Source of the DNA: a virus
DNA: 55,230 nucleotides
Virus record (IMG/VR): IMGVR_UViG_3300042397_000935
Span: 1 to 55,230 of that record
Strand: one strand, 5' to 3'
The notes under the pieces were generated by a model. The model saw only the letters and a program-made list of their open reading frames with translations, had not been told where the DNA came from and made no database searches. A program made the translations under genes and the position numbers. Below, piece after piece: positions 1 through 55,230 of the stretch (position 1 is its first letter; each line of letters begins with the position of its first letter).

Positions 1-878
1 CCTTGAACACCCTGTGCACCACGTGATCCAGTAAATCCAATTGCACCTTGTGCTCCAACAGAACCTGTAAACCCGGCATTGTTTGACCAATAAACAGCTG
101 TGCCATTTGACACAAGAGCCTGACCAGAAGTACCTAGCGAACCATTTGCATAGATCGAATTTGCATAAAGTGTATTGGCTTGGAAGTCGGCAATCTTAAA
201 GCTGGCGTTTGCAGTATCAATAAATGTTGAAGTATCCGGCTCTGGTAGATAGCTATCAAAGACTTTGTATCGGCCATCGGTTGCATCACGGAAGAATCCG
301 GTGTGATGATATGTTCCGTCGTTGTATCCGGCAGCAAACCCGATGTCTGGATTGATATCTGTCTTACCACGAGCAGTACCACCTGATACATATGTAGCTG
401 TATTAGTATTAGCAACAGTAAAGTGAGTGGCATTTGCAGTTAGAATATTTGTATAAGTTCCATTATAAGAACTTGGGTCTACCGCAGTAACATATACGTC
501 CCAACCAGAAGAATAGTTATTATTGGCAGTAAATGTAACAACAGAACCATTACCAGAAACGTTTGTAATAGTAGCAAGAACGCCTTGGTTCAGATACAAC
601 ATACTGTCAGTAATTGACAGGTTATTACCAGAGATACTAATAGACGCACCGGTAACTTGAAGGTTACCACCGATTGTAACATCACCTGAAACATTCAACG
701 ATGCAAGATTTGCACCAACTTCAAATGCAACTGATCCGTTCGAGGAGTATACTTTTTTATCAGTAAGATTAACCGCAAACTCGCCGGCATCAATGAATGA
801 TGTATTACCAGAGTTTGTAGTATTTGGAGTACGACCTGAAATAGTCGTACGTTTCATCTGAAACTTATTATTTGCCAT
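1..878 (-). CDS. Tail fibre-like structural protein, 3' end outside window
   Basis: The gene reads leftward and runs off the left edge; 292 codons are visible. ATG at 878 follows a GGGGAG ribosome site. The N-terminus (MANNKFQMKRTTISGRTPNT, then FIDAGEFAVNLTDKKVYSSNG-like text) is the fibre-type opening in which a short segment describes what is shown on the particle. A middle beta-rich region follows, and the visible end turns into Gly-X-Y collagen-like text (GFTGSVGAQGAIGFTGSRG). The same collagen text recurs in the gene at 7049-8359. Likely a virion fibre or baseplate appendage used for host adsorption. A late promoter lies 65 nt upstream. The family is inferred from layout; the receptor-binding end is not visible. 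Confidence 0.75.
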   Translation of the reverse strand, partial: MANNKFQMKRTTISGRTPNTTNSGNTSFIDAGEFAVNLTDKKVYSSNGSVAFEVGANLASLNVSGDVTIGGNLQVTGASISISGNNLSITDSMLYLNQGVLATITNVSGNGSVVTFTANNNYSSGWDVYVTAVDPSSYNGTYTNILTANATHFTVANTNTATYVSGGTARGKTDINPDIGFAAGYNDGTYHHTGFFRDATDGRYKVFDSYLPEPDTSTFIDTANASFKIADFQANTLYANSIYANGSLGTSGQALVSNGTAVYWSNNAGFTGSVGAQGAIGFTGSRGAQGVQ

Positions 879-910
879 ATGGCTCCCCGACGCAGATATA
901 TATCTTTACA

Positions 911-928
911 GTACACTATTTAGTGTAC
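911..928. repeat. Inverted repeat over the -35 box
   Basis: Perfect 8-bp arms (GTACACTA / TAGTGTAC) are separated by 2 nt. The right arm forms most of the GTGTACA box of the plus-strand promoter. It could be an operator or simply two facing -35-like boxes; on the minus strand no good -10 is seen. Confidence 0.6.
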
Positions 929-952
929 ATTATTCTTAGTTTTATTTATAAT
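923..952 (+). promoter_or_regulatory. Early-type promoter GTGTACA-N17-TATAAT
   Basis: GTGTACA at 923-929 is followed after 17 nt by TATAAT at 947-952. The same architecture occurs seven more times on the minus strand of this window. The expected start of transcription (about 959) falls on the start codon of the glycosyltransferase gene, which would give a leaderless mRNA. Confidence 0.7.
943..950 (-). promoter_or_regulatory. T4-type late promoter for the left fibre gene
   Basis: The minus strand reads TATAAATA, the exact T4 late consensus, about 65 nt upstream of the fibre start at 878. It overlaps the -10 box of the plus-strand promoter at 923-952. Confidence 0.7.
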
Positions 953-958
953 GGAAAC

Positions 959-3055
959 ATGATGAAGATTGCATTTATAGACACATTAGGCCTTACTTAT
1001 GATGGGTCAACTCTTGAGAAGAGAGGACTTGGCGGATCAGAATCTGCTGTCATTCGCATGGCACAAGAACTCACTAAAATTGGATTTGATGTTACGGTCT
1101 ACAATGACTGTGAGTCTGACGATTCGGTTCCTGGGATCCACGGCGATGTGCTTTACTCCCCTCTTAGTGCAGCGAATCGAGCGACACGGCAACACGATGT
1201 CTGTATCGTATCTCGATCGGTTAAGCCAATTGCAGAAGATTGGTCAGTAGTGGCTAATGCTAAGCATGTCTGCCTCTGGATGCATGATACATTCTGTGAA
1301 GGTGATAATCAGATTGAGACACTGATTAATCAAGGCAAACTCCAAGAAATATTTACACTTTCAGATTGGCACACAGGATATGTTACTCACTGTGACCATG
1401 GTGTACGTCGCAACTTTGATATCCTAAAGAATCATATCTTTCAGACACGTAATGGCATTGGCAATATGAATCCTGGTTGGATTGATGTCCGAGACAAAGA
1501 TCCCAATCTGTTCGTGTTTAATGCATCTGTTACCAAGGGAATGGTACCACTTGTCAAACAGATCTGGCCAAAGGTCAAGGCGCGTATACCAACTGCTAAA
1601 CTTAAGATTGTCGGCGGATACTATAAGTTCCGTGAGGCAGCAGAACCGGATCAGCAACAAAAAGACTGGACCGAGATGATGCTGCAATATGGTGGAGACA
1701 TTGAATTCACCGGTGTTATCACACAGCAGGAGATCTCTGACATCCTGCGCAAAGCCAGTTACATGATTTATCCGGTCGGTTTCCCAGAGACATTTGGCAT
1801 CTCTACACTAGAGGCATTGGCACATAATGTTCCGCTTATCACATGCCGGTTTGGTGCTCTTGAAGAGACTGCAATAGATCTGGCATCATGGAAGATTAAC
1901 TATCCTGTTGAACCGAACTGGGCACTCCCATGGCTTAATCAAGATTCGCAGGTTGACATCTTTGTCGACATGGTTGTACAAGCTTATAATACTCCATATC
2001 TTCACCAACAAAAGATGTATGCTTGCAACCAAGTCAAAGATATTTGTACATGGGACACGGTTGCTTTGCAATGGAAGCAACATCTTTATAAGAAACTTGG
2101 CGAGTATATGCCGATCGATCAGTATCGTAAGACACAGAAGATTAATTCCAAGGTCCGTAAAGTATTCAATCGTCGGTTCATGAATGCAGAGGAGTTTTAT
2201 GTTCCTCATCAATCAAATCATAACTGGATCTATGTTATAACCCCGGTCTATAATGCAGAGAAGTATATCAAACGATGCATGGAGTCTGTTGTTTCTCAAG
2301 ACTACAACAACTACCATATGTTCATTGTAGATGACGCGTCTACTGATAATACTCGACAGGTTATAGATGAATATCTAAAAAGTCTTTCTGAGGATCTTAG
2401 ATCTAAGATCAGTGTCGAGACTAACAAAGAGAACATGGGAGCAGTTTATAACCAGATAAACACTATTAGCCACGAGTGCGGCAATGGTATTGTCATGCTT
2501 CTAGACGGTGACGATTGGTTAGTAAACGATCCGAACATCTTCCATACCTATAACCAGGTATACAATGATGGCGCTGAGTTTACATATGGTTCGTGTTGGT
2601 CAGTAGTAGATAACATTCCGCTTATATCACAAGAATATCCGCCTGAAGTAAAGGCGAATAAAACATATCGTAATTATAAGTTCAATTGGAATATGCCGTA
2701 CACGCACCTAAGAACATTTAGATCTTATCTGATGCATAACTTTCTACATGACTATTGCTATAGTCCGTTCAAGGATGACAATGATAACTGGTTAAGGGCC
2801 GGCGGAGATACCGCGGTGTTCTATGCTATGATCGAGTATGCCGACCCAGATAAGGTTATATGTATTTCTGATATTATGTACAACTATAATGACGCAAACC
2901 CACTTAATGATTATAAGGTTAATGCAGAAGAACAAAATAAGACGGCTGAACAAGTTATCAGTGCTCACATCAGACAAGAAAGTGAAAGAATTATTATAGA
3001 AACATTATTCCCTGCACCTTTTACTCCTGGACAGATTGATTTGAGACCGTTATGA
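959..3055 (+). CDS. Two-domain glycosyltransferase (GT4 + GT2 fusion)
   Basis: About 698 residues. Residues 1-370 look like a GT4/GT-B enzyme: an N-terminal LGGSES loop and the FPETFGISTLEAL motif with the E-x7-E pattern that binds the nucleotide sugar. From about residue 420 a GT2/GT-A domain begins (ITPVYNAEKYI, VDDASTDNT, then LDGDDW as the DxD-type metal site). I start at ATG 959 (or 962) because the open frame upstream to 872 lies over the promoter and encodes unrelated text. No clear Shine-Dalgarno is present. The stop overlaps the next gene by ATGA. Likely adds two sugars to a phage or host glycan; the acceptor is unknown. Confidence 0.85.
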   Translation: MMKIAFIDTLGLTYDGSTLEKRGLGGSESAVIRMAQELTKIGFDVTVYNDCESDDSVPGIHGDVLYSPLSAANRATRQHDVCIVSRSVKPIAEDWSVVANAKHVCLWMHDTFCEGDNQIETLINQGKLQEIFTLSDWHTGYVTHCDHGVRRNFDILKNHIFQTRNGIGNMNPGWIDVRDKDPNLFVFNASVTKGMVPLVKQIWPKVKARIPTAKLKIVGGYYKFREAAEPDQQQKDWTEMMLQYGGDIEFTGVITQQEISDILRKASYMIYPVGFPETFGISTLEALAHNVPLITCRFGALEETAIDLASWKINYPVEPNWALPWLNQDSQVDIFVDMVVQAYNTPYLHQQKMYACNQVKDICTWDTVALQWKQHLYKKLGEYMPIDQYRKTQKINSKVRKVFNRRFMNAEEFYVPHQSNHNWIYVITPVYNAEKYIKRCMESVVSQDYNNYHMFIVDDASTDNTRQVIDEYLKSLSEDLRSKISVETNKENMGAVYNQINTISHECGNGIVMLLDGDDWLVNDPNIFHTYNQVYNDGAEFTYGSCWSVVDNIPLISQEYPPEVKANKTYRNYKFNWNMPYTHLRTFRSYLMHNFLHDYCYSPFKDDNDNWLRAGGDTAVFYAMIEYADPDKVICISDIMYNYNDANPLNDYKVNAEEQNKTAEQVISAHIRQESERIIIETLFPAPFTPGQIDLRPL

Positions 3056-4296
3056 AAACTATTTTAATTGCAATTCCTACTGCTCGATACATTGAGGCTG
3101 ACACATTCAAATCGATCTATGACTTGGAAGTGCCTACAGGATACACGGTTACATATCAACACTTCTACGGTTACCGCGTCGACCAGGTCCGCAATCTAAT
3201 TGCAGACTGGGTTGTTCGTGGATTCGACTATCTGTTTTCTGTGGATCATGACATTACATTTCCACCAGATACACTAAAGAAACTTCTTGCTCACGATAAA
3301 GATCTGGTTTCTGGTGTGTATCGCCAGAGACTTGAACCGCAGATGCTTGAGATCTATGAGCCGTTTGGTACACGTATGTCAACCGAAGATCTCTATGCAA
3401 AGAACTGGAAGCTGATTGGTATCGGTGGCTGTGGCTTCGGCTGTGTACTTGTCAAGAAAGAAGTATTAGCAAGTGTAGGTTATCCACAGTTCGAATATCA
3501 TCCTGCATTAGATCATAACAATACGATCAGCGAAGATACCGATTTTTGTAAGAAGGCAATAAACAAAGGATTCAAACTATGGTGCGATCCATCAATACGT
3601 TGTGGCCATATTGGTTCTACAACAATGCATGTTCAATTGCCAGAAGTCAATCCTATAGAGGCAAGACTTCGAGAGTTATCACTGAGAGATGATCAGCCAA
3701 AAGACCACGTAGAGTATCTAAACAACATGGGTATCAAACCCAAGGTTATTTACGATATTGGTGCATGTGTTATGCATTGGACAAAAGAAGCCAAGAAAGT
3801 CTGGCCAGAAGCTAAGATTGTTATGTTCGATGCAATGAATCATGCAGAGTTCCTCTATAAGGAATCTGGTCTTGACTATTATTGCGACGGTCCAGTCGGT
3901 GACTTTACTCGATGGGTAAAGTACTACGAAAATCCAATGGATCCAGCTGGCAACTCAGTCTTCAAGGAAGATACACCTTACTTCACAGAAGAACATGCGG
4001 TCGACAAGAAGATGAGGTCGCTCGATGATATTGCATCTGAAAAGGGGTGGGAAAAGCCTGACCTTGTCAAGATCGATGCGCAAGGTGCAGAGTTGTTGAT
4101 TCTAGTTGGGGCAGAGAAAACTCTGTCAGAATGTCAAGACATTATTATTGAAATGCAACACCAAGAATATAATCTTGGCGCACCACAAAAAGATGATGTA
4201 ACGCAGTATCTGAATGAGATGGGGTTTGAATTGGTTGACCAGATTCACATTGGTAATGTGGATGGTGACTATCACTTTAGACGTCGGAAGGTTTAG
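3052..4296 (+). CDS. Glycosyltransferase-FkbM methyltransferase fusion
   Basis: 414 residues. The N-terminal 200 residues form a GT-A-like domain (IAIPTARYIEADTF, DYLFSVDHDITFPPDTL with a DHD metal motif, SGVYRQR). From about residue 225 the protein is an FkbM-type SAM-dependent methyltransferase: VIYDIGACVMHW is SAM motif I, FDAMNHAEF the acidic post-motif, and LVKIDAQGAELLIL is the diagnostic FkbM sequence. Translationally coupled to the upstream glycosyltransferase by ATGA. The pair probably builds and O-methylates a short glycan. The 3' end overlaps the convergent gene at 4277 by 20 nt. Confidence 0.85.
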   Translation: MKTILIAIPTARYIEADTFKSIYDLEVPTGYTVTYQHFYGYRVDQVRNLIADWVVRGFDYLFSVDHDITFPPDTLKKLLAHDKDLVSGVYRQRLEPQMLEIYEPFGTRMSTEDLYAKNWKLIGIGGCGFGCVLVKKEVLASVGYPQFEYHPALDHNNTISEDTDFCKKAINKGFKLWCDPSIRCGHIGSTTMHVQLPEVNPIEARLRELSLRDDQPKDHVEYLNNMGIKPKVIYDIGACVMHWTKEAKKVWPEAKIVMFDAMNHAEFLYKESGLDYYCDGPVGDFTRWVKYYENPMDPAGNSVFKEDTPYFTEEHAVDKKMRSLDDIASEKGWEKPDLVKIDAQGAELLILVGAEKTLSECQDIIIEMQHQEYNLGAPQKDDVTQYLNEMGFELVDQIHIGNVDGDYHFRRRKV

Positions 4297-4471
4297 TCTT
4301 TTTCTTTAACTTCTCGAGTTCGAGAAGAACTTGTTGATGCTCGTTTTGAAGGATGGCGTGACTCTTTTCGAGTAGCGCCATCCTTGTTTCATGTAGAACG
4401 TTCTTACTAACAGCATCGTGTAGATTCGTTGTCAGGCGATTGATATATTCATTAACAAATTCAGCTTCCAT
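4277..4471 (-). CDS. Small coiled-coil protein downstream of a fibre gene
   Basis: 64 residues from ATG 4471; an in-frame TTG at 4495 is possible but lies inside the upstream gene. The C-terminal half (ALLEKSHAILQNEHQQVLLE and on) is a charged heptad-like helix ending KLKKKTKPSDV. It follows the fibre gene after 4 nt. Not recognised; it could be a fibre chaperone or trimerisation helper. Its size and position recall the 69-residue protein at 10673. Confidence 0.65.
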   Translation of the reverse strand: MEAEFVNEYINRLTTNLHDAVSKNVLHETRMALLEKSHAILQNEHQQVLLELEKLKKKTKPSDV

Positions 4472-4475
4472 AATA

Positions 4476-5894
4476 TTAGAACGTGCCTCCGTCAAGTGTG
4501 CCGTAAACTACAGTAGAACCGTTTGATTGTAGAACATAGCCATCGGTTCCGAGAGAAAGATTGGTGAATCCGTTGGTAGAGTTGCCTACGATGATTCCAC
4601 CGCTTGAAAGTGATGACCACTTATATGTGTTTGCTGCAACCGAAACAGCAATCTCACTGTTTGCAGTGATGTTCAGAACGCTATTATTCGAAACAAGTGC
4701 GCCTGAGTTTAGGTATGCCTCAAGAACGGCTGTACCATAACCAACAGCAGCCGTATTGACAGTAGTTGTTGGTTCGACTTCTACACCAGTAAAGAGTTTG
4801 TAGATGCCGTCTGATGCGTCACGAACGAGACCCGTGTAACGTGTACCACCATTTGTGAACATACCATAGAAACCAACGTCAACGGTATCTGCTCCGTTGC
4901 CATTAGCAACCTTAATCAGCGGATCTTCAATGGTTAGGTTAGTTGTATCAATAGTTGTCAGTGTACCAGAAACTGTTAGGTTACCAGAAAGAATAAGATC
5001 TGAAATCGACAGCGCATTATTAACATGAATACCAGACGTATTAACAGTTAGCGTAGAACCAGTTATTACACCAACTGCATCTGAAGCAACATTAATACCA
5101 TTAGCAGCACCAATGTTTAACGTTAAATCGCCAGTTGTACCGCCACCAGTAAGACCATCACCAGCAACAACCGATGTAATATCGGCTAGTGTATTTGCCC
5201 AGTATACTGATGTTCCATTTGAGTGAAGTACTTGACCTGCAGCACCAATACCGCCATTTGCAGAAAGTGCTATACCACCCGCAAGTGTTACTTGGCTTGC
5301 ATTCGCAATGAACGATGAACCAACAGAAAGAGTAGCAGCATTTACGGTACTTGTTGCAAAAACGTTTGCGGTTGTTAGTAATGAACCGTTAAGAGTTGAG
5401 TATACTGATGGTGTACCAATTTGAAGATCAAGTGCATTGATTTTGTCACCAACACCAAGACCGCCAGTGATAACTACGGCACCTGTAGAAGTATTTGCAC
5501 TTCCAGTAATATTCGAAAACGTTATAGTATTCGAGAAAGTATATTGTGCCGAAGTATTAATCGACACCGCGCCTTGTTCAAGCCAGTAAGTATTGCCACC
5601 GGCGTCAACCGATAGAAGATACCCAGCACCAGGTGTTGATGTGCCGTTTGCAGTAATAGAGCGAGCTGTAAGGTTCGCTGTCTTAACAGTATCAATAAAC
5701 CCAGTGCCGTTGGCAACAAGAGCTTGATTGGCGGTCAGGACACCAGGATTAAATTTGCCTGCAATTGTAATCGAAGCACCGTTAGAACCGATGAATAGAT
5801 GATCACCATTTGCAGTAAAAGCCAGTTCACCATTAGCTAATGACGGAGGAGTGGCCGTAGTTAAAGATCTTTTGATCTGAATTAGGTTAGCCAT
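4476..5894 (-). CDS. Tail fibre-like structural protein
   Basis: 472 residues from ATG 5894 with a GAGGAAC ribosome site. The start MANLIQIKRSLTTATPPSLA followed by NGELAFTANGDHLFIGSNG is a common phage fibre N-terminus. The rest is Asn/Thr/Ser/Ala-rich beta-repeat text (VSGTLTTIDTTNLTIEDPLI, GGGTTGDLTLNIG) and it ends LDGGTF. The same six residues end the next upstream protein (5913-6173). Likely part of a fibre or baseplate appendage; no enzyme domain seen. Confidence 0.75.
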   Translation of the reverse strand: MANLIQIKRSLTTATPPSLANGELAFTANGDHLFIGSNGASITIAGKFNPGVLTANQALVANGTGFIDTVKTANLTARSITANGTSTPGAGYLLSVDAGGNTYWLEQGAVSINTSAQYTFSNTITFSNITGSANTSTGAVVITGGLGVGDKINALDLQIGTPSVYSTLNGSLLTTANVFATSTVNAATLSVGSSFIANASQVTLAGGIALSANGGIGAAGQVLHSNGTSVYWANTLADITSVVAGDGLTGGGTTGDLTLNIGAANGINVASDAVGVITGSTLTVNTSGIHVNNALSISDLILSGNLTVSGTLTTIDTTNLTIEDPLIKVANGNGADTVDVGFYGMFTNGGTRYTGLVRDASDGIYKLFTGVEVEPTTTVNTAAVGYGTAVLEAYLNSGALVSNNSVLNITANSEIAVSVAANTYKWSSLSSGGIIVGNSTNGFTNLSLGTDGYVLQSNGSTVVYGTLDGGTF

Positions 5895-5912
5895 TATTGT
5901 TCCTCAATTAAA

Positions 5913-6173
5913 TTAAAACGTGCCTCCGTCGAGATTGCCGAGGTCTGAGATTTCGAAAGGTCGTACTTCATATTTATCAGTTGTAGAATTATACACTAAA
6001 GTAGCGCCTGATACAACATTAACTTCCTCAACATCACCAAAATCTTCAATACTACGAATTTCTTTTACTTGATTTTTGAGAGTAACCGGCTTTGAAGCTG
6101 ACAATGAATCGCCAGTAGTAGCTACTCTGGCAACCATCTGAGTATTCTGTACGATTCTAGCTTTAAGAGCCAT
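5913..6173 (-). CDS. Small virion-associated protein ending LDGGTF
   Basis: 86 residues, ATG 6173. It begins MALKARIVQNTQMVARVATT and ends in LGNLDGGTF, sharing the terminal LDGGTF with the 472-residue fibre protein just downstream. Lies inside the fibre operon with a GAGG ribosome site supplied by the end of the preceding gene. Not recognised; the shared tail suggests a common docking or assembly motif. Confidence 0.65.
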   Translation of the reverse strand: MALKARIVQNTQMVARVATTGDSLSASKPVTLKNQVKEIRSIEDFGDVEEVNVVSGATLVYNSTTDKYEVRPFEISDLGNLDGGTF

Positions 6174-6175
6174 TA

Positions 6176-6505
6176 TTACCTCGTAACTTGTGGTGTGACT
6201 GTTACAATGCCTTCAACCAAACGTGATACTGTATTACTTGAACTAGTTAGTTCACAGTCATAGACATATCTTCCTGGAGTCACATTTGCAGATGCAGCGG
6301 CAGTCATAGATATGGTAACAGTACCGCCTGATGCATTTACAGCAACGTTAAAATTTATAGCCGTAGCAGACGTATAATGCTTACGCATCTGAGCAGCACC
6401 AGTATAACCAGTCAGATTTACAACCTCGCCATCATCATCGAGCACGTCGATCTCTGTACTAAAATCCGCACCTTGATCGATCTGTAAGTTTGCTTTAATT
6501 GCCAT
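6176..6505 (-). CDS. Small beta-rich structural protein (BppU-like N-terminal type)
   Basis: 109 residues beginning MAIKANLQIDQGADFSTEID, then NLTGYTGAAQMRKHY and a beta-rich tail with PGRYVYDCELTSSSN. This pattern occurs in baseplate or fibre adaptor domains of many tailed phages. The stop is followed 2 nt later by the next ATG, whose ribosome site (GAGGTAA) overlaps the end of this gene. Function inferred from context only. Confidence 0.65.
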   Translation of the reverse strand: MAIKANLQIDQGADFSTEIDVLDDDGEVVNLTGYTGAAQMRKHYTSATAINFNVAVNASGGTVTISMTAAASANVTPGRYVYDCELTSSSNTVSRLVEGIVTVTPQVTR

Positions 6506-6515
6506 TTGTTATCTC

Positions 6516-7049
6516 TTAAAACCCTTCTACGGTTGCACTCAGTGATACCGGCGCCGATGCTAAAACTTCTTCGGTAATAGTATTACGCACTTCAGCTTGA
6601 AATTCAACATCATTCGTGCCATTAGTTCCACGACTTACAGACCAAAATGGGCTCGTTGCGCATGATATCCATGTGTCTTCGGCAGAACTCGCACCTTCAA
6701 AATTACCAAAGGTCCGAACAACTTTAATCTGATATTGACCAAGATTTGCTGGATTAAGACAGAGTGAATATGTGTCGCCACTAACGTCACCGCCAACAAA
6801 TATTTTTCCAGTAGAGCTATTGATACCCCATTGCGCCTCGGCATATTCTGAAGCAGTGGCACTAACACTATCAGGATACAAAGTAATATCATCTAAAAAT
6901 CCTACCCAACCACCACTAGTACGTATTTTAGCATTACTAGCATTTTGCCAAAAACCAGCATCGTAATATGCTAATCCACGGTCATCAAGTATAGCATCGT
7001 TTCGATTTACAGCTTTCCAACCTAATGAAGTATAGATGTGTATTGCCAT
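6516..7049 (-). CDS. Fibre-operon protein with Trp-rich N-terminal modules
   Basis: 177 residues from ATG 7049, which shares its A with the stop of the upstream gene (TAATG). Five codons upstream another ATG exists but lies inside the previous gene. The N-terminus has short modules (YTSLGWKAVNRNDAIL, IRTSGGWVGFLDD) of the kind seen in phage adhesin tips, followed by a beta-rich domain. Not assigned to a named family; probably part of the fibre complex made with the collagen-like protein. Confidence 0.65.
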   Translation of the reverse strand: MAIHIYTSLGWKAVNRNDAILDDRGLAYYDAGFWQNASNAKIRTSGGWVGFLDDITLYPDSVSATASEYAEAQWGINSSTGKIFVGGDVSGDTYSLCLNPANLGQYQIKVVRTFGNFEGASSAEDTWISCATSPFWSVSRGTNGTNDVEFQAEVRNTITEEVLASAPVSLSATVEGF

Positions 7050-8359
7050 TAGATCTGAATCCAAATATCGCCGACAGTTGTTGAACTAGGTTGTGTACCC
7101 TGCACAAACACCTGTCCACCGCTAGTATAACCTGTTGTTACGTGACGTAGAATTGGAGCTGCTGCTGATGCTGCACTTCCTTGTGATCCGGTATACCCCT
7201 GCGGGCCCTGTACGGTACTACCATTTATACCCTGCGAACCAGTGTATCCTTGTGGTCCTTGTACAGTATTACCATTTATACCTTGTGATCCAGTATACCC
7301 CTGCGGGCCCTGTACAGTATTACCATTTATACCCTGCGACCCCGTATACCCCTGTGGTCCCTGTGCACCAGTTGCACCTTGACTTCCAGTGTATCCTTGT
7401 GGTCCCTGTGCACCGGTTGCACCTTGACTTCCAGTGTATCCTTGTGGTCCTTGTGCACCTTGGCTTCCAGTAAACCCTTGAGGTCCTTGTGCACCTTGAC
7501 TTCCAGTGTATCCTTGTGGTCCTTGTGCACCTTGACTTCCAGTAAACCCTTGAGGTCCTTGTGCGCCCTGTGAACCAGTAAACCCTTGTGGTCCTTGCGC
7601 GCCTTGGCTTCCGGTAAATCCTTGAGGTCCTTGGCTTCCAGTAAACCCTTGGGGTCCTTGTGCGCCCTGTGAACCAGTAAACCCTAAAGGCCCTTGTACT
7701 GTTACGCCATTTATACCAGCCGAACCAGTGTATCCTTGCGGTCCTTGTGCACCAATAATGCCTTGAGAACCAGTGAAACCAATAACCCCTTGTGAACCGG
7801 TGAAACCAATAATCCCCTGCGAACCAGTAAATCCTTGGGGTCCTTGTGCACCGATACCGTCAATCCAAGATGCATTAGTTCCATTTGTTTTTAAAAAATA
7901 ACCATTGACAGCTGTGTTTTGTGTTGGTAGTAAGTTGTTTAAACCTTCTGCGCGTGATGAACCATTTGTACCACCTTGGCCGATGTTCAGAACACCATTC
8001 GAGATAGAAGAAGCGTTTACAATCAACCCTGTTGCATTTGCTATGATACCCGATCCAGCACGAATATTAATATTCGTTCCATTAGCAGCAATGATAGAAT
8101 TTGAAAGACTTAAATTGTCTGCAAATACTGTAAATGTTCTTGAGGTATTACCTAAAGCTTTACCATTTGCAGTTGGAATCAAATTACCATCTATAGATGT
8201 ATTACTATATGTAAGGTTTCCAGTAACAGTAAGATCTTTATCAACTGTAAGAGATTCTTTGACAATAACATGAGCATTTACAGTTGCGTTCGCCTGGAAT
8301 AGCGATTCGCCACCTGTTACTAAAAGACCGTTGTCTATTTTAAAATTAGTATTTGCCAT
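7049..8359 (-). CDS. Collagen-like tail fibre protein
   Basis: 436 residues. Residues 1-165 are beta-repeat fibre text ([18 protein letters not shown]). Residues about 168-395 are almost unbroken Gly-X-Y triplets built from units such as [13 protein letters not shown] and [16 protein letters not shown], which would form a trimeric collagen helix. The C-terminal 35 residues ([20 protein letters not shown]) may be a trimerisation or tip domain. Some Y positions are Gln or Thr rather than Pro, as in bacterial collagens. Coupled to the downstream gene by TAATG. Confidence 0.85.
7180..7857 (-). repeat. Tandem DNA repeats coding Gly-X-Y triplets
   Basis: Imperfect tandem units of about 27-39 nt code for [12 protein letters not shown]-type segments. 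The third codon positions vary between copies, so the region looks old and selected rather than freshly expanded, but copy number may vary by recombination. Confidence 0.8.
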
Positions 8360-8366
8360 GTTGACC

Positions 8367-10673
8367 TTACTTGATTAAATGAGCTACAACTTTTACTGCC
8401 GAGTTAGCCACTGTTTGCACAAGATATAAATTAACGTTAGCAGTATCAGTATTTGCTATAAATGTTCCTAGTGGAGATGCACCACCATTTGAGGCGACTG
8501 TGCCATACGTAGTTACAAAAGCGTTTCCTGCACCATCGTGAGCAAGAACAAGTTCAGAAAGCTGCGTATTGCTACCTTTCTTTACTTGAACTTCAAACTT
8601 ACCGGATGAGTACGTAGCTTTAGTGAAGCGGTAAACTAGAACTGCACCGACTGTTGAACCAAGATCAGCATTTGAAGACACATCAACTACATAATCTGTT
8701 TTGAATGTAGCAGTTCCACCGATTGCAACTGCGCCTGTTAGGGTTGATTGACCGGCAACTGTTAATGTACCATCAGTTTCAATTGCAGTAGATGTAATAA
8801 ATGTATTAACGCTATTGTTACCAACATTAATTCTATCTAATGTAAGATTGACGTTGGCGCCAACATTGATTGCAACACTTGCATTTGCTGTTGTGGTATT
8901 TAATCCACCAGCGGCATTTGCAAGACCGGCAACTGTTAAAGTATTAGCTAGTGATGTTGCGCCAACAACACCAAGCGTACTGGCAAGATTTGCTGCGCCA
9001 GCTATACTTAAAGTATTTGATAGCGTAGCATTGCCAGTTACACTAAGCGTATTAGCTAGCGTTACTGCCCCAACAACACCAAGGGTGCTAGCAAGATTTG
9101 CTGCGCCAGTTACACTGAGTGTATTTGAAAGAGTTGTGGTATTAGCAACTGTGAGTGTGCCGTCTGTTTCAATTGCAGTAGATGTAATAAATGTATTAAC
9201 ACTATTGTTACCAACGTTAATTCTTGTCGTTGTTAGATTAACATTAGCACCAACATTCATCTCTGTAGTAGCATTTGCTGTTGTGGTATTTAATCCACCA
9301 GCGGCATTTGCTAAACCAGCCACGGTTAGTGTATTTGAAAGTGTTGCAGCACCGGTTACACCGAGTGTACTTGATAGTGCTGTTGCACCTAAAACACCAA
9401 GCGTTCCAGCCACATTGGCGGAATTCTGCAGATTTGCAGCACCAATAACATTGAATGTATTTGATAAGATTGTTGCGCCAGTTACGTTTAGTGTATTCAA
9501 AAGTGTTGTTGCACCCGTAACAGTAATGGTATTTGATAGCGTAACGTTACCTGTAACAGCAACAGTATTTGAGAACGTAGCATTACCTGTAATAGTAACC
9601 GCATTTGAGAACGTAGCATTGCCTGTAACACCAAGCGTACCTAATGCATTAGCTGCTCCTGTTATGCCTAATGTACTTAATACGTTAGCCGCGCCGGCAA
9701 CGCTTAAGGTGTTTGATAATATGACATTACCGGTAACAGCAACGGCGTTTGAGAACGTAGCATTGCCTGTAACAGTAATGACATTTGAGAACGTAGCATT
9801 ACCTGTAACACCGAGTGTACTTAGAGCATTTGCTGCGCCAGAGATGCCAAGTGTGCTTAATGCATTTGCTGCACCAGAGATGCCAAGTGTGCTCAACAGG
9901 TTTGCTGCGCCAGTCACACTGAGTGTATTTGATAAGGTAGCATTGCCTGTTACTGTAATAGTATTTGCAAAGTTGGCATTTGATACAACATTTGCTGCAC
10001 CCGAAATTGTCAGATAGTCTGTTGGCGTAATTGTAAGATTGGCACCGCCTGCCCAAGATCCATTACCAAACGTACTATTAACTGATGCGTTACCAATATG
10101 CAATGTCGTAGCGTTAGCAAAGATATTGGCACCAACTGCTATAGCAGTTGTATTACCGGTAAAGATCCCAGTGCGGAAACTAATTGGTGTTATGTTTGCA
10201 GTAGAGGTACTATTTGCAATTTGAATTAGCGATGGACTAATATTTGTGTTTACAATTGAATTAGATTGTGTTATAATAGCTGTGCTATTCACAAACGAAT
10301 TAGCCGTTCCTAAGCCAAGGTAAACACCGACTGGATTGATAAAGCTATTCGATGTACTGTTACCAGCAAGAACACGAATGCCTGCATCAGCCGCAACATA
10401 AGCTGTTGCATTACTGGTGATCAGAAGGTTGGCAACCAGACCGCCTACCTGAACGTTACCACCACGAAGTGCAGTTGTAACCACAATGTTATTTGCACCG
10501 AACGTTCCCCATAACTGAGATGTACGGCTAATTGTGCCGTTACCGGTATTTGCAACCGTTGTGTTTGCGGTAATAATTTCAGTCGATAATGCGTTTAGCA
10601 GATCATTGGTCTTGAGCAACCAAAGTTCAAAACTATCAGTAATGATATCAACGTTAGCTACTTGTCTTGCCAT
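8367..10673 (-). CDS. Long beta-repeat virion structural protein
   Basis: 768 residues; ATG 10673 overlaps the stop of the upstream gene (TAATG). After an N-terminal domain (FELWLLKTNDLLNALSTEI) the protein consists of many 14-18 residue units such as LSVTGAANLLSTLGISGAAN and VTGNATFSN, which suggest a beta-solenoid rod. A segment of about 65 residues beginning LTVAGLANAAGGLNTTTAN occurs twice. The last 115 residues form a distinct domain (VVDVSSNADLGSTVGAVLVY and on). A conserved fibre type in cyanophage-like T4 relatives; the precise position on the virion is unknown. Confidence 0.8.
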   Translation of the reverse strand: MARQVANVDIITDSFELWLLKTNDLLNALSTEIITANTTVANTGNGTISRTSQLWGTFGANNIVVTTALRGGNVQVGGLVANLLITSNATAYVAADAGIRVLAGNSTSNSFINPVGVYLGLGTANSFVNSTAIITQSNSIVNTNISPSLIQIANSTSTANITPISFRTGIFTGNTTAIAVGANIFANATTLHIGNASVNSTFGNGSWAGGANLTITPTDYLTISGAANVVSNANFANTITVTGNATLSNTLSVTGAANLLSTLGISGAANALSTLGISGAANALSTLGVTGNATFSNVITVTGNATFSNAVAVTGNVILSNTLSVAGAANVLSTLGITGAANALGTLGVTGNATFSNAVTITGNATFSNTVAVTGNVTLSNTITVTGATTLLNTLNVTGATILSNTFNVIGAANLQNSANVAGTLGVLGATALSSTLGVTGAATLSNTLTVAGLANAAGGLNTTTANATTEMNVGANVNLTTTRINVGNNSVNTFITSTAIETDGTLTVANTTTLSNTLSVTGAANLASTLGVVGAVTLANTLSVTGNATLSNTLSIAGAANLASTLGVVGATSLANTLTVAGLANAAGGLNTTTANASVAINVGANVNLTLDRINVGNNSVNTFITSTAIETDGTLTVAGQSTLTGAVAIGGTATFKTDYVVDVSSNADLGSTVGAVLVYRFTKATYSSGKFEVQVKKGSNTQLSELVLAHDGAGNAFVTTYGTVASNGGASPLGTFIANTDTANVNLYLVQTVANSAVKVVAHLIK

Positions 10674-10882
10674 TAATTATTCCTGTGTACTAACTGTAGT
10701 AAAAGCGATTTGATATCCTGAAGATCTTTTTCAACTTCATCAATTCTATTGCAAAGATTATTGGTTTTTCTGCTTGATTCACGAGCAGCCAAGAACTTTT
10801 TATATTCTTCTTCATTATTGTTTATGATAACACCGGTGTCAGTATCTTTGACATAACCGATGTGATTCGTTTCAACTAACAT
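10673..10882 (-). CDS. Small coiled-coil protein between fibre genes
   Basis: 69 residues. N-terminal GYVKDTDTGVIINNNEEEYK resembles small proteins found beside structural genes in T4-like cyanophages. The C-terminal half (NRIDEVEKDLQDIKSLLLQL) is a strong heptad coiled coil. It overlaps both neighbours by one base (TAATG), implying coupled expression with two virion proteins. Role unknown; a minor structural or assembly factor is likely. Confidence 0.7.
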   Translation of the reverse strand: MLVETNHIGYVKDTDTGVIINNNEEEYKKFLAARESSRKTNNLCNRIDEVEKDLQDIKSLLLQLVHRNN

Positions 10883-12963
10883 TATGCAGAAACTCCAATA
10901 ACCTGCACTTGTTCTACCCTCGGTACAGTATGTGTTGTTTCTGAAAGAAGAACAATTTTAAGTTGCATTGTGTTATATGTATCAAACTCAGTATACGATG
11001 ATGTAACATATCTAGCAACATTGTCATTAGCAATATTATTCCATGCTGCATTCTTGTATTTAAGTTTATCAATACCAACATCACCAATAATATTTGCATT
11101 TGTGATTGTTTTGAATAGAGTGATTGTGCTACTAGTTACAGTTGCAACCGGGAACACTTCATGATTTTCCGGTGTTAAAGCACTATATACACGAATCAAA
11201 TTACCAGTTGATATTGCAGATGTCTGATCTACAGTAGTATTAATAGTGTTGCTGCCTGACGCCGTCAAGAATGCTCCAGATAGGCCTGTGTGGAATTCAG
11301 GATACGATGGAAGACCGTATGTATATTCCCAGATATCTTTAGGATCTTCTGTACTGAAACGATCTGTGTTATTTTTTAGTTCTAATGGCGACCATGCTTT
11401 ATCATCAAAAGATTCTTTGTCAGCAGAGTTATGCAACTTGGCATAAACTTTAATTTGTGTTCCAGCTGGACGGTAACCTGCCAGATATACAACAATATCT
11501 TCTGCGTACTTGCCTTCACCAAATGAAATCTTTTTAGAGATATATTTTGATTTGGCCAAACCATTGCGATCTACTTCTGTATCATAACCTGTAATACCGC
11601 CACGTGTTTCTGTGATAGTACTATTGATATCATTTTGATAGAAGAAGAAGTCTAATTCGCCAGTATTAATGTAAGGAACCGAGAAGCGATTTACTTCTGA
11701 TACTAATACGTTAAATGTAAGATTAGCAACAGATGACTTTCTATACGTTCCATACAAATTCGTTGCATCTACTTCTAAAGATCTTGAAAGAAGATATGAT
11801 TCGCGAGGTGCGTTATTAAACTTTAGAAGTTCCAAATTGGTTGCTGATGGAGGCATCGCATTAGACGCGTTTGCAACATTATAAGTCATAGTATAGTTAG
11901 ACGTTGTAGGATTACCAATCAAGAATGTTGGTTTGAAATTATCAACCTGGAATCTGTCAACGGATACAACATTTGCAGAACTATTGGATCTAATTCCGAT
12001 AATTCTTTCTCCTGCCAAAAACTTAACTGAACTATTAGCAGACGAATCTGATAGATACACTTTGTTTTTGCTATAGTCGGTAAAATAAACCGTGCCCACG
12101 GGTGGTACTTTAAACCCAATGCCTGTTGCACTAAAGCTAGGATACTTATCGACATTGATCGATGTGTTGCTATTAATATTCGTGACGGTTAAAATATCTC
12201 TATTGCTACGGTCAGCGCTGACTAACACAATCTTATCATCAATTGCATAACTATCGAAGAGTGTGCTTGTTCCAATAATTACATTACTGCCGGTTGTAAA
12301 TGTTACAGTACCAGTAGTGTTTGCAACATTCTGATACACCCATTCGCCACCAGTAAAAGTACCAGATATAGAATTGTCTACAGTGAAAAACTCGTAGTCT
12401 TTATTGACAAGTGGAATGCTAACATTATTAGAAACAAATTGTGCAACTTTGACTTTGAATTTTAGATCTTTATTGCTAAACTTATCAAACGTATTTGAGT
12501 TTGTAGCCTTATAAAGGAACCCATCAAATCTTGACTGTGAACCAGGCGAAGCAGTATTTGTAACACCTCCAGCACCGATCAAATTATCACCTTGAACATT
12601 GGTCCAGATATCATATGCAGGATCATTATACTTGATAACAATACCGTAATAACGTCCGGTCTTAAGAAGAACAGGATTGGTAAATCCTACAACCGTAGGT
12701 GTCTGTGCATCATTACTGATATTAACAGAATCGTATCCAATTGCTTGAACAGAATTTAAAAGAGTGATATTTGGATTAGGATCACCGTTTTCAACATCAC
12801 AAATCCAGACGTTAATACCTGGTTTTAAAGTACCACTGATATTGGCGCCTTCTACTGGCTTTGCCTTAAAGAATAGATCTACAGATGTTAACATGATTTC
12901 AGCTGCATTTGCAACTGTATCAGGATTTACATAAAATGTTTGGATGTAGTCAAAATTAGACAT
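10882..12963 (-). CDS. Virion structural protein, baseplate/fibre region
   Basis: 693 residues, ATG 12963 with a GAGGAAT ribosome site and a late promoter 23 nt upstream. The sequence is beta-rich (VDLFFKAKPVEGANISGTL, GRYYGIVIKYNDPAYDIWTN) with no catalytic motif. Such proteins accompany the DUF4815 protein in cyanophage-like genomes. Likely a baseplate-periphery or fibre-attachment protein; the exact role cannot be read from the sequence. Confidence 0.75.
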   Translation of the reverse strand: MSNFDYIQTFYVNPDTVANAAEIMLTSVDLFFKAKPVEGANISGTLKPGINVWICDVENGDPNPNITLLNSVQAIGYDSVNISNDAQTPTVVGFTNPVLLKTGRYYGIVIKYNDPAYDIWTNVQGDNLIGAGGVTNTASPGSQSRFDGFLYKATNSNTFDKFSNKDLKFKVKVAQFVSNNVSIPLVNKDYEFFTVDNSISGTFTGGEWVYQNVANTTGTVTFTTGSNVIIGTSTLFDSYAIDDKIVLVSADRSNRDILTVTNINSNTSINVDKYPSFSATGIGFKVPPVGTVYFTDYSKNKVYLSDSSANSSVKFLAGERIIGIRSNSSANVVSVDRFQVDNFKPTFLIGNPTTSNYTMTYNVANASNAMPPSATNLELLKFNNAPRESYLLSRSLEVDATNLYGTYRKSSVANLTFNVLVSEVNRFSVPYINTGELDFFFYQNDINSTITETRGGITGYDTEVDRNGLAKSKYISKKISFGEGKYAEDIVVYLAGYRPAGTQIKVYAKLHNSADKESFDDKAWSPLELKNNTDRFSTEDPKDIWEYTYGLPSYPEFHTGLSGAFLTASGSNTINTTVDQTSAISTGNLIRVYSALTPENHEVFPVATVTSSTITLFKTITNANIIGDVGIDKLKYKNAAWNNIANDNVARYVTSSYTEFDTYNTMQLKIVLLSETTHTVPRVEQVQVIGVSA

Positions 12964-12985
12964 TAATTCCTCGTGTTCTTTTCTT

Positions 12986-12993
12986 TATTTATA
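12986..12993 (-). promoter_or_regulatory. T4-type late promoter
   Basis: Exact TATAAATA on the minus strand in the 39-nt gap before the 693-residue structural gene. Expected transcription start about 12980, leaving a short leader with a ribosome site. Confidence 0.75.
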
Positions 12994-13002
12994 TTCATTA
13001 AA

Positions 13003-16000
13003 TCAACGCAGTTGCTCGCGACCACCGTTAATGTCTCTATAATTAATAATATTTGTATTCTTTCTATCAATCGCATCATTTACTGCTTGAGAAGTAAATA
13101 TTTCAGCCGCCTGAGCAGTTGAAGGTTTTTCAGTAGTTGTTGATACCATTGTAGCAGTCTGTGTTGTATTAAGACCAGATGCATTGTTATAATCAAACGG
13201 AATGTTTGTGTAGTACTTAAGGCCAATTGAACTTGATGCCTTCGAGTTTCCGTCATATGACTCTACACTAAAGATCTTTGTTCCTGCTGTTGCAGATCCA
13301 AGTTTATTTCTTTGTTGCAGATCACTTGTAGCTTCATCAATTCCAGCATCATAGTAGAAATCAAAGTTCAGAATACCATTAGCATCCGAAAGAAGACCGC
13401 TCGTATTGGTTGTTGATGTTCTTGTTTGTGAACATTTTGCTGTTTTGTCTTCGTTGTCAAACACAAACTTGTGATATGTATTTGGCTTCAGGCCAGTAAT
13501 CGAGATAGCAAACTTTTGTGCATCAGAGATATATTCACTAATTTCGACCGGCGAATAATAATCAAGATACGCATATTGGTTTGAAAGCATGATAGTAAAT
13601 TCAGATGGAGAAATCTGATGAACAATACCACTGTACTCAAAGTTTGCAGGATTTGAAACAATCTTAGTTTGTGTTGTTACAACATCCGATGGATAGTATA
13701 GTTTAAATCCGAACGTACCTGAGCGGCCTTGGCCACCACGGTTTTTGCCTTTATATACACGGATCTTATAATAAATGCCGGCATTAGGATCATGTGACCA
13801 TGACATTTTGAATTGATCTTCAATAAATCCGCCAACTGGACCGTATGACTTACGTCTCATCTCATTTGGATGCTCGATTTTTCTACCATCATTTAGAACG
13901 GATAGACCTTTTGTAGTAATATCTGTTGGTGTAATTGGAAGAGCACTTGCTGATGTATGTGTTGTAACAAATTCACCACCAGATATTGTTGCCTGGTATA
14001 TTTCAACTGCTATATTGTTATCGCGGCTGTTGATATAAAATTCTACTGGACCAGCAAGAGTACTCAATGTATAGAAGAATTCTTCGAATACATTACCGCT
14101 ATCGCTGTTTGAAGTACTACGTTGTGACTGCAGAGCAACAGAAGTTTGTTGTTGAACTGATGTTACCGTGATAGGACCTTCTACTGTTCCATTAGTTGCA
14201 TCATTCTGAGAAATAAGTGTAAACTCATTATACGGAAGAGTTACAACACCTGTAAAACCATCCTCAGGACGGAATTCAAGATTTAGTTCAGTTAGACGCG
14301 GATTAAGTTGATCGTCTTTAATTGTAGCATAAAACTCTGGATTGCCAAGGTCTGCATAGTTATAATCTGTGAATGGATCAACAAAGAAACCAAAGCGGAA
14401 ACGATCGACTAACGCATCAAGCGAAGATGGAATATAACGTGATTTTGCAAGGGCTTCTGCCAGAGTAAATGATACGTAGTATTCAAGATCCTTGATTCTC
14501 TTTTCAAGAGAAGCAATATCTGTCATCTTGTATCCTTTGACTTGGATACGTGCACGATCCTGGACATTGATCTGTGGTGTTACTGTATACGTCTTGAGCC
14601 TACGGCCGTATGACTCATTAGTAACCTTAGTATCAATAATCTTTGCTATATCATTTGACAGAGCTTGTGGCAATGAAGGATATGCAGGAATTGTAAGAAT
14701 CTGAAGTGTCAGACTGTTCTTTGGTTCAGGAGGAATATCATTTAAGAATCCATTTTTCCCGGTACGAACCACAAAGTCACCTGTACTGTCAACAACAACA
14801 CGATCAGAACGACCAAGATAATATTCAATGTTTGCAGTCAAATCTGTATCTGGTGCAGGGAAAAACTTATTATCTGCAGAAAACCTATTAGCGGGCGATG
14901 GTTCATCAGGATTTATAATTGATGCTGCATTAGCACCCGCTGCAACTGTAGAAATATCCGTGATTAGAGCAATGGTATTAGCTGAACGTGGACGGAAATC
15001 ATACTGATCGCGAAGATCATAATAGGTACCGCTCGTTCCAAGAATTTCTGGAATTTCCATAGTATGAACATTTGCTTGTGCCATAAGCGCATCAAAGCCC
15101 AGATCATCGCTGATTCTGTATGAGCTAATTGTTTTTACGCTGACATCGCCACCTTCAAATGCATCGTATTGTACAAGAAGAACTGTATCAGAACCTAGTA
15201 CGGTTGCACGAGGCTTTCTGTACAGATAAGATGTATCTAGATAATCTTCTTTTTGATTTGTATCAATATAGAAGTCATTTGTCACATCCGCAACACCATA
15301 TGTGTTACCAGTAAAGAAGATTGGTTGACCAGTAAGTGTGTGATTTTCTGAAGTTGCCGTTGCAGTCAGAGTCAGGTTTGCACCACCACGAGTAGAGGCA
15401 AGAGCCATACCGGTGCTGTTTGCGTAGACAGCATAATAAGTGTTAGTGTCTGTCAGACCAGTAACGGTTGTAGTATTATCAGCATAAACTACTGAATCGC
15501 CGTTTGCAAATGGGTTATTTGAGATAACGATAAACGCGCTGCCCGTCCCAGAACCCGTAATACCTGTATTAGCATTAAATGATAGAGCTTGTGAAGCACC
15601 ATTTGCCAAATATACTTTTCTCAGTCGGAATGCATCAGATACACCAAGCGCCCATGGCCCACGAACACCACCACTATTGTTAGAACAAACAGCACGCGAA
15701 TATATTCCTCGCTTTGCGGTTTTATTTGATGAACTTATGCCTGATCGTGTTGCGTTATACGTAAACATAACGTTGGCAGTTGACGATCCATTGGCAGTAT
15801 TAGCAATGCTTGTGCCCAAATAAATGGAGATCTGTCTGCTATTTGCTGCATTGACATTTGCCCAACGAGTTGATTTACTTGTCAAAGAAATAGGTACGTT
15901 ATTAGGGAAGTACAAAGTAGCACTGCCGCCACTGTATGTCTGTCCTGGTCCTGATGTAAGAACCATTGTAGTTGCACTTGTAACCTGAGCAATTTGTCTG

Positions 16001-18327
16001 ATTACTGGGTTTAAATTGCTTGAATTGGCAAATCGTACAAAGTCACCAGCACTGAATGTGGCATACAGATTTGCTCCGCCAGATGCTAACACATTAGTAT
16101 TTGTTATGCCCCCGGCACCAATCGATACAGTACCTGTTGCAGGAGTTGATGATTGGTAATCGGCTTTAGGAACAATGAGGAGATCTCTTTCGGCCGATGG
16201 ACTCAATACACCGGTGTATGGGAAATTAATACCAGCATCTAGTGTAAGATCAATATAACCATCTGTATTAGCAATCATTGACGGAGAGTTATCAGTTGTT
16301 CTGTATGTGTATGAAATATCTGATACGGATTTCATAGCAGGAACAGAACTATAAAGCAGTGAACTGCCACCAGAATCTTCTAGAACAGCAGCACCAGAAT
16401 CACCTAGAACTACATCTGCAATACCATCGTTAGTGCCATCGAAGAATACAGAACGAACTTTACCAAAGTTCTGCCCGTTGTTCATTACGATGTCAAACAA
16501 ATATAATCTGTACACAGCATTTGGAGTACCAGGTTCACCAGTCTCAAGAGACATTGAACGGATACGTGCTTCACCAATTTTTGCGCCTGGTGATGTAATA
16601 GTAGAACCAGCAGATGATGTAATATAAGTTGCAGGCGTTGAATGAAGTTCAACTAAGCCAGCTGTATTAAATCCAAAGTTACCAGCAAGTTCTTTTACAC
16701 GAACATAATTGCCGTAGCCAAGACGAATCTTGGCATTAGGATTGGTAGCTGTAGCAGTGCCCTTGGCAACGTTGGCCCTGTATTGATCGGTTTCAATACG
16801 GAAACCGTTAATGTAGGCTTTGCCCGGATCGATATTGATTTTAAAGATCGAAGGAGTTTCTGAGAATGTTGTAGAATCGCGAGTCGAAACAATGAACTGA
16901 TCTAGAACATAGTTGCCAGATTCTTCATATGTTCTCTTGGCCATTTCATCGCCAATTATATTATATACAGTGCTTTGATTCTGCTTATAAGGACGTCCAT
17001 CAGCAAACTCGATAATTGGAAGGAAGTCAGTATTTGCATCAGCAACATCTTTATCAAGTACTGTAAGTTCTGGAGTTAACTTAAGACGATCAGCACCAGG
17101 AGCTGCGTAGTTATAAGTGCCAGTAGCGTTATCAAGAAGTGATGTATCTTCATTGCTATCAATAATATCCTCTGATGTATAGAACCCAACCGACTTATCA
17201 AAGCCAGTGTTTGAATACTTGTTGACAACCACAAGCTGTGGTGATACACGTGAGAAGAATCCCTTTTGATAGATAGTACCTTCATCAACAGTTACACCAT
17301 ATCCAGTTCCGATAGGCGTTGTTAACGTATTAGCAACCGAGATTGTTGCTAGGTAGTTAAGAGCTGTGACATCTAATACTCCAATTTGAACATCGGAAAG
17401 GGAAGATGTAGTTTGCTTCATAACAGTAACATGTGGAGGAACATAATATCCAGTTCCTTGAGCAACAATAGAAATAGATGTTACTTTACCAAGACCGTCT
17501 GTTACAAGTGAACCAGATGCGCCAGTACCAATAATAGCCACAACGTTTGCAGTATTTGATGTTGTTGCGTTTCTAATAGTATCACCGGCAGAAACACGCC
17601 ACTTTGTAGTATTTGCAGTTACAAGGTCGGCTGCTAGTGGTTTAACTCTCAGGATAAGAACATTGGCATTTGTGGTTGCATCTGTCGAAATGATCTGAAG
17701 ATTAGCCACACCATTTTGAATTGTATGACCTGCTGTAAACGCACCAGATGGGAAAGTATTACCGCCAGTCGAGTTCTGTACAGCAATGGCTGATACAATA
17801 ACTACACCATCATTATTACCAATTAGCGACGACCCATTGATAACACGCGTCTTAAATATTGGATACTGCGGGCTGTATACTGTAAGCGTTTCACCAGCAG
17901 AGAATGTTAGTGTATTCGAATCTGAACCAGATGAATTGTACTTAACATACAGCGTATTAAGATCTGGAGAACGCGATTCGAATCCTGCTACAGTCTTAAC
18001 AATATATCCAGTAACGTTAGAACTATTACGAACTGATAGACCATCATATGCAGTTACAGAAAGCTGTGTTCCATCTGTTTCAACGTCTTTAATTTTTACA
18101 TAAGGAAGAACCGGGTGACGGACAATATTACAGCCTTCAATGATCGTGCCGCGCTTAAAGATATTGTCGCCAAACTTTTCAATTTGGTTTTGTAAAATTG
18201 TCTGGAGTTGATTAAGCTCACGTGCCTGTACGGCTACACCCGGCTTGAAAAGAACACGATAAAAGTTCTTTGTAGGATCGTAGTCATCGTAGTATGGAAA
18301 TACGTTTAGGTCTGATTGCAGAGCCAT
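13003..18327 (-). CDS. Large DUF4815-type virion protein
   Basis: 1774 residues. The N-terminus (YRVLFKPGVAVQARELNQLQ then TILQNQIEKFGDNIFKRG) is the DUF4815 signature found in cyanomyovirus structural proteins. The remainder is long and beta-rich. Around residues 930-1000 it holds a module (NGDSVVY, VTGLTDTNTYYAVYANSTG, LASTRGGAN) closely related to modules repeated in gp7. The C-terminal part (ISITGLKPNTYHKFVFDNED) is fibronectin-like. Lies between gp8 and the fibre genes, where T4 has gp9-gp12, so it probably links fibres to the baseplate. Confidence 0.85.
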   Translation of the reverse strand: MALQSDLNVFPYYDDYDPTKNFYRVLFKPGVAVQARELNQLQTILQNQIEKFGDNIFKRGTIIEGCNIVRHPVLPYVKIKDVETDGTQLSVTAYDGLSVRNSSNVTGYIVKTVAGFESRSPDLNTLYVKYNSSGSDSNTLTFSAGETLTVYSPQYPIFKTRVINGSSLIGNNDGVVIVSAIAVQNSTGGNTFPSGAFTAGHTIQNGVANLQIISTDATTNANVLILRVKPLAADLVTANTTKWRVSAGDTIRNATTSNTANVVAIIGTGASGSLVTDGLGKVTSISIVAQGTGYYVPPHVTVMKQTTSSLSDVQIGVLDVTALNYLATISVANTLTTPIGTGYGVTVDEGTIYQKGFFSRVSPQLVVVNKYSNTGFDKSVGFYTSEDIIDSNEDTSLLDNATGTYNYAAPGADRLKLTPELTVLDKDVADANTDFLPIIEFADGRPYKQNQSTVYNIIGDEMAKRTYEESGNYVLDQFIVSTRDSTTFSETPSIFKINIDPGKAYINGFRIETDQYRANVAKGTATATNPNAKIRLGYGNYVRVKELAGNFGFNTAGLVELHSTPATYITSSAGSTITSPGAKIGEARIRSMSLETGEPGTPNAVYRLYLFDIVMNNGQNFGKVRSVFFDGTNDGIADVVLGDSGAAVLEDSGGSSLLYSSVPAMKSVSDISYTYRTTDNSPSMIANTDGYIDLTLDAGINFPYTGVLSPSAERDLLIVPKADYQSSTPATGTVSIGAGGITNTNVLASGGANLYATFSAGDFVRFANSSNLNPVIRQIAQVTSATTMVLTSGPGQTYSGGSATLYFPNNVPISLTSKSTRWANVNAANSRQISIYLGTSIANTANGSSTANVMFTYNATRSGISSSNKTAKRGIYSRAVCSNNSGGVRGPWALGVSDAFRLRKVYLANGASQALSFNANTGITGSGTGSAFIVISNNPFANGDSVVYADNTTTVTGLTDTNTYYAVYANSTGMALASTRGGANLTLTATATSENHTLTGQPIFFTGNTYGVADVTNDFYIDTNQKEDYLDTSYLYRKPRATVLGSDTVLLVQYDAFEGGDVSVKTISSYRISDDLGFDALMAQANVHTMEIPEILGTSGTYYDLRDQYDFRPRSANTIALITDISTVAAGANAASIINPDEPSPANRFSADNKFFPAPDTDLTANIEYYLGRSDRVVVDSTGDFVVRTGKNGFLNDIPPEPKNSLTLQILTIPAYPSLPQALSNDIAKIIDTKVTNESYGRRLKTYTVTPQINVQDRARIQVKGYKMTDIASLEKRIKDLEYYVSFTLAEALAKSRYIPSSLDALVDRFRFGFFVDPFTDYNYADLGNPEFYATIKDDQLNPRLTELNLEFRPEDGFTGVVTLPYNEFTLISQNDATNGTVEGPITVTSVQQQTSVALQSQRSTSNSDSGNVFEEFFYTLSTLAGPVEFYINSRDNNIAVEIYQATISGGEFVTTHTSASALPITPTDITTKGLSVLNDGRKIEHPNEMRRKSYGPVGGFIEDQFKMSWSHDPNAGIYYKIRVYKGKNRGGQGRSGTFGFKLYYPSDVVTTQTKIVSNPANFEYSGIVHQISPSEFTIMLSNQYAYLDYYSPVEISEYISDAQKFAISITGLKPNTYHKFVFDNEDKTAKCSQTRTSTTNTSGLLSDANGILNFDFYYDAGIDEATSDLQQRNKLGSATAGTKIFSVESYDGNSKASSSIGLKYYTNIPFDYNNASGLNTTQTATMVSTTTEKPSTAQAAEIFTSQAVNDAIDRKNTNIINYRDINGGREQLR

Positions 18328-18331
18328 TTAA

Positions 18332-20743
18332 TTAAAACTCCAAGATTATTTTTATAATTTCTGATTTGTTACCAGCTCTAGTAATCGGATCTAGATTTTC
18401 TAAGTATAGAACCTGACCGCTGCCAACAACAAAGTCTCCAGGGTATTTATTATTCAAGTTTTCGAGCACTTGACCAGAAGACACACCAGTAATTGGCCTT
18501 ACACCAAGTGGATCTAGATTAAATGTACTGAATTTGTTGCTGATGTACATTATATCATCATCGGTACTTCCGCCAAGTTCGATATGGTGGAATGCACCAC
18601 GCGCTTGAGCATACGAAACCAATCCGGCTTGTTCAACGACTTCATCATCAATAAAGCTTGTTCCACCTGAAGGGAAGTTTCCTTTTAATCTAGTAAGTTG
18701 AACTGCTGTGTTGAAAGCACTAGCGGCCTTATCGTTTACTTGAATTGCATTTTCTGCTAAATTAGATGTAGATTCGATAATACTTGTTACGTTTGAAGTA
18801 AGTCCAACAATACGTGATTCTTCAGTAAACACACCTGCAACGTTTGATAACGTAATTTGATCTGTGCTAACAGATGTTACTTTACCAGATGCTTGTAAAA
18901 CCAATGCTGAAATATCACAATCAGATGCAGTAAATAATGCATTACTCGTAGCAGTAATTTGATAGTCTTGTGGAACACTACTTACAGTAGAAAGAAAGTT
19001 ATTACTTCCTTTTGTTACAAGAACATAATCACCAACAGAGAAACTGTCTTTAAATGTTGGTGTTTGCGGATTGGCAAATGACGCTAATATCTGTGCACCA
19101 CTGCCTGATGTAACAGCATTGATCTGCAATATTGGAAGACTAGTATAATTGTTACCCTGATTTGATACTGTAATTGCAGTAATTACGTTTGCAGTTACTG
19201 TAGCACTGGCGGCAAATCCTGAACCGCCAGTTCCTAAATTATTTGCAAATACACTTACATCAGAAGAGTTTGCATAAGCTGTTCCACCATTGGCAATTGC
19301 TACGGTTGTTGAAATCCGTCCAAGATCTGTTTTTATAATTGCATTGCTTGATGCAGTAATACTTACATTGCCGTGTAGTTTAAACTGTTTGTATTGACGT
19401 ACAGTTTCACCAATCTGGAAGTTTCCGCCAATAGTATTGGCAGATTTAAGAATGAGATCAACATTTGTATAAAGAGGATTTTTAATAAGACCTACTTGTC
19501 TAAAATCATTCTGAGTAGGAATTTTGTTGCCTTCACTATTAGTAAACTTAGTACTAATACAAACTCTTTTAGCACCAAATTCTGATACAGGATCAGATCC
19601 ATGCCCGGCAATTGGAGATATAATTGGTTGTAATGTTGCTGCCTGGAATATTGATGCTCCAGATACAGACAGTGGCAATTGAATAAATGCGCTGTTAATA
19701 GTAATTGGCACTGTATTTGGTGTAAGTCCAGCATATGCTTCACCATAGCGATATCCTACGCCTACTGAAAGCATTTCAATTTCTACAATGCTATTTGAAG
19801 ACGTGCTATCAATAACAGCCATACCCTCGGCAGCTGTGGTTTCAGAACCATCACCCCAAACATAAACATATGGATACACTTCGTATGTGTCACTTGCAGC
19901 AGGTGCTGTTGTGAATGCAGAACTTAAAGTAAAGATCTTCTGCCCGCCAACACCTCGGTAATCTACAATACGACGATATTGATTTGCAGCGCCTACCGAT
20001 GAATTTGTAATTTTCAGCACACACCCGGTATAATAATCATCTTCAGCAATAGCAGTATCCGGTGCACCGTAAACCGTACTATCACCAAAAACTTTTAGAT
20101 CAGTAGTTCTAAATACGCCATCTGAAATATAATTGTTATATCCTTTACCAGGATTAACAATATCAATTAGTTCGATTGAACCAGGAACAGCTGCGGCTTG
20201 AACAACAGTGTTTGCAGTAACAGGAATATAGCTCTTACTAGCAAACTTTTCATATTGTGTTTTAGAAATACTATACATGTATTTCCAAATATAATTATCA
20301 CCTGTTTTAATATGAGTTAAGCTTTTTGTGGTTGGAGCAACAGTAGAGTTAACAAATACACTAGTATTACTATTGTTGTATAGACATTTGTACACATTAT
20401 ATTCTGTGCTATCATCTACAACCGCATAAAAGCTTTTATCATGCAAATCACCATCTGTATGGTCATATTTGTGATAAAAAGTGTTTGCCGTCCAAAGATA
20501 CTTAGGAATGACATGCATGACGTCACTAGCAGTAATTCTCTTAGCAAAGATCATATTATCATAAACATCAAAGTTTGTAGACTTAAGACTATCTACAGGT
20601 GTTGTCAGAATGGCATCACTATTAGGATACGGCGTGTGTTTGCCGGCAAAGACAAAGTAGTCATTGTTTGCAAAAGTATCGACAAAAGACGTCGCGCTCT
20701 CAACATTAAAATTGGTTGTTACAAGTTTCTGAGTAACTGACAT
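18332..20743 (-). CDS. gp8: Baseplate wedge protein gp8
   Basis: 803 residues against 334 in T4. The core pattern is kept: NVYKCLYNNSNTSV and NYIWKYMYSISKTQYEKF match the VYRCL...YVWEYLFEI stretch of gp8, and the end GQVLYLENLDPI...EIIKIILEF matches the gp8 C-terminus. The extra length is inserted beta-rich modules (GGSGFAASATVTANVITAIT), as in cyanophage gp8. Gene order gp6-gp7-gp8 supports the call. It sits at the wedge of the hexagonal baseplate. The neighbouring gp7 start is 1 nt beyond this gene. Confidence 0.85.
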   Translation of the reverse strand: MSVTQKLVTTNFNVESATSFVDTFANNDYFVFAGKHTPYPNSDAILTTPVDSLKSTNFDVYDNMIFAKRITASDVMHVIPKYLWTANTFYHKYDHTDGDLHDKSFYAVVDDSTEYNVYKCLYNNSNTSVFVNSTVAPTTKSLTHIKTGDNYIWKYMYSISKTQYEKFASKSYIPVTANTVVQAAAVPGSIELIDIVNPGKGYNNYISDGVFRTTDLKVFGDSTVYGAPDTAIAEDDYYTGCVLKITNSSVGAANQYRRIVDYRGVGGQKIFTLSSAFTTAPAASDTYEVYPYVYVWGDGSETTAAEGMAVIDSTSSNSIVEIEMLSVGVGYRYGEAYAGLTPNTVPITINSAFIQLPLSVSGASIFQAATLQPIISPIAGHGSDPVSEFGAKRVCISTKFTNSEGNKIPTQNDFRQVGLIKNPLYTNVDLILKSANTIGGNFQIGETVRQYKQFKLHGNVSITASSNAIIKTDLGRISTTVAIANGGTAYANSSDVSVFANNLGTGGSGFAASATVTANVITAITVSNQGNNYTSLPILQINAVTSGSGAQILASFANPQTPTFKDSFSVGDYVLVTKGSNNFLSTVSSVPQDYQITATSNALFTASDCDISALVLQASGKVTSVSTDQITLSNVAGVFTEESRIVGLTSNVTSIIESTSNLAENAIQVNDKAASAFNTAVQLTRLKGNFPSGGTSFIDDEVVEQAGLVSYAQARGAFHHIELGGSTDDDIMYISNKFSTFNLDPLGVRPITGVSSGQVLENLNNKYPGDFVVGSGQVLYLENLDPITRAGNKSEIIKIILEF

Positions 20744-23700
20744 TTATTCCTCAACTGTCTTTGTCAAATAGTGACCGGTTGTTTCCGGCGCACTATGTGT
20801 GGTATTAGCTGTTATATTTATCACCGATACACCATTGCTATATGTAGATAATTTAACAGATGTTGATGTAGTTCCAACAACAAAATACAATGCGTTATTT
20901 GATAAGGCTCTTCTATTAAAAGTATGAGCTCCGGCAGGAGTTACGCCAGTAACAGTAATAGGCGTTCCTCTCTTAGTAGCAGAAACTTTGATACCACTGG
21001 AGTTTGCAAAGACTACATAATAGAAATTACCATCTGTAAGTCCGCCGACAGGATCGCCTCCACCGGCATTTAAGTATTCAACGTAATCATCTATTACAAC
21101 TGTAGAATATTCATAGGTTGAATTGCTTATACCAAATGACGGACGGCCTAAGAAATCACTACCTGATACATTTGCACTAAATCCAAATCCACCATAGTTT
21201 GCAGTAAGTGCAGAGTTACCAGTATCTGTTGTATATCTTACAAGATCACCATTTGCAAACGGATTGTTTGTGCCAACTGTAATTGTTTTATTAACAGAAC
21301 TAACACTATCATCAGAGTCAAACTGAATTTGTTCGCCGGTAGAGATCTCTGTTAATGACAATGCAACGTTAGCTTCTTCTACAACTAAAGCAGAACCAAA
21401 GAATTTAGTTCCTGCAGTGTGCATAACCTTCTTAAACATATCAGCATAACGGTCTACAGAAATCTTAGATAGAATCTCATACGAATACTCTTGATAATAA
21501 TCTCCATCGTGGACATACATATCTTCCGATAAGAATCCTCTTGAACTCTTATAGTATCCCTTACCAACACCACTGCCATCATTAACTATTTTGATACTAC
21601 CAGATCTTGCACCATCTTCTGATGTATATTGTACAACATCACCATTAGAGTATCCAATACCAGAATCCACGACTTGCAATGATGTAATTTGGCCAAGCGC
21701 CGTAATAACGTTTGCTTCAATCGAAGCATTTAAACCTATCGGATAAAGCAAATCAGTATCTTCTGCAACACCGATTACATCTGCTGTTGCGCCTGAAACA
21801 TCGCCTCTCAGAATAGTACCAGGCGCAAAGGTGTTTTCAAACGTAAGGCGCTTCACACGAACAACCGATGTATTTGCAGATTTTACAATTCCCTTTGCGG
21901 TTGATGTAATCTGATATAGAGCAAAGCTTTCAATATTTGCAGTAACATAAGGATTTGTATACGAGTTAAGAACGTTTGCCGTAATTACCCCAGTGTTACC
22001 AGCAACTCTTACATAACCATTTGACCCGATATTATAAACCGACTGTACGGTAACATTTACAACCGGAGAACTATTGACATATAATGAATCACCTGGCAAG
22101 AATCCAGGAATAGTAGAAAAGTTGTGTGATTCTGCTGACCCAGAGGTTGCGTTAATTGCTTTGACTGATCCATTAGCTGTATCCGAAAGCTTGAACCCGA
22201 CTGTGTTAGCGCTTACAATATAATATGCAGTATTGTTTGCTAATCCGTCAATAACGGTGTTTGATGTTGGTGTTCTGTATATAATACGTTGATTGTTTGC
22301 AAACTCGTTTGCATATTTAACAATATTATGTCCGCTATAACTAGCGTTATAATATCTTAAGGTATGATTCGAATCGCCAGGGTTAAGACCGGTGATATCT
22401 ACATTTGCACCGCCAGCAGTTAACGAAAGCTTTAGGCCACTTGAGTTTGCATAACGAACATAATAAAGTTCATTGTTTGATAGTCCAGTAACTGCAGTAC
22501 TGGTTGTAATGTATCTTACTTGATCGCCATTTGCCAAATATGTATCGGCACTTGCAATACTAATAAAATCAGTTGCAGAGTTTACGGATGTGTTTGAGTT
22601 AAATGTTACACTGTTAGCTAATGCATTAATACTAACATTCGAACCGCCTGGAGTCAATGAAAGAGATATCCCGGTAGCATTTGCAAAGGCAACATAATAG
22701 AATGCACTATTAGATAATCCAGTCAATGCAGTGTTACTAGTATTTGTATAATAACGAATATACGTATTTGATGGATAGTAGAATTCTGCATTTGCAAGTG
22801 CTATGAAATCAGAATTAGAGTTTACGTCATCTGATGAATTGAATGTAACGGTGTTTGATGTATATAAAATGAAATCATTGCTACTTTGAATTTCATCTTT
22901 AGTATTTACATTAAAATTCTTTTCAGTATACTCATTGCCATATGCACCATTATCAACCTTGAGATCATAATATTCCAGATTAGCAAGTGTCTGATTAACT
23001 TTTTCACCAATTGCAAACACGGCTGATGAATCTGATATATTAATGATAAAGTCTTTACGGCCAAATGCAGAGATATATGGTTGATACGCTAGAACATATG
23101 GATCTACGTTATAATCAGATCCAGGGTCAACACCCGATAATGAACCAATAGTACCGATAGTGAACTGGCCAAATTTTAAGCAAGAATAAATGGTATTTTT
23201 GGCGTCGCCTTGCGGATTTTGTGGAAACCCGTATGCAGCTGCTGTAATAGGCAATGACATATATGCCTGATTTGCTTGAGTTATTGTAGTATGAGGAGCG
23301 GCAGCGTTGATTGCTGTGTTTGTTGTATCATCACCATACTTAATAACATTACTATTAGCATATGCCGTTGTATTTGCTGTACCTCCGCTATTCGCAAAAA
23401 GATTGTGGTTATCCTTAGTACGAATTACGCCTGTTGCAGTTTCAAATACTGTACCATGAACCAGCTTGTATATGTAATGTCCTTCTTCATCTACTTTATT
23501 ATTAGCAAATGTCAAGTAAATTGAATTGTTAATTTGAGTAGTTTTTGTAGACGGATATGATAAGATTACACCGCTTGTATTAGATGCAGCAACATAATAA
23601 TAGTTATTGCTGTCTAGTCCATTGAGTGCAGTATTACCAGCATCAACATTATACTTAACAATATCGCCAAGAGCAAATTTTGAGTTGGCCGTAGGAAGTG

Positions 23701-25813
23701 CAATAAATCCGGTCGCAGCATTTACAGAACTGTTTGCGTTGAATGCAATTTTATTAACCGTTTGATATACTCTATTGCCGATAGTAAATCCGGAGCTGCT
23801 ATCAACTGTTAGTTCGACCCGGTCATAATCAAGCAGTGCAGTACCGTTAGAAGCAAGAAGATCAGTTCCGATGAATATTGTTTCAGTGTCACCTAACGTT
23901 CCTACGTTAAATTGTGCACCAGAACCGAAACTGGTTGTAATTGGAATTGCAGATGTATTAGTTGTTTGTGTAAAAATTCTGGCATATTGAGATGCAGTAT
24001 AATCACCGCCAGTAACATTAGCTGTATCTGTAACCGTGATAGCAAATGAGGTATTTGTATCCGTATAAAATGTTTCAGTGTCGGTAAAATATCCGCTAAG
24101 TGGAACAAATGTAAGGTTACCGGTTGCTGTACCAGAATCGTGTGATACTGTTAACAAGAGACCCTCAGCAACTTTTTGGCCGGTAGAGTTGTAACGATAT
24201 ATACGCTTGCTTTCAGGAAGCAAATTATTATTAGCTCCAGAATATTTTATTGTATTAACAGTCTTCCGAATCTCATACACACCAACATTTAAGTCAACCG
24301 ATGCAATCTCTGCAGAGATTGCAGCATTGTCGGCAACTTCAAGTCTTTGACCAGCTAAAAACGATCCAGATGCAGTATTAATAGTAAGAGTATTTGCGCC
24401 ATCAACCAATGTAATATTCTGAATAACACCGCTACCAATAATAGCAGATGTATTCTTATAAAGAATAGATTGACCTACTTGTAACGTTCCTGTCTGGCTA
24501 GTTACAGAGACCGTATAAGTTTGTGGGATGCCCATCACTTTACCGGTAATTGTAGCATCTTGTACGGTATTGGCGTAAAATGATATAGCATTTGCAGTAG
24601 TATAATAGGTTGCTGTATTTGTGAATACGCCATTAACATGGGAAACCACAGCAGTACCATTTGCACCTATCTGTGTTAGACTGATAATTTTACCGGCTCC
24701 AGCAATAGCGCCTGCTCCGGTATATCGAAAAACAGTATTACCGACTCCAATCTCGTCAGTCGCGCCGGTAAATTCTAAGTTTATAATAGGCTCAATAGCA
24801 TTATCAAACAGTCTAAAATATGGACCGCCACTTGTTGTAGTAACGTTTTCTAATGTTATTACTTTTTCAGAAATGATAGATTCTGCATCTAATGTGTAAC
24901 CATATCCACCGTCAATAAAGATGAAGTCAACAATACCGGTTGCTTCACTGACAGATTCTACACGAGCAATACCGCCTTCGCCGTTTGTAGATCCTTCAAA
25001 TGTGACAAGATCGCCTACTCTAAAATTGCGGCCACGATCTTGAAGGATAACACGTTTGATAGATCCAAGAAGTTGTGCTCTTTTGGATCTATCAAATGTT
25101 GGTATATTATTAACATTTAGACCAATAAGTTCACCGTTTGTAAACGAACCTTGAAGGTTGCTGATGTACAAAAGATCTACATACCCGGCAGATGTACGAC
25201 GGCGAATAAACTTTTCAACGAATGCCTTAGCACCTGACAGACCACCGATGATCTGTTTACCAACATACTCGATATTATAACGGTTGTGCGTTACTTCCAG
25301 ATATTCTGGTCTTTCCCATATGCCATCTGAAACTCGAAGAATTTTATCTGCAGGGTAACTAACTTCGGCAAATGTACCATATACCAACTTAAAGAACAAG
25401 TCGATTGAGCGCTCAGTACCTTTAGAACGATAAAGATCAAGAGAGTTCTTAACCAATAGTTGCTTGTTGGTAGCTGTGTCGAACTGGATATTCTTAAGAT
25501 ACTTTTCTTTAAACTCAATGATAAACTCATCTAGTGTAGTATCAATATCTCTGTATTGCGGTAGTTTACGCGTAGTGTTTATAATACCAGGGCCAACAGC
25601 TTTATTAGTACTGTTTGATGTATATGAAATAACTGCATTCGAGCCAATATAAGGTGTTACTATATCACCATTGGCAGCGGTATAAGAACCTGTATTTTCT
25701 AGCCACTCGTAATACGCCTTAACAAAGGCAATAAACTGTGGCCCCTCTTCCTTATAAAAAGAAGGAAATTGATTCTCTATAAGAGGAGAAATGAGTGATT
25801 CTATATTCTTCAT
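20744..25813 (-). CDS. gp7: Baseplate wedge protein gp7 (expanded)
   Basis: 1689 residues against 1032 in T4. The N-terminus (LISPLIENQFPSFYKEEGPQ, FVKAYYEWLENTG, LLVKNSLDLYRSKGTERSID) is typical of gp7-type wedge proteins of cyanophage-like T4 relatives. The C-terminal two thirds carry about six copies of a 65-75 residue module built on NGDQVRY...VTGLSNN.LYYV.YANSSG...LS.T.GG.N. Located between gp6 and gp8. ATG overlaps the gp6 stop as TAATG. The N-terminal part would mediate wedge assembly; the modules probably decorate the baseplate exterior. Confidence 0.8.
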   Translation of the reverse strand: MKNIESLISPLIENQFPSFYKEEGPQFIAFVKAYYEWLENTGSYTAANGDIVTPYIGSNAVISYTSNSTNKAVGPGIINTTRKLPQYRDIDTTLDEFIIEFKEKYLKNIQFDTATNKQLLVKNSLDLYRSKGTERSIDLFFKLVYGTFAEVSYPADKILRVSDGIWERPEYLEVTHNRYNIEYVGKQIIGGLSGAKAFVEKFIRRRTSAGYVDLLYISNLQGSFTNGELIGLNVNNIPTFDRSKRAQLLGSIKRVILQDRGRNFRVGDLVTFEGSTNGEGGIARVESVSEATGIVDFIFIDGGYGYTLDAESIISEKVITLENVTTTSGGPYFRLFDNAIEPIINLEFTGATDEIGVGNTVFRYTGAGAIAGAGKIISLTQIGANGTAVVSHVNGVFTNTATYYTTANAISFYANTVQDATITGKVMGIPQTYTVSVTSQTGTLQVGQSILYKNTSAIIGSGVIQNITLVDGANTLTINTASGSFLAGQRLEVADNAAISAEIASVDLNVGVYEIRKTVNTIKYSGANNNLLPESKRIYRYNSTGQKVAEGLLLTVSHDSGTATGNLTFVPLSGYFTDTETFYTDTNTSFAITVTDTANVTGGDYTASQYARIFTQTTNTSAIPITTSFGSGAQFNVGTLGDTETIFIGTDLLASNGTALLDYDRVELTVDSSSGFTIGNRVYQTVNKIAFNANSSVNAATGFIALPTANSKFALGDIVKYNVDAGNTALNGLDSNNYYYVAASNTSGVILSYPSTKTTQINNSIYLTFANNKVDEEGHYIYKLVHGTVFETATGVIRTKDNHNLFANSGGTANTTAYANSNVIKYGDDTTNTAINAAAPHTTITQANQAYMSLPITAAAYGFPQNPQGDAKNTIYSCLKFGQFTIGTIGSLSGVDPGSDYNVDPYVLAYQPYISAFGRKDFIINISDSSAVFAIGEKVNQTLANLEYYDLKVDNGAYGNEYTEKNFNVNTKDEIQSSNDFILYTSNTVTFNSSDDVNSNSDFIALANAEFYYPSNTYIRYYTNTSNTALTGLSNSAFYYVAFANATGISLSLTPGGSNVSINALANSVTFNSNTSVNSATDFISIASADTYLANGDQVRYITTSTAVTGLSNNELYYVRYANSSGLKLSLTAGGANVDITGLNPGDSNHTLRYYNASYSGHNIVKYANEFANNQRIIYRTPTSNTVIDGLANNTAYYIVSANTVGFKLSDTANGSVKAINATSGSAESHNFSTIPGFLPGDSLYVNSSPVVNVTVQSVYNIGSNGYVRVAGNTGVITANVLNSYTNPYVTANIESFALYQITSTAKGIVKSANTSVVRVKRLTFENTFAPGTILRGDVSGATADVIGVAEDTDLLYPIGLNASIEANVITALGQITSLQVVDSGIGYSNGDVVQYTSEDGARSGSIKIVNDGSGVGKGYYKSSRGFLSEDMYVHDGDYYQEYSYEILSKISVDRYADMFKKVMHTAGTKFFGSALVVEEANVALSLTEISTGEQIQFDSDDSVSSVNKTITVGTNNPFANGDLVRYTTDTGNSALTANYGGFGFSANVSGSDFLGRPSFGISNSTYEYSTVVIDDYVEYLNAGGGDPVGGLTDGNFYYVVFANSSGIKVSATKRGTPITVTGVTPAGAHTFNRRALSNNALYFVVGTTSTSVKLSTYSNGVSVINITANTTHSAPETTGHYLTKTVEE
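21000..22900 (-). repeat. Repeated 65-75 residue modules inside gp7
   Basis: Coding repeats seen at the protein level: LSNSAFYYVAFANATGISLS, LSNNELYYVRYANSSGLKLS, LANNTAYYIVSANTVGFKLS, LTDGNFYYVVFANSSGIKVS. A further, more distant copy lies near 23600. A related copy sits in the DUF4815 protein near 15340-15540. Confidence 0.75.
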
Positions 25814-27609
25814 TATTCTCTAATCTGCTCGATTGTGATATTGATGTCAGGTTCGATGATATTTAATATCACGTTCTGAATAGCTGTAACATCACGTGTT
25901 CTTGGAACCGCATAAATTTTCAATGATGTACCAGTATAATTTTGAATAATTAGATTGTTAAGTCTAACTACTCCATTGTCATAATCAACTGTTCCGATAT
26001 CTACGATCTTTTTATGATTGGCACCAGATGGTGTTACAATTCTCATAACACCATCACCATTATCTTCTAGAACACAATTTTGTATTCCAGTATATGTGAA
26101 TGGTGTTGATGTGATTGCATGAACATCAACAATAGGATGTTCATCACCAAGCAACGGAATCTTATCTGTTAGCGGGGATTTAAAATCAACAGTAAGATTG
26201 AATGGTACATTAAGATTGGGCGTAATATACTTTACAAGATTGATATCAATTTCGTTACTAACAATGCTAGCATCTGTTGAGTCAATTGCCTGAACAAGTT
26301 TAGAATATCTAAATGTTTTTGTAAAGCTATTTAGGCTCGTAGATGCATAGTTTAAAATGGTATCAATTACATATGTACGAATATCTTCTGGATTCAAACC
26401 TGTACGGTTGATATTATACTTAACAGCACCGGAGATATTGAGATATGTGTAATCTGGGCTGATAAAAATTGGTTCCATTGCAACAGATGCACGTGAGCGC
26501 AAGAATCTTCTGTATTCATCTTCTTTAATCTTTGGAAGGCCGTCGACTTCTGTCAGATCAACAGAAACAAAGATACGACCATATTGTGGAGGAGTTGCAT
26601 CCTCACCACCGTATGCAGTTACTGCGTTGATTTCTGGATAGTTAGCTTTTAATAGATTCTCATAATCTTCAGCTGTAACAGCACGTTCCTGTGTGGTGAA
26701 GGCACGTGGAGCATTAAACTTAATTGAGTTAAGATCTTCTGCAACTGCACCATCAGCCGCTGCACTGAGTGTAGTAATAGCAACATTAGATTCGTTATCA
26801 ATACGACCGGCGTTGATAAACTGGAAAGCCCCGTTAGGAAGTTCGCCGTTTGATGTACGATATTCAATAATAACAATTGAATTGTTTTTTGGCTTTCTTC
26901 CTACAACACCATCACCAAAAACTATTTCGTATAAATCACCAATGCCCGGTTGTAAGAAAAACACGTTAGATGTTTCATCATGCCCGAACATTGAAGTTGC
27001 TCTAGAATATTCTAAGACAACTGAACCGTTATCTTCAAGCACACTAACAGCAATACTGGATGCATCCACATTTTTGTTATTAATCTTAAAGACTAGTGGA
27101 TTGCTATAGTTAACTGCGTACGTATCGCTTAGATAGTTGCCTTCGTAAATTGTAATAGAATCGCTGACAAACGATCCTCCAACTTTATTAGTAATTACAA
27201 CGTTTTCACGTGTTGTAAATGTATATGAGTAATCATCAACTCGTGAGATAAAGCCAGTGCCTTTTGGCACAACGATTGAATTCTTATTAGCATCTGTAGG
27301 AGTGATTGTTAGTCTAATATTAGCTCTAGCCGATGTGAACGACCTAGGAAGATAATTCAGTTCTTTGGCATGAGAGATAACACTATCACGAAGCTTTGCA
27401 GAATCTAGGAACATTTCGTTGCTGACCATGTTCATATAAAAAGCATTTTGATATGTGTTGTATGCCAAAATGTCTAACAAAACTGATAGGTTACTGCCTT
27501 CAAAATCGTAGTCCTGGAACTCTTCCTGCTCGGTAAGATAAGACTTTAATGATGCCTTGAACGAGTCAAAGTCGAGTTGTGTTAGAGCTATACTTGAATT
27601 TGTAGCCAT
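25813..27609 (-). CDS. gp6: Baseplate wedge protein gp6
   Basis: 598 residues, close to T4 gp6 (660). The start (LTQLDFDSFKASLKSYLTEQ, DYDFEGSNLSVLLDILAYNT, YQNAFYMNMVSNEMFLDSA) is the conserved gp6/GpJ-like baseplate signature. Gp6 forms the ring that joins neighbouring wedges and changes shape on sheath contraction. Coupled by TAATG to gp25 upstream and gp7 downstream, matching the core wedge order 25-6-7-8. Confidence 0.92.
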   Translation of the reverse strand: MATNSSIALTQLDFDSFKASLKSYLTEQEEFQDYDFEGSNLSVLLDILAYNTYQNAFYMNMVSNEMFLDSAKLRDSVISHAKELNYLPRSFTSARANIRLTITPTDANKNSIVVPKGTGFISRVDDYSYTFTTRENVVITNKVGGSFVSDSITIYEGNYLSDTYAVNYSNPLVFKINNKNVDASSIAVSVLEDNGSVVLEYSRATSMFGHDETSNVFFLQPGIGDLYEIVFGDGVVGRKPKNNSIVIIEYRTSNGELPNGAFQFINAGRIDNESNVAITTLSAAADGAVAEDLNSIKFNAPRAFTTQERAVTAEDYENLLKANYPEINAVTAYGGEDATPPQYGRIFVSVDLTEVDGLPKIKEDEYRRFLRSRASVAMEPIFISPDYTYLNISGAVKYNINRTGLNPEDIRTYVIDTILNYASTSLNSFTKTFRYSKLVQAIDSTDASIVSNEIDINLVKYITPNLNVPFNLTVDFKSPLTDKIPLLGDEHPIVDVHAITSTPFTYTGIQNCVLEDNGDGVMRIVTPSGANHKKIVDIGTVDYDNGVVRLNNLIIQNYTGTSLKIYAVPRTRDVTAIQNVILNIIEPDINITIEQIRE

Positions 27610-28046
27610 TATCGTACTCTATAAAGGGTTAAATTGAGTGTAACAGGATTAACACTATTTATTACTTCAAAATAGATGTATACATCATACGCGTGTCTTG
27701 GCTCGTTTGCTTGTACTACAATATCTATGATCCGTGCACGTGGTTCATAAGCCTCGACAGTTTCAGCTATAGTCTTCTTCAGTTGATCTGAAATCATATC
27801 AGACATGTTTTCAAATAACAGACTGTTAATCCTGCTGCCAATCTCCGGCTGAAATGGCCTGTCATACTTCTCGGTAAGAATTAGATTACGAACAGAACGC
27901 TTGACCGATTCCTCGTTGGTATACTTGGCCAGCCGTTTGTTCTGTGGATGGGAATTGAAATTCGTATAAAAGTCACTATAATAGGGCTTCTTCTCAGAAG
28001 CTACATTAGTTCTAGTAATCTTATCAATTCTGGTGACGTCTACCAT
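27609..28046 (-). CDS. gp25: Baseplate wedge protein gp25
   Basis: 145 residues, near T4 gp25 (132). It carries the gp25 core: FQPEIGSRINSLLFENM and the YEPRARI segment containing the conserved EPR motif. Gp25 (GPW/gp25 family) starts sheath polymerisation at the baseplate. A weak late-like octamer AATAAATA lies upstream but is not the exact consensus. Confidence 0.92.
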   Translation of the reverse strand: MVDVTRIDKITRTNVASEKKPYYSDFYTNFNSHPQNKRLAKYTNEESVKRSVRNLILTEKYDRPFQPEIGSRINSLLFENMSDMISDQLKKTIAETVEAYEPRARIIDIVVQANEPRHAYDVYIYFEVINSVNPVTLNLTLYRVR

Positions 28047-28067
28047 CTAAAACTCTTTTTCTTTTAT

Positions 28068-29339
28068 TTATTCGACGTATACGACTTCTATACAGTCTGG
28101 TAACAGATTCTCAATTAAAGAACCAAAACTAAATACTACCGGGAAAATGATTCGAAGTACTTCACATTCGGTTAAAGGATTCTTACCTGAAAGAATATCT
28201 GCAACCTTCTTAATGATCTTGAAGATCTTACCGACGATAGGGAACTGATTTAAAATTGCGGCAGGAGCTTTTTCAAGGATCTCGTTGATCTTTACAATCA
28301 AACCGCCCTTAAAGAAACGACGAGCCTTTTCAATAAACTCCTTAACAGCATCTTCCAGTTCATGAAAAATGTCTTCCTTCATGACGATATCTCTCTTGTT
28401 TCTATCAACATCAATAAGATCGCCAACGGTTCCAATAAGTGGAATACGAATTGCTAGGATCTTTTCAATCACCTCATCAAGTAGTTTCTCACCAAGATCC
28501 TCAGCTGCTTTGCCAGATAAGACATCTTCTTTTGCCTTCTTAATCTTGGCTTTATATTCAGCAACCATCTTATCGAACGCCTGTTCGACGGTGATTGTAG
28601 GATCTACGGCAGCGGTGATCAGATCATAGATCGGCTTACCGATAATCGGAATGTTTTTTACTACTTTGGCTATAGCCTCGGCAACCGCACCAATAAAATC
28701 ATTGATAAGCTTATTGAACCAGTTCTTTACTTTATGCCAAACCTCTTCGGCCTCAAGATCAGGAGACTTAATTCCAAGACTGCCATCAAACGTAGATTCA
28801 ATACCAAGGAACTTCTTTACTTCTTCAAGATCTTCTTTAAGAGCAGCCTTTATCTTTCTTTGGCCATCTTTCGTGAACATATCAATAATTAACGGATCAT
28901 ACTTGTATGGATTGCCGTTAGCATCTATTAGTGTTGCAGTTCCAAGAAAGGGGATTGGAACAATAAACGGATTCGGAACACCAAGAAGTTTGGCAACATC
29001 CAAAAGGATCTCTACAATACTCTTTTTAAAATATTCCTCGATGTCCTTGAATAGTTCACGTGCTCTATATCGGTATTCAAGTTCTTTTGACTTTAGTGTT
29101 TGAAACGGATCAGTCGTAACACCTTCAATCGGCTTCATTACTTGTTCAATTGCAACGGCTGCTGCAATCAAAGCAAGTGAGCATTCATCATCTAGATCTA
29201 AATTTGGTGCAGACAAGTTAAGTCTGCCCATTGTTCTACCAATGTTTTTAAAATAAGCGTCTAATTCTTTTTTTCCAATCTTACCATCTGCCGGACATTC
29301 TAGCTTTGGAATCTTTGGAAGTTGGATAGTAATTGTCAT
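28068..29339 (-). CDS. Uncharacterised protein with repeated IPxIG helices
   Basis: 423 residues, highly charged and helical. Short hydrophobic segments IPFLGTATLID, IPIIGKPIYDLI, IPLIGTVGDLID and FPIVGKIFKIIKKV recur between amphipathic helices rich in Lys and Glu. No family recognised. It sits between gp25 and the gp5-like spike and overlaps the latter by ATGA, so it is probably a baseplate or hub component, perhaps one that touches the membrane during penetration. No signal peptide is seen. Confidence 0.6.
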   Translation of the reverse strand: MTITIQLPKIPKLECPADGKIGKKELDAYFKNIGRTMGRLNLSAPNLDLDDECSLALIAAAVAIEQVMKPIEGVTTDPFQTLKSKELEYRYRARELFKDIEEYFKKSIVEILLDVAKLLGVPNPFIVPIPFLGTATLIDANGNPYKYDPLIIDMFTKDGQRKIKAALKEDLEEVKKFLGIESTFDGSLGIKSPDLEAEEVWHKVKNWFNKLINDFIGAVAEAIAKVVKNIPIIGKPIYDLITAAVDPTITVEQAFDKMVAEYKAKIKKAKEDVLSGKAAEDLGEKLLDEVIEKILAIRIPLIGTVGDLIDVDRNKRDIVMKEDIFHELEDAVKEFIEKARRFFKGGLIVKINEILEKAPAAILNQFPIVGKIFKIIKKVADILSGKNPLTECEVLRIIFPVVFSFGSLIENLLPDCIEVVYVE

Positions 29340-30028
29340 CCATTAAGCCCGATTACGGTGCCTTGAATATTAACAACACCATTTGCCGATTTTATGTTAA
29401 TATCTTTATTACAAGCAATTTCAATTTTACCCTCAACTGAAACGATTTGCAAGTCCCCCTTAATAACACTAATCGAATGGTCATTCATAGTCACACTCGC
29501 CGAGTCTTTCATTGATTTTGTGATGATAGTTCCGTCCGGAAAGATCTCTACATATGAACCAGATTTGTGGTAAATATGAATGCGCTCTGCTCTTGGCGTA
29601 TCATCAAGTTCTAAAACGTGACCCGACTCTGTAGTAATCGTCTTATTGTAAGGATACTTGGCAGCGTATTCACTTTTCTTTTCATATAATTCATCAACAT
29701 ATTCTTTTTGCACGGGTCCATTGCCACGAGCGTAACTCGAGACTGAGTGGTTGCTATCATCTACTGCATACGGGAAACTACCAATGATGTATGATAGTTT
29801 TGAGTCGACACGGAATCCAAATACCTTTGAGTCTATACTTAAACCGACTGCCGATGTTCCTATTCCCTTAGCATTTGCGCCAGTTGTAGGCATAGAAACA
29901 TGACACCAGAATAAGTTGGCATTAGATTCTAGAGAGTGCCCGATAAGTTCCTTTACCTTGACACGACCCATCTTTAGCGGATCGTCAATGTCAACAACTT
30001 CACCTTGAAACCAGCGTTCAATATCCAT
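29336..30028 (-). CDS. gp5: gp5-like baseplate spike without lysozyme domain
   Basis: 230 residues against 575 in T4. Residues 1-105 form an OB-fold like gp5/VgrG (WFQGEVVDIDDPLKMGRVKV, KELIGHS, FWCHVSMPTTGA). After a linker, residues 150-230 are a beta-helix spike (SGHVLELDDTPRAERIHIYH, INIKSANGVVNIQG). The lysozyme domain that T4 gp5 carries between these parts is missing. Located next to the gp27-like hub, as expected for the spike that caps the tail tube. Peptidoglycan cutting may be done by the hub proteins at 36785 and 38896. Confidence 0.85.
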   Translation of the reverse strand: MDIERWFQGEVVDIDDPLKMGRVKVKELIGHSLESNANLFWCHVSMPTTGANAKGIGTSAVGLSIDSKVFGFRVDSKLSYIIGSFPYAVDDSNHSVSSYARGNGPVQKEYVDELYEKKSEYAAKYPYNKTITTESGHVLELDDTPRAERIHIYHKSGSYVEIFPDGTIITKSMKDSASVTMNDHSISVIKGDLQIVSVEGKIEIACNKDINIKSANGVVNIQGTVIGLNG

Positions 30029-30039
30029 TCATAATTCCT

Positions 30040-31320
30040 TTATACAAGAGTCTCGGCTTTTGGTGCAGCTCCACCATAACCATCCTTAACGATCTCCAAT
30101 CCCTGCATATACTCAGCGCCTTCACCAAACGTTAACGTATGGCGGCATTTAGTTACCAGATAGTTACCGGCCAACATGGCATTCGTATCAACATTCGGCC
30201 TATCTTCACCAAGCGTCAAGGCATTAAACTCCGGAATCTTTGCAGTAATTACATCACCGATAGTTATAGTCGTATCGCCATAGATAGTAATGTGCGCAAT
30301 GGTATTAAACAGGAATGATAGATAGTATGGTCTGATAGCAGCGGCATATGCTGACTCTGATGTTTCAGTCATCGGATCATAACGAACTATGAATATTTTA
30401 CCTTCATTTTTTGCCAACTCATTTTGTGCGGCAGCCGAAGATGATTCGGAACCCTTGTTTAATTGGACAAAATTTAATCGTTTTGGATCTACATCGATAG
30501 GTGTAAGCTCTTGCGTAATTATATCAAGCTTTTTTACAGAGATCTTACCAGCACCGAGTGCACGTGTGACGTTTGCATTGCCGGTCTGAATAGATTTAAA
30601 TGCTAAGATGTTTCTCCATTTCGTGCCGGCATTACTGACATCTGCAACAGCAGCCTGAGTAAAATACTTATCACCGATCTTTGTAAGACCGTCCTTGATA
30701 AGTCCTTCGAAAGACTTGAAGTGATAGCCTTTACTGTTTTCATAGAATAGGAAACAATGGCCATTATATTCGGCTGATATAGCCTTCAGTCTGACCTCAT
30801 CTATGGCTGTAAATGGATTGACTACGGTAAAGTTGAATCCATGAAGACCTTGTGTCTTTTCTGGGAAGAAGTTCTTCTTTGATTCTACAAGTCTTAATAG
30901 TGCACCGATCATCGTCTCGCAGTCGATCTTCTCCTTCACAAGAGAAAGATTCTTGATCTCTGATGACTTAAGTGCCTCCTTAGAAACACATGTGATTTTA
31001 TAGACGAGCCCTTTATCATCTGGTGTAGCATTTGCTGGGTCGACGATAATAGGGTAAAAGGTGTACTTTACAGATGCCTCTGCATTGTCTTCGTATGTAT
31101 TGAATTCAATATCGATGCTTTGTTCAAGGAAGTTAAAGTGGTCGAATATACCGACTTTATCAGAGATGACAAACTCTGCAATTGTGGTTGGCTCAAGTAC
31201 GCTCTCGTAGATATCGGCTCTTGCACAGTACGGTGTTAGCCCGAGACGTCTTCCACCAGGAACACTCATCTCAAACGTAATAAGCTTAAATTTGCCTTCA
31301 CGAAATTGTGTTGCTATCAT
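30040..31320 (-). CDS. gp27: Baseplate hub protein, gp27-like
   Basis: 426 residues. The text (YCARADIYESVLEPTTIAEF, FDHFNFLEQSIDIEF, SIQTGNANVTRALGAGKIS, YLVTKCRHTLTFG) fits the gp27/VgrG N-terminal hub fold that joins the tube to the spike; the last segment matches typical hub C-termini. Order gp53-gp27-gp5 and a 4-nt ATGA overlap with gp53 support this. Direct sequence similarity to T4 gp27 is weak, so the name is by analogy. Confidence 0.7.
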   Translation of the reverse strand: MIATQFREGKFKLITFEMSVPGGRRLGLTPYCARADIYESVLEPTTIAEFVISDKVGIFDHFNFLEQSIDIEFNTYEDNAEASVKYTFYPIIVDPANATPDDKGLVYKITCVSKEALKSSEIKNLSLVKEKIDCETMIGALLRLVESKKNFFPEKTQGLHGFNFTVVNPFTAIDEVRLKAISAEYNGHCFLFYENSKGYHFKSFEGLIKDGLTKIGDKYFTQAAVADVSNAGTKWRNILAFKSIQTGNANVTRALGAGKISVKKLDIITQELTPIDVDPKRLNFVQLNKGSESSSAAAQNELAKNEGKIFIVRYDPMTETSESAYAAAIRPYYLSFLFNTIAHITIYGDTTITIGDVITAKIPEFNALTLGEDRPNVDTNAMLAGNYLVTKCRHTLTFGEGAEYMQGLEIVKDGYGGAAPKAETLV

Positions 31321-32147
31321 TGTTTAAGTTGCTCAATAAATGATTTTTCGATATCTGGTACATAACCAGACTTGACCATAGTGATGTACTTCTTTAATTC
31401 GTTCTGTTCTTCTTCGTAGTCGTATGCAGATACGGGTGCCCAGAAATCATTTTCGCCTGCTGTAATGTTTTCATTTAACACCGTAACTACAGAGATCTTA
31501 TCTGCTACAGAGACTTCAAATGCACCTTCTACATGCTGTACAATCAATATGCCGGCATCTGTATCTTTTGATACGAGAACACCTGTTGCATTGGTAGATG
31601 GTTGGCTAACAATATCACCAATGTTAAATGACGAGATATCAGCTGTTACTGTTAGTTGAACAATACGATTCGTAGAGACTATCCAATCTTCCTTGACACG
31701 CTCGTAACCAACGATCTGGAAGGTATTGTTTAGTTTTGGTTTCCAATACTTCTTAATATTAGAAGCAAGATTCTCGTATACTGTTTCAGAGATTAGACTC
31801 TCATCAGGAGCCCAATCGTTTCTGTAAAACATAATCTTACTTCTGGCTATTTCTGCTGATCCATACTTTCCGACAATATACTTCTTGAAGTCATCCTGTG
31901 ACTTATAGTAATCGTGGTATGGATCAACGATCTCGTTGGCCATATAGACTAACCAGTCATATTGCGATGAGTTATAATAGTTAAATGATAGTATATCCGG
32001 TCTTGTCGTGCCTTCCTGAAGAACATAATCAAAGTTGACATAGATGTCTTTCTTTGTCTGATCCGTAAAGTCAACGCGCGCCATAATATTCTTGGCAGGT
32101 ACGCCATTATAGTCTACAAGTGGGAATCTATTAAAGTATTTACCCAT
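31317..32147 (-). CDS. gp53: Baseplate wedge protein gp53
   Basis: 276 residues from ATG 32147, giving the typical MGKYFNRFPLVDYNG start; the in-frame TTG nine codons upstream lies inside gp48 and is less likely. Conserved gp53 text: PDILSFNYYNSSQYDWLVYM, NEIVDPYHDYYKSQDDF. Between residues about 165 and 245 an extra beta module (FNIGDIVSQPSTNATGVLVS) is inserted, as in cyanophage gp53. Gp53 completes the wedge. Confidence 0.9.
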   Translation of the reverse strand: MGKYFNRFPLVDYNGVPAKNIMARVDFTDQTKKDIYVNFDYVLQEGTTRPDILSFNYYNSSQYDWLVYMANEIVDPYHDYYKSQDDFKKYIVGKYGSAEIARSKIMFYRNDWAPDESLISETVYENLASNIKKYWKPKLNNTFQIVGYERVKEDWIVSTNRIVQLTVTADISSFNIGDIVSQPSTNATGVLVSKDTDAGILIVQHVEGAFEVSVADKISVVTVLNENITAGENDFWAPVSAYDYEEEQNELKKYITMVKSGYVPDIEKSFIEQLKQ

Positions 32148-33396
32148 TTTTTCTAACCCCAGGCTGTACGCCAATGCCAGATGTTCCTGTACCTTGACTT
32201 ACACCTTCATATACTGATCGTGTTGCCTCTTTGCCTGCTTCTATAACTGGCGTCAGACCAAGTCTATCTGCACCCTTCTCGAGAGCATCTTTGAATTGCT
32301 CAAGTTTATCTTCGCGCTCACCACTTGTTAGGCCGTAGTCTTTTGCTGTCTGGATCTCAGTTTCAAGCATTTGTAGTTCAAGCTGAATCATGGTAGGTTC
32401 TCTTGTTCCAGCAAAGAACGACGGAAGACCAGCCGGTGCATAGTTAATCGATACACTTTTAATCAGACACTTCTTAAATTTGATAAGATCATCACCCCAT
32501 GGCATTAGTCTAATCTCAACCATTGGAGGATATTGAAGTGCTGCTGTACCGGTGGTGCTATAGTCTGGTAAAGAGTTCTTTTTGATCTCTTTGATAATAG
32601 CCTTAAGGTTTCTGCTCTCTTGAGGATTGCGTGGTGCAAATGTCCACTGAAACGTATGTGTTCTCAGATCGACACCAGAAAAGAGTGCTTGTAAGTGCGG
32701 GTTAGGAACTGCGCCAAGTGCTTGTCCTAATGCATCTGCTGCACTGCCTTCAAAAGCTTGCGCAAGAGCACCGTATAAAATGGCAAACTCTGTGCCTTGT
32801 ACGCTTGTTCCAGCACCTCTTAGAAGATCTACACCAAGATCAGCAAGTCCGCCTGCTTTAGCACCAAGTGCCTTTGGATTGACGTCAAGATCAAAGTTTT
32901 CTTTAAGATCTCTTGGAATAGGAAGTTGAATAGTCTTGAATCTTTTAAAGACAGCTGCCATCTGAGGACTTGGGCGTTCATAGCTTTGGAAGTCCAATGA
33001 CATATAGTATTTGCCCATTTGATCTGGGAACTGCATTACTTCAGCGTTTTTAATGCTCGACTCGTTAATCTTTTGTACAGCATCTAACGTTGTCTCTGCT
33101 TCACCCGCCAAAAGACGGTTTTCAATCTCTTTAGGTGTAACGCGGTTTTGTTCGGCTGTAGAGCTCTTAAAGAAGTCATCTGCTCTGCCGTTAGAGAAGG
33201 CATCACCGAATCGTGCAGATAGTTCCCCTGCAACAGAATCAGATAAGCCGATTTTCTTTAGACCCTTTGCAAAAGCATCTTCTACGGCGTTCTCTAATTT
33301 CTGTTCAACCTTGTTGATAGCCTTGTTAATCAGTCTATTAGCAATACCGCCCTGATCTTTTTTGAAACTTTTTATATTAAGATTAATAAGTGCCAT
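32140..33396 (-). CDS. gp48: Baseplate tail tube cap gp48
   Basis: 418 residues from ATG 33396 (MALINLNIKSFKKDQGG), preferred over an upstream in-frame ATG at 33480 that lies across the divergent promoter and inside gp4. The core (FQWTFAPRNPQESRNLKAII then KSVSINYAPAGLPSFFAGTR) matches gp48, whose fold relates to the tail tube protein. N-terminal helices and C-terminal tail are longer than in T4. Gp48 is the cap on which the tube starts. Late promoter directly upstream. Confidence 0.85.
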   Translation of the reverse strand: MALINLNIKSFKKDQGGIANRLINKAINKVEQKLENAVEDAFAKGLKKIGLSDSVAGELSARFGDAFSNGRADDFFKSSTAEQNRVTPKEIENRLLAGEAETTLDAVQKINESSIKNAEVMQFPDQMGKYYMSLDFQSYERPSPQMAAVFKRFKTIQLPIPRDLKENFDLDVNPKALGAKAGGLADLGVDLLRGAGTSVQGTEFAILYGALAQAFEGSAADALGQALGAVPNPHLQALFSGVDLRTHTFQWTFAPRNPQESRNLKAIIKEIKKNSLPDYSTTGTAALQYPPMVEIRLMPWGDDLIKFKKCLIKSVSINYAPAGLPSFFAGTREPTMIQLELQMLETEIQTAKDYGLTSGEREDKLEQFKDALEKGADRLGLTPVIEAGKEATRSVYEGVSQGTGTSGIGVQPGVRKNG

Positions 33397-33425
33397 TGGC
33401 TTCTCTTTTATTTTCTGTTCGATTC

Positions 33426-33433
33426 TATTTATA
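33426..33433 (-). promoter_or_regulatory. Late promoter, leftward half of a two-way element
   Basis: Minus strand TATAAATA within the 14-bp palindrome 33425-33438. Expected start about 33420, giving a 24-nt leader with an AGAGAAG ribosome site before gp48. Confidence 0.75.
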
Positions 33434-33437
33434 AATA
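33430..33437 (+). promoter_or_regulatory. Late promoter, rightward half of a two-way element
   Basis: Plus strand TATAAATA sharing four bases with the leftward copy. The gp4 ATG at 33442 is only 5 nt beyond, so the mRNA would be leaderless or nearly so. Confidence 0.65.
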
Positions 33438-33441
33438 GAAA

Positions 33442-33885
33442 ATGGCATATAAAGGAAAGTTTCAACCAAGGAACCCTCAAAAGTATCTTGGTGATCCGAC
33501 AAATATTATCTACAGAAGTAGGTGGGAACTAAAATTCATGGGATGGTTAGATAGTCATCCTGGTGTAGTGCAATGGGGAAGTGAAGAACTAATCATTCCT
33601 TATAGATCTCCTATTGACGGCAGAATCCATAGATACTTCCCTGACTTTACTGTCAAGAAGAAGACACCTGACGGTAAAATAGATACCGTTATTATAGAGA
33701 TTAAACCAAAAGCACAGTGTTCACCTCCTAAAGTACAGTCTGGCAAACCTAATAAGCGGTATATTACTGAGGTCCAGACGTGGGGGATAAATAGTAGCAA
33801 ATGGGAAGCTGCAACTAACTATTGCAAAGATCGAGGATGGAAGTTCGAGATCTTAACGGAAATTGAACTAGGAATCACGTTTTAA
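33442..33885 (+). CDS. gp4: Head completion protein gp4
   Basis: 147 residues, as T4 gp4 (150). The sequence MAYKGKFQPRNPQKYLGDPT, IIYRSRWELKFMGWLDSHPG and the acidic-Lys nuclease-like core (YFPDFTVKK, VIIEIKPKAQC) are diagnostic. The family acts when the filled head is closed before tail joining. An in-frame stop lies just upstream of the ATG, so no longer start exists, and no ribosome site precedes it. The stop overlaps the next ATG as TAATG. Confidence 0.92.
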   Translation: MAYKGKFQPRNPQKYLGDPTNIIYRSRWELKFMGWLDSHPGVVQWGSEELIIPYRSPIDGRIHRYFPDFTVKKKTPDGKIDTVIIEIKPKAQCSPPKVQSGKPNKRYITEVQTWGINSSKWEAATNYCKDRGWKFEILTEIELGITF

Positions 33886-34484
33886 TGGCAACAGTGTTCG
33901 ACACAATCATTACACAGGGTGTTCGTGCTGGACAGATACCTGCACGTACGCAGCAAGCCCGTGACTGGTTTCGTGACACTGCACAAAAGATCTCACGTAT
34001 AAACGAACGTGAGCTCATGAGGGGTGACCAGTCAAGGTTGCAATCAAGACTAATCATCGGCCAGATGTATATGTTCTATTACGATCCTAAGTGGAAAGAT
34101 GAACTAGCATATTATGACAGGTTTCCATTGGTATTTCCGTTTCGTAAGGTGCCAGGTGGATTCTATGGTTTGAACCTACACTACCTTCCACCACAACTTC
34201 GTGCAAGACTGATGGATGGACTATATGACTATGCCAACAACACACGATATGACGAGTCTACTAAGATTAAGATGAACTACTCGCTTCTACAGTCGGTATC
34301 GAAGCTTAAGTTCTTTGAACCATGCGTAAAGCATTATCTTGACGACCACGTACGTTCTAGGTTCATGTACATTTACCCGTCTGAATGGGACGTTGCTTTG
34401 TTCTTGCCAACAGAACGCTTTGTCAAACAGACTAAGACTCAGGTATGGAGTCAATCAAAGAAGATGCTAGGGGTTAGGAAGTAA
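33885..34484 (+). CDS. Conserved T4-like protein next to gp4 (gp2 position)
   Basis: 199 residues with conserved-looking text MYMFYYDPKWKDELAYYDRF, PLVFPFRKVPGGFYGLNLHY and many aromatic and basic residues. It follows gp4 with a TAATG overlap. In T4 the neighbours of gene 4 are genes 2 and 53, so the DNA end protector gp2 is a candidate by synteny, but I cannot confirm this from sequence. Likely a virion DNA-end or neck protein. Confidence 0.6.
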   Translation: MATVFDTIITQGVRAGQIPARTQQARDWFRDTAQKISRINERELMRGDQSRLQSRLIIGQMYMFYYDPKWKDELAYYDRFPLVFPFRKVPGGFYGLNLHYLPPQLRARLMDGLYDYANNTRYDESTKIKMNYSLLQSVSKLKFFEPCVKHYLDDHVRSRFMYIYPSEWDVALFLPTERFVKQTKTQVWSQSKKMLGVRK

Positions 34485-35887
34485 TGTCAAATCGATTTCA
34501 ACCTATTGTCGAAGGCCAAAGAACTGCCAGTCCTAGTAATTATGATGGGCGTGGAAGAAAGGGTGGCACTTCAAACTTAAAAGCTGATGCGCAAAACAGA
34601 AGAACAGCTGATGCCACAATAAGAGCCAATCAAAATTATAACTTATGGTTATTAGAACCAGAAGGAACAAAAGCTCTTAACCAAAGAATAAATGAAATCA
34701 AAAATGCAGCTGGCGCGCGTGGCGCTGGAGCGGGTGACGCGATTAGACGCCAAGCCGAAACAGATTTGAGAAATGCTTATGTTCCTGTAAGGGTGAAAAA
34801 AATCTTAGCAGATGAAGAAAAGCCAGTACGCAGTGATAGATCTTCACAACAAGTTGTAAGTAACGCAAAGCCGGCAGCGCAGCAAACGCCAAAGCCGTTT
34901 GATTTTTCAACGGCACCGAAGCCAAGCGATCAAGAACTCGAACCTAGTAATGCCGCTGTTGTAAACCAAGCAGATAGAACGCAAACTGCCGGTGCAGCAT
35001 CAAAGCAAGTTTTCAACCTCAACAGCTTTTTAACAGAAGTTCTTAATCAAGACGTACTGCCGTCTCACTCGTATCTTGTAACTTTTGCACCGTTCAGAAA
35101 TGGGTTTCCTGAAAACCAACCACTAACAAACTTCGTAACAAACAAAAGAAGTACGTTGGTCATGAGATGTGAAAACGTTATCCTTCCAACGCCGTCATTG
35201 CTTGAGGAAGAGAACATTCGTAGATACGGATATGGTCCTGTAGAGAAGGTTCCATATGGTGTCCAGTTCAGTGATGTGTCTATGACATGGTTAGTTGACA
35301 GTAAGTCTGAGATAATCGACTTTATGCATCAATGGATGAACACGATTGTTTCCCACGATTCACCAGGTATAAGCGGAGATGGAACCACAATCAGCAATTC
35401 ATCGTACCGAGATAAGCTTGGCGGTTACTCACCGTTTGAAGTCGGATACAAAGACGCATATACTAATCCTATCGTCAGGATTTACGTATATAATAGACAA
35501 CAACAAGTCGTAACTGAATATGAAATGTTTGATGTCTTCCCAATGAATATTCAATCGATAAATCTTTCATGGTCAGATGAGAATCAGATCCAGAAGCTTA
35601 CCGTTAATTTTGCATATGTAAATATGAGAATGAAAGCTCCTCAAAAAGTATCTGACCAAGTATCTTATGATAACCTTGAAGCCTTAGTTAGCCCATACGA
35701 GGAGAGAAGACAGCCAACCGATAAGGGTGGGGCGGCTGCATCCGATGCTGCCGGATCTCCTACTGGTGAAAACATTACGACGACTGCAAACGCATCTCGT
35801 CCAAATGCAACCGAATCTAAACAAACCGCTCCTACCGGAGTAATCGTACCACCTAATTCACCACAGAATAGAGTTCTTGGTCCTTAA
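34484..35887 (+). CDS. gp54: Tail tube initiator, gp54-like
   Basis: 467 residues. The first 170 are low-complexity Gln/Ala/Asn-rich. Residues 185-400 are a tube-type domain (VLPSHSYLVTFAPFRNGFPE, STLVMRCENVILPTPSLLEE, VSMTWLVDS, IQSINLSWSDENQIQKLTV), the gp19/gp48/gp54 fold. The tail (PATNA/TPTG-rich) is disordered. Probably gp54, which primes tube assembly on gp48. Coupled upstream by TAATG; the next gene has its own GGAG site. Confidence 0.75.
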   Translation: MSNRFQPIVEGQRTASPSNYDGRGRKGGTSNLKADAQNRRTADATIRANQNYNLWLLEPEGTKALNQRINEIKNAAGARGAGAGDAIRRQAETDLRNAYVPVRVKKILADEEKPVRSDRSSQQVVSNAKPAAQQTPKPFDFSTAPKPSDQELEPSNAAVVNQADRTQTAGAASKQVFNLNSFLTEVLNQDVLPSHSYLVTFAPFRNGFPENQPLTNFVTNKRSTLVMRCENVILPTPSLLEEENIRRYGYGPVEKVPYGVQFSDVSMTWLVDSKSEIIDFMHQWMNTIVSHDSPGISGDGTTISNSSYRDKLGGYSPFEVGYKDAYTNPIVRIYVYNRQQQVVTEYEMFDVFPMNIQSINLSWSDENQIQKLTVNFAYVNMRMKAPQKVSDQVSYDNLEALVSPYEERRQPTDKGGAAASDAAGSPTGENITTTANASRPNATESKQTAPTGVIVPPNSPQNRVLGP

Positions 35888-35904
35888 CATAATGGAGTAT
35901 TATA

Positions 35905-36612
35905 ATGCCTTTACCAAAAATTGATCAGCCGCTATTTGATATGGTCATCCCTTCAACAGGGAAGAAGGTCACATTCAGACCTTTCCTTGTCAAAGAAGAA
36001 AAGATCCTTTTAATTGCACAACAAAGTGGCAATGACAGTGAAATCATCAGAGCTATCAAGCAGATCCTGAACAACTGTATCCAAGACGATCTAGATCTAG
36101 ATACATTGGCTATCTTTGATATCGAGTACGCCTTCCTTAAGTTACGTGCTAAGTCCGTTAATAACGTTGTAAAGCTTTCTTATCGTGATACAGAAGATGA
36201 TGAAGTGTACAACTTTGATCTGGATCTTGATACTATCGAGATTGATATGCCAGAAAGAATCAACTCAAAGATCAAAATCACTGATAACGTTGGCATGACA
36301 ATGAAATATCCATCGGCATCTATCACTGATAAGATGGGTGGATTCGATAATGAGGTCGATCTAATGACCTTCTTTATTGTCAACTGTATCGATACGATCT
36401 ATGACGAAGATAGCGTATACGTTGCTGACGACTTCAGTGAACAAGAGATCTCTGAATTCTTAGATGGTCTTGATGTCAAGACATTTGAAAAGATTCGTGA
36501 GTTCTTTGAAAGTGTTCCACGCTTATACCATAAGATTGAATATACCAACAAAGCCGAGAGTCCACGTTCGATTGAATTGACGAGTCTCAAAGATTTTTTT
36601 ATGTGGGGCTGA
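35905..36612 (+). CDS. gp26: Baseplate hub assembly protein gp26
   Basis: 235 residues, T4 gp26 family (T4_baseplate domain). Typical start: PLFDMVIPSTGKKVTFRPFL, VKEEKILLIAQQSGND. It ends SLKDFFMWG. The last codons run over a T TTT TTT heptamer at 36594-36600, and a second frame coding the gp51-like peptide opens in -1 here. ATG 35905 follows a GGAG ribosome site. It acts as a hub assembly factor. Confidence 0.88.
   Translation: MPLPKIDQPLFDMVIPSTGKKVTFRPFLVKEEKILLIAQQSGNDSEIIRAIKQILNNCIQDDLDLDTLAIFDIEYAFLKLRAKSVNNVVKLSYRDTEDDEVYNFDLDLDTIEIDMPERINSKIKITDNVGMTMKYPSASITDKMGGFDNEVDLMTFFIVNCIDTIYDEDSVYVADDFSEQEISEFLDGLDVKTFEKIREFFESVPRLYHKIEYTNKAESPRSIELTSLKDFFMWG
36594..36600 (+). promoter_or_regulatory. 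Candidate -1 ribosomal frameshift site
   Basis: In the gp26 frame the heptamer reads T TTT TTT, an ideal slippery sequence. A -1 slip replaces the last three gp26 residues with the gp51-like peptide frame and gives an extended fusion protein of about 295 residues. The GTG available for separate initiation at 36603 has no ribosome site in front of it. Confidence 0.6.
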
Positions 36613-36785
36613 GTCACACAACCCTAGCAAGATACTATTCAATGGTATTTTCTTTGGCTCAGCATCATAAATATTCAATCAGTGAAATTGAAGGTTTGAT
36701 ACCATACGAGAGAGATCTCTATGTTGATATGTTATTGGAGTTCTTAGAACAGCAGAAGCAAGAGATAGAGAGTAGAAAAACGTAA
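36603..36785 (+). CDS. gp51-like hub assembly peptide (possible gp26 fusion)
   Basis: 60 residues if it starts at GTG 36603. It holds HTTLARYYSMVFSLAQHHKY and IEGLIPYERDLYVDMLLEFL, a short helical protein commonly seen beside gp26 in T4-like phages, sometimes named gp51. It overlaps gp26 by 10 nt in the -1 frame and has no good ribosome site, so it is probably made by frameshift from gp26, in the style of tail-assembly chaperone pairs. Stop and next ATG overlap as TAATG. Confidence 0.65.
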   Translation: MGLSHTTLARYYSMVFSLAQHHKYSISEIEGLIPYERDLYVDMLLEFLEQQKQEIESRKT

Positions 36786-38899
36786 TGCTCGATAAAATAG
36801 CAGTCGGATTAGGAGCCAAAGCATTAGTAGGTGCTGTTGGCAGTGCCGTATCTGGTGCTTATGGCGTTGTGTCTAAGACTGGTCAGGCTCTTGGTACTGC
36901 TGGGAAAGCACTTACTAGTGCCGGCACTGCCAGTCAAAACACTTCTAATCCAAGCAGCAATGTTATAACTGGCAAATTTGGAATGGCAGGTACTGCTGGC
37001 CGTCAAAAAGTTACGGGTGGTGGTACACTGCCAGCTCCAAAAGCTATTGTAAAGCCACAAGTATCTAGTAAGATGCCAACAGAGGCATTGTTAGATACGG
37101 CTGTAAAGTATCTAGTATCAATCGACAAATCTCTCAAGTCACAAGTCGAGTTTGAAAGACGCTCTTACCAAGAACAAGCACAAGTCGAGCGAGAAGCGAT
37201 TATTGAAACCAAATCAGCTACTACGTTCAGTGACATTAAAGATCGACTATCTGGTTTTAAATCTAATGTCAAGGATAGTGCAGGCACTGCAGCAACAATT
37301 GCTAAGTTTGCTTTAATTCTAGGTGGCGCTGCTTCTCTAGTTGCGGCAGCATTAGATCAAAAAGAATTTGATGCACTCAAGCAGAACGTCGAAGAATTTA
37401 AAAACAAATTTAGTTGGCTTGGCGATATGGCATCGTTTATTGGTCTCGGTGGCCTTGCCGGGTTCATTTTTGGTGGTAAAGGTGGTCGACTAAAGGGTGG
37501 ACTTATTGGTATAGTTGCATCGCATGTCATCAGCCGTTTATATTCATCGTTTTCTGGTGGTGAATATAAAACTGATGCGGATGGCAACGTTCTAATCGAT
37601 CAAAATGGAGAACCAATTAAAGAAAGCCGTTCAATGTCTGCCGCCGGACTTGGTTTATCTGCAGCTGCCGGCGTAATTGCTGCCAGAAGTATTGCTAAAA
37701 GATTACCGGCTACTAAACTTGCTGCCCAGTCAGCAGGACAACTAAGTCGAGCGGCAGGTTCGTCTTCTATTGCAGGCGTACAAGCCGCTACTAGAAAAGG
37801 TACTAGTTGGTTAGCATCACGACGTGGACGCAAGTTCCTAGTTATTCTTGGCCGTAAACTCGGCAAAGGTCTAATGGCTAAAGTTGGAAAGTATCTTGCA
37901 CGAATCGTTGCTGGGTTATTACTTACAGCTACTGGTGTTGGAGCTATCCCTGGAATATTAGTAATTCTTGCAAGTATAGCATTTATTGGGTTTGATATAT
38001 TTGATATAGCAACTTCAATATATGATGCATTTAACGAGTCGGCTGCTGAAGACACCGCGGCCATGGCAGTTCCAGCAAAACAAGAACAAACTGCTACTAA
38101 GGTAGCTGGAACTGATATCGGTTCTAATGCACAGTCACAAGTGCCTGTATCTAATCAAGCTATTCTTGAAGCCATCAGGATGAAAGAATCTGGCAATGAC
38201 TACGGTGCACAGAATCCGGTTTCTAGTGCGTCAGGAGCCTATCAGTTTATTGATGGAACATGGCAGTCACTTACTAAAAAATATGGCATTGGTACAGAGT
38301 ACTCCAAAGCTAAACAAGCGCCGCCTAATATTCAAGATGCAGTAGCCGACAAATATGTCAGCGACATCCTTAGTAGAGCCGGTGGAGATGTATCAAAGGT
38401 CCCTCTCGAGTGGTTCACCGGAAACATACAAGGCTCATCAAACCATGCATCGCCAGCTGAGGTTGCAGCATATCAATCTGATTGGCTAAGAATTTACAAT
38501 GGTGGAAAGCCAGATGTAAAAGCAGCAACTAATAGTTCTTTCAACGATACTTCTATGGCAGATAGCGTATCTGGAATGGTAAATGCTGGCGCTGAGAAGA
38601 TGGGCCAAATATTTGGAATGCTTGGTTCGTCTATCATTAAACCCGGTGTTGAAAAGAAATTTGCTCCTAGTGGCGGAAATGTATCAGAACAGATTAATAA
38701 TCAATCGATGAAGCTTCAAAACGATATTACATTTGGCATCAAGAAAGAAAAGGCGAAGGACACAATCACATCGCCGACTATCTCTGCTGGCAAGGCACGC
38801 GGTGTAAGTCCTGTAAAATCTGTTTCTAGTATAGATCCAAACTATCAAAACATGGATGTACTAACTAAATACCTATCACATTTTAGGTTGGCCGCATGA
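36785..38899 (+). CDS. Hub/tape-measure-like protein with transglycosylase domain
   Basis: 704 residues. N-terminal half: Ala/Gly-rich with several hydrophobic segments (FALILGGAASLVAAAL, AGLLLTATGVGAIPGILVIL), as in tape-measure proteins. Residues about 460-545: a lytic transglycosylase-like domain, ILEAIRMKESGNDYG with catalytic Glu about 468, then SGAYQFIDGTWQSL. It then has the segment MGQIFGMLGSSIIKPGV, almost the same as in the next gene, and ends in a short helix. The position after gp26 suggests a gp29-like hub/length protein that also cuts peptidoglycan. Overlaps the next gene by ATGA. Confidence 0.75.
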   Translation: MLDKIAVGLGAKALVGAVGSAVSGAYGVVSKTGQALGTAGKALTSAGTASQNTSNPSSNVITGKFGMAGTAGRQKVTGGGTLPAPKAIVKPQVSSKMPTEALLDTAVKYLVSIDKSLKSQVEFERRSYQEQAQVEREAIIETKSATTFSDIKDRLSGFKSNVKDSAGTAATIAKFALILGGAASLVAAALDQKEFDALKQNVEEFKNKFSWLGDMASFIGLGGLAGFIFGGKGGRLKGGLIGIVASHVISRLYSSFSGGEYKTDADGNVLIDQNGEPIKESRSMSAAGLGLSAAAGVIAARSIAKRLPATKLAAQSAGQLSRAAGSSSIAGVQAATRKGTSWLASRRGRKFLVILGRKLGKGLMAKVGKYLARIVAGLLLTATGVGAIPGILVILASIAFIGFDIFDIATSIYDAFNESAAEDTAAMAVPAKQEQTATKVAGTDIGSNAQSQVPVSNQAILEAIRMKESGNDYGAQNPVSSASGAYQFIDGTWQSLTKKYGIGTEYSKAKQAPPNIQDAVADKYVSDILSRAGGDVSKVPLEWFTGNIQGSSNHASPAEVAAYQSDWLRIYNGGKPDVKAATNSSFNDTSMADSVSGMVNAGAEKMGQIFGMLGSSIIKPGVEKKFAPSGGNVSEQINNQSMKLQNDITFGIKKEKAKDTITSPTISAGKARGVSPVKSVSSIDPNYQNMDVLTKYLSHFRLAA

Positions 38900-40755
38900 C
38901 ACCTGTAACTATCGGCGAACAGAAATTCATCAAAGACTTTAATAAAGGTTGGATAGATTCTAAAACTAAACAACCTGCGGACAAAGGTCTTATTCGTCTG
39001 CTGGATAGTTTGGTTTTAGACGAACCTGTATTAAAGAAGCTGCGAACAAAGATTGATAGAACAGTAGAACCGGTTATGTTGAGCGGACAAAAGTTTGTAT
39101 TTGATGTCAACCAGGGATGGATTGATGAGAAGACAAAGGTTGCTGTCCCACCAAGCCTGCAAATTACATTAAACAATGCAGTTGGAAGACCGACCGTACC
39201 TAATGTTGGCGCGGCGATGGGTATGGCTGCTAATGCCGGGATGCAACAAACCAAAGCTAAAGCATCGCCAGCACAGACAACTGGCGGCGGTACAATACCA
39301 TTAAAAAATGTCAATATCAATAAGCCTATCGTAAAAATGATAGGTGCATTGGCGTCTATTGATGGATTCTTAAAGCAACGTCTAGACAATCAAAAGATGA
39401 TTGCTAAGAACAATCTGATGGCTGCTCGTGAGTCTCAAATTAAAAATATAGACCAACAACCGGATATGCAGGTTATTCAACCAGATGCTGAAAGAGTTGG
39501 CGGTTCGTCGGCTGGATTACTTGCACTTGGCGGTCTGGCGTTATTGACGTTGGATCCTGTACAAGAAGCAATAAAAAGTGTTATTGGTGGGGTCGTAGAG
39601 ACTGGTAAGTTTATCACAGGTGTTGTATCAACAATCAATGATGCGTTTAAGTTTCTTTTCAGCAGTACTGCCACGATTCCTGAAGCGCCTACACCGCAAG
39701 GACAAACTACACCTTCAACACAACCTTCAACTGAACCTACCACTACAAATGCACAGCCGGTTGTTCCAGAAGAAAAGTCGTCGTTCTTTACAAATGTTGC
39801 AGCCGGTGCTGCTACCGGTGCGGTTGCCGGAGCTATTGTTCCAAGAATAGGCGCAGTTGCCGGAGCTGTAGTCGGTGGCGGAATTGCTGCTGTTAGACAT
39901 GTTACTTCTGGTGGATCATCATTAGGCGGAAGTACACAATCACAACCTATGGCAACAGGAGGATCTACTACACCAGTTTCTCCGTCAACAACTCCAAATG
40001 CAACATCAGAAACAACAAACACTGGAAATGTTGTTCAGGTAAATCACCCAGAAACAGGCAGTGGTTGGGGTATTCCTGGAGCTAATGATGCTTACGGAAG
40101 ACCCATAGCATTTAGTAAAGAAGGTGCTGAAGGTTTTGCAAAAATGATGCAAGATTCCGGTGGAATAGTAAAGCCATCTGATGTTGCAAGTAGTAAGAGA
40201 TCCGTTGCTAAAAACAATCAAGTTGATGGTGCTACAAATTCTCCTCACCTACGTGGGGTTGCTATGGATATTCATGGAAGCAGCGAATCGTGGATTCGCC
40301 AAAACGGTTACAAATATGGTTGGAAACCACACGACTATGCCGGTACTCACGGTGGTCACTTTGTGTTTGGTGGTGCTGGAATGTCACCAGATGAAGGATC
40401 ATCAATCGGTCAAGTAATATCAGATACCGTTAACTTTGGCGCCGGGAAGATAGGTGAGTTATTTGGTATGCTAGGTTCGGCTATTATCAAGCCAGGTGTT
40501 CCTAGAGACAAAGAAGATTACTCTAAGGCTATTGCTGCTGCAGCTACACAAACAAATGCTGAATCTGCTGTGGCAAAAACACCTAAACCAGTTCCTACTC
40601 CACCTATACCACAACCACCTAATATCAACAGATCTGATTTTGGTGCAACACAAAATCCTGCAACCGCTGCAGACAAAAATAGCGTCTATTATTATCTTAG
40701 ACGCTTTGGTTTCCAGGAATTGAGTACGCCGGTTCCGGCATTAACAACATCATAA
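38896..40755 (+). CDS. Paralogous hub-type protein with M15 peptidase domain
   Basis: 619 residues. It begins with a duplicated 40-residue unit (GEQKFIKDFNKGWIDSKTK and SGQKFVFDVNQGWIDEKTK). A hydrophobic Gly/Ala segment follows, then Pro/Thr-rich linkers. Residues about 440-495 form a VanY/M15-like zinc peptidase: SPHLRGVAMDIHG supplies His 451 and Asp 458, and GGHFVFGG supplies His 488. Then IGELFGMLGSAIIKPGV, shared with the preceding protein. It ends YYYLRRFGFQEL. Likely an endopeptidase carried by the hub. Followed by a terminator. Confidence 0.75.
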   Translation: MTPVTIGEQKFIKDFNKGWIDSKTKQPADKGLIRLLDSLVLDEPVLKKLRTKIDRTVEPVMLSGQKFVFDVNQGWIDEKTKVAVPPSLQITLNNAVGRPTVPNVGAAMGMAANAGMQQTKAKASPAQTTGGGTIPLKNVNINKPIVKMIGALASIDGFLKQRLDNQKMIAKNNLMAARESQIKNIDQQPDMQVIQPDAERVGGSSAGLLALGGLALLTLDPVQEAIKSVIGGVVETGKFITGVVSTINDAFKFLFSSTATIPEAPTPQGQTTPSTQPSTEPTTTNAQPVVPEEKSSFFTNVAAGAATGAVAGAIVPRIGAVAGAVVGGGIAAVRHVTSGGSSLGGSTQSQPMATGGSTTPVSPSTTPNATSETTNTGNVVQVNHPETGSGWGIPGANDAYGRPIAFSKEGAEGFAKMMQDSGGIVKPSDVASSKRSVAKNNQVDGATNSPHLRGVAMDIHGSSESWIRQNGYKYGWKPHDYAGTHGGHFVFGGAGMSPDEGSSIGQVISDTVNFGAGKIGELFGMLGSAIIKPGVPRDKEDYSKAIAAAATQTNAESAVAKTPKPVPTPPIPQPPNINRSDFGATQNPATAADKNSVYYYLRRFGFQELSTPVPALTTS

Positions 40756-40758
40756 AAA

Positions 40759-40790
40759 GAAAGAGGGGAACCTTGCGATCCCCCTCTTTC
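40759..40790. terminator. Rho-independent terminator between convergent operons
   Basis: A 10-bp stem GAAAGAGGGG / CCCCTCTTTC with a 12-nt loop. On the minus strand it is followed by a T-rich run (CTTTCTTTTT), good for ending the gp33-gp59-gp32 operon; on the plus strand the tail is less T-rich. Confidence 0.8.
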
Positions 40791-40796
40791 CTCCAA

Positions 40797-41699
40797 TCAA
40801 TCTTCGGTAGCAAGCTTACTGAAGAACGCTAGATCATCGTCATCATCATCGACGGCTGCAGTCGCAGCAGGAGCAGGTGCCGAAGCAGCTGCCTGGAAGG
40901 TTGGGGCCGGAGCCTTGTACTCTTCCTCGTCAAGTTCAACACCACGGACCTTTGCCGGAGCATTAAGGACCAGAACATTATTCAGACGTGTCTTAAGTTC
41001 GTCATACGACTTAAAGTGCTTTGGATCCACGAGTTCCTTTAGGGAATGCTCTTGTTTCCAAACGGCTTCAAGCTTATCATCATCATCGAACAGTGGTGCG
41101 GGAGAGTCGAATTCTGATTTATCGTAGTTGGGGTAGCCCTCAACCTTACGAATCTTAAGCTTAAAGTTTGCACCCGACCAAAGATCGAAGGGATTCGTTG
41201 GCTGTTCGTCTGCGAATGATGGATTCATCAGATCGTTCAGCTTGTCAAAGATCTTCTTGCCATACTTGTACAGGAAGACTTTGCCTTCGTTCTCAGGATT
41301 TGCCGGATCTTTAACGACCAGGATGTTGCTGTAATAAGCAAGACGGCGCTTTTGTTTACGAGCTGTTTCCTTGTCGGCATCTAAACCGGAATTCCAGAGG
41401 GTGCTATTCATTTCACCTACAGGATCGTCCTTACCGAGAGTCGTCAATGACTTCTCGATGTACCATAGGCCAGTTGGTCCCTGGAAACCATGGTCCCAGA
41501 TCTTGACGAATGGAAGGTCTTCACCTTCAGGTGCGGGGAGAAAGCGAATAACTGCATAACCATTGCCTGCCTTATCGGTAGCGCATTTCCAGAGCTTGTC
41601 ATCTCCGGTACGGTCATAGGTGGTATTCTGCTTGGCTAGTTCCTTTGTGAGCTTGTCAAAAGACGAAGTCGAGGAACGCTTGAGGTCTGCGAATGACAT
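40797..41699 (-). CDS. gp32: Single-stranded DNA-binding protein gp32
   Basis: 300 residues, T4 gp32 (301). N-terminal LKRSSTSSFDKLTKEL is the LAST-type co-operativity motif. The core (KLWKCATDKAGNGYAVIRFL, LTTLGKDDPVGEMNSTLWNS, RRLAYYSNILVVKDPANPEN) is clear. The zinc-binding His/Cys set of T4 gp32 is absent, as in cyanophage gp32. The C-terminus is an acidic tail (AVDDDDDDLAFFSKLATED) that recruits replication partners. Good AGGAG ribosome site; late promoter and 5' hairpin upstream. Confidence 0.93.
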   Translation of the reverse strand: MSFADLKRSSTSSFDKLTKELAKQNTTYDRTGDDKLWKCATDKAGNGYAVIRFLPAPEGEDLPFVKIWDHGFQGPTGLWYIEKSLTTLGKDDPVGEMNSTLWNSGLDADKETARKQKRRLAYYSNILVVKDPANPENEGKVFLYKYGKKIFDKLNDLMNPSFADEQPTNPFDLWSGANFKLKIRKVEGYPNYDKSEFDSPAPLFDDDDKLEAVWKQEHSLKELVDPKHFKSYDELKTRLNNVLVLNAPAKVRGVELDEEEYKAPAPTFQAAASAPAPAATAAVDDDDDDLAFFSKLATED

Positions 41700-41755
41700 A
41701 TATTTTCTCCTAGTATGTCGTTGTATTACGTTGTTTACGGTTTGTCGTTATATTA

Positions 41756-41769
41756 CCGATTTTCATCGG
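41756..41769 (-). promoter_or_regulatory. 5'-terminal hairpin in the gp32 leader
   Basis: The mRNA would fold CCGAU-GAAA-AUCGG, a 5-bp stem capped by a GNRA tetraloop. It lies at the very 5' end predicted from the late promoter and is followed by an unstructured A-rich leader with two AACGACA copies. T4 gp32 represses its own translation through a leader pseudoknot; this could be the counterpart. Confidence 0.4.
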
Positions 41770-41774
41770 CATGC

Positions 41775-41782
41775 TATTTATA
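41775..41782 (-). promoter_or_regulatory. T4-type late promoter for gp32
   Basis: Minus strand TATAAATA in the gap between gp59 and gp32; expected start about 41769. Confidence 0.7.
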
Positions 41783-41806
41783 CGACGGATCATAGCATTT
41801 TAAACC

Positions 41807-42376
41807 TTATGTAAATTTATCTTTCAGGATCTTCCTGCACTTGAACATATCATAGTGGAAGAACGGCTTGTACTTCATGCACTTCTTATATATCGTAGGC
41901 CAAAGAACAGTATCATCAATCTTCTTGTTCCAATGATTAAAGAAACCGAGCAGATCATTGAGTATTATTATTGACTCGATACTTATCTCTCGTCTTAGAT
42001 ATTGTTTAAGAAGATAAGGATGTTGTCCATTATTTACTATAACATTATCATCGAATTTTGTACATAGTTTATTTAAGTCTTGCTCAAAAATATATGACAA
42101 GGATTGCTGGCGCTTTAACCAGTTACCGTAGACCTTTTCTGAGTCATCATTGAATAGATCACCGACCCACTTAAGATCACCGTCAACAAAGTTAGCCACC
42201 AGATACTGTAAAGGATCTTTATGTTTGGATAACTTATAGTACTGGTATTTGTCCTTGCGTGTCTCAAACGAATGTTGAGATGCGCTGACCTTGCCGTTGT
42301 ACTTGATATAATCGTATGATGTGGTAAAGTGACTCTTGACGGCAAGGAAAGTTTTATAGCTTTCAAAAGGCGTCAT
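41807..42376 (-). CDS. gp59: Helicase loader gp59
   Basis: 189 residues from ATG 42376, which overlaps the gp33 stop by ATGA. Matches T4 gp59 along its length: SYDYIKYNGKVSASQHSFET, RKDKYQYYKLSKHKD, NFVDGDLKWVGDL. Gp59 loads the gp41 helicase on gp32-coated forks. Position between gp33 and gp32 is the T4 order. Confidence 0.88.
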   Translation of the reverse strand: MTPFESYKTFLAVKSHFTTSYDYIKYNGKVSASQHSFETRKDKYQYYKLSKHKDPLQYLVANFVDGDLKWVGDLFNDDSEKVYGNWLKRQQSLSYIFEQDLNKLCTKFDDNVIVNNGQHPYLLKQYLRREISIESIIILNDLLGFFNHWNKKIDDTVLWPTIYKKCMKYKPFFHYDMFKCRKILKDKFT

Positions 42377-42618
42377 ATTGGCAAACATGCCCGCTTAGGA
42401 AGGAAGTTAAGTCCCTCACATTCAGATTGAAGCTTCGACTTGATCCGTATGTTATTACGTATAATCATAGCCGCTGCTTCAATCTCAACGTTGTTCGTCT
42501 CACAATAATGGACGACGGCATCTAAATAATCTATATTTCCTCTAGTAACAAGAGATTCAATGTCCTTAATAAACTTCTCAGTTGTCAAGGCTTTCTCAAA
42601 GATAACGTCGTCCACCAT
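42373..42618 (-). CDS. gp33: Late transcription coactivator gp33
   Basis: 81 residues, as in cyanophage gp33. NIDYLDAVVHYCETNNVEIE and KLQSECEGLNFLPK match the family. Gp33 bridges RNA polymerase and the sliding clamp at TATAAATA promoters, which fits the late promoters found in this window. Start ATG 42618 with an AGAGGATG ribosome site that contains the stop of the endolysin gene. Confidence 0.85.
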   Translation of the reverse strand: MVDDVIFEKALTTEKFIKDIESLVTRGNIDYLDAVVHYCETNNVEIEAAAMIIRNNIRIKSKLQSECEGLNFLPKRACLPI

Positions 42619-42621
42619 AAT

Positions 42622-43200
42622 TCATCCTCTATAAAAAATATGTGCACCGATCTTGGTGGTGCGATCAAATACTCTACCCCATGAAGGGCTTACGTAATCT
42701 GCGTGGTAGAATTTTGCGCCCTTGGTAACATCGCCATAGTTACCCAGATATACGTGTTCAGCGATTTCTTTGGCTTTTCGATATGCGCCTGCATCAGCTA
42801 TTCGCTTTCCTCCCTCACACTTCCATGAAAATTGGCATACGCGCGCAGTTCTCTGATTGATAACTCCACATGGTGTGCTAGGGAATCTTTTATCTTTCGC
42901 ACGGTTCAATACTACATTGTTAACCGCAATCCTACCTTTGTAGGGTTCATGACCTGCTTCGAAATATGTATTCTCGGCCATGCATTGTATTTGTTTTTTG
43001 TCGTATTGGCTCAGGTAAACTGGCTTCTTAACAACTACTTCTTTTTCGATTACTTTAGTTACTGGGACCTTTACAATCTTGACTTCTGGTTCTTTCGTTG
43101 GCATTGCAACTGCTGCACCTGCAGCAAGCATTAATCCAAGACAGAATCCTTCAGCCCAGCGAAGGTACGGGAAATCTTTTCTGTTTTCGAAAAGTTTCAT
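42622..43200 (-). CDS. SleB-type cell wall hydrolase, membrane-anchored endolysin
   Basis: 192 residues. Residues 15-33 (WAEGFCLGLMLAAGAAVAM) form an N-terminal membrane anchor or signal-arrest segment. A coiled linker follows (PVTKVIEKEVVVKKP), then the Hydrolase_2/SleB domain: CMAENTYFEAGHEPYKGRIA with the catalytic-type Glu 76, and FSWKCEGG. Such enzymes cleave peptidoglycan at lysis, and an anchored form can reach the wall without a holin. Preceded by a long structured leader and a late promoter. Confidence 0.85.
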   Translation of the reverse strand: MKLFENRKDFPYLRWAEGFCLGLMLAAGAAVAMPTKEPEVKIVKVPVTKVIEKEVVVKKPVYLSQYDKKQIQCMAENTYFEAGHEPYKGRIAVNNVVLNRAKDKRFPSTPCGVINQRTARVCQFSWKCEGGKRIADAGAYRKAKEIAEHVYLGNYGDVTKGAKFYHADYVSPSWGRVFDRTTKIGAHIFYRG

Positions 43201-43440
43201 GTCTATCCTCTTAGTCTCAATGACTTTGGCAAACAGAGACTACTGTGCAGGCATCTCAGCCATATAGTTTTCTGTCGCTATAAGAAGATAACAAAGGTAT
43301 CTTCCATCCATTTCCCTCTTACTGGAAATGCAAAATCATTAGTGTTTTCGTCGGTGGCATCCGAACAATGCCGCTTTCTAGCCATCTAAGACTTGAAGTT
43401 TTTGTAAGAGTCAATGGAGGATTTCAACCTCCTTGGTAAC
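43201..43440 (-). promoter_or_regulatory. Structured 5' leader of the endolysin gene
   Basis: 240 nt with no convincing gene. Five perfect hairpins lie in a row: 43416-43432 (GGAGG/CCTCC), 43356-43372 (GGCAT/ATGCC), 43309-43330 (CATTTCC/GGAAATG), 43285-43303 (AAGATA/TATCTT) and 43212-43242 (TAGTCTC/GAGACTA). The last is directly upstream of the AGAGGAT ribosome site. This may time or restrain endolysin translation, or be a separate small RNA. Confidence 0.45.
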
Positions 43441-43444
43441 CTAT

Positions 43445-43452
43445 TATTTATA
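43445..43452 (-). promoter_or_regulatory. T4-type late promoter for the endolysin unit
   Basis: Minus strand TATAAATA, expected start about 43439, directly before the hairpin leader. It lies near the 3' boundary of the tmRNA coding piece. Confidence 0.65.
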
Positions 43453-43541
43453 ACACCTTGCCAATCAACCCGTAGCATCTATGGTGCAACTGGTAGCAAA
43501 GTGGCCCGTTCTGTTCCAAGGTGGAGCCATACCCGTGTAGA

Positions 43542-43586
43542 TCATGCCGCTAGGCGGATATCTGCAAAGCTATCGTTATCGTTAGC
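43542..43586 (-). other. tmRNA tag reading frame ANDNDSFADIRLAA-stop
   Basis: Resume codon GCT at 43586-43584, then 13 further codons and TGA at 43544-43542. The encoded tag begins ANDN, as in alphaproteobacterial tags, and ends LAA, the classical protease degron. Confidence 0.9.
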
Positions 43587-43671
43587 ATTTATGTTTAATG
43601 GCACTTTGCCAGGCAATCAGTCTCGAACCGCCCTATTACACGAAAATCGAATTCCAAGGTCACCCCCATCA

Positions 43672-43743
43672 TCTACCAAGCAAACGCGCTCTTGCAACGT
43701 TCAGGGTAGAAGCCTAACCGCATCCCAATGAATGCTTGGTAGA
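43672..43743 (-). repeat. Inverted repeat closing the tmRNA spacer
   Basis: TCTACCAAGC right after the CCA pairs perfectly over 10 bp with GCTTGGTAGA (43672-43681) four nt before the coding piece. It would stack on the acceptor stem and present both processing sites. Confidence 0.85.
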
Positions 43744-43814
43744 TGGTGGAGGTGCGGGGAGTCGAACCCCGGTCTTTCCGCCTTTATTGTTGATTGTCAA
43801 CAACTGATATACTA

Positions 43815-43844
43815 TATATACAATGTTTTTCTTTAATTGTACAC
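43815..43844 (-). promoter_or_regulatory. Promoter of the tmRNA, GTGTACA-N17-TATATA
   Basis: -35-like GTGTACA at 43844-43838 and TATATA at 43820-43815 on the minus strand. It begins a few nt after the preceding stop (43847) and fires into the tmRNA, so the RNA is transcribed on its own. Confidence 0.75.
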
Positions 43845-43846
43845 AA

Positions 43847-44155
43847 CTATTTTACTTTAATTAGCCATTTAGCCCGGTCTACGATCCATTGATCGTGGGG
43901 AAGGTGCATACCTGTAGACCCATCCCATTCTGCAAAGACCTCGTCATAGAATCCTATGACCTTCTCTTGTTTCTGTAGCTCTACAAGCTCGTCAGCCCAC
44001 TGTTGCCATTTGCCATCACTCACAACACTCTCGTCCATACTATAGTAAAGATAAGAATGAACTAACATCTGATGCCGTCTCTGGCGGATCTTCTCTACCA
44101 AAGACGGCACATAGATGGTACTATCATCAAAGAAAGATTCTAGTGATGCAGACAT
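43847..44155 (-). CDS. Small phage protein resembling the LigA Ia domain
   Basis: 102 residues from ATG 44155 (TAATG overlap with the nuclease gene). RRHQMLVHSYLYYSMDESVV then SDGKWQQWADELVELQK recalls the N-terminal Ia helices of NAD-dependent DNA ligase (H.Y.YY....VSD..Y..L..EL..L), which bind NAD. The rest (AEWDGSTGMHLPHDQWIVDR) is shared by a widespread phage family of unknown role. No ligase catalytic domain is present. I infer a possible NAD or nucleotide-binding role only weakly. Confidence 0.65.
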   Translation of the reverse strand: MSASLESFFDDSTIYVPSLVEKIRQRRHQMLVHSYLYYSMDESVVSDGKWQQWADELVELQKQEKVIGFYDEVFAEWDGSTGMHLPHDQWIVDRAKWLIKVK

Positions 44156-44589
44156 TAGCACCAAGACTGTTTAGCATCGCCGTAGTATGCACGAGCAAAG
44201 CCGTTCTTGATTAGCAGTTCACGAAGGCTCATGCCATCAAAAAGAATATCTCCAAGAACACGGCCACCAAACTTGTCCCAATCATACAGAACAACCTGAT
44301 GTTTCTTCGTACCAGCAATCAAATCTTTTACAAAGACAGAAGCTTGTTCGCCTCGAGCTTTTTCACTTGCGCACTTAGCACGGAAGCTCTTTTCAGGCGT
44401 ATCGACACCAAAGATTCTAACACCGAGTTCAGGCTTTAGAGGAGCTGGCAGATATGGAGCAGTGATTATGATTGTATCACCATCAACTGCACGTACAATG
44501 GTTGTATCATACGTAACACCTACAGGTGTCTTTTGTGCGATTGCAGGAGTGGATAGCGCCAAGAGCGCTAGAGCAATAAACTTCTTCAT
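44155..44589 (-). CDS. Secreted thermonuclease-like nuclease (SNase fold)
   Basis: 144 residues with an N-terminal signal peptide (MKKFIALALLALSTPAIAQ). The catalytic set of staphylococcal nuclease is kept: VDGDTI (Asp 36/38), VRIFGVDTPE (Arg 58, Asp 63, Glu 66) and KFGGRVLG (Arg 110). It would degrade DNA or RNA in the periplasm or outside. The gene follows the signal-peptide protein at 44599 after 9 nt with its own AAGGAAA ribosome site. A role in removing incoming DNA or scavenging host DNA is inference. Confidence 0.85.
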   Translation of the reverse strand: MKKFIALALLALSTPAIAQKTPVGVTYDTTIVRAVDGDTIIITAPYLPAPLKPELGVRIFGVDTPEKSFRAKCASEKARGEQASVFVKDLIAGTKKHQVVLYDWDKFGGRVLGDILFDGMSLRELLIKNGFARAYYGDAKQSWC

Positions 44590-44598
44590 GTATTTTCC

Positions 44599-44922
44599 TT
44601 AGTTACAACGGGTTTCCCAATAAACGTAGCGTTCGCCTCGACGCCATTCAGTAATCTGTTCGCGAACACAATAACGCTTATCATATCTATACTCGGGTGG
44701 ATAGTAGCGATTGTCATCCTCAGGTTCTTGTTCACGATTTTTTGAACTAAGAACCCCGACTACGACACCGCCGATGATAGCACCACAAAGCCATCCACAA
44801 CCACCTCTGTGTTCTTTGCGCTCTCGCCACTCTTTGCGTTCATGGCGATCACGGTCACGTGCAAGAGATGGTGTAGAGATTAACATACTACCAATAATTA
44901 AAGATGCAAGAAACTTCTTCAT
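44599..44922 (-). CDS. Secreted glycine-zipper protein
   Basis: 107 residues. Signal peptide MKKFLASLIIGSMLISTPSLA, similar in its first residues to the nuclease downstream. A basic stretch (RDRHERKEWRERKEH) precedes a Gly-zipper membrane segment (GCGWLCGAIIGGVVVGVLSS). The C-terminus has charged text and Cys residues (RYCVREQITEWRRGERYVYW). It resembles outer-membrane glycine-zipper proteins. Possible role: envelope change or superinfection exclusion with the nuclease; not shown. Confidence 0.7.
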   Translation of the reverse strand: MKKFLASLIIGSMLISTPSLARDRDRHERKEWRERKEHRGGCGWLCGAIIGGVVVGVLSSKNREQEPEDDNRYYPPEYRYDKRYCVREQITEWRRGERYVYWETRCN

Positions 44923-44923
44923 G

Positions 44924-45109
44924 TTAGAACCTTTCGTCTATATCCGCAAACATGACGCGTTTTCTTGGATCGCCTGAGGTGATACAACGAGTCAGTCTGA
45001 GAGCTTCATTATAATTCTTTGTATGGAATCTTAACGGGAAGATGATCTCTTCATCTTCCCCGGTTTCCAATGCCATTCCTACAAAGTAAGTACCGTTTTC
45101 TTCTACCAT
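44924..45109 (-). CDS. Small hypothetical protein
   Basis: 61 residues: ENGTYFVGMALETGEDEEII, HTKNYNEALRLTRCI. Acidic with mixed beta and helix text, no known motif. Directly upstream of the secreted pair and 4 nt after the membrane protein gene, so part of the same accessory operon. Confidence 0.6.
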   Translation of the reverse strand: MVEENGTYFVGMALETGEDEEIIFPLRFHTKNYNEALRLTRCITSGDPRKRVMFADIDERF

Positions 45110-45113
45110 TCAC

Positions 45114-45356
45114 TTATTTATTATCGGTAGATTCTTCCTTCTTTGCATTCCATTTAAAGTGATTCCGAGCATATACAATCGCAAGAGCGATACTCATCGG
45201 AATCAGGCCCCATGTTTGACTGGCAATAATCCATGTCACCCATAGGACCTGATTAGCAAGACCAACCGCCCACGCACGTGGATGATTGTTACCTGCCAGC
45301 AACGTCATCCAAATAGTAAGGCACGACATTAGCCATGGCAGGTAAGTTACAATCAT
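45114..45356 (-). CDS. Small membrane protein
   Basis: 80 residues with two to three membrane segments (IVTYLPWLMSCLTIWMTLLA, VGLANQVLWVTWIIASQTWG, LIPMSIALAIVYARN) and a charged C-terminus facing the cytoplasm. Overlaps the DUF932 stop by ATGA. Unknown function; could act in lysis timing or envelope change. Confidence 0.65.
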   Translation of the reverse strand: MIVTYLPWLMSCLTIWMTLLAGNNHPRAWAVGLANQVLWVTWIIASQTWGLIPMSIALAIVYARNHFKWNAKKEESTDNK

Positions 45357-46300
45357 GCTGCGTCTGCAAACTCGACTGCAGACTCAAGGGCACGAGTCTT
45401 GAGGCCCTTGTTATAACCGTACCAGGCAGACTGCAAGCGGTTGTCATTTGAACGACCGATAACATGGTCAGTCATGAAGGTCACGGCGTTGAACGCCTGC
45501 CACCATGTACCTTCGGCATACTCTGCACCAGGCTGTTGGTCGATGATGTTGAGAGCGATCTCAGCGTTCTTGCTGATTTCTTTCTTGGCACCGGTGACAG
45601 GGAAGACACGCTTAAAGTAGTCAACAACAGTCTCGTCGTTGTAACGCTTCGAACCGAGGTAAGCAGCCATTTCCTTGTAGGACTGAAGCTTTTCTTTGGC
45701 GATGCCAAGAGTTTCCTTGACAGCATCGCCGTTGAACTCGTTACGGTGTGAAACCTTGACAACCTGACTGGAGTTCTGCGAAAGCGACAGAGTCAGAGTG
45801 TTGTTGCAGACCACACGAATCGGTGTAAAGCGAACGTCGATTGACGAACCGTACTTGTGTGGGTTTGTGAAGAGCAGGTAAGAATCAACTTGGTCACCCT
45901 TGAACAACTCGAACGAGTCCTTGATCTTGGCCAATGCCCAGACAATCTGACCGTCACGGAGCGAACCAGCGGTATGCATCTCCATTTCACCGGCAGCAAC
46001 GAAGTCGTTAAAGAACTCGAAAGCATCTGAGTTCTGATTAGGAACCCAGTCGTTCGTGATCACGTCAAGGACGCGGTTGTCACGGTCACGGACCAGAGCC
46101 GAACGACCAATGTCAGTTTGCTTGCCACCAATATTGGCAAAAGCAGCAATCGGATTTACCTTCCAGTCAAGGTTTGCAGCCTTAAGCATCTGGTCAGGAG
46201 TCAGGTCATTCGAGACCTTCGTGCCAAGACCGTGCCAAGGAAGGTCGCCTGCCCAAGCCATCGAAGCTTGACCGTCAATCATTTCAATCATATGTGCCAT
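45353..46300 (-). CDS. DUF932 phage/plasmid-type protein
   Basis: 315 residues. WAGDLPWHGLGTKV near the N-terminus, then VRFTPIRVVCNNTLTLSLS and ENTWWQAF-like text are the DUF932/TIGR03299 signature. The family is common on phages and plasmids; its biochemical role is not established. ATG 46300 follows an AAGGAAA site. It is the second gene of a unit driven by the promoter at 46517-46546. Confidence 0.85.
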   Translation of the reverse strand: MAHMIEMIDGQASMAWAGDLPWHGLGTKVSNDLTPDQMLKAANLDWKVNPIAAFANIGGKQTDIGRSALVRDRDNRVLDVITNDWVPNQNSDAFEFFNDFVAAGEMEMHTAGSLRDGQIVWALAKIKDSFELFKGDQVDSYLLFTNPHKYGSSIDVRFTPIRVVCNNTLTLSLSQNSSQVVKVSHRNEFNGDAVKETLGIAKEKLQSYKEMAAYLGSKRYNDETVVDYFKRVFPVTGAKKEISKNAEIALNIIDQQPGAEYAEGTWWQAFNAVTFMTDHVIGRSNDNRLQSAWYGYNKGLKTRALESAVEFADAA

Positions 46301-46327
46301 AATATATTTCCTTCAGTTCAAATTAGA

Positions 46328-46492
46328 TTAGATAGACAAAGCTGTACGTTGATACTTGATTTCACGCATAAACTGATTAGTAGTTGCTTCGCTAAAATCA
46401 AAACCGTTGCATTCCATTTCGTCTTGGATACGAAGTGCATCGTCAAGGCTGATTTCAAGAATCTTAGCAATCTCACGTGTGTAAATGTTCAT
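46328..46492 (-). CDS. 54-residue protein upstream of DUF932
   Basis: MNIYTREIAKILEISLDDAL then RIQDEMECNGFDFSEATTNQ; the N-terminus resembles a helix-turn-helix. Strong AAGGAG ribosome site and a promoter just upstream support it as a real gene. It ends 28 nt before DUF932, so the two are probably co-expressed, perhaps as a small regulator. Confidence 0.75.
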   Translation of the reverse strand: MNIYTREIAKILEISLDDALRIQDEMECNGFDFSEATTNQFMREIKYQRTALSI

Positions 46493-46516
46493 AACAATCT
46501 CCTTAGCTTATTATTC

Positions 46517-46546
46517 ATACTACCAAAGTTTTGATAATTTGTACAC
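46517..46546 (-). promoter_or_regulatory. Promoter GTGTACA-N17-TAGTAT
   Basis: Drives the 54-residue gene, DUF932 and the genes after it. Confidence 0.7.
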
Positions 46547-46560
46547 AACTATTTTCGAAA

Positions 46561-46713
46561 TTATGCATTATTTTCAGCGGATATCAAATTAATTGAACCA
46601 GCAACAAACACAGCCAGGCCGAAAAGGCCTTGAAGTACAAACTGTAACCAGCCAGCAGACTCAGGAATAATAGCCACTGTAATCAGGCCAACAAACATCA
46701 TAACATAGTTCAT
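46561..46713 (-). CDS. 50-residue membrane protein
   Basis: MNYVMMFVGLITVAIIPESA then GWLQFVLQGLFGLAVFVAGS. Two hydrophobic helices and a short polar tail. The start at 46713 has a GGAG site provided by the preceding gene's end. No further identity; lies in a two-gene cassette with its own promoter. Confidence 0.65.
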   Translation of the reverse strand: MNYVMMFVGLITVAIIPESAGWLQFVLQGLFGLAVFVAGSINLISAENNA

Positions 46714-46714
46714 A

Positions 46715-46816
46715 TTATATCTCCAACATACGTTCATAAGCATTACGGGCGGCTTGCTCATCAAGCCATTCTTCATAACCTTCCCAAAAGGTCTCATCAA
46801 GTTCAAAAATTTCCAT
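46715..46816 (-). CDS. 33-residue acidic peptide
   Basis: MEIFELDETFWEGYEEWLDE then QAARNAYERMLEI. GGAG ribosome site 7 nt upstream, promoter 25 nt upstream, and one nt before the next start. Small, acidic and helical; could act by binding a host protein, but that is inference. Confidence 0.65.
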   Translation of the reverse strand: MEIFELDETFWEGYEEWLDEQAARNAYERMLEI

Positions 46817-46840
46817 GACAATCTCCATTCGTTATTATTC

Positions 46841-46870
46841 ACAGTACGATGTTTTCGAAATAATGTACAC
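46841..46870 (-). promoter_or_regulatory. Promoter GTGTACA-N17-TACTGT
   Basis: Serves the 33- and 50-residue genes. The -10 is weaker than in the other copies. Confidence 0.6.
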
Positions 46871-46892
46871 AGTTATTTTCAAAATTATGCAA

Positions 46893-47069
46893 TTATTTTT
46901 TCATTCGTGGAGGAGGTAGTTTCTCTACGTAGGCAAAGGAAACATCAAAGAAGAACTCGATATGGGCAAGACAATATTCTCGCAGTTCCTCTGGACTCAC
47001 ACCAGTCTTCTTGATGTAATTCATGTGAGCAGCTTCGTGCACATCATGAGGGAAGTACCAATCGTTCAT
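46893..47069 (-). CDS. 58-residue protein
   Basis: MNDWYFPHDVHEAAHMNYIK then KTGVSPEELREYCLAHIEFF. His-rich N-terminus (VHEAAH) and a helical core. ATG overlaps the stop of the 22-residue frame by ATGA. Not recognised. Confidence 0.65.
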   Translation of the reverse strand: MNDWYFPHDVHEAAHMNYIKKTGVSPEELREYCLAHIEFFFDVSFAYVEKLPPPRMKK

Positions 47070-47134
47070 TGATTCCAGTCCTTATCATCTTTAAACAAAC
47101 GGTTAATAATTCGGTTAATAATACAACGAATCAT
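47066..47134 (-). CDS. 22-residue peptide coupled to the next gene
   Basis: MIRCIINRIINRLFKDDKDW-NQ, basic and hydrophobic, behind an AAAGGAAAG site. Ends in an ATGA overlap with the 58-residue gene, so it may be a leader peptide for coupling or an amphipathic peptide of its own. Confidence 0.5.
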   Translation of the reverse strand: MIRCIINRIINRLFKDDKDWNQ

Positions 47135-47149
47135 TTGCTTTCCTTTGAA

Positions 47150-47332
47150 TTAAAACGTTATATCAGTTTTAAAGTCCATATCGATACGACGGGTTGCTTT
47201 GACACGGTGCCAGTTAGCATCAAACTTGGCAGATTTAAGGCTGCGATACGTACCCCATACAGATCCGTCATCCTTTGCAATGACCCAGGTTGTCATGCGG
47301 GAGTAACGTAGTTTGTATCTAAAGATATTCAT
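47150..47332 (-). CDS. 60-residue basic protein
   Basis: MNIFRYKLRYSRMTTWVIAK then DDGSVWGTYRSLKSAKFDAN. Start at 47332, or at ATG 47296 (MTTWVIAKDDG). Rich in Arg, Lys and aromatic residues. First gene after the promoter at 47369-47397. Not recognised. Confidence 0.6.
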   Translation of the reverse strand: MNIFRYKLRYSRMTTWVIAKDDGSVWGTYRSLKSAKFDANWHRVKATRRIDMDFKTDITF

Positions 47333-47368
47333 TGTTGTATTATAATCCTATTCACTATTGGTATTACC

Positions 47369-47397
47369 ATTATACACTATTTTGAATTAATGTACAC
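47369..47397 (-). promoter_or_regulatory. Promoter GTGTACA-N16-TATAAT
   Basis: Perfect -10; the spacing is 16 rather than 17 nt. Fires toward the 60-, 22- and 58-residue genes. Confidence 0.7.
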
Positions 47398-47581
47398 AGT
47401 TTTTTTCAATCCATTCATCACGGAAGTCTTCGTAAAGAAATCCAGCTTCAGCAGCTTCGATAACGTCATCGCCGTTACAGATAGGCCAATCCATATTTGT
47501 ATTTTCCATGATATACTCCATATACTTTTCGTACATGTCATCGTGGGTTTCAAAGAGTTCGTCAAATTGGTCATTAGTCAT
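47387..47581 (-). CDS. 64-residue acidic protein
   Basis: MTNDQFDELFETHDDMYEKY then MEYIMENTNMDWPICNGDD. Strongly acidic with an AGGAAA ribosome site. The stop reaches into the next promoter region. Could be a DNA mimic or inhibitor, but only charge suggests this. Confidence 0.65.
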   Translation of the reverse strand: MTNDQFDELFETHDDMYEKYMEYIMENTNMDWPICNGDDVIEAAEAGFLYEDFRDEWIEKNCVH

Positions 47582-47601
47582 AATATATTTCCTATTTTTT
47601 A

Positions 47602-47787
47602 TTAAAGGTAGTTTTCGGTTTTAAATTGGTCGAGGGTTTCGGGAGTGGTGAAGGTGATGGTAATTTCGGGATTTCCGGATGGGGTATCGGAGTTATAGTT
47701 AATGTTGGTAATGTGTGGATAGTAAGGTACGAGTGTTTCGAAAATGTTGTGGTTATAATCGAAATCGAAGGTGATGGTGTTAGTCAA
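47602..47787 (-). CDS. 61-residue protein with TTG start
   Basis: TTG 47787 sits 7 nt after AGGAG and about 27 nt after the promoter's -10. The longer frame upstream has no ribosome site and crosses a terminator. Sequence: TNTITFDFDYNHNIFETLVP, NPEITITFTTPETLDQF. Beta-rich and unknown. Confidence 0.6.
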   Translation of the reverse strand: MTNTITFDFDYNHNIFETLVPYYPHITNINYNSDTPSGNPEITITFTTPETLDQFKTENYL

Positions 47788-47813
47788 TGTTTTTCTCCTT
47801 AGCTTATTATCCC

Positions 47814-47842
47814 AGTATACTTTGTTTTTAAAATAATGTACA
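47814..47842 (-). promoter_or_regulatory. Promoter ATGTACA-N17-TATACT
   Basis: Placed right behind the terminator of the exonuclease operon, so a new transcript starts where the old one ends. Confidence 0.65.
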
Positions 47843-47852
47843 TCAAAAAGTG

Positions 47853-47880
47853 AAAAAAAATGCGACCGAAGCCGCATTTT
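47853..47880 (-). terminator. UUCG-loop terminator of the exonuclease/PhoH operon
   Basis: 10-bp stem AAAATGCGGC / GTCGCATTTT with a TTCG loop and eight T residues on the minus strand, starting 1 nt after the exonuclease stop. Confidence 0.9.
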
Positions 47881-47881
47881 C

Positions 47882-48565
47882 TTATTGGTCATGATAGGCT
47901 CGACAAAGAGCCGCTGCTTTCCCAAGGTACTCTCGAGGCTTGACGATAAAGACCTGAGGATGTGTTTCCTCCTCAACGGCTATAATGACGACACACTGTT
48001 TGGCCATCATGCCAGTCATCTCCCATAACATGTACGAGTAGAGAACCGTCTGTAGGAAGTAGGATTCAATCCATTCCCTCATCTTGTTCTTAGACGATGT
48101 CTTGTAGTCAATGATCGATAGTACACCATCATACAATGCAATCAAGTCACAAGATCCAGCAATCTTAAGTTCATCGGATACCAGTGTCAACTCACATCCT
48201 ACGATGTCATCAACATGTTCATCTAAGACCTTCTTGATCTGATTGAACATGTAAGCATTGAAAGGCATACTAAGGTCCACATCCTCACCACGAACATAGC
48301 TTTCGCACATGTTGTGGACGTTAGTACCTCGTGTAGCAGCCAACCGACTAACTCGATCAGCTTCTTCATCACCTACCCGTGCACGCCACTCATCAAGACC
48401 GGACTTATCCAGCATCTTGCCGAGGACAGTCGTGACTGACGGATAGCTTCCATTAGGAGTTACATAGTGACGGATACCGTTGATCTCCTCCCGTGGGAAG
48501 TGATCGAATTCATCCTGATACCAAGTGAATTCTTTAGGGTTGGAGACCGAGTTTTTGACGAGCAA
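47882..48565 (-). CDS. PD-(D/E)XK exonuclease (RecB/Cas4-like)
   Basis: 227 residues. RGTNVHNMCESYVRG and the core GSCDLIALYDGVLSIIDYKT (Asp 140, Asp 153, Lys 155) are the PD-(D/E)XK signature of phage and mitochondrial-type exonucleases. Found next to PhoH in T4-like cyanophage-type genomes. I start at TTG 48565 behind AAGGAATATATAA; the 5' end overlaps PhoH by 32 nt in another frame. Probably acts in recombination or DNA turnover. Confidence 0.85.
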   Translation of the reverse strand: MLVKNSVSNPKEFTWYQDEFDHFPREEINGIRHYVTPNGSYPSVTTVLGKMLDKSGLDEWRARVGDEEADRVSRLAATRGTNVHNMCESYVRGEDVDLSMPFNAYMFNQIKKVLDEHVDDIVGCELTLVSDELKIAGSCDLIALYDGVLSIIDYKTSSKNKMREWIESYFLQTVLYSYMLWEMTGMMAKQCVVIIAVEEETHPQVFIVKPREYLGKAAALCRAYHDQ

Positions 48566-49286
48566 TTATATATTCCTTCACTAGCTTCGAACGAACAATA
48601 TCCTGTTCGAGGAAGTCAACATGTACAAAATCATTCAACCGGCCTAAGACTCTCATGAAGTCTTTCAGCCCGTTGCGTTCTTGGTCCTTCGTAAGATCTG
48701 ACTGGCGGAAGTCACCACAGAATAATACTCTACAACCTTTACCAATACGTGTAATAACCGAATCGAGTTCGTGGAAGGTCATGTTGTTGACCTCATCCAC
48801 AATCACATAACAGTTATTCATGGTGATGCCACGAATAAACGACGTCGAGATAAACTCAATCGCATTCTTCTGTTTGAGGATCTCATACGCATCAGACCGA
48901 TCAAACAGTTCGGTACAGATAGCATAATAAGGTGCCTCGTAGACCTTCATCTTTTCTTTCTGGTTGCCCGGAAGGAAGCCCATATCACGTGTTGGTACTA
49001 CCGATCTTACTACATAAATCTTATTTTGTACACCTCTATTTGACATCAAAGCCTCAATAGATTTATACAATGCAAGGAATGTTTTGCCGGTACCAGCCAT
49101 ACCATGCAACATCAAATGTTTCCCATCATCAAACGCATCAAAGGCAATTTGTTGATTTTCAGTAAGTGGATTAACATTCTTTAGATTAAAGTTTTGAGTC
49201 TTGAATGTTAGTCCATCTTGGATATCACCATTCTGTCTGGCGATTCTTTTTTCTCTTTTTGTTAAACGAGGCTGGCTGTGTTCCAC
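48534..49286 (-). CDS. phoH: PhoH-like P-loop ATPase
   Basis: 250 residues. Walker A GMAGTGKT at 62-69, Walker B VIVDEVNNM about 160, and FCGDFRQSDL match PhoH. GTG 49286 follows AAGGGATAACTT. PhoH is very common in marine and related T4-like phages; its role (RNA-related ATPase or phosphate stress) is unsettled. Confidence 0.92.
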   Translation of the reverse strand: MEHSQPRLTKREKRIARQNGDIQDGLTFKTQNFNLKNVNPLTENQQIAFDAFDDGKHLMLHGMAGTGKTFLALYKSIEALMSNRGVQNKIYVVRSVVPTRDMGFLPGNQKEKMKVYEAPYYAICTELFDRSDAYEILKQKNAIEFISTSFIRGITMNNCYVIVDEVNNMTFHELDSVITRIGKGCRVLFCGDFRQSDLTKDQERNGLKDFMRVLGRLNDFVHVDFLEQDIVRSKLVKEYIIARQKLGLQP

Positions 49287-49289
49287 AAG

Positions 49290-49583
49290 TTATCCCTTGC
49301 TTTTATGTTTATTGACGATCTCACGAGTTTTAGATGCCTTGACACCTTTATCGCCGTGAGTCTGCGCGAGTGGAGAGTGAGGGTTTGCCTGAGCGATCCT
49401 GCTTAGTACATCACCAAACCCACTATCCGTCTTTACTCGATCACCAGAATTGCCGATGATCGAAATAGAATAGACCGGATTGATAGTAGGATTCTCAGCC
49501 AAGTATGTCTTATACTCATCATAAGACATCACGTCTTCCCACTTCTCACCGGTCTCTGTATCTACAAACTCGTATAATGGCAT
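49290..49583 (-). CDS. FmdB-like small protein without zinc ribbon
   Basis: 97 residues. MPLYEFVDTETGEKWEDVMS resembles the N-terminus of FmdB-type proteins, but the Cys pairs of the zinc ribbon are missing. The C-terminus is basic (KASKTREIVNKHKSKG). TAATG overlap with the 53-residue gene. Commonly seen near PhoH in T4-like phages. Confidence 0.7.
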   Translation of the reverse strand: MPLYEFVDTETGEKWEDVMSYDEYKTYLAENPTINPVYSISIIGNSGDRVKTDSGFGDVLSRIAQANPHSPLAQTHGDKGVKASKTREIVNKHKSKG

Positions 49584-49744
49584 TAATACTCTTCTTCTAG
49601 TTGAAGCAATGCCTCAGCATTCTTAGATCTAAGAGCTGAAACCAGTTTCTTTTGTTGAAGACGTGTGCGATGTTCTTCATACATTGGTCGGCTCTCGACC
49701 TCATCACTAATATACTTATTATTACGTTTAGTCGACTTGCTCAT
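49583..49744 (-). CDS. 53-residue basic protein
   Basis: MSKSTKRNNKYISDEVESRP then MYEEHRTRLQQKKLVSALRS. Its ATG overlaps the upstream stop (ATGA) and its stop overlaps the next ATG (TAATG), so it is a coupled gene of the rnh-PhoH operon. Function unknown. Confidence 0.7.
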   Translation of the reverse strand: MSKSTKRNNKYISDEVESRPMYEEHRTRLQQKKLVSALRSKNAEALLQLEEEY

Positions 49745-50154
49745 ACTGGGATCAGTCCTGGGAATGCAAGGTTGATAGTATCAACATCCAGATCGGTAAC
49801 CTTTCTGTCTTTGACAGCAATAAGGAGTTGTGCGTCCTTAGGATACAAGGATTCAAGCAGACCGATAAACAACATCTCACGCTTGACCTTACCAAGCTCG
49901 GGGTTATTGCCGAGAAGATACATAGGCAACGTTCGGGCTTCCTGGTACAATCGACCTTCTTGGTCTAGATATGAAGTAGGCTTGTACGGAGGTGCACCTT
50001 CTGGGAGTTCCCATTTGACACCAGGATAAAATGCCAGTTCCAAGATATAACGAAGCGTCTCGCTGTCGTGATCACGCAGGTACTGTGCCTTTTTCTCTTG
50101 TGTCTTGAGTTTGCCGGCTTTCTCGATGATTTGTGAAATAGCTAATGTTACCAT
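49741..50154 (-). CDS. Conserved T4-like protein (DUF6433 type)
   Basis: 137 residues: LRYILELAFYPGVKWELPEG, APPYKPTSYLDQEGRLYQEA, FIGLLESLYPKDAQLLIAVK. It matches my memory of a widespread T4-like protein family (DUF6433); function unknown. Follows rnh after one base and is coupled to the next gene by ATGA. Confidence 0.65.
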   Translation of the reverse strand: MVTLAISQIIEKAGKLKTQEKKAQYLRDHDSETLRYILELAFYPGVKWELPEGAPPYKPTSYLDQEGRLYQEARTLPMYLLGNNPELGKVKREMLFIGLLESLYPKDAQLLIAVKDRKVTDLDVDTINLAFPGLIPV

Positions 50155-50155
50155 A

Positions 50156-51007
50156 TTAAAACTCGTTAATGCTTTCGATTAAGTTCTTCAACTTCTTCTC
50201 AATGAAATAGTTGAACAGGTTTTTGCGATCCTTGCCGGCCTGCGCTTCATACTCTACTATGATATCGTCTTGGATATTCTGAGGAATGAATGTGAGGTCT
50301 ACAAGTTGTTGATTGCGACGATAGCCACGTAGCATACGTTCGTCACAAAATTCTTCTGGTTTTTGATTTACCCATACGTCCAGTTTCTTGGTGGCTACAG
50401 GTTTCTGACGTTCACCTACAACCAGACAGTTGTCTGATGACAGGAAGTTAGGGATACCGTCACCGATATCACCACGCATAATGTGTTCCTTGATGAACCG
50501 ATCAGGATCGTTGGTGGTACGGAACTTCTTCTGTACAGGGTCGAACTGCTTGACGTTGTTGTAACGTTGAAGCTGGACAAAGTCCTTGTCGCCCGAGAGT
50601 ACCAGGATCTTCTCGCTTGTGTCACCATACTTCATGACGAGTGCACCGATGATGTCATCTGCCTCTGCGCCATCAACCTGTACAACACGGTAAGGGAAGA
50701 ATGCCTTGAGTTCGTCACGGATCTTGTGCAGTGCATCAAAGATCTGAGTCCAGTTAAGCTCAGACTTCTCACGAGACTTCTTGCGGTTTGCTTTGTAGTA
50801 TGGGAAGATGTCACGGCGCCAGAACTTACGGTCATCACATGCGATGATCATCTCACCATACTCGTCCTTGAACTTCATGTTATAGGAACGGATAGAGTTA
50901 AGGATCATGTGCCGAAGAAGATCTTCTTCGACTTCGGTGTTGGTATGATTACCAAGCTGCATCATTAAATTAGAAATCATTACTTGTGAAAGGTCAACAA
51001 TTATCAT
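50156..51007 (-). CDS. rnh: RNase H / 5'-3' exonuclease (FEN family)
   Basis: 283 residues, T4 rnh (305). N-terminal IIVDLSQVMISN supplies the first acidic metal ligand. DDRKFWRRDIFPYYKANRKK, VQVDGAEADDIIGALVMKYG, LVLSGDKDFVQL and GDIGDGIPNFLS are the FEN/exonuclease metal and helix-hairpin motifs. Removes RNA primers during lagging-strand replication. No strong ribosome site; a short gap follows the gene at 51025. Confidence 0.92.
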   Translation of the reverse strand: MIIVDLSQVMISNLMMQLGNHTNTEVEEDLLRHMILNSIRSYNMKFKDEYGEMIIACDDRKFWRRDIFPYYKANRKKSREKSELNWTQIFDALHKIRDELKAFFPYRVVQVDGAEADDIIGALVMKYGDTSEKILVLSGDKDFVQLQRYNNVKQFDPVQKKFRTTNDPDRFIKEHIMRGDIGDGIPNFLSSDNCLVVGERQKPVATKKLDVWVNQKPEEFCDERMLRGYRRNQQLVDLTFIPQNIQDDIIVEYEAQAGKDRKNLFNYFIEKKLKNLIESINEF

Positions 51008-51024
51008 ATCAAATTAAAGAGTAT

Positions 51025-51381
51025 TCACTCTTCCTCCATGTCAGACGGTATTGTATACTTATAAGATACCGTTTCATCGTCATTATAATTAAACTCAAAA
51101 ACACTCTCAACCATCTCGTGGAAAGGATGTTCTATATTCATGTATTTATATAGCAGTGACTTAGTTGATTCTACTATCATCGAAACATCTTTGATGTATT
51201 CATGCTGATCTACATCAATTCCATTGGCCATGAACAAACCAATTAGCTGTGGAATCATACTAGATGCAACTTCATCAGCATGTTCGTGCCGCATGCGCTC
51301 CATGTCAGCTATCATATCGTCGAGCGACTGCGGCGGCGTATTCATCTTTTCTTTAGGAAACCGGATTACGTTGTCTGTCAC
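51025..51381 (-). CDS. Conserved hypothetical protein upstream of rnh
   Basis: 118 residues, GTG 51381 overlapping the previous stop (GTGA). SLDDMIADMERMRHEHADEV and SMIVESTKSLLYKYMNIEHP are helical and acidic. Found near rnh in T4-like phages; no function known to me. Confidence 0.65.
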   Translation of the reverse strand: MTDNVIRFPKEKMNTPPQSLDDMIADMERMRHEHADEVASSMIPQLIGLFMANGIDVDQHEYIKDVSMIVESTKSLLYKYMNIEHPFHEMVESVFEFNYNDDETVSYKYTIPSDMEEE

Positions 51382-52454
51382 TTAATAACCCTTAGTAGAA
51401 TTGTTTGTTCGTTGAGGCGGCCGTTCGGCTTCGACGAAGTAGTCTTAAGACCTTCCATGAAGGACCTAATTGCCACTTTGCCGGCTGACAGTAGTGATTG
51501 GATTGATTCGTCCGGTTTGCGAAGACTCTTGGAGATGCTTGTTTCCACATCCCATCCGAGCAATGTAGTTCCCTTGATCTGGATACCAGCCGGACCGACT
51601 GCCAGATACTTGGTTAACTTCTTGTACTTGGTGTTGTACACCCATAATTGACTACATCCTACAATCTCAGCAGGGTGAACAGACACAACTTTAAGTGCCT
51701 TGTCTTCCTTCTGAAACTTCAAGTTCTTGACGATATCAACGGCCGACTTGACCTTCTTCTCACGTGGCTTGCGGACCTTGACTGCCTTCTTATTATTTAT
51801 AAAGCGATCAACAAGAAGGATAAAGTTTTCCCAATACTTTTTAAGATCTTCACGAGCTTTCTTCATCTCACGAGTATCGAACTCGTCTGGTTCGTGGTCG
51901 CCAAGACCTTTAGCATAGAAGTCACGGATAGCCGATGCTGCCTGAGCAGTTGCTTCCTTGCCAACCAGCCATTCATAGATGTCAAGCTTAGGGTCTGCAT
52001 CAATAGCTTCTTCACACTCTGTAATGAGCTGATAAATCTTGGCTTGTACACGATCTTGAATGCTGACCACTGTCTTAGGTTCGTCATTGGTTTCATCGCG
52101 AAGCGCACTGGCCTCCCTCAAGAGCGCCTGGACACTGTTATTAAAGTAGTCTAGGTTCGCCTGAGGGAGTATATTGCCATTGAGCATGATACGTGCTACG
52201 TTTCCAATGGTCTTTGAGATCTTCCACTTTGGAAGTTTACGCAAGAGAGCAACATCATTCTTGCTGAAGTTCTTCTTGACATATTGGAAGAACCACTCAC
52301 GCGACTGATCGTCGCTTGCCATGTAGTTGTACCAGTTCAATGCATCACCGAGTTTGATGATTGCAATAGGTTCTGAACCATAAGCCTTATCATCGATCGA
52401 CTTGATAGCCGTCCGAGATATTTGTTTTGGTTTAGTTTTAACCTTGATAGCCAT
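51378..52454 (-). CDS. Conserved T4-like hypothetical protein
   Basis: 358 residues, lysine-rich and helical: GDALNWYNYMASDDQSREWF, DFYAKGLGDHEPDEFDTREM, WENFILLVDRFINNKKAVKV. C-terminal half is beta-rich (VVSVHPAEIVGCSQLWVYNT). Similar proteins occur in cyanophage-type genomes; no enzyme motif. First gene of the operon that ends with the exonuclease; AAGGAAT ribosome site. Confidence 0.7.
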   Translation of the reverse strand: MAIKVKTKPKQISRTAIKSIDDKAYGSEPIAIIKLGDALNWYNYMASDDQSREWFFQYVKKNFSKNDVALLRKLPKWKISKTIGNVARIMLNGNILPQANLDYFNNSVQALLREASALRDETNDEPKTVVSIQDRVQAKIYQLITECEEAIDADPKLDIYEWLVGKEATAQAASAIRDFYAKGLGDHEPDEFDTREMKKAREDLKKYWENFILLVDRFINNKKAVKVRKPREKKVKSAVDIVKNLKFQKEDKALKVVSVHPAEIVGCSQLWVYNTKYKKLTKYLAVGPAGIQIKGTTLLGWDVETSISKSLRKPDESIQSLLSAGKVAIRSFMEGLKTTSSKPNGRLNEQTILLRVIK

Positions 52455-52486
52455 GTGTGTTATTCCTTAGCAGTGTTGATATTATC

Positions 52487-52516
52487 ATCTTACTATAGTT
52501 TTTATAATTTGTACAC
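52487..52516 (-). promoter_or_regulatory. Promoter GTGTACA-N17-TAAGAT
   Basis: Heads the operon from 52454 to the terminator at 47853. Confidence 0.7.
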
Positions 52517-52518
52517 AA

Positions 52519-53478
52519 CTATTTTTTCGGTGCCTTCAATGAAGCAATCAGGCCTTTCCATTTTGGCATGATTGTCTGCCATGAAAAGCGTGTATCTGCA
52601 TACGTCTTGATGAATCCAAGAAGACTAGTCAGATCATTGTTCTGTACATTCTCAATAGCATACATCAGCGTATGAGCAAAGATGTTTGCATGGAGATTCA
52701 TATCTTCATGATCACCATCATACTGCACAGTTAATCCACCGGATGTTTCTGTCAATGCAGCAAAGTTAGGATGGACTGCAAGACAACCAGCCGACATGGC
52801 TTCAATCAAACAACGGCATGATGTTTCAGGCCAGATAGATGGATACGCAAAGATGTGAGCACGTTGATATGCTGCACGGACCGTTTCCTGATCTGCCCAA
52901 CCATGATAGTTGATCTGAGGATGGTTACGGCACATTTCAAACAACGGCTCGTATTGCTTATCACGATCTTCCCAGTTGCTACCATAGATACCAAACGACG
53001 AGAACACGTCTAGTTCAATATTAGGATATTTCTCAGCAAGTGCAATAAAGACAGGTACCAAGATCTCAAGGCCACGGTGTGGCGTTGACGTATAAATCAG
53101 ACGGATCTTATCCTTTGGTTTATCAACTAAAGGAATCGGATCGATACCATTTTCAATTACACAAGATTGATGGCTATATGGAATGCCTAGATAGTCACGG
53201 TATTGCTGATATTGCCAGTTAGAAACAAAAACAAGCTTATCAAAACGTTCACGGCTTTCTAACTCCATAAGATGTGAAGCTTCCGGATCGCCAGCAAGAT
53301 CGTGCAAGTGATAGATCTTAATGCGGTTATCATCTAGTTCACGAACGCGTGACGTAACAATCTGTACGCCTTCAAGTTCTTCTCTTGTAAGATGCTTATA
53401 GATTCCACGAGTGGTGAGTTCTGTACCGCCGTTAGACTCTTTATTTAGTTCGTTCAATTCAATTAAATCTTCATTCAT
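52519..53478 (-). CDS. GT4 glycosyltransferase
   Basis: 319 residues. NKESNGGTELTTRGIYKHLT gives the glycine-rich N-terminal loop. KIRLIYTSTPHRGLEILVPV starts the second Rossmann domain, and SIWPETSCRCLIEAMSAG carries the E-x7-E motif of GT4. Similar single enzymes occur in T4-like cyanophages. Ribosome site AAAGGGGTG upstream. Acceptor unknown; a third transferase beside those at 959-4296. Confidence 0.85.
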   Translation of the reverse strand: MNEDLIELNELNKESNGGTELTTRGIYKHLTREELEGVQIVTSRVRELDDNRIKIYHLHDLAGDPEASHLMELESRERFDKLVFVSNWQYQQYRDYLGIPYSHQSCVIENGIDPIPLVDKPKDKIRLIYTSTPHRGLEILVPVFIALAEKYPNIELDVFSSFGIYGSNWEDRDKQYEPLFEMCRNHPQINYHGWADQETVRAAYQRAHIFAYPSIWPETSCRCLIEAMSAGCLAVHPNFAALTETSGGLTVQYDGDHEDMNLHANIFAHTLMYAIENVQNNDLTSLLGFIKTYADTRFSWQTIMPKWKGLIASLKAPKK

Positions 53479-53499
53479 AGTGTTAACACCCCTTTGTTA

Positions 53500-53850
53500 T
53501 CACGCTACCCATTCCCTCTCGGAGAACCCGATGATCGAGTCATACCGGAACGAACGCCATCCTTGTGCTTCAAGATCCCACACTGCCAGAACATCTGGGT
53601 TTGGAGTCTTTTTCTGTACTGCTTCTTCAAGATCAGTTTGAGCCGGAAGTAAATTTGCATTTAATGTGCAAACCATTGTACGCTCTGTACCATCTTTCTT
53701 TATAAAAACAACACTCAAAACTGAAGCCTTTAATGTTGTTTTAAGGTACTCATTCCGCCAGGAAGTTTCGTCCTGCGTCTGTGTTGAGCCATTCTGTAAG
53801 TTTATCGAATCCACCAATTTCATCTCCATTAATAATAATATGTGGTACAC
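53500..53850 (-). CDS. WYL_2 (DUF2693) small beta-barrel protein, start unclear
   Basis: The conserved part SVLSVVFIKKDGTERTMVCT and VWDLEAQGWRSFRYDSIIGF matches the WYL_2/DUF2693 phage family (Sm/SH3-like barrel). No ATG or GTG with a ribosome site exists close before it; the first ATGs (53850, 53829, 53823) lie about 75-100 nt inside the glutaredoxin gene in another frame. The true product may begin there or at a rare start. Likely nucleic-acid binding or regulatory. Confidence 0.7.
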   Translation of the reverse strand: MYHILLLMEMKLVDSINLQNGSTQTQDETSWRNEYLKTTLKASVLSVVFIKKDGTERTMVCTLNANLLPAQTDLEEAVQKKTPNPDVLAVWDLEAQGWRSFRYDSIIGFSEREWVA

Positions 53851-54007
53851 TTTTCACGTTAGGGAAAATAGATACAAAGTCATCGCGAGTAAGATCCTCG
53901 CCAATTTTCATTTCTTGATACTGTTTGTTTTTTAGGCTTAGAAGAGCCTTTGCTCGATCGCAGTAAGGACAGTTGGCCTTACTGTATATAATAACATTAT
54001 TGGGCAT
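53750..54007 (-). CDS. Glutaredoxin
   Basis: 85 residues from ATG 54007 (MPNNVIIYSKANCPYC). CPYC at 13-16 is the glutaredoxin active site, and VKSVPHIIINGDEIGG holds the cis-Pro loop that binds glutathione. T4-like phages use it to reduce ribonucleotide reductase. The start overlaps the preceding gene by 11 nt; a longer in-frame start at 54082 is inside that gene and unlikely. Confidence 0.92.
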   Translation of the reverse strand: MPNNVIIYSKANCPYCDRAKALLSLKNKQYQEMKIGEDLTRDDFVSIFPNVKSVPHIIINGDEIGGFDKLTEWLNTDAGRNFLAE

Positions 54008-54266
54008 CAGACTTGCCGCCAAACAAATTAGCGTTGGTCCGTTTGTAGTCACCGTATACGTTATTAGCACGCACTTTGACAAACGGTTTGTTTGACGATG
54101 GTCCTGGAACCGTGATCCACGGGTTCTTGCCTTTGCGCCATGCCTCGATCTTATTTAGTGCCTTGTCAAACTCTGTTACTGACTGACGTACTTCTTTCAC
54201 ACCGGCAACGATATTACGGCGTTGACCCTTTGAAACAACAGTCTTACGTGTTCTTTTCTTACCCAT
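53997..54266 (-). CDS. Conserved basic T4-like protein
   Basis: 89 residues: MGKKRTRKTVVSKGQRRNIV then NKIEAWRKGKNPWITVPGPS. Strongly basic, likely nucleic-acid binding. Occurs before glutaredoxin in T4-like genomes. Driven by the promoter at 54299-54328. No defined function. Confidence 0.7.
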   Translation of the reverse strand: MGKKRTRKTVVSKGQRRNIVAGVKEVRQSVTEFDKALNKIEAWRKGKNPWITVPGPSSNKPFVKVRANNVYGDYKRTNANLFGGKSDAQ

Positions 54267-54291
54267 TATTTGTATTCCTCACTTTTGCTTA

Positions 54292-54639
54292 TTAACTAAC
54301 TATAACACCAATTAGATATAATGTACACAAAATTATTAAGACTGTGCTAAACTTTATCGGTTTGGTTTTTTTGATTTTAATTGTTTTAGGTTTTTTTGGT
54401 TTTAAAGTTTTTTGTTTAGGAGCACTAAGACTTTTTCTAGAAACCCAACCATCTGCAGTGCGTTGTGTAAGATAACTCTTACGTTCACCAGTATTCAGAT
54501 TTGTTGTGGTTGTAACTCTTGAATACTTATTACCGCTACTAGTTGAAACTTTAGAAGATCTTTTAGGCCCTTTAAACGACTGTGTATTCGTGGTACGTGT
54601 ACCATTCTTTCCACTTTTAGTAGTTCTTTTAAACGGCAT
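54292..54639 (-). CDS. Basic protein with C-terminal membrane segment
   Basis: 115 residues. The first 90 are Lys/Thr/Ser-rich (KRTTKSGKNGTRTTNTQSFK, TLKPKKPKTIKIKKTKPIK); the last 20 (STVLIILCTLYLIGVIVS) form a membrane helix. It would put a basic domain at the inner membrane. The promoter of the next gene is embedded in the codons of the helix. TAATG overlap with SpeD. Confidence 0.65.
   Translation of the reverse strand: MPFKRTTKSGKNGTRTTNTQSFKGPKRSSKVSTSSGNKYSRVTTTTNLNTGERKSYLTQRTADGWVSRKSLSAPKQKTLKPKKPKTIKIKKTKPIKFSTVLIILCTLYLIGVIVS
54299..54328 (-). promoter_or_regulatory. Promoter GTGTACA-N17-TATAGT inside a coding region
   Basis: Lies within the 3' end of the 115-residue gene and fires into the genes at 54266 and beyond. 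Confidence 0.65.
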
Positions 54640-55025
54640 TACAATACTTTAGTATCGATGAGAGTCAGACCATGCTCTCTGTCAATATACTTATATTCAA
54701 CCTTTATAGGTTCCCATTCCTGAATAGATTCAAACACCTGATTAATATCCAGATGACTACATGTATATACATCTAGTTGCATAAGTGCCGGTTCGGCCTC
54801 ATCCCATACGTGAAGAGCAATATGACTTGTCTCGATGATGGTTACAGCAGTCAGACCCTGATTGCCTTCCATATCAGAATAGACGGCATAAGGTCCCATA
54901 AGAACGTTCATCCCGATCTTGTCAACAAGATGTTTCATCCACAACTTAATTTCGTGTGGTGAATAAGGTGGTTCTTTTAGTTCAGCTCTGACGATCAGAT
55001 GCTTATGTTCTAGTATGCTGCCCAC
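54639..55025 (-). CDS. speD: S-adenosylmethionine decarboxylase-like protein SpeD
   Basis: 128 residues. IIETSHIALHVWDEAEPALM then QLDVYTCS gives the serine, His and Cys of the SpeD active site. Most bacterial enzymes read E-S-H at the autocleavage site, here T-S-H. GTG 55025 with a GGAG site. Known in T4-like cyanophages, probably to make polyamines that compact DNA. Whether the Thr variant self-processes cannot be told from sequence. Confidence 0.8.
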   Translation of the reverse strand: MGSILEHKHLIVRAELKEPPYSPHEIKLWMKHLVDKIGMNVLMGPYAVYSDMEGNQGLTAVTIIETSHIALHVWDEAEPALMQLDVYTCSHLDINQVFESIQEWEPIKVEYKYIDREHGLTLIDTKVL

Positions 55026-55026
55026 T

Positions 55027-55230
55027 TCATGTAGTCTCCGAAATATTAAAATGTAATGCTTTTACGTGACTGGCTTGGATCTTGCACTGCACCCATGTGT
55101 TATAGTAGTTGCCATCTAGGATTGCATCAGCATCAAAGATCATCTTTGTTTCCCAATAGTTACACTCACCACGGGTTTTGCACAGTTTTAGAATAGTACG
55201 TTTGAATTTGTCCTGGCCATAAAGTTCAAT
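55027..55230 (-). CDS. Partial gene, GIY-YIG/Seg-like C-terminus
   Basis: 67 codons visible, 5' part beyond the right edge. FKRTILKLCKTRGECNYWET then KMIFDADAILDGNYYNTWVQ resembles the C-terminal half of phage GIY-YIG (Seg-like) nucleases (KREIL...Y.E......D.....YYN...). The active-site half is not in the window, so this is tentative. Overlaps the SpeD leader. Confidence 0.55.
   Translation of the reverse strand: MELYGQDKFKRTILKLCKTRGECNYWETKMIFDADAILDGNYYNTWVQCKIQASHVKALHFNISETT

Follow-up and report, generated by a model that had tools for sequence, protein, structure and literature searches.

We identified a circularly permuted (two-piece) tmRNA gene in a T4-like virus of bacteria, in which the segment lying between the two RNA pieces is exchanged between phages like a cassette and, in some relatives, carries an HNH gene of a homing endonuclease family. 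The gene lies at positions 43460-43807 on the minus strand of the window, i.e., the whole 55,230-nt stretch of IMG/VR record IMGVR_UViG_3300042397_000935 that was analyzed. Two-piece tmRNAs are already known from other phages. What is new here is the behavior of the intervening sequence (IVS), which is 76 nt long in the window. Relatives are referred to below by contig or record labels beginning with L. The features of the locus, all on the minus strand, are as follows.

43813-43843 (-), promoter-like sequence: -35-like TGTACA (43843-43838), 17 nt, then TATATATA (43820-43813); promoter activity is inferred
43744-43805 (-), amino-acid acceptor piece: T-arm (43771-43755), acceptor 3' strand CACCUCC (43754-43748) and encoded ACCA (43747-43744); its exact mature 5' end was not determined
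43668-43743 (-), IVS, 76 nt, an exchangeable cassette expected to be removed on processing
43733-43743 (-), 5' arm of the IVS helix, UCUACCAAGCA, continuous with the acceptor stem
43672-43682 (-), 3' arm of the IVS helix, UGCUUGGUAGA
43668-43671 (-), UGAU, which pairs with ACCA and leaves the conserved C74.A(-2) mismatch
43500-43667 (-), coding piece: acceptor 5' strand GGGGGUG (43667-43661), D-loop-like part, tag frame and downstream pseudoknot region; the 3' end is approximate (43451 according to ARAGORN)
43542-43586 (-), tag frame GCU..UGA, peptide ANDNDSFADIRLAA
43445-43452 (-), TATAAATA, T4-type late-promoter box between the tmRNA and endolysin genes
42622-43200 (-), endolysin (cell wall hydrolase), the next gene downstream (PF07486, E 3.5e-24; phrog_938)
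42373-42618 (-), gp33-like late-transcription coactivator (phrog_254, E 7.4e-16)
41807-42388 (-), helicase loader gp59, used as anchor gene for the conserved locus (phrog_269, E 1.5e-53)

The sequence-only reading had proposed a phage-encoded permuted tmRNA at this place, and this observation was confirmed. The order T-arm, acceptor 3' strand, encoded CCA and then GGGGGTGACCTTGG is present in the sequence. Absence of a match to the permuted tmRNA models had been specified in advance as a result that would count against the gene; instead, Rfam RF04321 (tmRNA_permuted) matched 43805-43542 (-) over the full model with 89.6 bits (gathering score 47, E 5.8e-16), and RF01849 (alpha_tmRNA) matched 43847-43500 (-) with 56.2 bits (cut-off 50). 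ARAGORN independently predicted a permuted gene at complement 43451-43839 with the tag ANDNDSFADIRLAA followed by a stop; this tag is conserved in many relatives. The acceptor stem CACCUCC/GGGGGUG contains 7 pairs, including G3-U70 (43665 with 43750), the pair of alanine identity, and in 52 distinct viral genes all 7 acceptor pairs form and the G-U is invariant. Outside the tRNA-like domain, the alpha_tmRNA model fits poorly, with several model pairs unformed; together with a minimum free energy z-score of -2.95 over 340 nt, this leaves it undecided whether the alphaproteobacterial P2 helix and pseudoknots are present. The interpretation given in the earlier reading was only partly supported: an alphaproteobacterial-type permuted tmRNA with an alanine identity pair and an intact tag is supported, whereas a takeover of ribosome rescue by the phage is inference. 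No SmpB gene was found in the window or in 20 related records, so host SmpB would be needed. That reading also presented the class as unusual for phages, although it is already published, and did not notice the IVS, the most unusual part of the gene.

Its claim that the gene has its own promoter was also only partly supported. A TATAAATA box was found at a fixed distance, 75-80 nt before CCA, in 28 of 50 distinct viral genes (chance expectation about 0.008 per 65-nt stretch), several of which have TTGACA 17 nt upstream. The box matches both a sigma-70 -10 element and the T4 late box and is thus compatible with early use, late use or both; the report on phage Melnitz (PMC9004378) argued for early. 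The window itself has the weaker TGTACA-17 nt-TATATATA (43843-43813), which was not listed by a consensus scan. The box downstream of the tmRNA at 43445-43452 is an exact match, but 6 of 100 shuffles had as many boxes over the whole window, so position rather than number is the argument. Further late-type TATAAATA boxes were found at 12986 (-), 33426 (-) / 33430 (+) and 41775 (-).

The neighboring genes are of T4 type and include gp32, helicase loader gp59, late-transcription coactivator gp33, endolysin, PhoH, and baseplate and tail genes. The order PhoH, nuclease, tmRNA, gp33, gp59 and gp32 is shared with Methylophilales phage Melnitz (MZ577096). Among gp59 relatives in IMG/VR with at least 2.5 kb upstream or an ARAGORN hit, 48 have an ARAGORN tmRNA, all on the same strand at a median of 1089 nt before gp59, and nine of the remaining 12 have one by Rfam. 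Thus, the gene is present at this locus in all 57 testable close relatives (gp59 at least 64% identical). The three without it (L078, L079 and L081) are the most distant (gp59 49% identical) and have a tRNA about 1 kb upstream of gp59, near the place of the tmRNA in closer relatives. Just upstream of the tmRNA, the window (43847-44164, -) encodes a 105-residue protein that is only the N-terminal NAD-binding domain of a DNA ligase (PF22745); most relatives with the tmRNA lack it. A cyanophage assignment was rejected because no psbA/psbD-type photosystem reaction-centre gene was found in 21 records and the tag and model are alphaproteobacterial; the host was not assigned. On a tree of tmRNA cores, most phage genes, including that of the window, grouped apart from 50 chromosomal alphaproteobacterial genes, although deep support was weak and the root was a midpoint. 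One bacterial genome (Microvirga, the genome of L259) contained two permuted tmRNAs (C61:234826-235038 and C27:16817-17103), the second of which has a long IVS and the tag ANDNVDMGAVRLAA; its relatives group with phage genes on the tree, suggesting that it may be phage-derived.

Two-piece phage tmRNAs have been published. The Melnitz paper counted 53 in a phage database, 50 of them aquatic, and proposed roles in ribosome maintenance or protein recycling (PMC9004378), and the 2025 tmRNA database paper lists 79 phage sequences (PMC11915505). The Melnitz gene is likewise an alpha-type permuted tmRNA of a T4-like phage, at the same locus upstream of gp33 and gp59 and with the same IVS helix. However, it is followed directly by a glutamine riboswitch, which was not detected in window positions 42500-44700 at E <= 10, and its IVS is 142 nt long (about 6076-6217 of L316) and holds a long open frame; we found no mention of IVS exchange or of an endonuclease in that paper. 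We also detected permuted tmRNA genes matching RF04321 that are not annotated in two isolate records: Caulobacter phage phiCbK (JX163858, L315, complement 625-1064) and Ruegeria phage RpAliso (OR257569, L313, 2864-3207).

The IVS extends the acceptor stem into a 22-bp helix with one conserved mismatch. In 52 distinct viral genes the stem continues through ACCA:UGAU, with a C-A apposition at C74.A(-2) in 45 of 52, into 11 further pairs, of which 10.1 are paired on average compared to 6.5 when partners are shuffled. A formal count on 38 sequences showed 96.5% of cells paired, 163 double-sided compensatory changes against 46.5 +/- 5.4 in shuffled controls, and a covariation score of 0.572 against 0.161 shuffled and at most 0.11 when slid. 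RF04321 and RF01849 share the gene order, acceptor domain, CCA and tag position but treat the IVS as an unpaired loop. The idea that the long helix is phage-only was rejected, since chromosomal alphaproteobacterial genes have hairpins of the same kind, only shorter (median 38 nt against 82 nt in viruses); the helix is probably ancestral and the length phage-like. The isolates phiCbK and Melnitz show the helix, whereas RpAliso does not clearly do so. As only open-access papers were searched, an earlier description of this helix, or of endonucleases in permuted IVSs, is not excluded. The 2025 database paper mentions a tRNA and a repetitive element in permuted IVSs, and homing genes only for group I introns.

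The IVS behaves as an exchangeable cassette. Among 72 distinct viral genes there are 45 IVS clusters. At core identity of at least 0.96 (259 pairs), the median IVS identity is 0.55, while shuffled IVSs have a median of 0.50 and a 95% point of 0.60. Conversely, one 122-nt IVS occurs with five different tags, and genes with the window's tag carry 14 IVS clusters in 27 sequences. For example, the window's IVS is 97% identical (74/76) to that of L333 (the same contig as L023), although the two tmRNAs are only about 70% alike (acceptor region 67/96, coding region 149/224), and a pattern scan found this cassette only there. In L336 and L010, 121/122 IVS positions are identical compared to 61/95 and 125/248 in the acceptor and coding regions. 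The identity stops at or within the acceptor stem and its first neighbors on both sides. In contrast, L333 and L024 are 99.9% identical over 4.7 kb (1694/1696 positions upstream and 2996/3000 downstream), yet have unrelated IVSs of 76 and 88 nt. The two cassettes that were scanned for occur only inside tmRNA genes, not as free elements elsewhere. Chromosomal genes vary as well, but the few pairs at core identity of 0.95 or more (27 pairs) keep a median IVS identity of 0.81. One further contig, L134 (about complement 3600-4700), has a complete tmRNA, an open frame of about 430 nt and a second, truncated coding piece with the same tag, which looks like insertion or recombination at the tmRNA gene.

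In 11 relative contigs (8 distinct proteins) the IVS holds a complete or nearly complete HNH endonuclease gene. Four of these, at the same locus, have IVSs of 471-505 nt (L014, L015, L021 and L039), and searches with that protein brought L374-L376 (IVS 514 nt), L377 and L378, and L443 and L444; the L378 contig starts inside the endonuclease gene. The protein matches, with its N-terminal HNH domain, the phrog_655 phage homing endonucleases (E 1.7e-11) and, in PDB, the endonuclease part of an HNH-bearing group II maturase (E 7e-4). However, Pfam HNH scored 19.4, just below its cut-off of 21.4, and a fold search with a predicted model (pLDDT 70) gave no match at E <= 0.001, only weak HNH hits. 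The subfamily shares a C-terminal part, and every full-length close relative examined lies in a tmRNA IVS, whereas more distant HNH relatives sit elsewhere, one beside a group I intron (L400). Most of these IVSs have a TATAAATA box and a GGAG-type ribosome site before the gene. The helix is intact in all six IVSs drawn out, and the acceptor stem, IVS helix and tag are intact around the gene in L014, L021, L039 and L374. In L014, L015, L021 and L374 the acceptor stem reads GGUCC/GGGCC in place of CCUCC/GGGGG in the window, still with G-U, which would fit a changed target site; however, L039 keeps CACCUCC/GGGGGUG, so self-protection by a changed stem is not general. LAGLIDADG homing endonuclease genes also occur in tmRNA group I introns (PMC11915505), likewise inside a tmRNA gene and in a segment removed from the RNA. 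Those introns are self-splicing and lie in the T-loop region, while here the segment is the IVS of a permuted gene, Rfam finds no group I intron in it and the endonuclease is HNH. The window's own 76-nt IVS has no endonuclease gene, no similarity to the long IVSs and no detectable remnant of one, and no remnants were found in other short IVSs.

The interpretation that we consider somewhat more likely than not is a working phage ssrA gene of the alphaproteobacterial permuted type whose IVS is an intron-like, selectively cheap insertion niche. In this view, one transcript is made in the order acceptor piece, IVS and coding piece; host tRNA-processing enzymes (RNase P at G1 of the coding piece and a 3' endonuclease or exonuclease at CCA) remove the IVS; and the two pieces pair, are charged with alanine and work with host SmpB. 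The RNA would add an LAA-ending tag to proteins on stalled ribosomes, probably keeping ribosomes usable while mRNAs are being broken during infection. The only strong constraint seen on the IVS is the 11-bp helix that continues the acceptor stem, and the loop is free. We propose that double-strand breaks made by HNH endonucleases near the acceptor-stem/IVS border, repaired from a co-infecting phage, drive the exchange of whole cassettes, helix included, and that the window's IVS is an endonuclease-free cassette spread by this route between diverged tmRNA genes. The analysis itself demonstrates what the gene is, that the helix covaries, that cassettes are exchanged and that HNH genes lie inside IVSs, whereas RNA processing, charging, tagging, DNA cleavage and homing are inferences; there are no expression, processing, charging or SmpB-dependent tagging data, and for cutting of and copying into alleles without the element the evidence is only indirect, namely cassette exchange between genes. 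The tmRNA identity is near certain and cassette exchange is strongly supported, while homing by a tmRNA-specific HNH subfamily as the driver is about as likely as not.

The main alternative, possible but less favored, is that the IVS of an ordinary phage-borne permuted tmRNA is an unconstrained spacer exchanged by general T4-type recombination through the conserved tRNA-like flanks, with HNH genes as occasional passengers that play no part. IVS loops are not more structured than shuffled sequence (mean z -0.43, 4 of 38 below -2), T4-like genomes are mosaic and flanks outside the gene also vary, chromosomal alphaproteobacterial genes at core identity of 0.90-0.95 have a median IVS identity of only 0.53, and exchange of endonuclease-free cassettes could be ordinary phage recombination. 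However, the exchange borders have only about 5 to 11 nt of perfect flanking identity between diverged cores, which is short for ordinary homologous recombination, almost nothing but the IVS differs between L333 and L024 over 4.7 kb, and the closest full-length HNH relatives all lie in tmRNA IVSs.

The other explanations are very unlikely. The IVS might be a functional small RNA released on processing and under diversifying selection (for example, a decoy or antisense RNA), given that whole cassettes are kept at 97-100% identity across diverged tmRNAs and that some IVSs hold open frames (complete small ones in L173, hydrophobic and of 38 residues, and L192, of 50 residues, besides that of Melnitz). 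However, a structured small RNA is not supported by the fold z-scores of the loops, and the 45 IVS clusters in 72 genes and the restriction of the two scanned cassettes to tmRNA genes also argue against this reading. ARAGORN found no tRNA in the IVSs of 45 cluster representatives, despite T-arm-like motifs in L096 and L099. A degenerate or captured host ssrA without function would fit the lack of SmpB and the modest alpha_tmRNA score, but not the intact tag, the invariant G3-U70, the compensated acceptor stem, the positionally fixed promoter box and the presence in 57 of 57 close relatives. Finally, although nearly all sequences are metagenome contigs and tmRNA cores are repeated between strains, assembly chimeras are argued against by shared border blocks of at most about 11 nt between diverged cores (shorter than usual assembly words), recurrence of the same core-IVS combinations in independent samples (for example, L334 and L337), helix arms that change together and stay paired, and the same helix in the isolates phiCbK and Melnitz.

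We found no experimental test of a permuted phage tmRNA in the open-access literature, but the conserved locus, intact identity elements and near-universal retention argue for a real role during infection, and the unannotated copy in phiCbK makes it testable in a standard laboratory system. If the homing reading is right, the IVS of permuted phage tmRNA genes is a previously undescribed niche for mobile homing elements that needs no ribozyme or self-splicing: any hairpin-bounded insert between CCA and G1 is removed by enzymes that every cell has. This would add to the known homing niches (introns, inteins and intergenic sites) and explain why the IVS turns over while the rest of the gene does not.
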